Under the pieces are notes generated by a model. The model had not been told where the DNA came from and searched no databases. It was given only the letters and a program-made list of their open reading frames with translations. DNA of 41,811 nucleotides, from contig JAKASF010000005.1 in the NCBI GenBank assembly GCA_021828295.1, positions 1-41,811 on the forward strand, given 5' to 3'. The DNA is from Microcaldota archaeon (lineage in GTDB: Archaea > Micrarchaeota > Micrarchaeia > Micrarchaeales > CABMGC01). The translations under genes and the position numbers were made by a program. Every line of letters starts with the position of its first letter. Position 1 is the first letter of the stretch. Positions 1-41,811 of the stretch are shown here, piece after piece.

Positions 1-1
1 G

Positions 2-124
2 ATACACCAGGACCTAGCGAAGGGGATGCTCTACGCCGTGGATGCGAAGAAGAAACTGAGGGTTGCGAAAGACTACGCGCTAAAGGACGGCGACGTGATA
101 AAGATAGTCAGCGCGGCGAAGTGA
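2..124 (+). CDS. C-terminal end of a YchF/OBG-family GTPase (TGS domain), partial
   Basis: The 5' part lies outside the window; the last 40 codons are visible and end in TGA at 122-124. The peptide contains an H-Q-D-L-A-K-G-M-L-Y-A segment and a K-D-Y-A-L-K-D-G-D-V-I-K-I ending. This pattern (histidine-asp-leu, Y-A, then L-K-D-G-D-V-I) is typical of the TGS domain that closes archaeal YchF/Ygr210-type Obg GTPases, which bind ribosomes or RNA. The GTPase G motifs themselves are not in view, so the call rests only on the TGS-like tail. It converges on the next gene, whose stop begins one base later. Confidence 0.7.
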   Translation: MHQDLAKGMLYAVDAKKKLRVAKDYALKDGDVIKIVSAAK

Positions 125-628
125 TTACGAGCCTACCTTCCTCGAGTACGAGAGTATGGCGAACACTTCTGAGAGCGCGGTGCAGATTACCACAGGAATC
201 GCGACCCACGACACTATCAGGAAGTCGAACGATGGTGCTATGCTGGGGAACACGGCACCCAGTATCTCGTAGATGACCACTATGCCTATGATGTATACTA
301 TAGAGGCGTAGACCCCGTTCAGGGCTCCGGCCCGTTCGGCCTTCTTCAGCGAGTTGGCGTGTATGCCCACCTCGGCCCCGATCGCTGCACCTATCACGAG
401 AGGCAGGATTATGTCGCCCGGCGAGAAGAGTATGAATCCGGAGGCGCTGGAGAGTATGCCGGTTATGCCTGCCTGCGTCGACCCCAGGCTGGAGGTGGCG
501 AACCTTATCGCCAGGGCCACGAAGAGGAGCACAAGCCACGCAGAGATGGGCCCAGCGATGTTGGTGCTCACGCTCTGCTTCTTCTTCCCTTCGTCGTCAT
601 CCTCTTTGTCGCCGTAGTATTCGTGCAC
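125..628 (-). CDS. Four-span membrane protein, unknown function
   Basis: A 167-residue protein with an acidic and lysine-rich cytosolic head (residues 1-20, with E-D-D-D-E-G-K-K-K), then about four hydrophobic helices (roughly 26-46, 57-82, 106-128, 133-160). Charged loops include K-K-A-E-R near residue 95. I do not recognise a family. The start is a GTG; a TATA-like box (cttttaaaag region, 668-678) lies about 45 bp upstream, which would give a short leader. It ends one base from the stop of the convergent YchF-type gene. A real gene is likely from the clean membrane pattern and base composition, but no function can be assigned. Confidence 0.7.
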   Translation of the reverse strand: MHEYYGDKEDDDEGKKKQSVSTNIAGPISAWLVLLFVALAIRFATSSLGSTQAGITGILSSASGFILFSPGDIILPLVIGAAIGAEVGIHANSLKKAERAGALNGVYASIVYIIGIVVIYEILGAVFPSIAPSFDFLIVSWVAIPVVICTALSEVFAILSYSRKVGS

Positions 629-687
629 CAGTCTATCGCCAGCTCTGTAGATAAGCGCAGTGAAGGCTTTTAAAAGTGAGCGAGGGG

Positions 688-1374
688 TCAGTAGACGTTC
701 TTCAGTATCGTGCTGAGGATCACCCAGCCGTCGCGGAAGGTGCGCAGCTTGCCCTCGCCCGCTGCCCTCCTCTTCTCAGTGCTAGGCACCTCGACTATCC
801 TCATGTGCTTCTTTATCGCCTTGATGTTTATCTCCGTCTCTATCCCGAAACCCTTCTCGCGCAGGTCCAGCCTCGCCGGAACGCCCTTCTTGAAGCTCCT
901 GTAGCCGTAGCACATGTCGGTGTAGTTGGCCCCGAAGAGCAGGTTGACGAGAAGCACGAACATCTTGTTGCCGAAGACCCTGAAGAGCGGTATGTCCTCG
1001 GAGCCGCCGCCTATTATGAACCGCGAGCCTGTGCATATGTCGTACCCTATGTCTATCGCGTCTATCAGCAACCGAAGCTCCTTCGGCTCGTTCGAGAGAT
1101 CGGCATCCATGGCTATGAGCACGTCACCTCTCGCGGCCCTCAGGCCCTTGACCAGCGCGGCACCCTTGCCCACGTTGTCGTAGATCACGCGCGCGCCCAT
1201 GCCCCTCGCTATCTCCGCCGTCTCGTCCTTACTCCGCACATCATCCACGACAATTATCTCGTGGTCGTAGCCTTTGAGCTGCTTGTTGACGCCGCGCAGC
1301 ACCTTGCCTATGTTCTTCTCCTCCCTGAAAGTGGGTATGACTACGGAGACGAACTCTCTCCTCACGCCTGGCAT
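688..1374 (-). CDS. GT2-family glycosyltransferase (dolichyl-phosphate sugar synthase-like)
   Basis: A 228-residue soluble GT-A glycosyltransferase that would move a sugar from a nucleotide-sugar to a lipid or glycan acceptor at the membrane. Visible are the N-terminal V-V-I-P-T-F-R-E-E strand (10-19), the nucleotide-binding V-V-D-D segment (42-45), and the metal-binding D-A-D motif at 90-92 in L-I-A-M-D-A-D-L-S. The C-terminal half has the F-G-I-E-T-E-I segment common in DPM1/DPG-synthase-like proteins. There is no membrane tail, so it resembles short DPM1-type enzymes. The usual D-D-G-S-x-D motif reads D-D-V-R-S-K-D here. A TATA box 26 bp before the ATG implies a leaderless message. It is divergent from the radical SAM-carbamoyltransferase operon. 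Confidence 0.88.
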   Translation of the reverse strand: MPGVRREFVSVVIPTFREEKNIGKVLRGVNKQLKGYDHEIIVVDDVRSKDETAEIARGMGARVIYDNVGKGAALVKGLRAARGDVLIAMDADLSNEPKELRLLIDAIDIGYDICTGSRFIIGGGSEDIPLFRVFGNKMFVLLVNLLFGANYTDMCYGYRSFKKGVPARLDLREKGFGIETEINIKAIKKHMRIVEVPSTEKRRAAGEGKLRTFRDGWVILSTILKNVY

Positions 1375-1395
1375 AGTGAGCTATTTCACGCCTAT

Positions 1396-1405
1396 CTATT
1401 TAAAG
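1396..1405. promoter_or_regulatory. TATA-like box between divergent genes
   Basis: The sequence ctatttaaag is the only strong AT-rich box between the GT2 gene (ATG at 1374, 26 bp away on the minus strand) and the radical SAM gene (ATG at 1440, 39 bp away). The minus-strand spacing fits a leaderless archaeal promoter. Use on the plus strand is possible with a leader of about 14 nt. Confidence 0.5.
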
Positions 1406-1439
1406 CCGAACGGGCAAGTATATGCGACGGTAGCGGTAC

Positions 1440-2489
1440 ATGAAGAGCGCGAAAATGATTGGCATAGCGGGCACGATACTGAAGAGCAATCTCATGAGGC
1501 TGGACAGGCCGTACAAGCTCAACTTCTCGATAACGTACTGGTGCCAGAGCAGGTGCCAGCACTGCTCGATATGGCAGATAAAGCCTAAGAACGAGCTGAC
1601 GCTCGATGAGATAAAGGGGCTTGCAAAGCAGAATAGGTACTTCAAGTGGGTAGAGCTCACAGGCGGTGAGCCGTTCCTGAGGAGCGACATAGTCCAGATC
1701 GCCAGGACATTCAGGGACGAGTGCAGAGACCTGTACCTGCTTACCATGCCGACCAACTCCCTGTGCAACTACGAGATGGAGATAAAGAAGATAGAGGAGA
1801 TAGCGCAGCTTGGCATACCCAATGTAGTAATCACCGTCTCGCTCGACGGCTACCGCGAGCTGGAGGACAAGATAAGGGGCATACCGGGCAACTACGACAA
1901 AGCAATCCGCATGTTCAGGGGCATAAGGGAGCTGGGAAAGAGGTACAGGAACCTGCTCTGCGTCTTCGGATACACGATAATAAACGCCAATGCGGGCCAG
2001 TTCGAGAAGACCGTGCAGGAGGTGATGAAGGACGTGCCTGGCATAAGCTATTCTGATTTCCACCTCAACGTCGGCCAGGTGAGCGACAACTACTACGCGA
2101 ACATCAACAATCCGATAGTGGCACCGACAGAGCTCGCGCTCAAGGACGTCGAGTTCCTGCTCGCAAACATGCGAAAGGTCAAAGAGAAAGGAATCTCGCG
2201 CTCGCTCAAGACCTATCTGGAGATAAGGTACATGGAGGGCATAGTAGAGTTCCTCAAGACGAAGAAGAGCTCGGTGCCGAACCGCGACGGAGAGCTTAGC
2301 GTCTTCCTCGACAGCTACGGCAATGTCTTCCCCTCGATAATGACGAGCATGAAGCTGGGCAACGTGAGGCAGGACGGAACTATGATCGACAGGATGGTAA
2401 AGGCCGCTAACCTGGGCAGGCAGAAGGAGCAGCACTTCACCGCATGCGAGAGCTACCAGTCGATACTTGGATCGCTGCTGAAGATATGA
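1440..2489 (+). CDS. Radical SAM enzyme
   Basis: A 349-residue radical SAM protein. The CxxxCxxC motif is at Cys35, Cys39 and Cys42 (W-C-Q-S-R-C-Q-H-C) and should hold the 4Fe-4S cluster that cleaves S-adenosylmethionine. The S-adenosylmethionine-binding G-G-E-P motif follows near residue 76 (E-L-T-G-G-E-P-F-L), and a V-S-L-D-G-Y strand near 140 is typical of the fold. No clear Cys-rich SPASM tail is visible; single cysteines occur elsewhere. The substrate is unknown. It starts an apparent operon with a carbamoyltransferase (62 bp gap) and a GT39-like membrane transferase (2 bp gap), which suggests glycan or lipid-linked sugar modification. Confidence 0.87.
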   Translation: MKSAKMIGIAGTILKSNLMRLDRPYKLNFSITYWCQSRCQHCSIWQIKPKNELTLDEIKGLAKQNRYFKWVELTGGEPFLRSDIVQIARTFRDECRDLYLLTMPTNSLCNYEMEIKKIEEIAQLGIPNVVITVSLDGYRELEDKIRGIPGNYDKAIRMFRGIRELGKRYRNLLCVFGYTIINANAGQFEKTVQEVMKDVPGISYSDFHLNVGQVSDNYYANINNPIVAPTELALKDVEFLLANMRKVKEKGISRSLKTYLEIRYMEGIVEFLKTKKSSVPNRDGELSVFLDSYGNVFPSIMTSMKLGNVRQDGTMIDRMVKAANLGRQKEQHFTACESYQSILGSLLKI

Positions 2490-2551
2490 GCGGCTGCGGG
2501 ACTTAATTTAAAAGCTTCATCTGCATAACAGCTCATGCTATTGGGGGCTCA

Positions 2552-4249
2552 ATGTACATTCTTGGTTTATGGGACGGCCACGATGCCGGCGCGGCCCTGC
2601 TGGAGGACGACCGAATACTCTTCGCGTCCAACGAGGAGCGCTACACGAAGCGCAAGCTCGAGATAAAGTTCCCGTACAACTCCATAGTCGCGGCGCTCTC
2701 GTATGCGAACCTGAAGCCGAGCGAGATAGAGACGATAGCGTTCCCCACGGCCGAGTTCGCCAAGACGGCATCGAGGCTGCTTCCCTACCAGCAGGAATCC
2801 TACTACAGGTTCAGGAGAAGGAAGATGCTCAGGCCGAGAACAGAGAACCTGCGGCGCACGATTAAGACGCTGCAGACGAACATCGGCGTTCTTCCCACGT
2901 TCGTGCCGCTGAGCAAGGCGGTCATAGCGGGCCATCTGCGCGGCATGGGATTCGACAACTTCAGGCTCCACTACGTAGACCACCACGCCTCGCACGCCGC
3001 CACGGCTGCGTTCACCTCCGGATTCTCCAAGGCGCTGGTGCTCACGCTCGACGGCCTCGGCGACGGGCTGAGCGGTTCGATAAGCACGTTCTCAAAGGGC
3101 AAGCTGACAAGGCAGCACGCGATAAGCGCCAGGAACTCCCTTGGCATATTCTACGAGCAGGTAACGAACATAGTGGGCATGCGCGAGCTGGAGGACGAGG
3201 GGAAGGTGATGGCGATGGCCTGCTACTCCTATCCGTTCCCGTTCGAGGAGAACAAGCTCAAGGACCTCTTCAGCGTTGACGGCGTGGACATAGTTGCGAA
3301 GCATTCGCACCTCAAGCAGTACGACCTCCTTTCCAGGATAGCGTGGTCGATGCCGCGGGAGCAGTTCGCCTACATGGCGCAGCAGCTGCTTGAGCACACG
3401 CTCGTGGAGTTTGCGGAGAACGCCATAGACGAGTACGGGATAGGAGACGTGGCGATGGCAGGCGGCCTGTTCTCCAACGTAAAGGCCAACATGCAGATCA
3501 GGAACCTGCGCTCTCTCAAGAGATGGTTCATACATCCGCACATGGGCGACGGGGGAACTGCGCTGGGAGCCGCGATGCACATCAACTACGTGATGAACGG
3601 AGTGCACGAATACAAGTTCGATGACGCATATCTCGGAGACGAGTTCGGCGACGACTACATAGAGGACGTGCTCAGGAAGGAGCGGGGAATCAGCTTCGAA
3701 ACGGAGAGCGACAAGAGCGCGCACGCCGCGGAGCTGATAAGCAAGGACAACTACGTCTTCTGGTTCCAGGGCAGGATGGAGTACGGGCCGAGAGCGCTGG
3801 GAAACAGGAGCATACTCGCGAAGGCGGGCTCGGAGAAGGTCAAGGACAGGCTCAACCTCTACGTGAAGCAGAGGGAGTGGTTCCAGCCGTTCTGCCCGTC
3901 GCTGCTCGAGGAGGAGGCCGCGCGCCTCTTCGAGAACGTCAAGGGAACGGACAGGTTCATGACCATGGCATACAGGGTCAAGGAGGGCAGGGAGGACGTG
4001 CTGCGCTCGGTCGTGCACGTTGACAACACTGCCAGGCCGCAGATGGTCGGCGGGGAGAACAAGAACTATCGCAGGATGCTTGAGAAGGTCAAGAAAAAGC
4101 TGGGATACGGAGTTGTGCTCAACACCAGCTTCAACATACACGGCATGCCGATAGTCATGAGCCCCGAGGACGCGCTGCAGACGATGAAGAAGACGAAGAC
4201 GAGGCACATGTTCCTCGGCGGGTTCTACGTGCAGAACAAGGGTGCCTGA
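2552..4249 (+). CDS. Carbamoyltransferase, NodU/CmcH family
   Basis: A 565-residue protein with the two-domain structure of carbamoyltransferases, which pass a carbamoyl group from carbamoyl phosphate to a hydroxyl on a sugar or other small molecule. The N-terminal Kae1-like domain starts with G-L-W-D-G-H-D-A-G and E-E-R-Y-T-K-R-K; the metal-binding histidines are in D-H-H-A-S-H-A near residue 145, followed by L-T-L-D-G-L-G-D-G. The C-terminal domain carries M-E-Y-G-P-R-A-L-G-N-R-S and the diagnostic N-T-S-F-N near 530. The length is normal for the family. It sits between a radical SAM enzyme and a glycosyltransferase, so a carbamoylated surface sugar is a reasonable guess. Confidence 0.93.
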   Translation: MYILGLWDGHDAGAALLEDDRILFASNEERYTKRKLEIKFPYNSIVAALSYANLKPSEIETIAFPTAEFAKTASRLLPYQQESYYRFRRRKMLRPRTENLRRTIKTLQTNIGVLPTFVPLSKAVIAGHLRGMGFDNFRLHYVDHHASHAATAAFTSGFSKALVLTLDGLGDGLSGSISTFSKGKLTRQHAISARNSLGIFYEQVTNIVGMRELEDEGKVMAMACYSYPFPFEENKLKDLFSVDGVDIVAKHSHLKQYDLLSRIAWSMPREQFAYMAQQLLEHTLVEFAENAIDEYGIGDVAMAGGLFSNVKANMQIRNLRSLKRWFIHPHMGDGGTALGAAMHINYVMNGVHEYKFDDAYLGDEFGDDYIEDVLRKERGISFETESDKSAHAAELISKDNYVFWFQGRMEYGPRALGNRSILAKAGSEKVKDRLNLYVKQREWFQPFCPSLLEEEAARLFENVKGTDRFMTMAYRVKEGREDVLRSVVHVDNTARPQMVGGENKNYRRMLEKVKKKLGYGVVLNTSFNIHGMPIVMSPEDALQTMKKTKTRHMFLGGFYVQNKGA

Positions 4250-4251
4250 AG

Positions 4252-5991
4252 GTGATAATCGGCTACGCGCTAACGGCCGCGGTGTACGCGTCGCTGATAC
4301 TGATGCTCGCTGCGGTAGCGGCGGACAGGAAAGGCATAGGAAAGCTGCTGCGCGGCTGTATCGACAGGCGTTCGCTCATAGCCCTCGGGGTCATACTCGC
4401 CTTCTTCCTGATATTCGCGGTCAGGTTTGTACCACATGCGGAGCAGCTCTACTTTGACGAGAACATATACCAGGGCATAGCGCTCAACATACTGCACCAC
4501 GGCAACTCCCTCTGGTGCCAGATAGGCACAGGCTACGAGAGCGCGTGTTACGGCAGCGTCCTCTACCACGACCCCGTCGGCTGGTCCGCGTTCATAGCGA
4601 TCGCGTTCGCGATATTCGGAGCGGGCACAGCGACGGCGTACAGCCTTGAGCTGCTGGTTGGCGCCGCTTCTATAGTGATGATCTTCCTACTCGCAAGCGT
4701 CCTGACGAAACGCAGGTCATATGCGGTAGTGGCAACTTTCGCGTTCGCCATGATGCCCCAGCTGTTCATCTGGTCCAGGACCCAGGCGGACTTCGACCTG
4801 CCGTTCATGATGCTCACTGTGCTCTCCTTCCTGCTTCTCGTGATCTACACAAGAAGGAAGAGCCTCGGCTCCTTTGCCGCCTTCGCGTTCAGCGTGGACC
4901 TGGTGGCCTACATGAGGATAGAGGCGTCGCTGCTCCTCGGGATCTTCGCGGTGCTCCTGCTTACGTTCGGGGAGGAGGGGATAAGGAATACGGTCGGGGA
5001 ACGGACGAGGGCGATACGCAGGGCGCTTGCAGAGAACACCCGTGCGCTTCTCGTGCTGCTCGCTTTCATACTGCTGATCCTGCCGCAGCTATACTACATA
5101 AGCGTAGAGGCGCAGAACCCATCTTATGGGCAGAACCAGAACCAGAGCGTGATCTCACTCGGCAACCTGGGATACAACATGGGCATAAACATCCCGTTCC
5201 TCTTCGGGAGCACGAACATGCTCAGCCTGTATCCGGCAAACTTCCACTGGCTGATAACCCCGCTAGCCATACTGGGGGGTATAGTGCTGGCGCTTGACAA
5301 GCGCATCAGGAACAGGTTCGGAATGCTGCTGATGCTCGCGCTCTGGTTTGCCGCCTACTTCGTGTTCTACGGCGTCTTCTTCGCCGGCTACGCGACATAC
5401 GGAGTGGACGTGAGGTTCATGCTCTCCCTGCTTCCTTCCATCTGCCTGCTTGCCGCGTTCGCGATAATCGGAATGGGAGACCTGGCGCGTTGGGCGCTGA
5501 CCAGGATGGATGCAATCAAGAAGAGGGGGCAGGCTTCGGGAATCGTGTTCGGCGCCGTCGTGGTCGCCGCCGGCGCGGTGCTGCTGGCCTATCCGTTCGC
5601 GACACTGGTGCCGCTCGTGGCCCTCAGCCCAAGCTCGATGCCGCAGCAGTCGGTCATACTGCCTGCGATCAGCTACTTCTATGCTAACAGCCAAGAGGTG
5701 CCGCGGAACTGCTTCGTCTTCTCCTTCACCCCGGAGATCTGGTGGGAAGCGAACAGGAGCGCCGCGGAGATATCCTATCTCACGGGCGGCAACAACAATA
5801 CTGTGAACCAAATAATATCCAGCTACAGCTGCAAGGTCTTCGACTACGGGTACTGGTGCGTGGTCCCGCCGTTCCACAGCACCCTCTGCGCCTCGGCGGT
5901 GTCGCGGTACGGACTCGTGGGTCTTGGCTCGAACGAGACTGCGGTTGCGGGAAGCAACGTCAGTTTCTACCGGATAACCAACTACACCTAG
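4252..5991 (+). CDS. GT39/PMT-like multi-span membrane glycosyltransferase
   Basis: A 579-residue polytopic protein with about ten membrane helices, a first loop containing Y-F-D-E-N-I-Y-Q-G-I near residue 66, and a soluble extracytoplasmic C-terminus (about 465-579) with several cysteines and N-x-S/T sequons. An acidic pair in the first outer loop is the catalytic signature of PMT/ArnT-type GT-C transferases that use polyprenyl-phosphate sugars. The start is GTG two bases after the carbamoyltransferase stop, so the two are probably translated from one mRNA. The stop overlaps the convergent gene by 4 bp. Family-level call only; the sugar and acceptor are unknown. Confidence 0.78.
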   Translation: MIIGYALTAAVYASLILMLAAVAADRKGIGKLLRGCIDRRSLIALGVILAFFLIFAVRFVPHAEQLYFDENIYQGIALNILHHGNSLWCQIGTGYESACYGSVLYHDPVGWSAFIAIAFAIFGAGTATAYSLELLVGAASIVMIFLLASVLTKRRSYAVVATFAFAMMPQLFIWSRTQADFDLPFMMLTVLSFLLLVIYTRRKSLGSFAAFAFSVDLVAYMRIEASLLLGIFAVLLLTFGEEGIRNTVGERTRAIRRALAENTRALLVLLAFILLILPQLYYISVEAQNPSYGQNQNQSVISLGNLGYNMGINIPFLFGSTNMLSLYPANFHWLITPLAILGGIVLALDKRIRNRFGMLLMLALWFAAYFVFYGVFFAGYATYGVDVRFMLSLLPSICLLAAFAIIGMGDLARWALTRMDAIKKRGQASGIVFGAVVVAAGAVLLAYPFATLVPLVALSPSSMPQQSVILPAISYFYANSQEVPRNCFVFSFTPEIWWEANRSAAEISYLTGGNNNTVNQIISSYSCKVFDYGYWCVVPPFHSTLCASAVSRYGLVGLGSNETAVAGSNVSFYRITNYT

Positions 5992-6800
5992 GCGCGCTTC
6001 CTCTTCCTTACTACCGACAGCAGTATCAGCACGGCGACAGCGAGAACCGCTGCCCCCGCAACGACGTAGAGAACGAGCGTGTAGCTGAGCTGGGACGATG
6101 CTGACGCTGCGGCGGTGGCTATCAGGAACGGGGAGAACGTGGTGTAGAGCAGGCTGCCGCTCGAATAGGAGGCGAAGGTCGAGGCGACGTAAGACGCGGA
6201 ATACTGGGCGGGGAAGCCGACGTGGAACGTCACGTTGCCGTTTGCGAAAGGAGCGAGGGGAACCTCGTACGATCCCGGCCCGGAATACGTGAAACCGGGG
6301 GGAAGCGCGATCGAGACGTTTGCCGCGATTGCGGTGGGGCCGGCGTTGTGCACCGCTGTGGAAACCACGCCTGTGCCATCGCTCTGCAGGCTCGCGTTGG
6401 TCGTAAGTATTAGCTGCGACGAGGTCTGTCTTATGAGCGGCACGAGGCACGGGAAGATGGTCGTGAAGATCGTCTGGCCCTGCTGGTAGGCGGCGTTGAA
6501 GTACACGCCGTGGGTGCCTGGCTCCATGACGTTCCCCGCCACGACGCTCATGTTGTATGTGGCGCCCGGCCCCAGGCTTCCTATCGTATAGGTGGCGTTC
6601 TTGGGTTGCGCGCCGTAGATGGCGGGGCTGAGAATCAGCTGGTACGCTGTGTCGTTGCCCACATTGGATATTCTGAACGTGAAGTTTGTGCTGTTTACAG
6701 TTCCGGCGATGCAGGTCCCTTCAAGGGTCACTGTGCCTGCGGCTGCGCTTCCGAATGCGAGCAGGAGGGCGAGCAGCAGCACAGCGGATTTGTGCACCAT
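5988..6800 (-). CDS. Secreted membrane-anchored surface protein
   Basis: A 270-residue protein with a Sec signal peptide (residues 1-21, K-S-A-V-L-L-L-A-L-L-L-A-F-G), an extracytoplasmic region of beta-sandwich-like repeats with many N-x-S/T sequons, and a C-terminal membrane helix (about 243-264) followed by R-K-R-K-R. It resembles archaeal conserved-repeat S-layer-associated proteins (COG1361-like) in composition, but I cannot place it in a family with certainty. The start is preceded by gtgatc ending 2 nt before the ATG, a ribosome-binding site that pairs with the archaeal 16S tail. It lies 4 bp downstream of the agmatinase gene and is probably co-transcribed. Confidence 0.75.
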   Translation of the reverse strand: MVHKSAVLLLALLLAFGSAAAGTVTLEGTCIAGTVNSTNFTFRISNVGNDTAYQLILSPAIYGAQPKNATYTIGSLGPGATYNMSVVAGNVMEPGTHGVYFNAAYQQGQTIFTTIFPCLVPLIRQTSSQLILTTNASLQSDGTGVVSTAVHNAGPTAIAANVSIALPPGFTYSGPGSYEVPLAPFANGNVTFHVGFPAQYSASYVASTFASYSSGSLLYTTFSPFLIATAAASASSQLSYTLVLYVVAGAAVLAVAVLILLSVVRKRKRA

Positions 6801-6804
6801 CCGA

Positions 6805-7689
6805 TCACTCTATGGCAAAGCTGCCAAGCGTCAGGTATATCAGCTTCGCGGCGAGGAAGTCGGGCGCGTGCAGGTATGGTATTGGGCAGAGCTCCACGAA
6901 ATCTGCTCCGGCGAGCCTCTTCTCCTCTCCTATGCCCCTGATGATCTGCAGCACCTCGTCAAACCGCATCCCGTTGGGCTCCGGGGTGCCGACGCTCGGC
7001 ATCTCCGCAGGGTCGAGGACGTCGAAGTCGAAGGTGAGGTAGATGCTCCCCTTTGTGGAGTTCAGCAGCCTGGAGACCACTCCGTCGGCCCCAAGCTCGC
7101 GCACATCGTCGATAAACAGGGTTCTGTCCTTGTCCAGCTTGGCCGCGTACTCGGCATCTACGCTTCTCACACCGATCTGGAGCAGGTCGGGGTAGAGCTC
7201 GGCGGCGCGCGCCATTACGGTGGCGTGCATGTACCTGGTCCCGTACAGCTCCTGCCTCGTGTCCGAGTGGGCGTCGAACTGCACTATGCTCAGGTCCTTC
7301 TTCCTCTCCTTGAGCGCCTGCAGGGCGCCTAGCGTTATCGTGTGCTCCCCTCCAAGCATCAGGGGCAGCTTGCCGTCGTCCAGTATGAGGCCTATCTCCT
7401 TCTTCACGCCAGCGACCATGTTCTCCGGGGAGCTCACGTCAGGCGCCATGCTCGGCAGCGTGTATATTCCTATCTTGCTCGGATCCGATTCCAGCTCGTA
7501 GCTGTAGAGCTCGATGTTCCTGCTGGCGTTTATTATCGCCTGCGGCCCCTCCCTGGTTCCGGACTTGTACGTCACTGTCGAGTCGTAAGGTACGGGCAGC
7601 ACAGCCACCTTTGCCTTCTCATAGGTCTGCCCCTCGAGGCCGAACAGGTTGTAATCGGGCATCGAGCGCAGAGGAATCTTGTCGGTCAT
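6805..7689 (-). CDS. speB: Agmatinase/arginase-family ureohydrolase
   Basis: Ureohydrolase that binds two manganese ions and splits a guanidino compound, most likely agmatine to putrescine and urea; formiminoglutamase- or arginase-like use cannot be excluded. The three metal motifs are present: G-G-E-H-T (near 113), F-D-A-H-S-D (near 139) and F-D-F-D-V-L-D-P (near 218). About 294 residues, normal for archaeal agmatinases. I chose the ATG at 7689; a GTG three codons earlier (7698) is also possible. It heads a two-gene unit with the downstream surface protein and is divergent from the UbiA gene. Confidence 0.87.
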   Translation of the reverse strand: MTDKIPLRSMPDYNLFGLEGQTYEKAKVAVLPVPYDSTVTYKSGTREGPQAIINASRNIELYSYELESDPSKIGIYTLPSMAPDVSSPENMVAGVKKEIGLILDDGKLPLMLGGEHTITLGALQALKERKKDLSIVQFDAHSDTRQELYGTRYMHATVMARAAELYPDLLQIGVRSVDAEYAAKLDKDRTLFIDDVRELGADGVVSRLLNSTKGSIYLTFDFDVLDPAEMPSVGTPEPNGMRFDEVLQIIRGIGEEKRLAGADFVELCPIPYLHAPDFLAAKLIYLTLGSFAIE

Positions 7690-7740
7690 CGACGACACAT
7701 CGTGTAATAGGATATCAGCTACCTATTCTCTTACCTGCCT

Positions 7741-7748
7741 TTTATACC
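7741..7748 (+). promoter_or_regulatory. TATA box of the UbiA gene
   Basis: The box tttatacc is centred 25 bp before the ATG at 7769 and 19 bp before the ATG at 7763. This supports a leaderless or nearly leaderless message and argues against an N-terminal extension into the agmatinase gene. Confidence 0.55.
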
Positions 7749-7762
7749 TTTTGTGGCAAGTT

Positions 7763-8623
7763 ATGCCTATGGGCAAACTTGTCCCGATACTCAGGCTTAC
7801 GAGGATAGAGCACAGCGCAATGCTGGTCGTTGCTGTGCTCGCCGCGGAGCTTCTCGCCGGCGGACTGCCGGGAGCCTTCGCGCTCGCGCTCAGCCTGATA
7901 ACCCCGATATTTGTCAGCATGGCTTCGTTCGCGATAAACGACTACTTCGACATAAAGGTCGACAGGCTCAACAACAAGGACAGGCCGCTCGTCACCGGGG
8001 AGCTGGAGCCGATGGATGCGGTCTACGTATCAGCTATATGCTTCGCCATAGGGATAGTCTCTGCAGCGCTGATAAACACTTACGCGCTCGTTATAGCGGC
8101 GGCTTTCGCGGCGCTCGCTTTCCTATACAGCTACAAGCTGAAAGAGACGTTCCTGCTAGGCAACGTCTACGTGGCGCTGACGATGCTCATCCCGTTCATC
8201 TTCGGCAGCTACGTAGTCAGCACTACTCTCGCACCAGGAGTGGCGCTCGTGAGCGTGATGGTATTCCTGAGCGGGCTGGCGCGCGAGATACACGGTACGA
8301 TAAGGGACTTTGGTGGGGACACGAAAGTGAGGAAGGCGAGGACGCTTCCGCGCGTGATCGGCACTCATGCTTCTTCGGCTCTCGCTCTTGTTCTCTACGC
8401 CGCGGCCGTGGCCATAAGCGCGTACCTCTTCTTCCTGGTCCAGCCGTTCAGGTTCAACCTCGTCTATGGCGCGATAGTCTTCGTGAGCGACCTGCTCCTG
8501 CTCTACGTAGGAATAGGCTATGTGATGGTGAAGAAGCAGAAGTTCTACGAGAAGACGAGGAACGTATCGCTCTTCGCGATGGGCCTGGCGCTGATAGGAA
8601 TACTCGCCGCGGCCCTCATCTAG
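7763..8623 (+). CDS. UbiA-family prenyltransferase, probable digeranylgeranylglyceryl phosphate synthase
   Basis: An integral membrane prenyltransferase with about eight or nine helices. The first aspartate-rich motif is N-D-Y-F-D-I-K-V-D-R-L-N (near residues 59-70), followed by D-R-P-L; the second is R-D-F-G-G-D-T with R-T-L-P after it (near 178-195). In archaea this family includes the enzyme that adds the second geranylgeranyl chain to glycerol-1-phosphate ether lipids, the most likely role, but other UbiA substrates are possible. The reading frame is open further upstream, to 7679, but this would overlap the agmatinase gene and lies before the TATA box, so I use the ATG at 7763 (7769 is an alternative). 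Confidence 0.85.
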   Translation: MPMGKLVPILRLTRIEHSAMLVVAVLAAELLAGGLPGAFALALSLITPIFVSMASFAINDYFDIKVDRLNNKDRPLVTGELEPMDAVYVSAICFAIGIVSAALINTYALVIAAAFAALAFLYSYKLKETFLLGNVYVALTMLIPFIFGSYVVSTTLAPGVALVSVMVFLSGLAREIHGTIRDFGGDTKVRKARTLPRVIGTHASSALALVLYAAAVAISAYLFFLVQPFRFNLVYGAIVFVSDLLLLYVGIGYVMVKKQKFYEKTRNVSLFAMGLALIGILAAALI

Positions 8624-8632
8624 TCTGGGCGT

Positions 8633-10420
8633 TCACGCGCTCCTCTGCCTGCCTCTTGCCTTGCCGTGCGGAAGCATGTGGAAGAGAAGCACAACTAGCA
8701 CGACGAACATGAGTGTGGCGTTGACAAGGAGGAGCGTGTATATCTGCGATATGTTCTGCTCTATGCTCGAGAGCTGCTGCGACACCGCGGCTCCGCCGCT
8801 CTGGTTCGTGGCGATGAACGAGTTGCTTATAGCCCCGTTCGCTGATGACAGGCTGGCGGCGAGGACCGAGGTCGTGTAAGCCTGGTCGGCATAGCTGGTC
8901 TCAGCGGAGCCGCTCGCGACCAGAGACTGCCTGAAGTAGAATTCGGACTGCGTGGCGAACTGCGACGGCCACGTGCCGGCCGTGGCATTGGCCAGGTTCT
9001 GGAGCGTCATCGAGTACAGCCGCGGTGCGCTGACGCTCGGCAGCGGGGACGAGAACGCGCCGACGTAGGTAGTGGCGTAGAGCGCGGTGGCGTAGTCGCC
9101 ATTGTTGTACGCCTGCGTTGCTGCTTGCAGATAGAGGCCGTTGCCGTAGCCCCTCACCCTGTTTATCGCTGTAGCTGCGCTGCTGCCCAGGCTTGGAGAG
9201 ACAACGACGTAGCTGCCGCCCATGTAGGGGGCCACGGAGTATAGCTCTGACGATGCCTTGCACCACCCCATGGCAGAGGCTGCCGTATATATGCTCTGTA
9301 TTATGTCATCGGTGCTCTGCTCCGATGCAAGCGCCTGCTGCGCGTTCGAGATAGTGATGTTGGCCCAGTACTGCCTCAGCTCTCCCCCGATCACGAACTC
9401 GTAGTTCTGCGTCGTGAGCGGAGGGGGAACGAGCGATGAGCAGTATGCGGAAACGTTGTTGAGCAGACCGGCGGCTCCCGAACTGGTGTAGTTCTGCGCG
9501 TTGGAGAGCGTGAACGCGTCTATGTAGTTGAGGAACGAGAAGTCCGCAGCTGTGTACAGATAGCCGGCAGACGCCAGTTTCCTGTAGTTGCGGAGGTTGG
9601 CGCTGAGCTGGTTCTTCGCTGAGCTGAAGTTGTTGCTAGCAGACGATATCAGCGAAGAGGTGAAGTTGAAGGTGGCGTTTACCAGCTGCCCGAAGGCGCT
9701 GGAGTTGCAAGAGGTGCACGTTATGTTCGAGTATCCTGCAGCGGAGGCGTTGTAGTTATCGGTCAGGTTTATCGAGAGCGGGGACGGTGACGCGGAGCCG
9801 AATGCGTATGGCAGCGCCTGCGATACGTTCGCAACCTCTGCTACAGGCAGGCCGTAGGTCTGCTGCGAGATGTAGTAGAGCAGCTCCTCCAGTGACCCGG
9901 AAGGCGCAGCGGGCACGAGCGCGTACCTCATGGCGTCTGCCTTTGCAGCCCCGACCTTGTCATACACGCCGCCTATCAGCCCCACGGAACCGTCGGAATT
10001 TATGGTGCCCGTTACCGTGAAGTTTGGCTGCAGCTGGGTGTGGCGCAGCGCGGCCACAGCGAGCAACGTAAACGCCAGACCGGCGCTGGGGCCTGAAACG
10101 TTGCTGTCAACCACGTCGGGCGCTATGCTGCTTATCGTGTAGTTGAAATCATAGCTGCTCTCCCGCACTCCCTCGAAGCTTGAGGCGTACGCGGCAGCAG
10201 TCTGCGCTGACGCCACGGTGTCGAGGCCCACAGAGGGCGCGTTGTTGTCGACGCTCACCAGTCCGTCCCCGGGGGTCAGGTTAAGCGTTATCAGCGTGAG
10301 GTTGCCCACGTTCCTGTTCTGGATCACCGCGGGCGCGTGTATGCTCGTAATGTATGCGCTCGAACTCAAAGACAGCGCCGCGATTATGGTGAGAGCTAGC
10401 ACTGGTCTAAAATCAGCCAT
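8633..10420 (-). CDS. Secreted, membrane-anchored Lon-like (S16) serine protease
   Basis: A 595-residue protein: signal peptide (1-22), an S16 peptidase-like domain (about 25-185), a long Ser/Asn/Tyr-rich alpha-helical region, and a C-terminal membrane helix (about 563-583) followed by a basic tail (K-A-R-G-R-Q-R). The catalytic serine is Ser112 in S-G-P-S-A-G. The lysine is Lys155 in I-G-G-V-Y-D-K-V-G-A-A-K, which matches the G-G-V-x-x-K-x-x-A-A spacing of archaeal LonB. No AAA+ ATPase is present, and the signal peptide puts the protease outside the cell. Role unknown; surface protein processing or quality control is a guess. A TATA box lies 26 bp upstream of the ATG. Confidence 0.82.
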   Translation of the reverse strand: MADFRPVLALTIIAALSLSSSAYITSIHAPAVIQNRNVGNLTLITLNLTPGDGLVSVDNNAPSVGLDTVASAQTAAAYASSFEGVRESSYDFNYTISSIAPDVVDSNVSGPSAGLAFTLLAVAALRHTQLQPNFTVTGTINSDGSVGLIGGVYDKVGAAKADAMRYALVPAAPSGSLEELLYYISQQTYGLPVAEVANVSQALPYAFGSASPSPLSINLTDNYNASAAGYSNITCTSCNSSAFGQLVNATFNFTSSLISSASNNFSSAKNQLSANLRNYRKLASAGYLYTAADFSFLNYIDAFTLSNAQNYTSSGAAGLLNNVSAYCSSLVPPPLTTQNYEFVIGGELRQYWANITISNAQQALASEQSTDDIIQSIYTAASAMGWCKASSELYSVAPYMGGSYVVVSPSLGSSAATAINRVRGYGNGLYLQAATQAYNNGDYATALYATTYVGAFSSPLPSVSAPRLYSMTLQNLANATAGTWPSQFATQSEFYFRQSLVASGSAETSYADQAYTTSVLAASLSSANGAISNSFIATNQSGGAAVSQQLSSIEQNISQIYTLLLVNATLMFVVLVVLLFHMLPHGKARGRQRSA

Positions 10421-10440
10421 CGTATCCTTTTTGCTAATAG

Positions 10441-10450
10441 CATTTAAATT
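10441..10450 (-). promoter_or_regulatory. TATA box of the Lon-like protease gene
   Basis: catttaaatt, read on the minus strand as aatttaaatg, is centred 26 bp upstream of the ATG at 10420, the spacing expected for a leaderless archaeal transcript. Confidence 0.55.
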
Positions 10451-10473
10451 GCTTCTGTATCCCTGAGGTTTTA

Positions 10474-11769
10474 CTAGAAGCCCCCGATGGTCCTCTGCCC
10501 GTATGAACTCTTTGCCCCTTGTTCCTGAGCCGACGCCTTGAGCACGTCTATCACGCCGAACACGCCGTCGTATCCTGGCTTTATGCTCGCCCTGTCGTGG
10601 CGCACGTTGTCTATCGCCTCGGCGACCTTGGCATCTACCTTCGCTATGTCTTCTATCTTTGCCCAGAGAAGCACGTTGAACTCTGTGCCGAACCTCTCGA
10701 TGAACCTGGCGTACGCTGCGTACACGTACTGCGTGTACACCCCTTTCCCGCTTACAGAAGCGATTATCTCGTTCAGCGGCACGGTGTGCACGAAAGGCTT
10801 GGCGCCGTCGGGTCTTTTGCCCTCCTCCCTGTCAGCGAGCTCCTCGACCCTGTGCAGAACCCCTAGCGTGAGCTTCTTCCTGCATACGGGGCAGATGCCG
10901 TTGTACCTGGCCGCCTCCTGCGGGGAGAGCGAGATGTTGCACCTCCTGTGGCCGTCGTAGTGGTACTTGCCCTCCTCGGGGTAGAACTCTATCGTATACT
11001 TCACCTTCCTGTCTTTCATGGCTCCGACAATGGAACCGTAGGAGAGCTCGCCCTCGCCGAACTCGAATACAGTGGCCTCGCGCCCCAGTTTCGGGAGGGA
11101 GTGCGCGTCGCCGCTTGATATTACAGAGTACTTGTCCAGCTTCGAGAGGCGCCAGAACATCGCCGGGTCTGCCGACAGGCCGGTCTCAATCGCATATATG
11201 CGCTTTGCCTGGTCCTCATACGCCTGCTCCAGCGAGTCGAAACCTCCCATGGAGCCGAAGACCCCGAACCAGGGGGTCCACGCGTGGGCCGGAAAGACCG
11301 TGCTCCTTTCGTTTATCCCGTGGATCGTCTCCACCAGCTCCGCCGCAGTCATGCTCAGCTGCGGCCTGCCGTCAATAGAGAGGCTGCCGAACTTGGCAAG
11401 CGCCTCGTTCACCTGCTCTATCGTCTCTATGTCTGGAACGAGGATGCCGTGGTGTATCTTCGCCACGTTGCCTGTGCGGTCGAAGACTCCGGCCTTCCCG
11501 CCCTTGACCTTTGGATAGATGGTGCAGACCTCGTTGCTCAGTATGAAGTTGACCCCGCTGGACGAGCCCTTCAGCTTGTAGAGGCCGTTGCCCTGCGGCT
11601 CCATGCTCTTCTTTATCTCCTTGAACCATTCCGGATGCGAGAAGTCGGCGGTTCCCATTATGCCTATGCCCTTCTCGCGAGCTATCGCGTCCATGCTCTG
11701 CAGCGTGAGCCTGTCGCTGCAGGCTCCCGCATATCTGGAATGCGTGTGCAACTCGCTTATGAACTCCAA
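10474..11769 (-). CDS. Endonuclease Q (PHP-domain deaminated-base endonuclease)
   Basis: A 431-residue protein matching the EndoQ architecture: an N-terminal PHP metal-binding domain (E-L-H-T-H-S near residues 6-11, T-A-D-F-S-H-P-E-W near 41, H-A-W-T-P near 162, S-G-D-A-H-S near 220), then a zinc-ribbon-like segment (R-R-C and I-C-P-V-C, near 279-299), then a helical C-terminal domain. EndoQ from Pyrococcus cuts DNA 5' of uracil, hypoxanthine, xanthine and abasic sites. The start is a TTG with gtgatc ending 2 nt before it. It follows the EndoIII gene by 4 bp, so a repair operon is likely. Confidence 0.87.
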   Translation of the reverse strand: MEFISELHTHSRYAGACSDRLTLQSMDAIAREKGIGIMGTADFSHPEWFKEIKKSMEPQGNGLYKLKGSSSGVNFILSNEVCTIYPKVKGGKAGVFDRTGNVAKIHHGILVPDIETIEQVNEALAKFGSLSIDGRPQLSMTAAELVETIHGINERSTVFPAHAWTPWFGVFGSMGGFDSLEQAYEDQAKRIYAIETGLSADPAMFWRLSKLDKYSVISSGDAHSLPKLGREATVFEFGEGELSYGSIVGAMKDRKVKYTIEFYPEEGKYHYDGHRRCNISLSPQEAARYNGICPVCRKKLTLGVLHRVEELADREEGKRPDGAKPFVHTVPLNEIIASVSGKGVYTQYVYAAYARFIERFGTEFNVLLWAKIEDIAKVDAKVAEAIDNVRHDRASIKPGYDGVFGVIDVLKASAQEQGAKSSYGQRTIGGF

Positions 11770-11773
11770 CAGA

Positions 11774-12448
11774 TCACTTGCTATTCTTGACCCCGTTCCT
11801 CGGGCAGATCGCGTTTCTGCCGTTGGGGCCTATCGGGCAGCGGCTGCAGACCGGAATCTGGGACTGGCAGATCCTCTTCCCGTGCGTCTTGAGCACGTAT
11901 GCGAAGTTCTTCCAGTACTTCCTCTCAACGACCTTCTCCAGGTCCTGCTCTATCTTGTCAGGATCCGTGTTCCTGCTCAGGCCGATCCTCCCCGATAGCT
12001 TTATCACCCAGGTGTCTACTGGTATGCCCTCGACTATGCCGTAGGCGTTTATGAGTATAGTGTTGGCGGTCTTCCGGCCCACGCCCGGCAGCTCCACCAG
12101 CTCCTCCATCTTCCTCGGCACGCTGCCGTTGTATCTCTCCTCAAGGATCCTGCAGGCGTTGATTATGTTCTTGGCTTTGTTGCCCGCGAAGCTGACACGG
12201 CGCACGTATCCAATCAGCTCGTCCTCCTTCGCGCTGGCGAAATCATTCGCGGTCTTGTAGCGCTTGAAGAGCTCGGGGGTAACCGAGTTCACCACCTCGT
12301 CGTGCGTCTGCGCGGAGAGGATCGCGGCGACGAGAAGCTCTACAGGAGTCTTGAAGCTGAGGTAGTACTTCGCGTCCTTGTACTCCTTCTCTAGGGCCTC
12401 TATCGCGCGCTCGGCCTTGCTCCGCTCCAATAGCACGAATCCCGCCAC
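11774..12448 (-). CDS. nth: Endonuclease III (DNA glycosylase/AP lyase)
   Basis: A 224-residue HhH-GPD glycosylase that removes oxidised pyrimidines and cuts abasic sites. The helix-hairpin-helix E-L-P-G-V-G-R-K-T-A-N includes the catalytic lysine (near 126), and the catalytic aspartate is in V-D-T-W-V. The family normally has V-D-T-H-V, so the histidine is replaced by tryptophan. Near the C-terminus four cysteines (C-x6-C-x2-C, then a fourth about 11 residues on) should hold the 4Fe-4S cluster; the last spacing is longer than the usual x5. The start is GTG, with an atatag box 23 bp upstream. First gene of the pair with EndoQ. Confidence 0.9.
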   Translation of the reverse strand: MAGFVLLERSKAERAIEALEKEYKDAKYYLSFKTPVELLVAAILSAQTHDEVVNSVTPELFKRYKTANDFASAKEDELIGYVRRVSFAGNKAKNIINACRILEERYNGSVPRKMEELVELPGVGRKTANTILINAYGIVEGIPVDTWVIKLSGRIGLSRNTDPDKIEQDLEKVVERKYWKNFAYVLKTHGKRICQSQIPVCSRCPIGPNGRNAICPRNGVKNSK

Positions 12449-12525
12449 AAAAGCACCTCTTCTTCCCCTATATCGATTTTCTCATATAATACTTAATAAT
12501 TGTATTTCCGAATCTGAACGAGTAC

Positions 12526-12906
12526 GTGGCCGGGATAGAGAGGCTGGTAGAGCGGCGCATGGTCGCGGTATCAAAAGTGACGAGCGTCAGCTCCGCGATA
12601 CAGCTGATGAAGGGTGCGCACGTCTCCCTTGTACCGGTGCTAGATGGCAAGCTGCTTTTCGGAATACTGGAGCGTGACGAGGCCGAAAGGCACCTGGAAC
12701 GCTGGGGCGACGAGAGAAACGTTGGCACGATGCGCCTCAGGAGGGTGTTTGTCGAGCTGAAGGACACGCCAGAGAAGGCAGCCAAGCTGATGGTCGAGAA
12801 CAAGCTGAGCAGGCTGCCGGTAGTTAACTCTGCAGATGAGATGCGCTGCGTCGGAACGATAAGCGCGACGGATATCGCGCGGAGGCACAAGAAGAAGCTC
12901 TTCTAG
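12526..12906 (+). CDS. Tandem CBS-domain protein
   Basis: A 126-residue protein made of two CBS motifs (about 8-60 and 66-122), a fold that usually binds adenine nucleotides. Characteristic pieces are S-S-A-I-Q-L-M-K, L-V-P-V-L-D-G-K-L-L-F-G-I-L, then K-A-A-K-L-M-V-E-N-K-L-S-R-L-P-V-V-N and C-V-G-T-I-S-A-T-D-I. It has no other domain, so it is a stand-alone CBS pair with an unknown partner. The start is a GTG; the AT-rich box at 12484-12491 lies 38 bp upstream. It converges on alba with no gap. Confidence 0.85.
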   Translation: MAGIERLVERRMVAVSKVTSVSSAIQLMKGAHVSLVPVLDGKLLFGILERDEAERHLERWGDERNVGTMRLRRVFVELKDTPEKAAKLMVENKLSRLPVVNSADEMRCVGTISATDIARRHKKKLF

Positions 12907-13230
12907 CTACAGCTGCTTGGCCAGGATTATCTCGATGGTGCTTACCTTCGATTTTGTCCCGTCCTCGTTCTGCAGCTCCTCGGAGTTTATCGCTATGCTG
13001 CCGACCTTCGCCTCCTGGACGAACCTGTTCCTCGCGATCTCGGCAACGTCCACGGCGCGTGAGATTGTGTTGCCCCTCGCCCTTATCTTTACGCTCTTCG
13101 CCCCGTTGTTGAACTGCGTCACCACAGCCAGCACGTAGTTCATCGCAGGCTTCTTGCCTATGTAGACTACGTTCTCGGGTATGGTGCTTTCCCTGCTCTC
13201 CCCAATCTGTTCTTCCATCTCTCCAGCCAT
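12907..13230 (-). CDS. alba: Alba, archaeal chromatin/RNA-binding protein
   Basis: A 107-residue Alba protein, a small abundant dimer that coats DNA and RNA in archaea. The core matches the family: [16 protein letters not shown] (with the lysine pair that is acetylated or methylated in Sulfolobus), then [17 protein letters not shown], and a final strand with S-T-I-E-I-I-L. The first 18 residues are an acidic extension longer than usual. A TATA box (tttaaata on the minus strand, near 13293-13301) lies about 65 bp upstream, giving a leader of roughly 40 nt. Confidence 0.93.
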
Positions 13231-13316
13231 TTTGACACCGTGTTAGCATGAATAGCATTGCTGATGTTTCGCTTGTTTCTATTTGCGCGTAGGAATATTT
13301 AAAGCATAGCTATTGG

Positions 13317-13802
13317 TCACGTGCGCCGCACGAGCCTCCTTCCGGCTGCGCCGCTGCTTATCGCCTCGTGCACCGAGTACTTCTTTATCACCATGGCCTT
13401 GACCCTCTCCGACTCCGCATGTTTCTCGTTCGCCATCCGCTCTGCTTGTCTCAGCTTGCCTGCATACGCCCTGAACGCGGTTCGCGCGGCTGCGAGCGCA
13501 TCGCGCTCGTGAAGGTTTGAGAAGCGGTGGTTGGTAAGCCCCTGCTTCTTCAGCACGCTTATGTCAGAGCCAGGGACGTAGAGAACGGCGTCGAAGATGC
13601 TGGCCAGCTTCCAGACGAGATCGTCGGGCCGTTTCTTGTCACAGGCTATGACCACCGGAGATCCTGCCTGCCTTATCGTGTCTACGAACCACTGCAGGCC
13701 GGCGAACCTGCCGCTAGAGAGCCTGATCACGTTGCCATCGAGGTCGAGGCACGCTACAGCGGCGGTCTTTCCTGCATCTATACCCACTATAAGGTGTCTC
13801 AA
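13317..13802 (-). CDS. DUF460 domain protein, short form (RNase H-like fold)
   Basis: A 161-residue protein consisting almost only of the RNase H-like DUF460 domain (PF04312). It shows the opening I-V-G-I-D-A-G-K-T-A-A-V-A-C-L-D-L-D-G-N, a P-V-V-I-A-C-D-K-K-R-P strand, and N-L-H-E-R-D-A-L-A-A-A-R-T-A near residue 97. Archaeal relatives are usually far longer, with coiled-coil and C-terminal domains that are missing here. The family is predicted to be a nuclease or resolvase-like enzyme; activity is not shown. The start is TTG, with ctgatc ending 2 nt before it, and sits 4 bp after the upstream DsbA-like gene. Confidence 0.8.
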   Translation of the reverse strand: MRHLIVGIDAGKTAAVACLDLDGNVIRLSSGRFAGLQWFVDTIRQAGSPVVIACDKKRPDDLVWKLASIFDAVLYVPGSDISVLKKQGLTNHRFSNLHERDALAAARTAFRAYAGKLRQAERMANEKHAESERVKAMVIKKYSVHEAISSGAAGRRLVRRT

Positions 13803-13806
13803 CGGA

Positions 13807-14829
13807 TCAGCACAGGGAGTTGTCAGCGTAGCAGAGAGCGGAGCGCGCTGTCTGTGGCAGTGCGAGATAGTGGCAGTCTACAACTGCTACAGGATTGTAT
13901 GTGATGTTATAGTACTGGGCTAGCAGGGCCTGCGTGTTAATCGCAGAGGAGGATGCGTTTATGCAGCTGGTCAGCTGCGTCGAGTTCAGTCCGGCTTGGG
14001 CCGCGATTGAAGCAAGATCGTTCTGCGAGAGGTACGCACCGGAGTATGCTGAATTGAGGCCTGAGGCGAAGGCGCTGAAGTTGCTCTGCTGCGACGCGCA
14101 GAGCGCGTACTTTGAGAGATAGAGGGCGTCGAAGAGGCCTACCTGCGAGCCTATGCGCTCGGTATCGGAGCCCACGATTATCTTCAGCGTGAGGTTTACG
14201 TTGCTGCCATATATCCTGTCTATCTCGCTTGCGTTGAGCAGGCTGCTCACCCCGCCTGCGGCGTACGGGTCTACGAACCAGTAGACGTTGACCGGCGATG
14301 CGCTCTGGCACTCGTACCTGCCGAACAGCGAGACAACGCCTGCGGATACGACGCTGTTGTTGGATATCGAGGAAGGCAGCACTGTCTCGAGCAGCGGCGT
14401 TACCTTGGAGGTGTCGCTGTCGTTTATCACGAACGAGAGCGAGAAGGCGACGTTGTTCGCGAAGTTCCTTGCCGGTACCTGCACGTACCAGGATCCGCTC
14501 CCGGACAGGTAGCTGACCTGCATGCCGCTGACGTTGGAGATGAACGGTATGAGCGAGAGCGAGCTGTTTATAGTTGCGTAGCTGGCGAGCACGCGCTCGG
14601 CCACTGCCTTTATCTGGGAGGCGCTGTGAATCGCTGTGGCGTTGCCTGTAGAGGTCGTGTTGTTGCTCGGCAACACCAGTATGGGCTTGCCATAGGAAAT
14701 GACTAGAAGCAGGGCTATCAGCAGGGCAATCAGCACTATGAGCATGAGGTGCAGGTTGTCCAAACCCCCAAACCTGCCGAGCGGCCTTATTACTATACTG
14801 GGTTCTTTTACTTTCATCCGCTGGCTCAT
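13807..14829 (-). CDS. Membrane-anchored DsbA-like thioredoxin-fold protein lacking CxxC
   Basis: About 340 residues: a short cytosolic head, one membrane helix (near 30-48), a Ser/Asn-rich extracytoplasmic spacer, then a DsbA-like domain. The N-V-Y-W-F-V-D-P-Y strand sits where Dsb proteins have F-x-D-P-x-C-P-x-C, but here it continues A-A-G-G, so both catalytic cysteines are absent. The later part (Q-S-N-F-S-A-F, then L-N-S-T-Q-L-T-S-C-I, then N-I-T-Y-N-P-V-A-V-V-D) follows the DsbA helical-insert and cis-proline region. Many sequons suggest an outside location. I chose ATG 14829 (gtga upstream); GTG 14838 is possible. Confidence 0.65.
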   Translation of the reverse strand: MSQRMKVKEPSIVIRPLGRFGGLDNLHLMLIVLIALLIALLLVISYGKPILVLPSNNTTSTGNATAIHSASQIKAVAERVLASYATINSSLSLIPFISNVSGMQVSYLSGSGSWYVQVPARNFANNVAFSLSFVINDSDTSKVTPLLETVLPSSISNNSVVSAGVVSLFGRYECQSASPVNVYWFVDPYAAGGVSSLLNASEIDRIYGSNVNLTLKIIVGSDTERIGSQVGLFDALYLSKYALCASQQSNFSAFASGLNSAYSGAYLSQNDLASIAAQAGLNSTQLTSCINASSSAINTQALLAQYYNITYNPVAVVDCHYLALPQTARSALCYADNSLC

Positions 14830-14875
14830 CGAATTCACTTAACAGATGATGAAGCGTTGTTTCTAAAATACCTTC

Positions 14876-14908
14876 TGTTTATAAAATCCCGTGATTGTTT
14901 ATAAAATC
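14876..14908. repeat. 13-bp direct repeat with TATA-like boxes
   Basis: The 13-mer tgtttataaaatc occurs at 14876-14888 and exactly again at 14896-14908, 20 bp (two helical turns) apart. Read on the minus strand each is a gattttataaaca box, a good archaeal TATA element. They sit between the 3' end of tRNA-Arg and the DsbA-like gene, so they may be tandem promoters of that gene. Confidence 0.5.
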
Positions 14909-14914
14909 AATAGG

Positions 14915-14989
14915 CGGGCCCGGCGGGATTTGAACCCGCGACCCTCACCTTAGGACGGTGTCGCTCTGTCCAAGCTGAGCTACGGACCC
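14915..14989 (-). tRNA. tRNA-Arg (anticodon CCT)
   Basis: On the minus strand the cloverleaf reads: acceptor GGGTCCG paired with CGGGCCC (one T-G wobble), D stem GCTC/GAGC, anticodon stem ACACC/GGTGA with loop GTCCTAA and anticodon CCT, T stem GCGGG/CCCGC with loop TTCAAAT. The anticodon reads AGG, a common Arg codon in this window. The outermost anticodon-stem pair (27-43) is an A-A mismatch. No intron; CCA is not encoded (discriminator G). It lies 34 bp downstream of argS on the same strand and has its own TATA box. Confidence 0.95.
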
Positions 14990-15010
14990 TTGCTATCAAT
15001 TCGTAGGCAG

Positions 15011-15021
15011 GTTTATTTACG
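15011..15021 (-). promoter_or_regulatory. TATA box of tRNA-Arg
   Basis: gtttatttacg, read on the minus strand as cgtaaataaac, is centred 26 bp before the 5' end of tRNA-Arg and begins right after the argS stop. The tRNA can therefore be transcribed on its own as well as by read-through from argS. Confidence 0.5.
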
Positions 15022-15023
15022 CT

Positions 15024-16937
15024 TTACATCTCGCTTACTGTGGAGATGCCGAGTAGGGAGAGCGTGTTCTCCAGCACTACCGTGAGAGCGTAGACTATTG
15101 AGAGCCTCACGTTCTTCGCCCCTTCGCCCTTTATGACTGGCATGCTCTCGTAGAACTTGCTGAACGTAGATGAGAGCTCGAGCAGGTAGTCTGTTAGCAC
15201 GTTTGGCCTGGCTTCGTCGCAGGCTTTCTCGACCGCTTCCTGCGCTCCCGCAAGCCTCTTGACCAGCTCGAAGTCGTAGCCCCTGCTTATGCGGCCGATG
15301 TCGCTCACTGATGGGAGCGCGTCACCGAAGCCCGCCTTGGCGAGTATCTTCCTGGCTCTCGCGTACGTGTACATGACGTAGGGTCCGCTGTTGCCCTCGA
15401 AGTTGAGCGCGTTCTGCCACGAGAATATAATCTCCTTCTCCGGGGCTATCCTCAGGTACTCGAACTTTATCGCGCTGAGCGCTATCGCCCTCGATATTGA
15501 CTCCAGGTTCTGCTTGTTCGTTATCTTCTCGCTCTTCTGCGCTATCTCCATGGCGCGCTTTGTCGCTTCGCCGAGCAGGTCGTCGGCGGTGTAGTTCCTG
15601 CCGTCACCGAGCCAGTTTCCGCTCCTGGCGCTGAGCTTCTCGCCCTCGATGTTGACCCTGCCGTATGCGAGGTGCACAAGGTTGCTGGTTATCTCCTTGT
15701 GCCCGATGAGCGTGAACATCACGCTCATTATCTGCTGCTCATAGGCCTGGCTCGCGTCTATGACGTTTATAGCGCGCTTGACGCTGCCGAACTTCATCGC
15801 CATGCCCTTCGGAGAGGTGGTGTATATAGGCTTGCCGTTGGGCTGGTCCATGAACTTTGAGTATGTGAAGCCAGCGTCTATGAGCCCGAACTTCCAGGCG
15901 TGCAGCGCGAAGTCCTTGCCCATGTAGGTGGCCGCGCCGTTGCTCCTGACCACGACTTTCGCGTCCTCCCTGCTCCCCTCGAGCTGCTTCGCATAAGGGG
16001 TGATCTTGTCGAGCTTGACAACTATCGCTCCCGCGTACTTGCCCTCGCTGGGCTTCTCGAGTATCTCGCTCGAGATGTCGAGGGCCTTGCTCAGAAGGTG
16101 GCTGCGCACTATGTCGCTCTCCCAGACCATCACGTCGCGGTAGATGCCGTAGTTGAACGCGGTCTCCTGGTGGGCCATCACACACCTCTCTGCCATGTCC
16201 CTGCCGGCTTCGGCCTCCTTCGAGTTAACCTCCTCGAGCTTCTTGAGCAGGTCGTAGACCTCCTTCTTTACCTCGGGTCTCTCCATCTGTTTGTTCGCAT
16301 CTACGTAGATCTCGCCGAGCCACTGGTCGAACTTCTTGTCCGGCTTGGCGCCCGTGTGTGTGAAGCCCCAGAGGGCCGTGGCGACCTGCAGGCCGAGGTC
16401 GTCTATGTAGTCCTCGCGCTCAACCTCGTAGGAGCAGGCCTCGAGCAGGTTGGAGACCACGTTGCCGAGTATCGCGTTGCGCAGCGTGCCTACGTGCCAC
16501 GGGTGCGCCGGGTTGGCGCTCGGCGATTCGACTATGACCTTCCTGCGCTTTCCTATGCCGCTCCTGCCGTAGCCCTTCTTTCTCTTCATGATCCCGTGCA
16601 GCACCAGCTCCGCGTACTTCTTCTCGTCTATGAATGCGTTGACGTAGCCGTTCGCGTCCTCGAACCTGACTATGTGCTCGCTCGGCTTCAACTTCTTGGC
16701 TATCTCCTTGGCTATGCCCACTGGGCTCGTCTTCGCCGCCTTTGCGAGCTTGAACGCGACAGACGAGCTCAGGTCGCCAAGCGTGATCTCGTTGGGAACC
16801 GAGACCGATTGCCAGAGCTGCCCCTCTTCCCTACCCACCTCCCCGTATAGCTCCTTTATCGCCGAGTCGAGAGCCTGCACGAACTCGTCTTTGACGAGAG
16901 CGCTGGGCGAGTCTGCAAACTCTTTTAATTCTTGCAT
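15024..16937 (-). CDS. argS: Arginyl-tRNA synthetase
   Basis: A 637-residue class I synthetase that charges tRNA-Arg. After the N-terminal tRNA-binding domain comes S-A-N-P-A-H-P-W-H-V-G-T near residue 148, where H-V-G-T replaces the usual H-I/V-G-H signature, as seen in archaeal ArgRS; this is followed by the characteristic D-D-L-G-L-Q segment. The KMSKS counterpart is G-E-K-L-S-A-R-S-G-N near 432, and the DALR anticodon-binding domain fills the C-terminus. The ATG at 16937 is 24 bp from the AT-rich box at 16958-16965, so the mRNA is probably leaderless. tRNA-Arg(CCT) follows directly. Confidence 0.96.
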   Translation of the reverse strand: MQELKEFADSPSALVKDEFVQALDSAIKELYGEVGREEGQLWQSVSVPNEITLGDLSSSVAFKLAKAAKTSPVGIAKEIAKKLKPSEHIVRFEDANGYVNAFIDEKKYAELVLHGIMKRKKGYGRSGIGKRRKVIVESPSANPAHPWHVGTLRNAILGNVVSNLLEACSYEVEREDYIDDLGLQVATALWGFTHTGAKPDKKFDQWLGEIYVDANKQMERPEVKKEVYDLLKKLEEVNSKEAEAGRDMAERCVMAHQETAFNYGIYRDVMVWESDIVRSHLLSKALDISSEILEKPSEGKYAGAIVVKLDKITPYAKQLEGSREDAKVVVRSNGAATYMGKDFALHAWKFGLIDAGFTYSKFMDQPNGKPIYTTSPKGMAMKFGSVKRAINVIDASQAYEQQIMSVMFTLIGHKEITSNLVHLAYGRVNIEGEKLSARSGNWLGDGRNYTADDLLGEATKRAMEIAQKSEKITNKQNLESISRAIALSAIKFEYLRIAPEKEIIFSWQNALNFEGNSGPYVMYTYARARKILAKAGFGDALPSVSDIGRISRGYDFELVKRLAGAQEAVEKACDEARPNVLTDYLLELSSTFSKFYESMPVIKGEGAKNVRLSIVYALTVVLENTLSLLGISTVSEM

Positions 16938-16957
16938 GGTAGTAATAGGCAGGGGGC

Positions 16958-16965
16958 TTAAAATA
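16958..16965. promoter_or_regulatory. Shared TATA-like box between argS and the AbrB-like gene
   Basis: The 45-bp gap between the two divergent starts contains one strong AT box, ttaaaata. Its centre is 24 bp from the argS ATG and 21 bp from the TTG of the plus-strand gene. One box may thus direct leaderless transcription both ways. Confidence 0.5.
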
Positions 16966-16982
16966 ACAGAGCGGTAGGTGAA

Positions 16983-17783
16983 TTGAAGGTATACAAAACC
17001 AGGAACAGCAAGTACATTGTCTACCTCCCGGACGACGTGATAAGGCAGTTCGGGCTGAAGGAGGACGACGAGGTGCAGTTCCTCAAGTACAACGACAGCT
17101 CCTTCCTCTTCGCCAGGAAGGCCAGCGCCGCAGGCAGCTTCAAGCCGCTCAACCTCACGCTCGGCGAGATAAACGTGCTCAAGCGATTGGACACGCTCAG
17201 GTATGCTGACAGGACAGTTGCGAACGTGTCCAAACTGCTGAACGAACAGGAGAAGAAGACGCTGCAGAGCCTGATAGACAAGAAGGCGGTCTACCTGTCA
17301 AAGGCGAAGGGCTCCTACGGCATAGTAGCCGCGGTATACGACAAGTTCCTCATGAGGAAGAAGCCGGGAGCAGCGCCGCTGCCGCCGAAAAAGGTGATGA
17401 TAGAGCAGCCTCCCAGACCCGTGCCACCACCTCCAAAGATAGAGAAGAACGAGAACGTGCTGCGGCTGGAGAAGGACGGCTACATAGTCCTGCCCACCGA
17501 GACAGAGGCTTCGAGCCTCTCGCTGGCCCTGGAGGACAGCATAAGGACAGGAAAGGTGCTCGGCATACGCGCGTTCAACAAGAAGTTCTACATAGTGCTG
17601 CGCGCCTTCTTCGACAAGAACAGCGGGAAGGTGCTGAAGGAGCTGAGGGAAGGGCCGAAGAAAGTAGACGAGCTGGTGAAGAGCACCGGCCTTGACGAGG
17701 ACGGCATACGCGCTATGCTCTATCTGCTCAGCGAGCAGGGCGATGTGAGCGAGAGAAGGAAGGACGTGTTTACGCTGATCTAG
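16983..17783 (+). CDS. AbrB-like plus winged-helix protein, unknown function
   Basis: A 266-residue protein. Residues 1-45 (K-Y-I-V-Y-L-P-D-D-V-I-R-Q-F-G-L-K-E-D-D-E-V) look like a SpoVT/AbrB swapped-hairpin DNA-binding domain. A second globular part (50-120) follows, then a proline-rich linker (about 128-150, with P-R-P-V-P-P-P-P), another mixed domain (155-210), and a C-terminal winged helix (about 212-266, K-K-V-D-E-L-V-K-S-T-G-L-D-E-D-G-I-R-A-M-L). I do not recognise the full architecture. A DNA-binding regulator or chromosome-associated protein is an inference. The start must be TTG, since the frame has no ATG near; it is 21 bp from the shared TATA box. Confidence 0.72.
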   Translation: MKVYKTRNSKYIVYLPDDVIRQFGLKEDDEVQFLKYNDSSFLFARKASAAGSFKPLNLTLGEINVLKRLDTLRYADRTVANVSKLLNEQEKKTLQSLIDKKAVYLSKAKGSYGIVAAVYDKFLMRKKPGAAPLPPKKVMIEQPPRPVPPPPKIEKNENVLRLEKDGYIVLPTETEASSLSLALEDSIRTGKVLGIRAFNKKFYIVLRAFFDKNSGKVLKELREGPKKVDELVKSTGLDEDGIRAMLYLLSEQGDVSERRKDVFTLI

Positions 17784-17785
17784 GA

Positions 17786-18394
17786 GTGGTATTGACGACT
17801 GGCGACAACATCGAAGTTTCTATTGTTGTGATAAGACCTGACATTGCAGAAACCCAAAGAAAAGAACAGTTTTTAGATGACCTTAGACATTTTTGCGACC
17901 AGAATCATCTCAAGATATTGAAAATTAGAGAAACGACTATAACACTCGACCAGATAAAAAGCCACTACCTGACACCTGGAAAACTGGAGGAAATGGGAGG
18001 AAAAATAATAAAATCAATTCAGCTTGCTCGCAGAGATGTGAATCTCTTAAGGAAAAAAGGCTTGGATCCTGCCAACTTGAAGGCGCTTGGTGAGCGTTTG
18101 ATGGAGATAGAAGCTCGTACCACGGTGGGAAAGGAAAAAGTATACGTGGTTATTGCAGGGCCGAATGCCATAAGCGTATTGTTTTCGGCTAGGGGAAGCA
18201 CAGATCCAAATCAGACAAAGCCTGATAGTTTTAGAGGCAGATATGGCTACGGAACCAGCCCGGCGGACGTCGTACTTCAAGAGATCACAGTTGCTAACAT
18301 AGTGCACATACCAGAAACCAAAGAAGAGGTTATACACGACTTTATTGAGCTTGGAGAAGCGGATTATGATTCTTTCATTAAGCAGTACAAGTAG
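17786..18394 (+). CDS. Nucleoside-diphosphate-kinase-like protein with internal insertion
   Basis: A 202-residue protein with the NDK ferredoxin-like fold split by an insertion. The first strand S-I-V-V-I-R-P-D (near 13-19) matches NDK I-I-K-P-D, but the catalytic lysine is arginine. The rest of NDK resumes at about residue 125: V-I-A-G-P-N-A-I-S, then G-S-T-D-P, then S-F-R-G-R-Y-G, and N-I-V-H-I-P-E-T-K-E-E with the phospho-accepting histidine position kept. Residues 60-120 are the inserted, mostly helical region; usual NDKs have 140-155 residues. The gene is AT-rich: 20 of 60 G+C in each of 17821-17880 and 17881-17940, against 36 of 60 at 17641-17700. The start is GTG 17786, or TTG 17792 with ggag 5 nt upstream. 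Confidence 0.75.
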   Translation: MVLTTGDNIEVSIVVIRPDIAETQRKEQFLDDLRHFCDQNHLKILKIRETTITLDQIKSHYLTPGKLEEMGGKIIKSIQLARRDVNLLRKKGLDPANLKALGERLMEIEARTTVGKEKVYVVIAGPNAISVLFSARGSTDPNQTKPDSFRGRYGYGTSPADVVLQEITVANIVHIPETKEEVIHDFIELGEADYDSFIKQYK

Positions 18395-18428
18395 ATGCAG
18401 TAATGGTGTTCTGCTTAGGAATAAAGTC

Positions 18429-18445
18429 TCAGAGAGCGGCGAAGT
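18429..18445. repeat. 17-bp repeat, left copy (flanks VapBC)
   Basis: tcagagagcggcgaagt is identical to the 3' end of the Sec-beta gene (19147-19163) in the same orientation. Read on the minus strand it encodes D-Y-F-A-A-L-stop against D-H-F-A-A-L-stop in the real gene, so similarity goes slightly past the exact 17 bp. The VapBC module lies between the copies. Confidence 0.6.
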
Positions 18446-18454
18446 AATCGAAGG

Positions 18455-18838
18455 TCATTTCTCTATTATGCGCAGTCTATCGTAGCCTGTGCTCCTGAAG
18501 TCCTTGTCGCTTGCCACGAGAGACTCGTTGTTTGCCATTGCTATTCCCGTGATCAGTATGTCCATTTCGTTTATCATCTTGCCAGACGCCTCCAGGGAGC
18601 GGTAAAGCTGCGCACTCTGCCTTGCCGCGTTTTCGGTCATTGGATAGATGTAAAACTTGTCAAGGAAAGTTTCTATTTCGACGCGCTTCTTCTCCGCTGC
18701 GGTTTTCAAGAGTTCGTGAACGGTCACAACAGTGGTGGTAAGCGTCTCGCCCTTGGCTTCATACGAGTTAATGAGCTCAACGCTTGCCTTGTGACCGCTG
18801 AGGAAATCTATGGCGGTGCTCGTGTCAAGGCAGACCAT
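18455..18838 (-). CDS. vapC: VapC-like PIN-domain toxin (ribonuclease)
   Basis: A 127-residue PIN-domain protein, normally a Mg-dependent ribonuclease toxin held inactive by its VapB partner. The acidic residues are in place: Asp5 (C-L-D-T-S), Glu42 (V-H-E-L), Asp93 (N-E-M-D-I-L-I-T-G) and Asp112 (S-D-K-D-F). The start codon follows the antitoxin stop directly with no spacer, so translation is coupled. The TGA stop overlaps the short copy of the Sec-beta end described at 18429. The length is typical for archaeal VapC. Confidence 0.9.
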   Translation of the reverse strand: MVCLDTSTAIDFLSGHKASVELINSYEAKGETLTTTVVTVHELLKTAAEKKRVEIETFLDKFYIYPMTENAARQSAQLYRSLEASGKMINEMDILITGIAMANNESLVASDKDFRSTGYDRLRIIEK

Positions 18839-19084
18839 CTAAAAGCCCTCGAAGGTCCTGGACTTGAAGTTCTTCCTGTCGGCTCTGATCTTCTTCGCCA
18901 TTTTTGCGAATTCCTTGTCGCCCTTGAATATCCCTGCGAACCTCATTATGTCCCCCTGCCCCTTCTGCTTGGCCTTTATCATCGAGAGTATCACGTCGGA
19001 GAAAGACCTGCCGCTGCCCTTCCTTTTTAGCAGCTCGTTGTAAGCTTCGTTGGACACAGCTATCAGCTTCGCCGTCGGCATCAC
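18839..19084 (-). CDS. vapB: VapB-like antitoxin
   Basis: An 81-residue small basic protein directly upstream of VapC. The N-terminal T-A-K-L-I-A-V-S-N-E-A-Y-N-E-L-L-K-R-K is a ribbon-helix-helix/AbrB-like DNA-binding start, followed by R-S-F-S-D-V-I-L-S-M-I-K, typical of archaeal antitoxins of the DUF217/VapB group. The C-terminal helix (F-A-K-M-A-K-K-I-R-A-D-R) would wrap around the toxin. The start is GTG 19084 or ATG 19081; a strong TATA box is centred about 25 bp upstream. The pair probably represses its own promoter, as is usual for VapBC. Confidence 0.85.
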   Translation of the reverse strand: MMPTAKLIAVSNEAYNELLKRKGSGRSFSDVILSMIKAKQKGQGDIMRFAGIFKGDKEFAKMAKKIRADRKNFKSRTFEGF

Positions 19085-19088
19085 CTGG

Positions 19089-19116
19089 TATATATATTAA
19101 GACTATATATAAATAG
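19089..19116 (-). promoter_or_regulatory. vapBC promoter with two TATATATA runs
   Basis: Two tatatata stretches start at 19089 and 19104, 15 bp apart. The distal one (ctatatataaatag on plus, ctatttatatatag on minus) is centred 25-28 bp from the antitoxin start and fits the TATA box; the proximal one lies over the transcription start and could be the VapBC operator. The operator role is inference. Confidence 0.5.
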
Positions 19117-19146
19117 CTTCCGCTTGGCGCAGTTGCCTTTATGCCT

Positions 19147-19163
19147 TCAGAGAGCGGCGAAGT
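19147..19163. repeat. 17-bp repeat, right copy (3' end of Sec-beta gene)
   Basis: This copy is part of the Sec-beta coding sequence, covering its last five codons and the stop. It is identical to 18429-18445, and the two copies bracket the VapBC module at a distance of 718 bp. Confidence 0.6.
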
Positions 19164-19299
19164 GGTCCAGGATGACAACGAATAGCGTGAAGAGCGCGAC
19201 CGCGATGAGCAGAACCTTTGCGCTGAACTTCGGGCCAAGCTCTGGTGCATCGTAGAAGCTGAGTATTCCTGCCTGCTGCTGCGGCGTGCTAAGAGCCAT
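19147..19299 (-). CDS. secG: Preprotein translocase subunit Sec61-beta/SecG-type
   Basis: A 50-residue gene. The peptide has the archaeal Sec-beta layout: a short polar N-terminus (S-T-P-Q-Q-Q-A-G-I-L-S-F-Y-D), the G-P-K-F-S-A-K-V segment, and one C-terminal membrane helix (V-L-L-I-A-V-A-L-F-T-L-F-V-V-I-L). It is the small third subunit of the SecYE-beta channel. The ATG is 25 bp from the tatttaaa box at 19321-19328, so the message is probably leaderless. Its last codons are repeated beyond the VapBC module. Confidence 0.85.
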   Translation of the reverse strand: MALSTPQQQAGILSFYDAPELGPKFSAKVLLIAVALFTLFVVILDHFAAL

Positions 19300-19320
19300 G
19301 ATTGCTTAGTTGAAAGAAGC

Positions 19321-19328
19321 TATTTAAA
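19321..19328. promoter_or_regulatory. Shared TATA-like box, Sec-beta and divergent membrane protein
   Basis: The box tatttaaa is centred 25 bp from the Sec-beta ATG on the minus strand and 33 bp from the ATG at 19358 on the plus strand. No other TATA-like box is evident in the 58-bp gap. Confidence 0.5.
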
Positions 19329-19357
19329 CCTAGAGTGTGAGCGATAGCTGTGGTTTG

Positions 19358-19636
19358 ATGCAGACGATAAAGAAGCTTGGCGTGATGTCTGTGGCTAAGA
19401 TAGAGGGAGTGATAGGAGTTGTGGTAGGATTCATAATCGGCATACTTGTGTTCCTCGTCGGATCCGCGGCAAGCAGCATAGCAGGCACATCCTCGTTGGG
19501 AGGCCTCGGAGCGCTCTCTCTAATCATATTCCCGATAGTCTACGGCATAATGCTCTTCATCTTCGGCGCCGTAATCGCCTGGGTCTACAACATGGTCGCC
19601 GGCGAGATTGGCGGCATACAGATAGACCTGGAATAG
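19358..19636 (+). CDS. DUF3566-like two-span membrane protein
   Basis: A 92-residue protein with two membrane helices (about 17-43 and 50-78). The layout is S-V-A-K-I-E-G-V-I-G-V-V-V-G-F, then P-I-V-Y-G-I-M-L-F-I-F-G-A-V-I-A-W-V-Y-N-M-V-A and a final G-E-I-G-G-I-Q-I-D-L-E. The lumen-like loop, the Y-N-x-V-A and the terminal G-G-I-x-I match the small transmembrane DUF3566-type family known in bacteria and archaea; function unknown. The frame is open from a GTG at 19337, but ATG 19358 leaves a sensible distance to the TATA box. It converges on the next gene. Confidence 0.7.
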   Translation: MQTIKKLGVMSVAKIEGVIGVVVGFIIGILVFLVGSAASSIAGTSSLGGLGALSLIIFPIVYGIMLFIFGAVIAWVYNMVAGEIGGIQIDLE

Positions 19637-19640
19637 GCGC

Positions 19641-20372
19641 TTATCGCTTCTTCCTTGTTCCCTTCTTTGCAGGCATGCCTATCTGCTGATAGATCAGCAC
19701 TAGCAGCACGGGGAAGGCATAGCCGAAGAACGTGCCTATGAATTGCCCTATGGATTGCACACCGACAAGCGCGAAGATCCCGGTGAAGATCAGGGAGATG
19801 ATGACAACGGCTATCAGCATCGCCGCACCGGCGAATAGGACTCCCCAGGCGTTGCCGTTTGTGGCATCCCAGCTGCTCTTAAGCGACTCCACTACGCCTT
19901 TCTTCCCCACCACCACCTCTACGGGCGCCAGGCTCAGCTTGACCGCCAGGTAGATGCCCGGTATGACCAGCAGAACGAGGCCTATAGACACGGCCACGCT
20001 GACGATTATCGAAGTTACGAGGAAGTAGAGATACCTGCCTATCGCCTGGCCCGCGGCCGCTCCCAGATTCTTCTTCGCGTCGCTTGCAGCTGTCATCAGC
20101 GAGCCCTCTATGAAGATGTTAACCAGGTAGATGACCAGCACGCCTATGCCAAACACGCCCACCAGCGAGAATACCGAAGGCAGCACTGTTGCCAAAGATG
20201 GTGCGCCGCTCATGAGGCCGTGCAGTGACGTAACCTGCGATGTGAGTATGAAAGAGAATGCGGCGCTGATTAGCGCTCCTATTATTGCCAGTATTGCCAC
20301 GGTCCTGTTCCTAAACAGGGTGCCGAAACTGTCGCCGACCACTCCGAGAACGTCTATTCCCATACCTGTCAT
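19641..20372 (-). CDS. Polytopic membrane protein (DUF975/GDPD-membrane-domain-like)
   Basis: A 243-residue protein with about six membrane helices and a basic tail (K-K-G-T-R-K-K-R). The stretch V-I-P-G-I-Y-L-A-V-K-L-S-L-A-P-V-E-V-V-V, followed by G-V-V-E-S-L-K-S-S-W-D-A-T, is the hallmark of a broad family of archaeal and bacterial integral membrane proteins related to the membrane part of glycerophosphodiesterases. No enzyme motif is seen, and the function is unknown. It starts with ATG at 20372. Confidence 0.7.
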   Translation of the reverse strand: MTGMGIDVLGVVGDSFGTLFRNRTVAILAIIGALISAAFSFILTSQVTSLHGLMSGAPSLATVLPSVFSLVGVFGIGVLVIYLVNIFIEGSLMTAASDAKKNLGAAAGQAIGRYLYFLVTSIIVSVAVSIGLVLLVIPGIYLAVKLSLAPVEVVVGKKGVVESLKSSWDATNGNAWGVLFAGAAMLIAVVIISLIFTGIFALVGVQSIGQFIGTFFGYAFPVLLVLIYQQIGMPAKKGTRKKR

Positions 20373-20556
20373 CTCATCATCTTAACAAACAACACAATAT
20401 AAAGCAGTTAGTTCTTCGTCGCGAGAGCGCACTGGCTGTTGCCTGTGGTTCCAAAGCGTCGATTCCATGCTAGCACACGCTCCTATTCCGAAGTAGCGCT
20501 TTGTAATAGCTACTTCTGCGTGGCGGGCGCAAGGTTACATTTCTGGTTAGCTAGCG

Positions 20557-21183
20557 TTATTCGCGCTTCTGGGGAAGTATCTTACGCATTATGTCCTTGC
20601 CGAAAAGGCCTATGGTTACTACCAAGGCTGCTGCCCCGACAATCACCGCATCTCCGCCGAGGGCTCCAACGTGATGCGCGAAGTGCACAGCAGGCGCATT
20701 GACAAGCACGTCCTTGAGATGGCCTAAAGACAGCGAGAGCGTAGTTTGATAGCCTGGCTGCGCGCTCTGCACGGCGACTTTGACCACCTCTCCGCCCCCC
20801 ATACTTATCTGCGTAGAGTTTCCTACTCCAAGAACGACGAGTTTGTCGGCTATTGGAGTTGATTGGCCGGTCAGCGTGTTAGCTTGCGTTGTCAGTAGCT
20901 CAACGAATGTGTTGACGGTTCCATTGGAAGCTGCGTTGATGCTTCCAGCAATGTTGCTCACGAATATCGCAAGAAATGTCTGTTGCGACCCGACCTGCTC
21001 CAAGCTAGTTTGGTATATGTTGTTCGGTACCATGGTTACGTTCGGAAGCACGCTATCGGTGACGAACTTTTGAGCGTATTTTGGCGCCACCTCTCTTGCC
21101 AAGTCCTTTATCGCCTCTCCCCCAACTGTTGCAATTACTCCAGCTGTACCAGTTATTGTTCCGATTACCTGCCTTTTGTTCAT
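20557..21183 (-). CDS. Membrane-anchored protein with extracytoplasmic middle, unknown
   Basis: A 208-residue protein with a hydrophobic N-terminus (about 5-24, basic K-R-Q before it), a polar middle (30-175) with three or four N-x-S/T sequons and Val/Thr/Ser-rich beta-like segments, a C-terminal membrane helix (about 176-197) and a basic end (K-D-I-M-R-K-I-L-P-Q-K-R-E). I do not recognise it. The promoter has a TATA box and a perfect inverted repeat between the box and the ATG (21191-21208), so expression is probably regulated. The 184-bp stretch after its stop (20373-20556) holds no convincing gene; it contains a 13-bp copy of the end of the next gene upstream. Confidence 0.68.
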   Translation of the reverse strand: MNKRQVIGTITGTAGVIATVGGEAIKDLAREVAPKYAQKFVTDSVLPNVTMVPNNIYQTSLEQVGSQQTFLAIFVSNIAGSINAASNGTVNTFVELLTTQANTLTGQSTPIADKLVVLGVGNSTQISMGGGEVVKVAVQSAQPGYQTTLSLSLGHLKDVLVNAPAVHFAHHVGALGGDAVIVGAAALVVTIGLFGKDIMRKILPQKRE

Positions 21184-21190
21184 GATAATA

Positions 21191-21222
21191 CCAGATAACC
21201 ATATCTGGCCGGTGTTTATAAA
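21191..21222 (-). promoter_or_regulatory. TATA box and palindromic operator candidate
   Basis: tttataaa (21215-21222) is the TATA box, and the perfect inverted repeat CCAGATA-ACCA-TATCTGG (21191-21208) sits between it and the ATG at 21183. The predicted transcription start falls inside the repeat. That is the classic place for a repressor site; which regulator binds is unknown. Confidence 0.55.
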
Positions 21223-21252
21223 GATTAATGTGAGAATTGGGGAGCTCGCGCG

Positions 21253-22059
21253 TCACTTCTGGGTCGCGAGAGCGCCTTCGAGAGATCTCGAGCATGAGCA
21301 GTTACGTTTTTGGGGCATCTGCTCCAGCATGCGCCTGATCAGCTCCTTTGTCTTCCCTATATTCTGCGCGAACATCCTGCCCACCTCCGCATAGGCCACG
21401 GGCTTCACGCCCTTCTGGCCCACCAGGCCCGCATCGTAATCGGTTATCAGACCTATGCCCAGATAGCAGAGCCGCCTCTCCCTGGCCAGCATCGCCTCAG
21501 GATACTGGGTCATGTTTATGAGCTCGAATCCCTGAGTTGAGAAGAACCTGGACTCGGCCTTGGAGGAGAACCTCGGGCCGTTTATCACCACGACAGTACC
21601 CCTGTCGTGGAACTTGAGCTTCATCGCTCTCGCGGTCCTTATAGCTATGCTCCTGAGCTCCTTGCAGTAGGGCTCCGCGGCGCTCACGTGCATCACCGTG
21701 TCTGCGTCGAAGAACGTGTCTGCGCGGCCGCTGGTCATGTTGACGAACTGGTCGAAGAAGACGAACTCGCCGGGCTTGAACCTTGCCGATAGCGAGCCGC
21801 AGGCGCTCGACGCGAGGACCCGGCTTGTTCCCATTTCCGACAGCGCCTCTATGTTTGCCCTGTAGGGAACCCTGTGCGGCGGTATCGTGTGGTTCTCCCC
21901 GTGCCTCTGCACGAAGGCGACGCGCCTGCCGCCCAGTCCGCCCTCTGCGATCTTAGAGCTGGGCCTGCCGTAGGCGGTTCTCACCGCGATGGATCTGGGA
22001 TTCTTCAGCAGCTCGTGGAAGCCTGAGCCGCCTATTATTCCTATCTCTGTCTTTCCCAC
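21253..22059 (-). CDS. mtnP: S-methyl-5'-thioadenosine phosphorylase
   Basis: A PNP-family enzyme that splits methylthioadenosine with phosphate into adenine and methylthioribose-1-phosphate; archaeal members may also use inosine or adenosine. Visible are I-G-I-I-G-G-S-G-F at the start, R-H-G-E-N-H, G-P-R-F-S-S-K-A-E-S-R near residue 165, and N-M-T-Q-Y-P-E-A, whose N-M-T...P-E-A form is typical of MTA phosphorylase. It ends C-S-C-S-R-S-L-E-G-A-L. The frame is open 14 codons upstream, to 22101, but that overlaps the neighbouring gene, so I take GTG 22059 (268 residues). It lies 10 bp after the ABC-locus surface protein gene. Confidence 0.87.
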   Translation of the reverse strand: MGKTEIGIIGGSGFHELLKNPRSIAVRTAYGRPSSKIAEGGLGGRRVAFVQRHGENHTIPPHRVPYRANIEALSEMGTSRVLASSACGSLSARFKPGEFVFFDQFVNMTSGRADTFFDADTVMHVSAAEPYCKELRSIAIRTARAMKLKFHDRGTVVVINGPRFSSKAESRFFSTQGFELINMTQYPEAMLARERRLCYLGIGLITDYDAGLVGQKGVKPVAYAEVGRMFAQNIGKTKELIRRMLEQMPQKRNCSCSRSLEGALATQK

Positions 22060-22069
22060 CGCCAGTCGA

Positions 22070-23287
22070 TCACTGCTTCTTCTTCGATTGCTTCTTGGCA
22101 AACCTCGACCTCATCCTATAAGCAACTATTACAATAACCACCACGACCACGCCGACCACTACGAGCGTCGTCAGGCTGGTCTGGCCGCCTACAGTGACGA
22201 AGTAATTGTCAGAGCCCGCGAACTGCTGGTTCTGCGCTCCGTTCGGTTGTTTCCATTGCTCGTAGAGCGTGACCGGGTAGTTTCCAGGTACACCCTGCGA
22301 GTCCACGCTCACGAGGAAGGTGACGTTGGTAGACGAGCCCACAGGAAGATCTGCTATATAGGCCGTGCTAGCCACAGGGGTTATCGGATAGTTTGACTGC
22401 AGGCTCAGCTGGATCTGCTCGGCCTGGCTCGTTCCCGCATTGGTTATCGTGAAGGTCACAGGCACGTCTGTTGCACCAGATCCTATGCTAGAGCCAGAGA
22501 CAGAGCCTATGGTGAACTGGGCCGCCGGTGCTATCGAGAGGCTGGCGCTCTGCACGCTGGAGAAGCGCTGCGAGAGGGTCGGGGAGTAGTAGTATACATC
22601 GGCAGATATGCTCGCCGTGCCAGTGTTCTGCGCACTTACAAGGATTGGCTCTGTCACTGTCTGTCCCTGGGTCAGGTTGGAGATGAAGAAGCTGGTGACC
22701 GAGCTGAGCAGGCTCACTCCCGATTCCGCAACCAAGTTTACGCTCACGTTCCTGGCGGTGCCGTAACCCGTGTTCTCTATCTCAAGGTCTGCCGTCTGGT
22801 TGTATCCGGAGTAGAGGGCGGATGGCGAGGGGTTGGAGAGCACGATCTTTATGTTGGGCTTGTTCTGCACGTAGAAGGCGACCGGCATCGATGACGATGC
22901 CACCACCTCCGTAGCCCCGAGCCCGTAGTAGCTCGCATTGAAGAATATCTTGTAGGTTCCGGACGGGGTGGTCGCCGGTATGGAGAAGGTGTAGTTGTAG
23001 TACGTGGGGTTTATTCCGGGATTGACCTGCGCTATGTCAGTCGTTTTCACGAGCGACGCGTTGGCTATCGGGTAGCTGGTGCTCGCCTGCAGGTTTACGG
23101 TCTGCACGAACGAGCCGTAGGAGTTGTAGAGCTGGAAGCTTATCGTAGCTGTGCCGCCAGCGACAACCGGATTCGGGGACACCGACACGTTGGCCAGGGT
23201 GAGCGCGTTGTCCAATACAGACGTGGCTCCGACAGCCCCGCTGAGCATCGCCATTGCGGCAAGCATCCAGATAATCTTTGTGTTCAT
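22070..23287 (-). CDS. Secreted repeat protein, COG1361/S-layer-like, linked to ABC exporter
   Basis: About 405 residues from the ATG at 23287. It has a signal peptide (M-N-T-K-I-I-W-M-L-A-A-M-A), three or so immunoglobulin-like beta-sandwich repeats of the CARDB/COG1361 type (each with a D-L-E-I-E-N-T-G or F-T-I-T-N-A-G strand), a C-terminal membrane helix (about 375-395) and a lysine-rich tail. It has many N-x-S/T sequons. The ATG is preceded by ggtgaaaa, a good archaeal ribosome-binding site, which decides this start over TTG 23311. It is the last gene of the PadR-ATPase-permease operon; COG1361 proteins are often encoded with ABC-2 exporters. Confidence 0.8.
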   Translation of the reverse strand: MNTKIIWMLAAMAMLSGAVGATSVLDNALTLANVSVSPNPVVAGGTATISFQLYNSYGSFVQTVNLQASTSYPIANASLVKTTDIAQVNPGINPTYYNYTFSIPATTPSGTYKIFFNASYYGLGATEVVASSSMPVAFYVQNKPNIKIVLSNPSPSALYSGYNQTADLEIENTGYGTARNVSVNLVAESGVSLLSSVTSFFISNLTQGQTVTEPILVSAQNTGTASISADVYYYSPTLSQRFSSVQSASLSIAPAAQFTIGSVSGSSIGSGATDVPVTFTITNAGTSQAEQIQLSLQSNYPITPVASTAYIADLPVGSSTNVTFLVSVDSQGVPGNYPVTLYEQWKQPNGAQNQQFAGSDNYFVTVGGQTSLTTLVVVGVVVVVIVIVAYRMRSRFAKKQSKKKQ

Positions 23288-23312
23288 TTTTTCACCAAAC
23301 ATGAGAAGCAAA

Positions 23313-24446
23313 TCATGATAATTGTTCGCTCGTGTTCTTGAAGAACATGAAGGCCAGCGCGAGCATGAGGCCGGAGAAGATGAGCAGCACGGCAGAGTCG
23401 AGCACCAGGTCCGGCACCGGAAGGGCCCCCTTGATCATTATGTCCCTCACTGCGTTAACAGCGTAGGTCAGCGGGTTCGCGACGGTCACAGCCTGCAGCA
23501 GAGGCGGGAGGAGCGACACGGGCACAAATGCCCCGCCGAGGAACGCGGCGGGCATGACTATGCTCTGCCCTATAAGCGCATAGGTCTGCAGCTGCTTCGC
23601 GCGCATCGCCAGGGCTATGGCGAGCGAGCCGAAGCTCAAGCCCACCAGGAAGATTATCCACATCAGCTCTATTACGCCGATGACGCCGGCCGCCACAGTC
23701 GCACCGAGGGCGAGCCCTATCGCCAAGCCTATGTACGCGCTGAGCAGCGACTGCAGCGTGCCGTAGCCTATCTTGCTGAGCAGTATAGCGAACTTGTTTA
23801 TCGGAGTAGTTAGGAACGCCTTGAGGTTGCCGAGCTCCCTGTCGCTAAGCACTGTGAAGCCCGCGCTGAAGACAGAGCCGAAAGCAGCAACCATTATCAC
23901 TATGCCGCCTACCACGAAGCTCTCGTAGTTGCTTGCGGCTCCGTATGCGTAGTTGGTGACCACCGGCACCGATGCTGATGCTGGATCGGAAGCCACGGAC
24001 GGGGAGGCGAGCTGGGCGCCGAGCTTGGCGGCCACCTGACCCACGACGAGATTCACCACTGATGCCGACTGAGGCTGCGAGTTGTCAAGATATACGTATA
24101 TGTCCGGCTTGGGCAGCTGCGCGCTGGAGAAGCCGCTCGGTATGACTATCACAGCAGACACGCTCCCCTGCGACAGCAGGCCCATCGCCGTCTGCTGCGT
24201 TGTGGAGCTGATGACCTTGATGCTGCTTCCCGCCTGGAGCAGGTTTATGAACTGCAGCCCTGTAAGCCCGTTGTCGTAGTTGACCAGAGCCACCGGAACG
24301 TTCTTCGGCGAGCTGCCGAAGGCACCGAGCAGGAGTATGAAGAGTATCGGGAAGATCATCGACCTGACAAGGTTCACGCCTAGGTTCTTCTTGAAGATGA
24401 GCATCTCCCTGAGAAACAGAGTGTAGGTATCGTTTACCAGTCCCAT
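23313..24446 (-). CDS. ABC-2 type transporter permease (DrrB/YhgE-like)
   Basis: A 377-residue permease: one membrane helix near 28-45, a large extracytoplasmic domain (about 50-165, V-A-L-V-N-Y-D-N-G-L near its start), then five more helices ending in F-F-K-N-T-S-E-Q. This is the ABC-2 exporter fold (DrrB-like) that pairs with a separate ATPase. The ATG follows the ATPase stop by one base, so the proteins are translated together. The substrate is unknown; drugs, lipids or surface components are typical for the family. Confidence 0.87.
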   Translation of the reverse strand: MGLVNDTYTLFLREMLIFKKNLGVNLVRSMIFPILFILLLGAFGSSPKNVPVALVNYDNGLTGLQFINLLQAGSSIKVISSTTQQTAMGLLSQGSVSAVIVIPSGFSSAQLPKPDIYVYLDNSQPQSASVVNLVVGQVAAKLGAQLASPSVASDPASASVPVVTNYAYGAASNYESFVVGGIVIMVAAFGSVFSAGFTVLSDRELGNLKAFLTTPINKFAILLSKIGYGTLQSLLSAYIGLAIGLALGATVAAGVIGVIELMWIIFLVGLSFGSLAIALAMRAKQLQTYALIGQSIVMPAAFLGGAFVPVSLLPPLLQAVTVANPLTYAVNAVRDIMIKGALPVPDLVLDSAVLLIFSGLMLALAFMFFKNTSEQLS

Positions 24447-24447
24447 C

Positions 24448-25443
24448 TCATCTGCCCCTTCCGAACATCATGCTCCTCGAGTCTTTGTACTGGCCGGTGT
24501 CGTCCCTGGCCGATGATCCTGTAAGCTTGAGGAAGACGTCGTCTATCGTGGGCTCGTGCATGCTCACGTTGTGCGCGTTTATCCTGCTGGCCGATAGCAG
24601 CTTCAGTATCCTCTCCACCTTCTCGACAGACTTCGTGCCGGCGGGGGCGACGACGCTGTTGCTTAGCACCTTCGGCTCGAGCCCCACCTTCTTGAAGATC
24701 TGGCTTATCTTTGCCAGCAGGTCCCTGTCAGCGGTGACCTCGACTATGGTGCTCATGCCTATCTTCTGCCTCAGCTCTGTCGGGGTACCGAGAGCGATGA
24801 GCTTGCCGTGGTCAATTATCGCGATGCGGTCGCAGAGCTGGTCAGCCTCCTCGAGGTACTGGGTGGTCATGAGTATCGTCACGCCCTGCTCCTTGTTTAT
24901 CCTCCTGAGCAGCTCCCATATCTTCGTCCTGTTCTGCACGTCGAGGCCGGTGGTCGGCTCGTCTAGCAGTATGATCTGCGGCGTGTGCATCAGCGCCTTC
25001 GCTGTCTCGAGCCTGCGCTTCATGCCTCCAGAGAAGGTGCCTGCGTAGGCCTTCCTGAATCCTTCGAGGTCGGCAAGCCTGAGCGCAAAGTCGATGTCCT
25101 TCTGCAGTTCGTTGTTCGGGATCTGGTACAGCCTGCCGAATATCCTAAGGTTGTCCTCGGCCGTGAGCTCTGGTTCGACGACCGTCTCCTGCGTGACTAT
25201 GCCTATCTGACCCTTGGCCTTCTCTGGCTCCTTGAGCATGTCTATGCCGTTCACATATATCTTGCCCGAAGTGGGCGCCAGTAGTCCGAGGATTATGTTT
25301 ATGGTTGTGCTCTTGCCGGCGCCGTTCGGGCCCAGCAGCCCGAAGATCTCGCCCTTCTTTATCTTCAGGCCGACGCCGTTCACCGCGGTTAGGCTGCCGA
25401 ACCTCTTGACCAGATTGCCTATCTCTATGGCGTAGTCGACCAT
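24448..25443 (-). CDS. ABC transporter ATPase, DrrA-like
   Basis: A 331-residue ATPase. Walker A G-P-N-G-A-G-K-S-T is at about 38-46, the Q-loop in V-T-Q-E, signature F-S-G-G-M-K-R-R near 138, Walker B I-I-L-L-D-E-P-T-T-G-L-D near 158. The H-loop histidine is glutamine (T-T-Q-Y-L-E-E-A-D-Q), a feature shared with the DrrA branch of drug and lipid exporters. A C-terminal regulatory extension of about 80 residues ends in P-T-I-D-D-V-F-L-K-L-T-G, followed by a polar tail. It lies one base from padR and one from the permease. Confidence 0.94.
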   Translation of the reverse strand: MVDYAIEIGNLVKRFGSLTAVNGVGLKIKKGEIFGLLGPNGAGKSTTINIILGLLAPTSGKIYVNGIDMLKEPEKAKGQIGIVTQETVVEPELTAEDNLRIFGRLYQIPNNELQKDIDFALRLADLEGFRKAYAGTFSGGMKRRLETAKALMHTPQIILLDEPTTGLDVQNRTKIWELLRRINKEQGVTILMTTQYLEEADQLCDRIAIIDHGKLIALGTPTELRQKIGMSTIVEVTADRDLLAKISQIFKKVGLEPKVLSNSVVAPAGTKSVEKVERILKLLSASRINAHNVSMHEPTIDDVFLKLTGSSARDDTGQYKDSRSMMFGRGR

Positions 25444-25444
25444 T

Positions 25445-25759
25445 TCACATCAGCTTTATCACTTCGCGGAAGGATCTTATCATAGCCCTCTTCGACGCGC
25501 TCACTATGCGTCTTCCCTTCGGGGTGAGAAGGTAGTTCTTCCTGAGGATGGCGCCGCTCCTTACAGCTCTGCCCTTGATGAACCCCTGCTTCTCCAATGC
25601 GCCCACGGTGTTGTACACATCGTTTTTCGTCATGCCCTCCATGATCCATATCCTCTTGTTCTCCATGGCCTTGAGAAGCGCGTAGGGATAGCCAGCGCCC
25701 CTGCCGAGATGCGTCAGTATGATTACCTTCAATATGTCCTTCTTGAAGCCTTTGCCCAT
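25445..25759 (-). CDS. PadR-family transcriptional regulator
   Basis: A winged-helix regulator of about 104 residues. Visible are G-Y-P-Y-A-L-L-K-A-M (the PadR helix 1-2 region), then D-V-Y-N-T-V-G-A-L-E-K-Q-G-F-I as recognition helix and wing, and L-L-T-P-K-G-R-R-I-V, which matches PadR L-T-x-x-G. The C-terminal dimer helix is short. It leads the ABC exporter operon and probably represses it in response to the exported compound, as many PadR proteins do. I take ATG 25759; GTG 25777 is possible. A gaataaaa box lies about 35 bp upstream. Confidence 0.87.
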   Translation of the reverse strand: MGKGFKKDILKVIILTHLGRGAGYPYALLKAMENKRIWIMEGMTKNDVYNTVGALEKQGFIKGRAVRSGAILRKNYLLTPKGRRIVSASKRAMIRSFREVIKLM

Positions 25760-25906
25760 GTACCTATTTGACTCCACAGCAAGCCATCTGGTTTTATTCT
25801 AAACTAGTTGGTAGTGCTGATATTAAAACCTTTACCTCCGTCCCGCCGAAAACGCAAACAATAGGCTATTAACTTTTCAGTGCATACCTAATCCTGTTTT
25901 GCTACC

Positions 25907-28759
25907 ATGATAGATTACAAGGAGATAGAGGCAAAATGGCAGAAGGCCTGGGAAGACGCCAGGGTCTTCGAGGGCGAGGTCAGCGAGAAGCCCTCGTATA
26001 TGGTAACAGCAGCATGGCCATATGTCAACACGCCGCTGCACATAGGCCACCTGAGGACGTTCGGCACTGCCGACGTGCTCGCCAGATACAAGCGCATGCG
26101 CGGCTTCAACGCCCTGTACCCGATGGGCTTCCATGCCACGGGAACACCGGTGCTTGCCTTCGCGAAGAGGATCAAGAACGGCGACAAGGAGATAGTAGAG
26201 GAGCTGAAGACGTTCCACGTGCCGGAGCAGGAGATCGCCAAGATGACAGATCCCGTGTACATAGCAAGCTACTTCATCAAGGAAACGGGCAATGTGTTCA
26301 TGCGCGCCGGCTTCAGCATAGACTGGCGTAGGCAGTTCGTATCCACTGATCCGTTCTTCAGCAAGTTCGTTGAGTGGCAGTTCGGCATACTCAACAGCAA
26401 GGGCTACCTCACAAAGGGCAAGCATCCGGTAGGCTGGTGCCCAAACGAGAACAACGCAGTGGGAATGCACGACACGCAGCACGATGTGGAGCCGGAGATT
26501 GAGCAGGAGGTGGCGGTGAAGTTCAAGGTAGACGGAGAGGACGCTTACATGCTCTGCGCCACTTACAGGCCGGAGACCATCTCCGGGGTGACGAACCTCT
26601 TCGTGAACGAGAAGGAGAAGTACGTCGCGTGCAACATTGGCGGAGACGGCAAGAGATACTACATGTCCAAGGCTAGCGCCGGAGTGCTAAAGTTCCAGGC
26701 AGATGTTGCTGTGTTGGAGGAAGTGGACGCGCAGAAGATGCTGGAGAAAACGTGCGCGAACCCGGTGACAGGTGCAAAACTGCCGGTCCTGCCGGGATTC
26801 TTCGTGAAAGGAGATCTCGGAACGGGAGTGGTAATGAGCGTCCCGGCACACGCGCCGTTCGACTACGCGGCGCTAGAGAGGCTCAGGAAGGAGGGCAGGC
26901 TGACGCAGGAGATAAAGCCGATCAAGGTCCTCGATGTAGAGATAGGCAGGTCGCTCAGCGACGTGAAGGCCGGAGAAGCCAAGCCGAGCCAGATGGACGT
27001 GCCAGCGTTCGCATACCTGGAGATACTGCACGCGAATCCCGATGCAATAGACGATATGCTGGAGTTCGCGACGAAGCTCGAGTACAGGGAGGAGTCGCAC
27101 TGGGGCAAGATGATCGCGAAGGGATACGAGGGCATGAGCGAGCCAGAAGCCAGGGAGAAGGTGAAGGGAGAGCTGCTTGCGAAAGGAGACGCAATAGAGC
27201 TTTATGTGCTCCAGAACGCGCCCGTGCTCTGCAGATGCGGCTACGCGGTAGTGGTCAAGATCGTCGACGACCAGTGGTTCATAAACTACGGCAACGAGAA
27301 GTGGAAGGAGGAGACGAAGAGCTACATGAAGGAGATGCGCCTGCTTCCTGACAAGACAAGAAACGCGTTTGACGCTGCTGTAGACTGGATAGACCTTCGG
27401 GCCGTGGCGAGGGCGCAGGGCCTGGGCACCAGGTTCCCGCTCGACAACACGAAGATAATCGAGAGCCTGTCGGATTCGACCATCTACATGTCTTTCTACA
27501 CCGTATCACACCTGCTGAAGGGCGTGGCCACAGAGAAGCTCAAGCCCGAGTTCTTCGAGTTCGTGTTCAGGGGCGCGGGGGACGCTGAGAAGGTCGCGGC
27601 CTCCACCGGGATAGACTATGCGCTGGTGAAGAGGTGCAAGGAGGCCTTCGAGTACTGGTACAGGGACACGTCGAGGCATTCCGCTCCTGACCTGATATAC
27701 AACCACCTGACCATGTACGTCTACAACCACATAGCGGTATTCGACAAGAGGTACTGGCCAAAGCAGATAGTGACCAACGGCTTCGTGCTCAGCGAGGGCG
27801 AGAAGATGAGCAAGAGCCTCGGGAACATCGTGCCAGCCATAGACGGCATAGAGAAGTACGGGGCCGACCCTCTCAGGATAAACGAGATCGCGGGCAGCGA
27901 CCTGCCTAGCGACTCCGAGTTCAGCGACAAGGCGGTGCGCGGGATTCAGGAGAGGCTGGAGTACCTGCAAAACACCATCGCAGACCTGGACAAGCTCGAG
28001 TCGGGCGAGATGAAGCGGATAGACTACTGGCTCTACTCGAAACTCAACGACAAAGTTGATTACGCCACGAAGGCGATGGACGCCCTGGAGCTAAGATCCG
28101 CGTACATACCGATATTCTACGACTCTGTGCTTGAGCTGAGGAGGTATATTGCGCGCGGCGGGAACAACGGAATAGCTGTCAGGGACTTCGTATCCGCGAT
28201 CGTGCTGATGCTCCAGCCGGTGGCTCCGCACGTGTCTGAGGAGCTGTGGCACATGCTCGGCAACGAGAACTTTGCGTCGCTGGAGAAGTGGCCAGTTGCG
28301 AACGAGGAGATGAGCAACGCGAAGGTGGAAGCGGAGGAGGCACTGGCCGACAGCGTAGTTGACGACGCCAAGCAGGTGATCGCGCTTATGCAGAAGAAGA
28401 TGGGCAAGAAGGCCAAACGCCTGCACGTGATAGTGGCCTCTGACTGGAAGCGAGCGTTGGTGAACGCGATGGCTAAGGAGAAGAATGTTGGCAGGGCGCT
28501 CGATGCGGTCAAGGGAGCGCAGGGCGTCAACCAGGAGCTCGCAGCTAAAATTGCGGGCACGCTGGCCAAGAGGATGAACGAGGTCAGGGAGACGGGATCG
28601 ACGCAGCTCGAGGAGTTCGACGGAGTCGAGGAGGCGGCTCCTTACATAGCGAAGCAGCTGGACTGCGACGTTGCCGTGGAGATGGAGGAGAAGTCGAAGT
28701 CGCAGCGCGCGGGCAGGTCCATGCCTATGAAGCCGAGCCTCGATGTCGAACTGGAATAG
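25907..28759 (+). CDS. leuS: Leucyl-tRNA synthetase, archaeal type
   Basis: A 950-residue class I synthetase of the archaeal/eukaryotic LeuRS type. The HIGH motif is H-I-G-H at residues 45-48 (N-T-P-L-H-I-G-H-L), and KMSKS is E-K-M-S-K-S-L-G-N near 631. Between them the CP1 editing domain shows T-Y-R-P-E-T and G-T-G-V-V-M-S-V-P-A-H-A-P-F-D. The helical anticodon-binding domain and a C-terminal domain with K-M-G-K-K-A-K-R-L follow. A zinc-binding-like C-R-C-G-Y segment is near residue 442. The length is typical for archaeal LeuRS. The ATG lies about 34 bp from a ctattaac box. Confidence 0.96.
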   Translation: MIDYKEIEAKWQKAWEDARVFEGEVSEKPSYMVTAAWPYVNTPLHIGHLRTFGTADVLARYKRMRGFNALYPMGFHATGTPVLAFAKRIKNGDKEIVEELKTFHVPEQEIAKMTDPVYIASYFIKETGNVFMRAGFSIDWRRQFVSTDPFFSKFVEWQFGILNSKGYLTKGKHPVGWCPNENNAVGMHDTQHDVEPEIEQEVAVKFKVDGEDAYMLCATYRPETISGVTNLFVNEKEKYVACNIGGDGKRYYMSKASAGVLKFQADVAVLEEVDAQKMLEKTCANPVTGAKLPVLPGFFVKGDLGTGVVMSVPAHAPFDYAALERLRKEGRLTQEIKPIKVLDVEIGRSLSDVKAGEAKPSQMDVPAFAYLEILHANPDAIDDMLEFATKLEYREESHWGKMIAKGYEGMSEPEAREKVKGELLAKGDAIELYVLQNAPVLCRCGYAVVVKIVDDQWFINYGNEKWKEETKSYMKEMRLLPDKTRNAFDAAVDWIDLRAVARAQGLGTRFPLDNTKIIESLSDSTIYMSFYTVSHLLKGVATEKLKPEFFEFVFRGAGDAEKVAASTGIDYALVKRCKEAFEYWYRDTSRHSAPDLIYNHLTMYVYNHIAVFDKRYWPKQIVTNGFVLSEGEKMSKSLGNIVPAIDGIEKYGADPLRINEIAGSDLPSDSEFSDKAVRGIQERLEYLQNTIADLDKLESGEMKRIDYWLYSKLNDKVDYATKAMDALELRSAYIPIFYDSVLELRRYIARGGNNGIAVRDFVSAIVLMLQPVAPHVSEELWHMLGNENFASLEKWPVANEEMSNAKVEAEEALADSVVDDAKQVIALMQKKMGKKAKRLHVIVASDWKRALVNAMAKEKNVGRALDAVKGAQGVNQELAAKIAGTLAKRMNEVRETGSTQLEEFDGVEEAAPYIAKQLDCDVAVEMEEKSKSQRAGRSMPMKPSLDVELE

Positions 28760-28833
28760 AGCGCTGGCTCCACGAAGCGTATGCTTATTATACCTTTTTT
28801 GAGTATTCTTATCGCTCATTCTGGTGCAGACCG

Positions 28834-28986
28834 ATGGGAAAATTTCCACTAGCAGATGAAGCCCTGACGAGAGTCTGGATTTGCAGGAAGTGCAAGGCCA
28901 GGAACAAGGCGGGGAGCGAGAAGTGCAGAAAATGCGGATCCATTTACCTGAGGCCGAAGCACAAGGAAATCAGGGTAAAGAAGTAA
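28834..28986 (+). CDS. rpl40e: Large-subunit ribosomal protein L40e (eL40)
   Basis: A 50-residue protein. It has W-I-C-R-K-C-K-A-R-N and K-C-R-K-C-G-S, giving two CxxC pairs (Cys17/20 and Cys31/34) of a zinc ribbon, followed by a basic tail L-R-P-K-H-K-E-I-R-V-K-K. This is the archaeal L40e without the ubiquitin fusion seen in eukaryotes. It follows leuS by about 75 bp and precedes a small wHTH gene. A ggtgcag stretch 4-10 nt before the ATG may help ribosome binding. Confidence 0.95.
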   Translation: MGKFPLADEALTRVWICRKCKARNKAGSEKCRKCGSIYLRPKHKEIRVKK

Positions 28987-29023
28987 ATTTTATTAGAGTG
29001 ATTATTCTTAACAAAGTGATCGA

Positions 29024-29248
29024 ATGGTTGAGTTGAACCCGATAGAACAGCTCATCGTGAATGCGATGAAGGAACTTGGCGCCACGAAGGAGCAGGCCAT
29101 GAAGACGGCTGACGACATAACCAAGAAGAGCAACAGGCCTAAGAGCATGGTGACTAACACGCTCATCATCCTCGCCAACAAGGGCGTGGTGAAGAGGATA
29201 GTCAGGGAGAAGGCCTCCGGCTACTACTTGGTGCAGCTGCCCGCATAG
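29024..29248 (+). CDS. Small winged-helix DNA-binding protein
   Basis: A 74-residue single-domain protein: helix 1 (N-P-I-E-Q-L-I-V-N-A-M-K-E-L-G), helix 2 (K-T-A-D-D-I-T-K-K-S), recognition helix (S-M-V-T-N-T-L-I-I-L-A-N-K-G-V) and a beta wing (V-K-R-I-V-R-E-K-A-S-G-Y-Y-L-V). The layout is a compact winged helix like archaeal MarR/TrmB-type minimal regulators. The specific family is not recognised. The ATG is preceded by gtgatc with 2 nt between. It forms a short unit with L40e upstream and DUF2666 downstream. Confidence 0.78.
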   Translation: MVELNPIEQLIVNAMKELGATKEQAMKTADDITKKSNRPKSMVTNTLIILANKGVVKRIVREKASGYYLVQLPA

Positions 29249-29260
29249 ACCTGGTGTTCC

Positions 29261-29710
29261 ATGCCCGAAGCTGACTCGATAGAGTTTCTTGCCAAATACA
29301 AGAACTGGCTAGCTGTAAAGAAGATCAGCATAGGCCCCGACACGAAGCCCGAGGAGATCGTACTGCAGATGTCGAGCATAAGGCAGAGCGTGGACAAGAA
29401 GTCGTTCGAGCTGCTTGGCATAGACACAGCAAAGCTCGACGCCTACGCCGCCGCGATAACAAACGGAAAGAGGAAGAGTTTCGGGTCGCTTGCAGAAGTC
29501 GTTCAGAAGCTCGGCACAAGCGAGGCCAAAGAAGCGGTAAGCGGAGCGACAGGAGGGAATGGGGGGCTTGTTGAGATAGCATCAACTTATCTTTTCAGGA
29601 AGACAGTGCAGAACCTTGCTTTCGACTTCGACGTGAATCCTGAGATGCTGCAGAAGGCCTTCCCTGGACTCAAGGTTCCAAAGCCGCCTGGCAGAAAACC
29701 TAAAGCGTGA
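29261..29710 (+). CDS. DUF2666 family protein
   Basis: A 149-residue soluble protein. The opening F-L-A-K-Y-K-N-W-L-A-V-K-K-I-S-I with P-D-T-K-P-E-E-I, followed by S-I-R-Q-S-V-D-K-K-S-F-E-L-L-G-I-D, is the DUF2666 signature known from archaeal genomes. A second, related helical segment ends the protein, with a basic proline-rich tail (P-K-P-P-G-R-K-P-K-A). Function unknown. It starts 12 bp after the wHTH stop with ggtgttc just upstream, so they are probably co-transcribed. Confidence 0.75.
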   Translation: MPEADSIEFLAKYKNWLAVKKISIGPDTKPEEIVLQMSSIRQSVDKKSFELLGIDTAKLDAYAAAITNGKRKSFGSLAEVVQKLGTSEAKEAVSGATGGNGGLVEIASTYLFRKTVQNLAFDFDVNPEMLQKAFPGLKVPKPPGRKPKA

Positions 29711-29720
29711 ACATTCAGAG

Positions 29721-30674
29721 CTAGGAATAGAAATTCCTTACCCACCTGTGAGCCCTGAGTTTCTCAACCTCTTCGTCTGAAAGCTTGCCATCAGCGGCCC
29801 GCACGTTGGCTTCCACGTGCTTCGGATTCGAACTGCCCGGTATAACGGTGGACACTGCAGGATGGTGTAGGCAGAACTGAAGAGCCGCCTGCGGCAGTGT
29901 CCTGCCTTGATTTTCTAGCCACTTGAGCTTTTCTACCCGATCAACAACCTCCGAGAGCCTTTCTTTTGTGAAGTACGAGACCCTCCAGTCGTCGAACTTC
30001 ATATCTTTAGTGAATCTGCCGGTAAGCGAGCCTTCGTCAAAAGGAACTCTTGCGATAACCCCAACCTTTCCTTTCATGCAGATTCCGAACAGCTTATCTT
30101 CCGGTGACTGGTCGAATATGTTGTATATGACCTGGATCGAGTCCACCTTTCCGCTGGCGGCTATCTTTAATGCGGAATCGGGAGCGTGGTCGCTTATTGA
30201 AACGCCGGTGAACCGTGTTATGCCGTCTTTCTTCAATTCTTCGAACGCCTCCTGCCAACCTGGTTCGTTGAGCCACGAGTCTCTCCACACATGCAGTTGC
30301 AACAGGTCGATAGTCCTCTCTCCCAAGTTCTTGTAACTCTTCATTGCGTATTCAAGCACATAGTCTTTTGGGAAGACGTTCTCGACATCGTCATCTACTG
30401 CAGGCCAGCGCTGATCTTTAGGAGGCACCTTTGTCGCGATTATTATTTCTCTACTTTGGTTCTTCTTTGCAAAGTTGCCAACGAGGTGCTCGCTGTGGCC
30501 CTTGCCATAGTCGAACGCGGTATCGAAGAAGTTTATGCCAGAATCTAAAGCGAGCTGCAACGCCTCCATTGCGCTCTTATCATCAGACTTCCAGAATTCG
30601 GCGCCTATCTCCCAGCAGCCAAAGCCAATCTCAGATACATTGAGCCCCGTCTTGCCGAGAGATCTGTATTTCAT
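29721..30674 (-). CDS. Aldo/keto reductase
   Basis: A 317-residue NADPH-dependent oxidoreductase with a TIM barrel. The catalytic tetrad is visible: Asp in F-F-D-T-A and Tyr in F-D-Y-G-K-G-H-S-E (near 51-56), Lys in I-A-T-K-V-P (near 82), His in L-L-Q-L-H-V-W (near 128). The C-terminal cofactor part includes V-I-P-G-S-S-N-P-K-H-V. The substrate cannot be told from sequence. The ATG overlaps the end of the upstream membrane protein gene by 4 bp (ATGA), so it is translated as part of that operon. Confidence 0.92.
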   Translation of the reverse strand: MKYRSLGKTGLNVSEIGFGCWEIGAEFWKSDDKSAMEALQLALDSGINFFDTAFDYGKGHSEHLVGNFAKKNQSREIIIATKVPPKDQRWPAVDDDVENVFPKDYVLEYAMKSYKNLGERTIDLLQLHVWRDSWLNEPGWQEAFEELKKDGITRFTGVSISDHAPDSALKIAASGKVDSIQVIYNIFDQSPEDKLFGICMKGKVGVIARVPFDEGSLTGRFTKDMKFDDWRVSYFTKERLSEVVDRVEKLKWLENQGRTLPQAALQFCLHHPAVSTVIPGSSNPKHVEANVRAADGKLSDEEVEKLRAHRWVRNFYS

Positions 30675-31696
30675 TGCCCCCTCGCCTGCTTGACCACGAA
30701 GTTGTCGTACTTGGTAGCGTTCCTCATCAGCGCGTTGAACCTGCTCCTCGCCTCTCCCACTCTCAGGCTGACTATGTGCTCGCTCTTCTTGTTTATGATG
30801 TTCAGAGGCGGTATCTTGTAGGCGCGGGAGTCATCAAAGACGAAGCGCTCGTGCTGCTCGACGCTGTCGGCATCGCTCATCAGCATGAAGTTCAGCAGCA
30901 CGCCCTTGTTGCTCAGCTCGTTCTTGAAGTCGGTGTAGTTGTCGTTGAACTTGGCGTCGAACATCTCCTTCGACGAGAGTATCTCAAGCTTCTGGATATT
31001 AGCCAGGTTCGTCTCCAGCAGCCTGTGCAGGTTGGATATTGCCGAGGAGTTGAAGTGCTTGTCCACTATGCGGACGTCGCCCTGCAGCTTGGAGAAGATG
31101 GTATCGCGCAGGTTGAGCAGGTTCGTATAGGGAGAGCCGGGCTCTATGCGCATTCCGGCGCTTGTCCTTGAGGCGCCGGGGCTCTTGGTGGTTATGGTGA
31201 ACTGCAGGTACGCATCGATTGCTATCGCGGCGCCTATGGCAGCGAACACGGTGACAAAGTAGAAGCTGGAGAGGTAGTTTATCTGGAGGTTGAGCAGGAT
31301 CAGGTAGAAGAGGCCGGCGTATAGGACAGAGAGCGTGATGTGCAGAAGCGTATACCTCTTCGTGACGGGGCCGAACCTCCTGTGCCTCGCCACGTAGATG
31401 ACAAGGGCGGCACCCAGGAGCCCAAACGCTATTAGCGCGAGCAGGTACGTCTCTTGCATCGCAGACTGCAGGTTGCCCACCTGCGCCGCTATCGCGGGAA
31501 CGTTGATCGTGGTGTTTACCGTCTTGTTGGCCAGTCCGACTATCGCAAGCCCGGCCCCATAGTTTATCGCCAGTATCTCCATAACGTAGAGCGAGGCCGC
31601 GGCCATCACAAGCGACGCCAGCCCGAGTAGCATTATCAGGTACTGGTAGGTTTTGCTCGCCTCCTCTGCTTGCTCTGTTGTCATTCTTCCACGCAT
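30671..31696 (-). CDS. Membrane protein with cytosolic C-terminal domain, unknown
   Basis: A 341-residue protein with five or so membrane helices in the first 170 residues (about 20-46, 80-102, 115-135, 140-165), with an outer loop containing N-x-T sequons. A cytosolic domain of about 170 residues follows. It has K-L-E-I-L-S-S-K-E, L-S-N-K-G-V-L-L-N-F-M-L-M-S-D-A-D-S-V and H-E-R-F-V-F-D-D-S-R-A-Y-K-I. The pattern of strand, conserved H-x-R-F-x-x-D-D and following strand vaguely recalls phospholipase-D-like folds without HKD residues, but I would not assign it. It sits 2 bp after DUF763 and overlaps the reductase gene. Confidence 0.65.
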   Translation of the reverse strand: MRGRMTTEQAEEASKTYQYLIMLLGLASLVMAAASLYVMEILAINYGAGLAIVGLANKTVNTTINVPAIAAQVGNLQSAMQETYLLALIAFGLLGAALVIYVARHRRFGPVTKRYTLLHITLSVLYAGLFYLILLNLQINYLSSFYFVTVFAAIGAAIAIDAYLQFTITTKSPGASRTSAGMRIEPGSPYTNLLNLRDTIFSKLQGDVRIVDKHFNSSAISNLHRLLETNLANIQKLEILSSKEMFDAKFNDNYTDFKNELSNKGVLLNFMLMSDADSVEQHERFVFDDSRAYKIPPLNIINKKSEHIVSLRVGEARSRFNALMRNATKYDNFVVKQARGQ

Positions 31697-31698
31697 TG

Positions 31699-32748
31699 CT
31701 AGTTAGTCAGATAGGCGTTCAGCTTCTTCAAGATTCTGTACCTATCCCCCTGCTCAATATTTGCCTTATCGATTATATAATCCATCTCCTTTATGACGGA
31801 ATCGTACGTGCGCCTGTTGACAGGGAATGGTACGCCGTCCTTGCCCCCGAGGTTGTATGCGTACGCGATCGGGTCGCGGTACGCGAGCTCCTTGCCGTAG
31901 ATCAGGCTGGCCACGAACGCCAGCGACCTTATGCTCGACCTTCCGAAGCCCTTGACCAGAAGCAGCTCCCTGTAGTCCTTCGGATCCACATCGCTCGCCT
32001 TCCTTATCGCCTCGACGCCCTTCCTGCTTATGTCTATCTGCGGTATTATGCCGTGCCTGTCCGGGTAGCCTCCGCTCGCTACTCTCTTGTACTCCTCGAG
32101 CGCCGCGGGCATGCCCTGGCGCGCAAATGCATTGGTCTCGGAGGTGAGGTCAAGCGTCTTCTGCCTGAGGTTTGTCTCCAGGCCGCTGTGCGGCTCGTTG
32201 GCTACGTCCTTCTCGTCCACAAGCTCGCTGAACCACTGGAACCTTATTGCCTTGTTGCCCTCGTGCTGCATCGCCTGCTGCACCACTGACCACTTGCCGC
32301 TCCTTGTGAACAGGAATGAATGATGGTATATGCCTATGTTGTCGTAGACCATGCCCGCGTCTATCTTGGCTGCCAGTCTGCTATTCTCAACGAACGTCTC
32401 TGCGCTGGACGAGATTGAGAGCCTGGCCGTGCCCTCGCGTATGTCATCGGGGGTGTTGTTGCCGGCCTTGCCCTTGCCCCCCGCTATGAAGATCTCGCCG
32501 CCATCGTTGAGCGCCTCCTTGAGCGCGCCTATCGTCACGGTCGTCGTGCCGCTGCTGTGCCAGTCGTAGCCTATGGCGCATGCGAGCGCCTGGAACCAGT
32601 CCTTGTCGCTCAGCCTCCTGAGAAGCTCGTCGGCCCCGAACTCGTCTATTATGACGTTTGAGATGCGTTCGCTCAGCTTCACCATGCGTCCGAAGAGCCA
32701 TCTTGGTGCGCGGCCACAGTGAAGGGGCAGCACAGTCGCCGAGTGCAT
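31699..32748 (-). CDS. DUF763 family protein
   Basis: A protein of about 349 residues with the DUF763 signature: A-T-V-L-P-L-H-C-G-R-A-P-R-W-L-F-G-R-M at the start, then D-W-F-Q-A-L-A-C-A-I-G-Y-D-W-H-S-S-G-T-T near 60, and G-F-G-R-S-S-I-R-S-L-A near 280. The last resembles a helix-hairpin-helix found in DNA repair proteins. The family is common in archaea and thermophilic bacteria, and its activity is unknown. ATG 32748 aligns with the usual start; TTG 32766 would add six residues. Gene two of an operon led by the beta-CASP nuclease. Confidence 0.85.
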   Translation of the reverse strand: MHSATVLPLHCGRAPRWLFGRMVKLSERISNVIIDEFGADELLRRLSDKDWFQALACAIGYDWHSSGTTTVTIGALKEALNDGGEIFIAGGKGKAGNNTPDDIREGTARLSISSSAETFVENSRLAAKIDAGMVYDNIGIYHHSFLFTRSGKWSVVQQAMQHEGNKAIRFQWFSELVDEKDVANEPHSGLETNLRQKTLDLTSETNAFARQGMPAALEEYKRVASGGYPDRHGIIPQIDISRKGVEAIRKASDVDPKDYRELLLVKGFGRSSIRSLAFVASLIYGKELAYRDPIAYAYNLGGKDGVPFPVNRRTYDSVIKEMDYIIDKANIEQGDRYRILKKLNAYLTN

Positions 32749-32768
32749 GATGCTATTTGCTGCCAAAA

Positions 32769-33716
32769 CTAGATATGGTTTAGCATCAGCGCGTTGACCT
32801 CAGAGGTGTAGCCCAGCGGCCTTGCGTCGTACCCCCGCGCAGCTAGATGCTTGGCGAAGAGCCGGGCGTTGGAACCAAAAGTGAACACTATCTTCGCGCC
32901 GCAGACATTGATGTAGTCTACCGCCTGGCTGAAATCGGCGTGGTCGCTGAGGTTGAACTGCACGTCCGTCTCGAACCTGAAGATCTTGGACCAGCCGGAG
33001 GCGACGGCGGTGTATACCCGCTTCACGCTCTTTGCCCTTATCGCCTCGCACGTGGCCTCGAGCCGCGACTGGCCCACTATGGATATGGGGCTGCTCTCGG
33101 GATGGTCCAGCACCGCGTACTCCAGATGCGCTCCGTGCTTATTGTAAACTTCGTTCACAACCGCGATCTTCTCGTCTACAGCGGGTATCATGCCGCCGTC
33201 GTTTAGTATCTTCACGAGCTCCTGGGCCCTCCCCATCGTATACGCGCCGAAGACCACGTGGCCTCGCTCGGTCTTCTTCCTAGCGTAGAACTGTATCGCG
33301 TCTATGACCTCGCCCTTCTCGTCGAACTTTACATCCGGGTAAGGGTAGGTGGAATCCACTATGAGAACATCGGTCTGCTTGGGCTCCAGCTTCTCAGCAA
33401 GAACCGGCTCGTCCATCTGGTAGTCGCCGCTATATAGTACAGAGTATCCGTACAGGTCGTTCTGGACGAAGAGCTGCCTCGAACCCAGCATGTGGCCCGC
33501 GTTGAGAAGCTCGACGCACTCCGGCTCCTCTATTAGCTCCATGCTGATGTTGCTCCTGCTCTCTACGAGGTCCTTTGTTATCTCGCTGGCCAGCGCCCTC
33601 TTGTTCTTCCTCAATCCGGAGATGTGGTCCGTGTGCGCATGCGATACGAAGTTGACGTTCGCCTCGTCGTCCTTCGAGTCGAGCGATATTTTGTATTCGC
33701 CCAGAGAGATAGCCAA
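32769..33716 (-). CDS. Beta-CASP metallo-beta-lactamase exonuclease (CPSF/SNM1-like)
   Basis: A 315-residue metal-dependent nuclease. Motifs are H-A-H-T-D-H near residue 26, the G-H-M-L-G-S strand near 74, the Y-S-G-D-Y acidic motif near 95, and L-S-D-H-A-D-F near 254 from the beta-CASP/last histidine region. This is the fold of mRNA 3'-end processing and DNA-crosslink exonucleases; whether RNA or DNA is the substrate is unclear. No KH domain is attached, so it is a short form. The start is TTG; a stop codon lies just upstream in frame. First gene of a four-gene operon. Confidence 0.87.
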   Translation of the reverse strand: MAISLGEYKISLDSKDDEANVNFVSHAHTDHISGLRKNKRALASEITKDLVESRSNISMELIEEPECVELLNAGHMLGSRQLFVQNDLYGYSVLYSGDYQMDEPVLAEKLEPKQTDVLIVDSTYPYPDVKFDEKGEVIDAIQFYARKKTERGHVVFGAYTMGRAQELVKILNDGGMIPAVDEKIAVVNEVYNKHGAHLEYAVLDHPESSPISIVGQSRLEATCEAIRAKSVKRVYTAVASGWSKIFRFETDVQFNLSDHADFSQAVDYINVCGAKIVFTFGSNARLFAKHLAARGYDARPLGYTSEVNALMLNHI

Positions 33717-33747
33717 TCAAGTCGCCAAGCTCTTAACGCATATCAAT

Positions 33748-33756
33748 AATTAAATA
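33748..33756. promoter_or_regulatory. TATA-like box between the nuclease and thioredoxin reductase genes
   Basis: aattaaata is centred about 36 bp from the minus-strand TTG (33716) and 34 bp from the plus-strand ATG (33786). It is the only clear AT box in the gap, and each side would get a leader of about 10 nt. Confidence 0.45.
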
Positions 33757-33785
33757 CTTCGCCTGCGTAACTACTAGTGCTACTT

Positions 33786-34712
33786 ATGACGGAGAAAGTG
33801 ATAATCATAGGCTCGGGTCCAGCCGGGCTCTCCGCAGCCATATACACTGCGAGAGAGGGCTTCAACCCGTTGGTGATAAGCGGATACAGCGGAGGCGGGC
33901 AGCTCATACTGACAACGCTAGTGGAGAACATACCTGGCTTCCCAGATGGCATCATGGGTCCCGAGTACATGCAGATGCTCATAAAGCAGGCGAAGAGGTT
34001 CGGAGCAAGGATGGTGGACAGGGACGTGACCGCAGTCGACCTCAAATCGAAGCCGATAAAGGTGACGGTTGAGGACCAGGTCTACGAGACAGATACGCTG
34101 ATCATAGCAACAGGGGCCAATGCCAAGTACCTTGGGCTTCCATCGGAGAAGAAGTTCATGGGAAGGGGGGTATCTAGCTGCGCCACGTGCGACGCCGCCT
34201 TCTTCAAAGGAAAGAAGGTCGTGGTAGTTGGCGGCGGCGACACCGCGATGGAGGACTCACTCTTCCTGACCAGGTTCGCCTCCGAAGTCAGCATTGTGCA
34301 CAGGCGCGACTCCTTCAGGGCTAGCAAGATCATGCAGGAGCGGGTGATGTCGAACCCGAAGATAAAGGTAGTATGGAACACGACCGTCGATGAGATAAAG
34401 GGAGACAAGGTCGTGAGCTCTGTTGTGCTCAAGGACGTCGCTACCGGCCAGACGCGCGAGATGCCCATAGATGGGGTATTCCTCGCGATAGGCTACGAGC
34501 CGAACACGAAGCTGTTCAAGGGCCAGTTGCAGATGGACGAGCTGGGCTACCTCGTGACCAAGGATGAGGTCAAGACAGAAGTTGAGGGCGTGTACGTCGC
34601 TGGCGACGTCGCAGACAGGACGTACAGGCAGGCGGGCACCGCTGCAGGCAGCGGGATAAAGGCGGCTCTCTGCGTAAGGGCGTTCATGCAGGAGATGGAA
34701 GCAAAGCGCTAA
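33786..34712 (+). CDS. trxB: Thioredoxin reductase (thioredoxin-disulfide reductase)
   Basis: An FAD/NAD(P)-linked flavoprotein of about 308 residues that reduces thioredoxin or a similar disulfide carrier. FAD binding: V-I-I-I-G-S-G-P-A-G-L-S; active-site disulfide C-A-T-C near residues 132-135; NAD(P) site V-V-V-V-G-G-G-D-T-A-M-E-D; second FAD motif G-V-Y-V-A-G-D-V near 275. The frame is open from a GTG at 33777, but the ATG at 33786 gives the normal N-terminus. Its last four bases overlap the stop of the convergent polymerase gene. Confidence 0.94.
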   Translation: MTEKVIIIGSGPAGLSAAIYTAREGFNPLVISGYSGGGQLILTTLVENIPGFPDGIMGPEYMQMLIKQAKRFGARMVDRDVTAVDLKSKPIKVTVEDQVYETDTLIIATGANAKYLGLPSEKKFMGRGVSSCATCDAAFFKGKKVVVVGGGDTAMEDSLFLTRFASEVSIVHRRDSFRASKIMQERVMSNPKIKVVWNTTVDEIKGDKVVSSVVLKDVATGQTREMPIDGVFLAIGYEPNTKLFKGQLQMDELGYLVTKDEVKTEVEGVYVAGDVADRTYRQAGTAAGSGIKAALCVRAFMQEMEAKR

Positions 34713-35779
34713 GCGTATTCGGTCATGCGCTTCTGGCCCTTGTACTTTGCCAGGTTTGATATCCTCACGCCTATCTTCCTCAGCTCCTCCCCCTTCTCCA
34801 TGTACTTGTCGAAGAGCTGCGTCGCCACCTGCGCTATCTCATCCGTATCCACGGACCTGTGCGTGAGGCTGCGGCTCCTGAGATTCTCCTCGAAGTCCGA
34901 GTAGCGCAGCTTTATCGTGACCACCTTGTATGCGAACCCCTGCTTCTTCAGGTCCTCCCCCACTTCCTTCGACATGTCGCCTATCGCCTTGACTATCTCG
35001 TGCCTGTCGCTCGTGTCCCTGCCGAAAGTCCGCTCCCTGCTTATCGACTTGACCTCCCAGTTCTCCTGCACATCGCTGTCGTCTATGCCGTTGGCGGAGT
35101 TGTGCAGCTCTGCACCGTAGCTCTTGAAGCGCTCGACAAGCACGACCGGGTTGGCCTTCGCCAGGTCGCCTATCGTACGGTATCCGAACTCCTCGAGCAT
35201 CCTGCTCGTCTTCCTGCCCACTCCGTAGAGCTCGCCCACCGGCTTCTTGGCAAGGAACACGGCAGCGTCTTCCTCCTTCACCACCTTTATCCCATCTGGC
35301 TTTGCGCCCTCGCTCGCCATCTTCGCCATGAGCTTGTTCACGCTTATGCCTATCGAGCACGGCAGGCCTATCTTCTCCCTTATCTCCTTCTTCAGGCCCT
35401 TCATCAGTTCGAGCGCTTCGTCATAACCGCTTGCCATCTTCGAGATATCTATGAATGCCTCGTCTATGCTCACCTGCTCGAACTTGTCCGCATAGGTCTT
35501 GACCAGGGCCATAACCTTTGCAGACATCTCCTCGTAATATTCGAAGTCCTGGGGGACGTAGGCAAGGTCCTTCTTGATTCTGTACGCCATAGAGATGGGC
35601 ATGCCGCTCCTTATGCCGAACTTCCTGGCCGCGTAGCTGGCGGTCATCACGACGCCACGCCCGCCCTCGCGCTTTGGATCCGAGCCAACGACGGCAGGCT
35701 TGCCGCGTATCTCCCTATGCCTCAGCTCCTCGCATGCGACGAAGAAGTAGTCCATGTCTATTAGCGCTATAAGCCTCAT
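34709..35779 (-). CDS. dinB: Y-family DNA polymerase (Dpo4/DinB-like)
   Basis: A 356-residue translesion polymerase. The catalytic acids are in L-I-D-M-D-Y-F-F (residues 6-13; Phe13 is the likely steric gate) and S-I-D-E-A-F-I-D-I (near 104). The thumb has the helix-hairpin-helix L-Y-G-V-G-R-K-T, and the little-finger domain runs from about 240. The C-terminus ends in K-R-M-T-E-Y-A without the hydrophobic PCNA-binding motif seen at the end of most archaeal Dpo4. The start is preceded by ggagg inside the end of AMMECR1 and overlaps it by 4 bp, so translation is coupled. Confidence 0.93.
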   Translation of the reverse strand: MRLIALIDMDYFFVACEELRHREIRGKPAVVGSDPKREGGRGVVMTASYAARKFGIRSGMPISMAYRIKKDLAYVPQDFEYYEEMSAKVMALVKTYADKFEQVSIDEAFIDISKMASGYDEALELMKGLKKEIREKIGLPCSIGISVNKLMAKMASEGAKPDGIKVVKEEDAAVFLAKKPVGELYGVGRKTSRMLEEFGYRTIGDLAKANPVVLVERFKSYGAELHNSANGIDDSDVQENWEVKSISRERTFGRDTSDRHEIVKAIGDMSKEVGEDLKKQGFAYKVVTIKLRYSDFEENLRSRSLTHRSVDTDEIAQVATQLFDKYMEKGEELRKIGVRISNLAKYKGQKRMTEYA

Positions 35780-36393
35780 AGCTCCTCCAGGTTGGCTTCC
35801 TCAACATCCCCGCGGGGTTCCTTCTCCCGGAAGACCTGGCTTGAGAACTTGTACAGCGAGGCCGTGCCGTGTGTCCACGTGTGCTCCGGCAGGCCGGCCT
35901 TTATGCAGACCTCGTCGAGGAAGCGGGGAACGCTCCAGTGCTCCTCCACGGGCACTATTGGCAGCAGAAGGCCCTTGTGGTATCCATACTCGATCACCAG
36001 ACCGTCGCGGCCCACCTTCACCTGTTTCTTTATCTGCTCCGCGCTGCCCTCTACCTTCTCCAGCTTTGAGAGCACGCTTATCTCGAGTACGGTATGCTCG
36101 AACTCCAGGTGCGAGACGGGAACGAAACGTGGATCCTCTGCCGCTGCCGCTACCGCCGCCTCCACTATCAGCTTCTTTATCTCCCCTATCCCCTCGGGAA
36201 AACCTATGCAGCCGCGCAGGGTCCTCGTGGGGTAGTGGTAGATGGTCACGAAGACGCCGTGCTTCTGCGTGAACCCCTGCAGCGTACGCTCCACAGCCTC
36301 GCTCCTGAACTCCTTGGTGGTGATGTATAGCTCTACCGCGTGCCTCGCGGCCTTTACGAGCCTTGTCCCCTCCTCGAGAGAATACGCCTTCAT
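35776..36393 (-). CDS. AMMECR1-domain protein
   Basis: A 205-residue protein of the AMMECR1 family, conserved from archaea to human. The family hallmark L-R-G-C-I-G-F-P-E (near 55-63) is present, followed by A-A-A-E-D-P-R-F and L-E-I-S-V-L-S. The biochemical role is unknown; the LRGCIG segment suggests a catalytic or binding surface. The frame is open 80 codons further upstream, but that would run into the divergent gene; ATG 36393 gives the usual length. It is translated with the Y-family polymerase that follows. The AT-rich box at 36431-36439 lies 42 bp upstream. Confidence 0.9.
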   Translation of the reverse strand: MKAYSLEEGTRLVKAARHAVELYITTKEFRSEAVERTLQGFTQKHGVFVTIYHYPTRTLRGCIGFPEGIGEIKKLIVEAAVAAAAEDPRFVPVSHLEFEHTVLEISVLSKLEKVEGSAEQIKKQVKVGRDGLVIEYGYHKGLLLPIVPVEEHWSVPRFLDEVCIKAGLPEHTWTHGTASLYKFSSQVFREKEPRGDVEEANLEEL

Positions 36394-36486
36394 GCCAATA
36401 CCAAAAACAGCAAGCGATAATGGCAGTTGAAAATATTTAATACCATTTGCGTCTAATAGCTCTAACCGATAACGCAGACTGATACG

Positions 36487-37155
36487 ATGGACAAGCTCGT
36501 TCTGTTCGATGTGAAGGATACGCTGACTAGGGACACGAAGGACATAAGCGAGTACGTGCAGGAGTCGATAAGGAACATATACGGCATACTCGTCGACGTC
36601 GACCTCTCGAAGTACGAGGGCACGACGGCGCAAGAGACCGCGGAGGCCATCCTAACGGAGAACGGGATGCCCAAGGAAGAGATAGAGGGCAAGCTGGTCA
36701 GGTATACCGAAGATCTATTCTACTCATACTACAATGTCGCGGGGCACGACAGGCAGCTGGCAGTCGAGGGGGCGAAGGAGCTTCTCGACGAGTTCACCAA
36801 AGAGGGAGCACTGATAGGGATGGCGACCGGGGAGGCGGAGAAGGTGGCAAGGTTCAGGCTGGAGAAGACAGGCCTGCTCGCCTATTTCAAGTTCGGCGCT
36901 TTCGGCAACGAGGCAAAGAGCGCTGAGGGGATAGTGGCCAAGGCCATAGACAAAGCGAAAACGAGCTTCTCGTTCTCCGGGAAGGCGGTGCTGATCTCAT
37001 GCCACCCCAACTTGATAAGAGCTGCAAAAGCAAACGGCGTTACCCCCGTAGCCGTTGCCAGCGGGAAGTCCGCACAGGACGAGCTCTCGGGAGCCGGAGC
37101 GGCACTGGTGACCGACCTTAAAAACAGGGCCGGGATAAGGAAGCTCCTGCAGTGA
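36487..37155 (+). CDS. HAD-superfamily protein with altered catalytic motifs
   Basis: A 222-residue HAD-like protein with a helical cap (about 15-85). Motif I is F-D-V-K-D-T-L: the nucleophile Asp8 is kept but the second acid (Asp+2) is Lys10. Motif II is A-T-G-E (threonine kept). Motif III, normally G-D-S-x-x-D, reads I-S-C-H-P-N-L and lacks the acid that holds Mg. The fold is clear from the C-terminal A-A-K-A-N-G-V-T-P-V and V-T-D-L-K-N. Phosphatase activity is doubtful; a binding role or unusual chemistry is possible. ATG follows a ctgata motif by 2 nt. Confidence 0.75.
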   Translation: MDKLVLFDVKDTLTRDTKDISEYVQESIRNIYGILVDVDLSKYEGTTAQETAEAILTENGMPKEEIEGKLVRYTEDLFYSYYNVAGHDRQLAVEGAKELLDEFTKEGALIGMATGEAEKVARFRLEKTGLLAYFKFGAFGNEAKSAEGIVAKAIDKAKTSFSFSGKAVLISCHPNLIRAAKANGVTPVAVASGKSAQDELSGAGAALVTDLKNRAGIRKLLQ

Positions 37156-37161
37156 GACTGG

Positions 37162-37205
37162 TTTAAATACATTTACTTAAGTAAATAAGTATTACTTGAG
37201 TAAAT
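37162..37205 (+). promoter_or_regulatory. Promoter with two tandem palindromic operator sites
   Basis: The TATA box tttaaata is at 37162-37169. A perfect 16-bp palindrome ATTTACTTAAGTAAAT follows at 37171-37186, and a second copy, ATTACTTGAGTAAAT, at 37191-37205. The shared cores TTACTTAAGTAA and TTACTTGAGTAA are 19 bp apart, close to two helical turns. They cover the region from the TATA box to the ATG at 37204, so a bound dimer at each would block transcription of the HerA-like gene. Confidence 0.7.
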
Positions 37206-39381
37206 GGGTATAGACACCGATGGCCGCAGCGCAGTCTACAGAATCACTGCAATCCCCGAGAATCAGGACAGGCGGGCGTTTGTGGAGTCGATGCTGCACA
37301 GGCAGTTCGCCATGTGCCACCTGATGGCGTCGCGTGAAACTTTGCTCGCTGCACCTATAGACGCTGCGCTTTTCCGCGGTGCCATACCTGGCCTTGAAGC
37401 GGAGGCTTGCGGATCGAGGGACAGCAGAGCTCTGAAGACACTGTGCCTGATTGTGGGAGAGCCACGGGATGATCTCGGAGCCATCGACGGACTCTACAAG
37501 CTCTTTGGAGGGCGGGATGCCAGAATCACTGTTGTTTTTACGCCCGTGAGCGAGGAAAGAGTGATGGCTGAGAAGTTCAAGGTTGAGAGGATGCTGAGCG
37601 GCAAGGGAACCGCATTCACGCAGAGCATCAGCACAAGAGGCGACGCAGCCTCGGAAACGTCTGCGGTGCACAGAGACCTGTATCACGATTCGGAAGAGAC
37701 GGACTTCCTGGTTGGCGCGCTAGAAGCACTAAAGAACGCGGCGCTGGCGAACGGGGGTGCGTACAAAGTGATGATCTTCATGCAAGGAGAATGCAATGAC
37801 ATTCTCGAGTATCTGTGCTCCAAACTGCCGATTCTTGAAAAGAAGACGGTCGGAACGCAGAGCTTTGATGACCTCTGCAGGATCGCCGGGGGGCTTGATG
37901 CGATGATTTTCGATGCATCCAGGGCGGCGAAGATGATAGGTTTCTCAAACAGGATCAGGGTAAACAAAATTGTGCCTGTGGCGTCGGTGGCGTATGATGG
38001 AGGCGTATCTCTGGGAGAGAGGGCAAGCGGCATAGGCGAGAACATTACAACCGACCTGAGCGCATTCAACCTCGGTGCGCTGATAAGCGGCGTGCCTGGG
38101 ACGGGCAAGACGTTCGCAGCCATGCACATAGCGAGCCAGCTCGTTGGCAACCGGAGGCCGGAGATCGCGATAATTTCGCCTACCGATGAGTGGAACTCTT
38201 TTGGGCACGAACGCGGTCTGCACGTAATCGCGCTCAGCCGAGCGGGCACGCGCTTCAACTTCTTCAAGTGCGACGGTTCCGCTGATACGCGCAGATTCTA
38301 CGAGAATCTGGCCATGCTGCTCGCCTCGGCTTCTGATGCCGGGCCGTATACGAACACGCTCGAGAAGTGCCTGCTGGCTGCTTTCAGGCAGGTCTACTCG
38401 CAAGGACGCGCCCCGGATCCTGTGGAGGTGTATGAGGCTATAGAGGAGGCGATAATAGAGCAGCACGGAAAGAGGGGCGCAGGAGGGGTGAAGTACACTA
38501 AGCACGGAGAGAACGCCAGGGCTGCGCTCCAGAACCTGAGGGTTATGCTCAACAGGCCTGAATTTTCCAAGAGAGAGGGGGTAGACTTTCCGGAGCTGTG
38601 CAGAAAAGGCGTGGTCTTCGATCTCTCAGGGGTGAGCAACAAGATGAAGCAGTTCTACTACGCCCTGCTGCTCAACCAGGTGTACGGCATAGCCGACGGG
38701 TTCGACACGCGGGGAGATGCGGACCTGAGGATGCTGATATGCCTGGAAGAGGCGCAGGCAATATTCCAGGCCGACAGGAACTACGCCGCCACCGCTGACC
38801 TGATACAGCGGATACAGGACTTCAGGAAGAGGGGTGTGGGGCTGATGCTGATCACGCACAGCGTGACTGACATAGAGCCTGCGATACGCCGCCTCTGCCA
38901 GACCAAGCTTTATTTCAGGCAGAGCGCTGATGTCGCCAGGTTCGCAGCAAACGACCTGCTCTTCGGAGAAGCGGAGAAGGACGCGCTGATCGAGCGCCTG
39001 AAGGGCTTGGAGCAGAGAACGTGCGCGCTAAACTACCTTCAAGGAAGGAAGCACATTGGAGCGGATTTTGCCAGAATGCCAGAGCGCACTTCCGAACACG
39101 AGCATGAAGATTTGGGCGAGACACCGAGAGATGATGCCGCTACAGCAGAGATGAAGGTAAGGGTGGTTGACGGAGAAGGAAACGCAAAGGAAGGCGTAAG
39201 GCTGCGGCTCTTCTATGTTGGGGAGAAGATTGGCGAGGGCAGCAGCGGCAGCGACGGCGGTTTTACCGTAGCCAATGTCATAAACGGAAATGCCTACAGG
39301 CTGATGGTTCTTGGAGACAGGAGAAAGAACGACAGGGCGTTCAGGGTCGTGGGTGGAGAACTTAATATAGTTAAGATATAG
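37204..39381 (+). CDS. HerA/VirB4-like P-loop ATPase with C-terminal beta-sandwich domain
   Basis: A 725-residue ATPase of the HerA/FtsK family, hexameric motors that move DNA or act in conjugation-like and defence systems. The N-terminal 280 residues are divergent and have several cysteines. Walker A is G-V-P-G-T-G-K-T (296-303), Walker B is L-I-C-L-E-E-A-Q-A-I-F (511-521), and the T-H-S sensor is near 551. Residues 650-725 form a small beta-sandwich like a carboxypeptidase-regulatory domain (V-V-D-G-E-G-N-A-K-E-G-V, then G-F-T-V-A), an unusual addition. No NurA nuclease is beside it. The start is fixed by a stop codon just before the ATG. It lies 12 bp upstream of tRNA-Pro. Confidence 0.82.
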   Translation: MGIDTDGRSAVYRITAIPENQDRRAFVESMLHRQFAMCHLMASRETLLAAPIDAALFRGAIPGLEAEACGSRDSRALKTLCLIVGEPRDDLGAIDGLYKLFGGRDARITVVFTPVSEERVMAEKFKVERMLSGKGTAFTQSISTRGDAASETSAVHRDLYHDSEETDFLVGALEALKNAALANGGAYKVMIFMQGECNDILEYLCSKLPILEKKTVGTQSFDDLCRIAGGLDAMIFDASRAAKMIGFSNRIRVNKIVPVASVAYDGGVSLGERASGIGENITTDLSAFNLGALISGVPGTGKTFAAMHIASQLVGNRRPEIAIISPTDEWNSFGHERGLHVIALSRAGTRFNFFKCDGSADTRRFYENLAMLLASASDAGPYTNTLEKCLLAAFRQVYSQGRAPDPVEVYEAIEEAIIEQHGKRGAGGVKYTKHGENARAALQNLRVMLNRPEFSKREGVDFPELCRKGVVFDLSGVSNKMKQFYYALLLNQVYGIADGFDTRGDADLRMLICLEEAQAIFQADRNYAATADLIQRIQDFRKRGVGLMLITHSVTDIEPAIRRLCQTKLYFRQSADVARFAANDLLFGEAEKDALIERLKGLEQRTCALNYLQGRKHIGADFARMPERTSEHEHEDLGETPRDDAATAEMKVRVVDGEGNAKEGVRLRLFYVGEKIGEGSSGSDGGFTVANVINGNAYRLMVLGDRRKNDRAFRVVGGELNIVKI

Positions 39382-39393
39382 AGTGGTTAGCTG

Positions 39394-39466
39394 GGGGAGG
39401 TAGGCTAGCTTGGTAGGCTTTCAGGTTTGGGTCCTGAAGACCCGAGTTCAAATCTCGGCCTCCCCG
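39394..39466 (+). tRNA. tRNA-Pro (anticodon TGG)
   Basis: Acceptor GGGGAGG pairs with CCTCCCC; D stem GGCT/GGCT with two G-T wobbles; anticodon stem TCAGG/CCTGA with loop TTTGGGT and anticodon TGG; variable loop AGAC; T stem CCGAG/CTCGG with loop TTCAAAT. No intron and no encoded CCA (discriminator G). The 3' part from the T loop onward is the start of the direct repeat that recurs 1845 bp downstream, so this tRNA is the likely target of an integration. Confidence 0.95.
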
Positions 39467-39537
39467 GATTTCAGTTTTTTCGACGACAAAATTCGGCTTG
39501 TCGTCGGTGCATGAGATTTAAACCCGAAGTAAGAAGG
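39448..39537. repeat. Left direct repeat, overlapping tRNA-Pro 3' end (att-like)
   Basis: The left copy includes the last 19 bases of tRNA-Pro, a T6 run, a 9-bp inverted repeat (CGACGACAA at 39481-39489, TTGTCGTCG at 39498-39506, 8-base loop), and a gatttaaaccc box. It aligns without gaps to 41293-41382. I count 11 mismatches in 90 positions, 8 of them in the last 82. Confidence 0.75.
39475..39480 (+). terminator. Poly-T terminator of tRNA-Pro
   Basis: Six T residues start 9 bp after the tRNA 3' end, followed by a GC-rich hairpin. Runs of T are the usual archaeal terminator; the hairpin may not be needed. The right-hand repeat has five T at the same place. Confidence 0.5.
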
Positions 39538-39664
39538 GACTGCCAGAAAACTGTACCATAGTTTATTGACGAGCGCAGAAACAGCGAAATCATCAGATTG
39601 GAAGAAGCGGTACTCAAAGGAATATATATTATGCAAGTGTAGACTTTGATATAAAGTTGGTTGC

Positions 39665-40138
39665 TTGGATTCCGAAGAGATACGGCATCACACCATTAAG
39701 GCAGTAATTTTCGACTATGGGAGAACTTTATACGATAGAGAAAATGGTAAGTTTTTCCCAGAGGCAAAAAGCGTTTTGGATTATTTGAGTCGAAAATATG
39801 TTCTAGCGATTGTATCGATTGCAAAGGAGGACCCGGCTGAAGAAAGAGTAGCGGCTCTAAAAAAGGCCGGTTTGTATGAGTATTTTTCCTCGTTGATGTT
39901 TCATGAGTCGGATAAGGGCCCTCTCTTTGAAGATACGCTGAAAAAACTTAATGTCAAACCTGATGAAATTGCAGTAGTTGATGATAGGGTCAAGCGAGGT
40001 ATAGCGTGGGGAAACAATAATGGCGCTATTACAATCTGGCTGCGGAGAGGTAAGTTTGCCGATGAACTTCCGGATGCAGAAACTGGAAAACCAACGTATG
40101 TAATTGGCAATCTGATCGAGATTAAAAATTTGCTTTAA
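39665..40138 (+). CDS. Small HAD-superfamily phosphatase-like protein
   Basis: A 157-residue HAD protein without a large cap. Motif I is I-F-D-Y-G-R-T-L-Y-D (nucleophile Asp17; the Asp+2 position is Gly19), motif II I-V-S-I-A (near 50), the lysine-containing segment follows, and motif III V-V-D-D-R-V near 100 is followed by G-A-I-T-I-W-L-R-R-G-K-F, a strand seen in short HAD phosphatases. Loss of Asp+2 makes hydrolysis uncertain. The start is TTG 39665, the first plausible codon; TATA-like boxes lie at 39622-39632 and 39650-39656. AT-rich, in the probable tRNA-Pro cassette, ending 2 bp from the convergent aldolase gene. Confidence 0.72.
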   Translation: MDSEEIRHHTIKAVIFDYGRTLYDRENGKFFPEAKSVLDYLSRKYVLAIVSIAKEDPAEERVAALKKAGLYEYFSSLMFHESDKGPLFEDTLKKLNVKPDEIAVVDDRVKRGIAWGNNNGAITIWLRRGKFADELPDAETGKPTYVIGNLIEIKNLL

Positions 40139-40140
40139 CT

Positions 40141-41088
40141 CTATTTATCGCTTCTAAGTATGTCGAGCAGATCGGGTTTTAGATTGTAGAGTTTGATGAC
40201 TTTTTCAATATCAGAATCTGAAAGAGGCACAAACTTGTTTGGATTAAGAAGCGACCTGAGCGCTGCAGTTGCAGCGTCTTCTACGTACTCTAAGAGATCG
40301 ACACACCGTTCTATTGTTCTTTCTCTGATAAATGCTCCGTGATGACTCCATAAAGTAAACCGGTGGTTGTTTATTGCTTCGAAGCTGTCGGATAGCAAAG
40401 CTTTCGAACCGGAGGGTTGATATGGAACTACACCTATCAGATCCGAAACATTGGTCAATACGCCTTCCTTTTGCGTATAAACTATCTTGTTCAGTTCAGC
40501 ATACGAATTGTTTACTTCTATATGTGAATTTACAGCCACGAGGTGAGGCGGGTGCGTGTGCAAAGCTGCCGATGAATCCAGGCCGTTTCTGAGATTTGAT
40601 GTGTTAGCGACTAAATGGGTCAGTGTTTCAATAGAAGGCACAATTCCGTACTCTTTGTTCCCAAACAGAAGATAAAAGCCATCGGCGTCTTGGTTGATTT
40701 CAAGGAGGCATAACCTTTTGTCGGGATTTCGGTCTACGTCCCACAGCTTCGCACCTGTAGCTGTTATCGGGACAACTTTTCCTGCCAGATCTCTAATCAA
40801 TGGTTTAATTGAATCTATGGGTACAGATTCGGCATTGTAATACGTCCTTCCGTCGTGTCTGATGTTTTTTAATTCGGCCAGGTGTTCAAATGATATCAAT
40901 TCTGTCTGTCTATGGAAAGCGCTTAAAACAGCATTTGTTCCTTCTTTGCCCATTACGAAACTTGCATTTCCAGCATTCGCAGGCAGATATCCCTTAAGAG
41001 CAAGGTGCCTAGAGAAACTCCCCAAATCGTTTATAAATTGGTCAAGTTCAGGAGTAACTCCTATAAGCTTGGTGTCCATTCTCCCCAT
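40141..41088 (-). CDS. Class II aldolase, rhamnulose-1-phosphate aldolase-like
   Basis: About 315 residues of the zinc-dependent class II aldolase/adducin fold. The substrate loop N-A-G-N-A-S is near residue 40, the metal histidines in L-H-T-H-P-P-H-L near 178, and the third in W-S-H-H-G-A-F near 248, followed by E-R-C-V-D-L-L-E-Y-V-E-D-A-A as in RhaD. These enzymes split a sugar phosphate to dihydroxyacetone phosphate and an aldehyde. It is longer than RhaD (about 274) and fuculose aldolases (about 215). ATG 41088 or 41079 are the likely starts; a TATA-like box lies near 41100-41108. AT-rich and inside the probable cassette. Confidence 0.82.
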   Translation of the reverse strand: MGRMDTKLIGVTPELDQFINDLGSFSRHLALKGYLPANAGNASFVMGKEGTNAVLSAFHRQTELISFEHLAELKNIRHDGRTYYNAESVPIDSIKPLIRDLAGKVVPITATGAKLWDVDRNPDKRLCLLEINQDADGFYLLFGNKEYGIVPSIETLTHLVANTSNLRNGLDSSAALHTHPPHLVAVNSHIEVNNSYAELNKIVYTQKEGVLTNVSDLIGVVPYQPSGSKALLSDSFEAINNHRFTLWSHHGAFIRERTIERCVDLLEYVEDAATAALRSLLNPNKFVPLSDSDIEKVIKLYNLKPDLLDILRSDK

Positions 41089-41529
41089 CAAATCCCAATA
41101 TAATTATAGTTTTCTGCGTATTTAAACAAAATCCTAGTTTTGTTTTAATAGCCAAACGACGAAATCAAAGGTCACAAAATATCGTTAACCATTAAACGCT
41201 ATAGAAAGGGCCCCTCACTCAAAGCGCGTAGGCCTCCTAGGGCTAGATAACTGTATATAGTTGTGTATCGTTTCCCCATTCTCACGTGACGCTCAGATAG
41301 CGGCCTCCCCGAATTTCGAGTTTTTCGACGACAAAACCCAGCTTGTCGTCGATGCATGAGATTTAAACCCGAAGTAAGAAGGTCTTCCATGGCTAAAAAG
41401 AAAAATGAACAAGCCCCTTGCTAAAAACAGTTCTCCCTTAAGGGGAATCCGCTCGTATAAGACTGGAACCGTTCAGCTACACAACCTTTTTAAACCTTAA
41501 AATTCAAGTAGCAACGCGGGTGATGGTGA
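41089..41529. other. Gene-poor AT-rich stretch with an inverted repeat and the right att-like repeat
   Basis: 440 bp without a convincing gene. It holds TATA-like boxes for the aldolase gene (41098-41108), an inverted repeat AAACAAAA-TCCTAG-TTTTGTTT (41124-41145), the right direct repeat (41293-41382), a 10-bp palindrome CCCTTAAGGG near 41440, and a tttttaaacc box (near 41488) for the following small gene. The short frames in it look like chance. Confidence 0.55.
41293..41382. repeat. Right direct repeat (att-like)
   Basis: This copy carries cggcctcccc, identical to 10 bases of the tRNA-Pro 3' end, but no tRNA. The 9-bp stems (41326-41334 and 41343-41351) are identical to the left copy while the loop differs at three of eight bases. 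The 3' part gatttaaacccgaagtaag is the same in both copies. Confidence 0.75.
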
Positions 41530-41679
41530 ATGGTAAAGGTAGTTGTATTCAAGATGTGCCCTCCAGGAGCGTGCCCTCGCATGCTGGTCAAGGAGGACAA
41601 AGTCACTTTGAGAGACGACTACAACAAAAAGGGTTTCTCTGTCAAGAACAGGTTACTGGCAAAGATTCAAACGCTGTAA
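41530..41679 (+). CDS. Small 49-residue protein with two cysteines, unknown
   Basis: From the ATG at 41530 to TAA at 41677-41679. The peptide begins V-K-V-V-V-F-K-M-C-P-P-G-A-C-P-R-M and continues V-K-E-D-K-V-T-L-R-D-D-Y; the C-P-P-G-A-C-P cluster could bind metal or form a disulfide. A tttttaaacc box lies about 35 bp upstream. It overlaps the convergent partial gene at its 3' end by 13 bp. A real gene is plausible from composition, but I recognise no family. Confidence 0.45.
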   Translation: MVKVVVFKMCPPGACPRMLVKEDKVTLRDDYNKKGFSVKNRLLAKIQTL

Positions 41680-41811
41680 TCTTCAGTTTCTATTACTTTT
41701 AGGTAGTTTTTGTAGTTCTCTAGATGGAAAGGCCACTTTCCAACCAGAACTTCAGTAAGCAACGCCTGCCTTATTCTTGGTTTTTCATCAGCCCACATGC
41801 GTTGTATCAGC
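41667..41811 (-). CDS. C-terminal part of an unknown protein, partial
   Basis: The 3' end of a gene running off the window; 47 residues are visible, ending E-T-E-D-Y-S-V before TGA at 41667-41669. The segment has R-M-W-A-D-E-K-P-R-I-R-Q-A-L-L-T-E-V-L-V and G-K-W-P-F-H-L-E-N-Y-K-N-Y-L, a soluble helical look. I cannot name it. It is convergent with, and overlaps by 13 bp, the small protein gene. Confidence 0.55.
   Translation of the reverse strand, partial: LIQRMWADEKPRIRQALLTEVLVGKWPFHLENYKNYLKVIETEDYSV

Follow-up and report, generated by a model that had tools for sequence, protein, structure and literature searches.

How do archaea with very small genomes come by new genes? Gene gain in ultra-small archaea, whose genomes are about 1 Mb or less, is poorly known, and the locus analysed here poses the question in a concrete form: two metabolic genes lie downstream of a tRNA-Pro gene, enclosed by two copies of a repeat, the first of which begins inside the tRNA. 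The window (the whole stretch of DNA that was analysed, 41,811 nt) is contig C25 of a Micrarchaeota assembly, labelled G000; the labels G001 to G096 denote other Micrarchaeota genomes. A sequence-only reading of the window had proposed that the two genes form a cassette integrated at the 3' end of the tRNA, and had suggested what might be looked for in related genomes.

A repeat search recovered the two direct repeats exactly as that reading had described them, 90 nt each and ungapped, with 79/90 positions identical (88%, 11 mismatches) and a start-to-start spacing of exactly 1845. The left copy does begin within tRNA-Pro(TGG), 19 nt before its 3' end as placed by ARAGORN, and the tRNA is intact (Rfam RF00005, 59.9 bits). 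The tRNA sequence exactly common to both copies is the 11-nt core CGGCCTCCCCG, which a search of the whole window places at 39456 and 41301 (+ strand in each case) and nowhere else. The direct repeat of the tRNA 3' end therefore flanks the first unit, cassette 1, on both sides and the tRNA is rebuilt, as expected of a tRNA-integrated tyrosine-recombinase element. The 768,693-base genome has no third copy of the 90-nt repeat, so that the alternative raised in the sequence-only reading, a repeat that follows many unrelated genes, was not borne out. The features of the locus are as follows.

39394..39466, + strand: tRNA-Pro(TGG), the anchor, whose last 11 nt (39456-39466) are the proximal core CGGCCTCCCCG
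39448..39537, + strand: left copy of the 90-nt repeat
39467..41311, + strand: cassette 1, 1845 bp, starting directly after the proximal core and including the distal core at its right-hand end, as given by the repeat spacing and by its absence from the same junction in G001
39467..39537, + strand: left-end module of cassette 1, with the inverted repeat CGACGACAA-N8-TTGTCGTCG at 39481-39506
39536..39582, + strand: inner left end of the cargo unit, matching the left end of a CTCCTGGGGC-type cassette in G001:C3 (83% identity over 48 nt)
39665..40138, + strand: HAD-like protein, 157 aa, TTG start (PF00702, E 5.8e-08; PF13419, 1.2e-07; CTE7, 2.9e-13, below cut-off)
40141..41091, - strand: class II aldolase, 316 aa, rhamnulose-1-phosphate-aldolase-like (PF00596, E 1.5e-14; NF002963, 1.5e-32, below cut-off)
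41198..41244, + strand: R1 right-end motif, ending in CTCCTAGGGC (41234-41243), with matches in G000:C9, G001:C3, G004:C9 (two) and G004:C11
41236..41311, + strand: R2, the motif that closes the tRNA-Pro unit on the right, with the distal core CGGCCTCCCCG (41301-41311) as its last part, also present in G001, G007 and G000:C19
41293..41382, + strand: right copy of the 90-nt repeat, comprising the end of cassette 1 and the left-end module of cassette 2
41312..41811, + strand: beginning of cassette 2, truncated where the contig stops

The remaining ~71 nt of the repeat is a left-end module, present in both units, in which folding allows a hairpin immediately 3' of the tRNA. A hairpin in this position could suggest that an RNA or terminator element belonging to the tRNA has been duplicated, with no role in mobility, an explanation to which we attach next to no probability: Rfam at a permissive threshold gave no match besides the tRNA, the module is missing after tRNA-Pro in G002, G003, G004 and G005, and a similar module follows another tRNA-like 3' end, one with an intron, in G073, which belongs to another genus (read by eye).

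At the tRNA the GC content drops from about 56% to about 42%. The HAD-like and aldolase genes are thus AT-rich genes bounded by the repeats, as had been claimed, but the low GC extends beyond the right repeat as far as the contig end (GC 0.42), since that repeat doubles as the left end of a second unit. The ORFs of cassette 1 are the HAD-like protein and the aldolase only, and the integrase gene usual for a tRNA-integrated tyrosine-recombinase element is absent, in agreement with the sequence-only reading. Judged by family membership, the cargo is likely to serve sugar-phosphate aldol cleavage together with a HAD-type hydrolase. Homologues of the aldolase were found in only 4 of 301 Micrarchaeota genomes, and the vertical synteny of the two genes that would have pointed to simple inheritance was not seen. 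One of these homologues, 57% identical, lies beside tRNA-Ala(CGC) in G096, where the 3' end of a HAD-like frame (read by eye) faces the aldolase at the contig edge (L193, G096:C6, 1-1267); this is the same convergent HAD/aldolase pair at a different tRNA.

The right end of the tRNA-Pro unit is conserved, with 51 of the 82 columns in the R2 alignment invariant. A scan with the R2 pattern matched only two same-genus records in the genome collection, the Candidatus Micrarchaeota MAGs YF1.bin103 and YP1.bin77, and nothing in the virus collection. R2 is about the size of a tRNA and begins near GGGG, and was considered as a decayed tRNA; Rfam lent this no support. Folded as single strands, the right ends showed no common structure.

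The insert-free tRNA-Pro site that an integration predicts was found in G001, a genome of the same genus. There, a single copy of the repeat comes after the syntenic ATPase gene and tRNA-Pro and leads into ~64 nt of the right flank seen in the window, with both HAD and aldolase missing; the right repeat region is 91.5% identical to G001 over 153 nt. Insertion into tRNA-Pro is well supported. Beyond the junction, G001 carries a 2.8-kb unit of its own, with GH10 and 2'-5' RNA ligase-like genes among others, that closes with the same R2 motif and core as cassette 1. The proposal of an integrated cassette consequently held, except that the cassette is not a lone insertion: it is one member of an array.

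Other relatives carry different cargo at the same site. In G007, of the window's genus, the unit is 0.9 kb long and includes a metallopeptidase-like gene (weak M1 match), and in G004 two short units lie one behind the other, the second of them carrying HicA. Overall, integrase-less units at tRNA-Pro in relatives span 0.56-2.8 kb, with GH10, metallopeptidase-like, HicA, VapBC and RelE/ParE-like cargo. At the same-genus loci the core, allowing up to 2 mismatches, marks the unit ends, against 0 or 1 chance match per locus on the reverse strand. We surveyed 73 tRNA-Pro loci, each followed by more than 400 bp of sequence, for a same-strand copy of the last 12 nt of the tRNA (up to 1 mismatch, within 11 kb), in genomes that are mostly fragmented drafts with many contigs ending near tRNA-Pro. 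A downstream copy was present at 13 of these loci, with none in the reverse-strand control. An integrase accompanied it at three (G037, G043 and G051) and was absent from ten, two of which (L146 and L147) rest on weak repeats and were not used.

The order of units is informative in G003, where tRNA-Pro(CGG) is followed in tandem by VapBC and then by a RelE/ParE-type pair. The second of these shares 71% DNA identity with the only unit that G024, a member of another genus, has at this tRNA. The order fits a unit added between the tRNA and an older one, as serial insertion predicts. These loci have what is expected of an additive island, namely a conserved tRNA with repeated 3' ends and a number of cassettes that varies among relatives. 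In G002, self-comparison also showed direct repeats of 41-105 nt, up to 97% identical, ~10-18 kb downstream of tRNA-Pro (L085 and L027).

A probable continuation of the window's array was found on a second contig of the same assembly, G000:C19. From its end, this contig carries a glycosyltransferase gene, followed by an R2 end whose core is degraded, a VapBC unit and a type-B end with an exact core, then a 3.8-kb stretch with a Fic/Doc-type gene, another type-B end, and backbone genes syntenic with those downstream of tRNA-Pro in G004 and G007. In the part of C19 closest to this end ARAGORN detected no tRNA, and the ends of C25 and C19 do not overlap. Given the end motifs on C19, its VapBC unit bounded by a tRNA core and the synteny with G004 and G007, the two contigs most likely belong to a single array that has at least four units, the join being placed by synteny across an unassembled gap. 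The R2 motif at G000:C19:58962-59037 would then probably be the other end of cassette 2.

The VapBC unit on C19 is 87% identical over 965 nt to the VapBC unit in G003. The homology starts at the tRNA 3'-end core, and the left neighbours differ, being an R2 motif in one case and tRNA-Pro(CGG) in the other. This boundary bears on the possibility that units move by homologous recombination after DNA uptake, through the tRNA 3' end and the end modules and with no site-specific enzyme. The left-end module and the right-end motifs do give the units tens of bases in common; we nevertheless regard this route as very improbable, since the homology of moved units starts at the short core, the exactly shared tRNA sequence in the window is 11 nt only, and the anchors include different tRNAs. 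A further VapBC pair, with ~70% DNA identity to that on C19, lies beside a broken integrase of the local family in G009 (L062, G009:C54, 221-2122), and is possibly an autonomous relative of the cassette.

The end motifs also revealed a second type of cassette, bounded by the core CTCCTGGGGC. Units with exact or near-exact CTCCTGGGGC ends, related to R1, were found in three genomes at the following loci, and no tRNA was detected close to any of them.

G000:C9 (L064), 965-2395: CTCCTGGGGC array
G004:C11 (L068), 4336-5020: CTCCTGGGGC array
G004:C9 (L067): CTCCTGGGGC array
G001:C3 (L066), 4270-5580: CTCCTGGGGC array

A RelE-like cassette at G000:C9 is 86.8% identical to that at G004:C11 over 689 nt, with the homology running from core to core. 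Upstream of and including the first core is a 98-nt stretch, here called the P-site, which is identical at two G004 loci and is found with 90% identity directly before R2 in G001. As both the R1 end and the inner left end of the window's cargo match CTCCTGGGGC-type cassettes, the window cassette is probably a CTCCTGGGGC-type cassette nested inside a tRNA-Pro unit.

Which enzyme could move such units? The sequence-only reading had looked to a tyrosine recombinase encoded elsewhere. A coherent family of tyrosine recombinases does occur in relatives, with the catalytic R, HxxR, H and Y conserved (assigned by eye). Its members match Pfam Phage_integrase; the closest NCBIfam model is the archaeal XerA, at a score far below cut-off, and the closest solved chains are 4a8e and 5hxy. 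In G051 the integrase ORF begins within tRNA-Pro, and in G013 an integrase adjoins another tRNA. In G000 itself, by contrast, Pfam and local-family alignment searches found no member, an empty result that by itself shows little in an assembly 88% complete. Neither core stood out beside the integrases of the genus, where there were only scattered one-mismatch matches, none convincing.

A link between this family and the cassettes comes from the motif CGACGACAA. It lies just downstream of both integrase-linked tRNAs, in G051 and G013, and just within each terminus of the 9-kb integrase element in G051. The window has four copies, all within the two repeats, where 0.33 would be expected, and within 150 nt after tRNA-Pro the motif is ~35x denser than further downstream (7 and 9 matches, the window's locus included). 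CGACGACAA would thus be a candidate arm-binding site of the recombinase, and the XerA-like enzyme found beside tRNAs in relatives most likely acts in trans. Larger elements with their own integrase are also present in these genomes. The G051 element (L082, 6470-15622), at tRNA-Pro, includes a DNA methyltransferase-like gene and an 833-aa ATPase-like gene (by eye), possibly a defence module. In G001, an integrase ORF (L072, G001:C3, 6451-7480) overlaps an intron-containing tRNA (7339-7478) with a match to the tRNA tail ~7.4 kb away, which looks like a separate, larger integrated element.

Such elements raise the alternative that the units are decayed remnants of integrase-bearing elements, inserted successively at tRNA-Pro, that have lost the integrase and are no longer mobilised in trans. 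Integrase-bearing elements do occupy tRNA-Pro in G043 and G051, integrases occur at the G037 repeat, the VapBC relative in G009 has its broken integrase, and the empty search of G000 fits as well. Decay is nonetheless harder to reconcile with the finding of the same integrase-less VapBC unit, with the same left boundary, in two contexts in two genomes. The right-end motifs are conserved despite different cargo, and the cargo ORFs are open; separate decay to one small form is less likely than a small form that moves. We therefore regard this alternative as unlikely.

The explanation that we favour, and hold to be likely, is that integrase-less cassettes have accreted in tandem at the 3' end of tRNA-Pro through a recombinase acting in trans, with the HAD-aldolase unit as the first in the array. 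Each unit would comprise a left end, cargo of one or a few genes, and a right-end motif whose last ~11 nt copy the tRNA end; in this subgroup the left end would be the module with the inverted CGACGACAA pair. Recombination, presumably through a circular intermediate, would take place between the unit's own copy of the core and the tRNA 3' end, with each insertion rebuilding the tRNA and pushing the previous unit outward. An XerA-like tyrosine recombinase would be supplied in trans, with CGACGACAA as its arm-binding sites, and may still be moving cassettes today; right ends are of several types, so one enzyme may not serve all of them. The HAD-aldolase cargo probably moved first as a CTCCTGGGGC-core cassette and later inside the tRNA-Pro unit.

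More tentatively, and with rather less than even confidence, we envisage a two-tier capture system in Micrarchaeota that is independent of integrons. Its CTCCTGGGGC cassettes would be held in non-tRNA arrays with an attI-like P-site and could be loaded into tRNA-end carriers, defined by the left-end hairpin module and R2, with the XerA-like family serving both tiers in trans.

If this reading of the array is correct, these archaea would collect and swap packets of one or two genes at fixed places, much as integrons do, with no integrase per packet, which would explain why metabolic and toxin-antitoxin genes specific to individual strains lie next to tRNA genes in these genomes. The defined ends, the candidate enzyme family and the candidate arm motif make the idea directly testable. 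We found no prior report of such a system for Micrarchaeota in the open-access literature.

A functional parallel exists with integrons and CALINs, the latter also described as hitchers (PMC11389934). Like these, the array consists of tandem one- or two-gene cassettes, often with toxin-antitoxin cargo, each with its recombination site and a common core, and no local integrase. Archaeal integrons have been reported (PMC9668308), and a true integron or CALIN, with IntI and attC, might be envisaged here; we consider this highly improbable. A simple core-pair scan, as distinct from a covariance model, found no RYYYAAC...GTTRRRY pairs in four array stretches, no IntI-type integrase emerged from the G000 search, and the XerA-like integrases of relatives scored 28.4 and 20.1 bits against the 265-bit NCBIfam integron-integrase cut-off. 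The anchor, moreover, is a tRNA 3' end. As these integron features were looked for and not found, the system works like an integron cassette array and is not a member of the integron family.

Tycheposons share the tRNA anchor, the metabolic cargo and the link to a tyrosine recombinase, but are described as 4-200 kb elements at a tRNA with a tyrosine recombinase (PMC10872708), whereas cassette 1 is 1.8 kb and has none. The cryptic integrated elements of Thaumarchaeota, 2.6 to 98 kb with a median of 17 kb (PMC6563490), are likewise archaeal, integrated by tyrosine recombinases and recognised by direct repeats; unlike the units here, they have not been presented as arrays whose members hold one or two genes. 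When cassettes are added one after another at a tRNA whose end is repeated, the result is already known as an additive flexible genomic island, described in bacteria for Alteromonas fGI1 (PMC4119200) and for fGI-2 of Ca. Methylopumilus, along which the last 20 nt of tRNA-Lys are repeated (PMC10872708). In both settings a conserved tRNA is the cassette target, its 3' end is repeated, and the number and cargo of the cassettes vary among strains. The array described here differs in belonging to a Micrarchaeote, in the small size of its units (~0.56-3.8 kb), in their conserved end modules and in an apparently nested second type of cassette.
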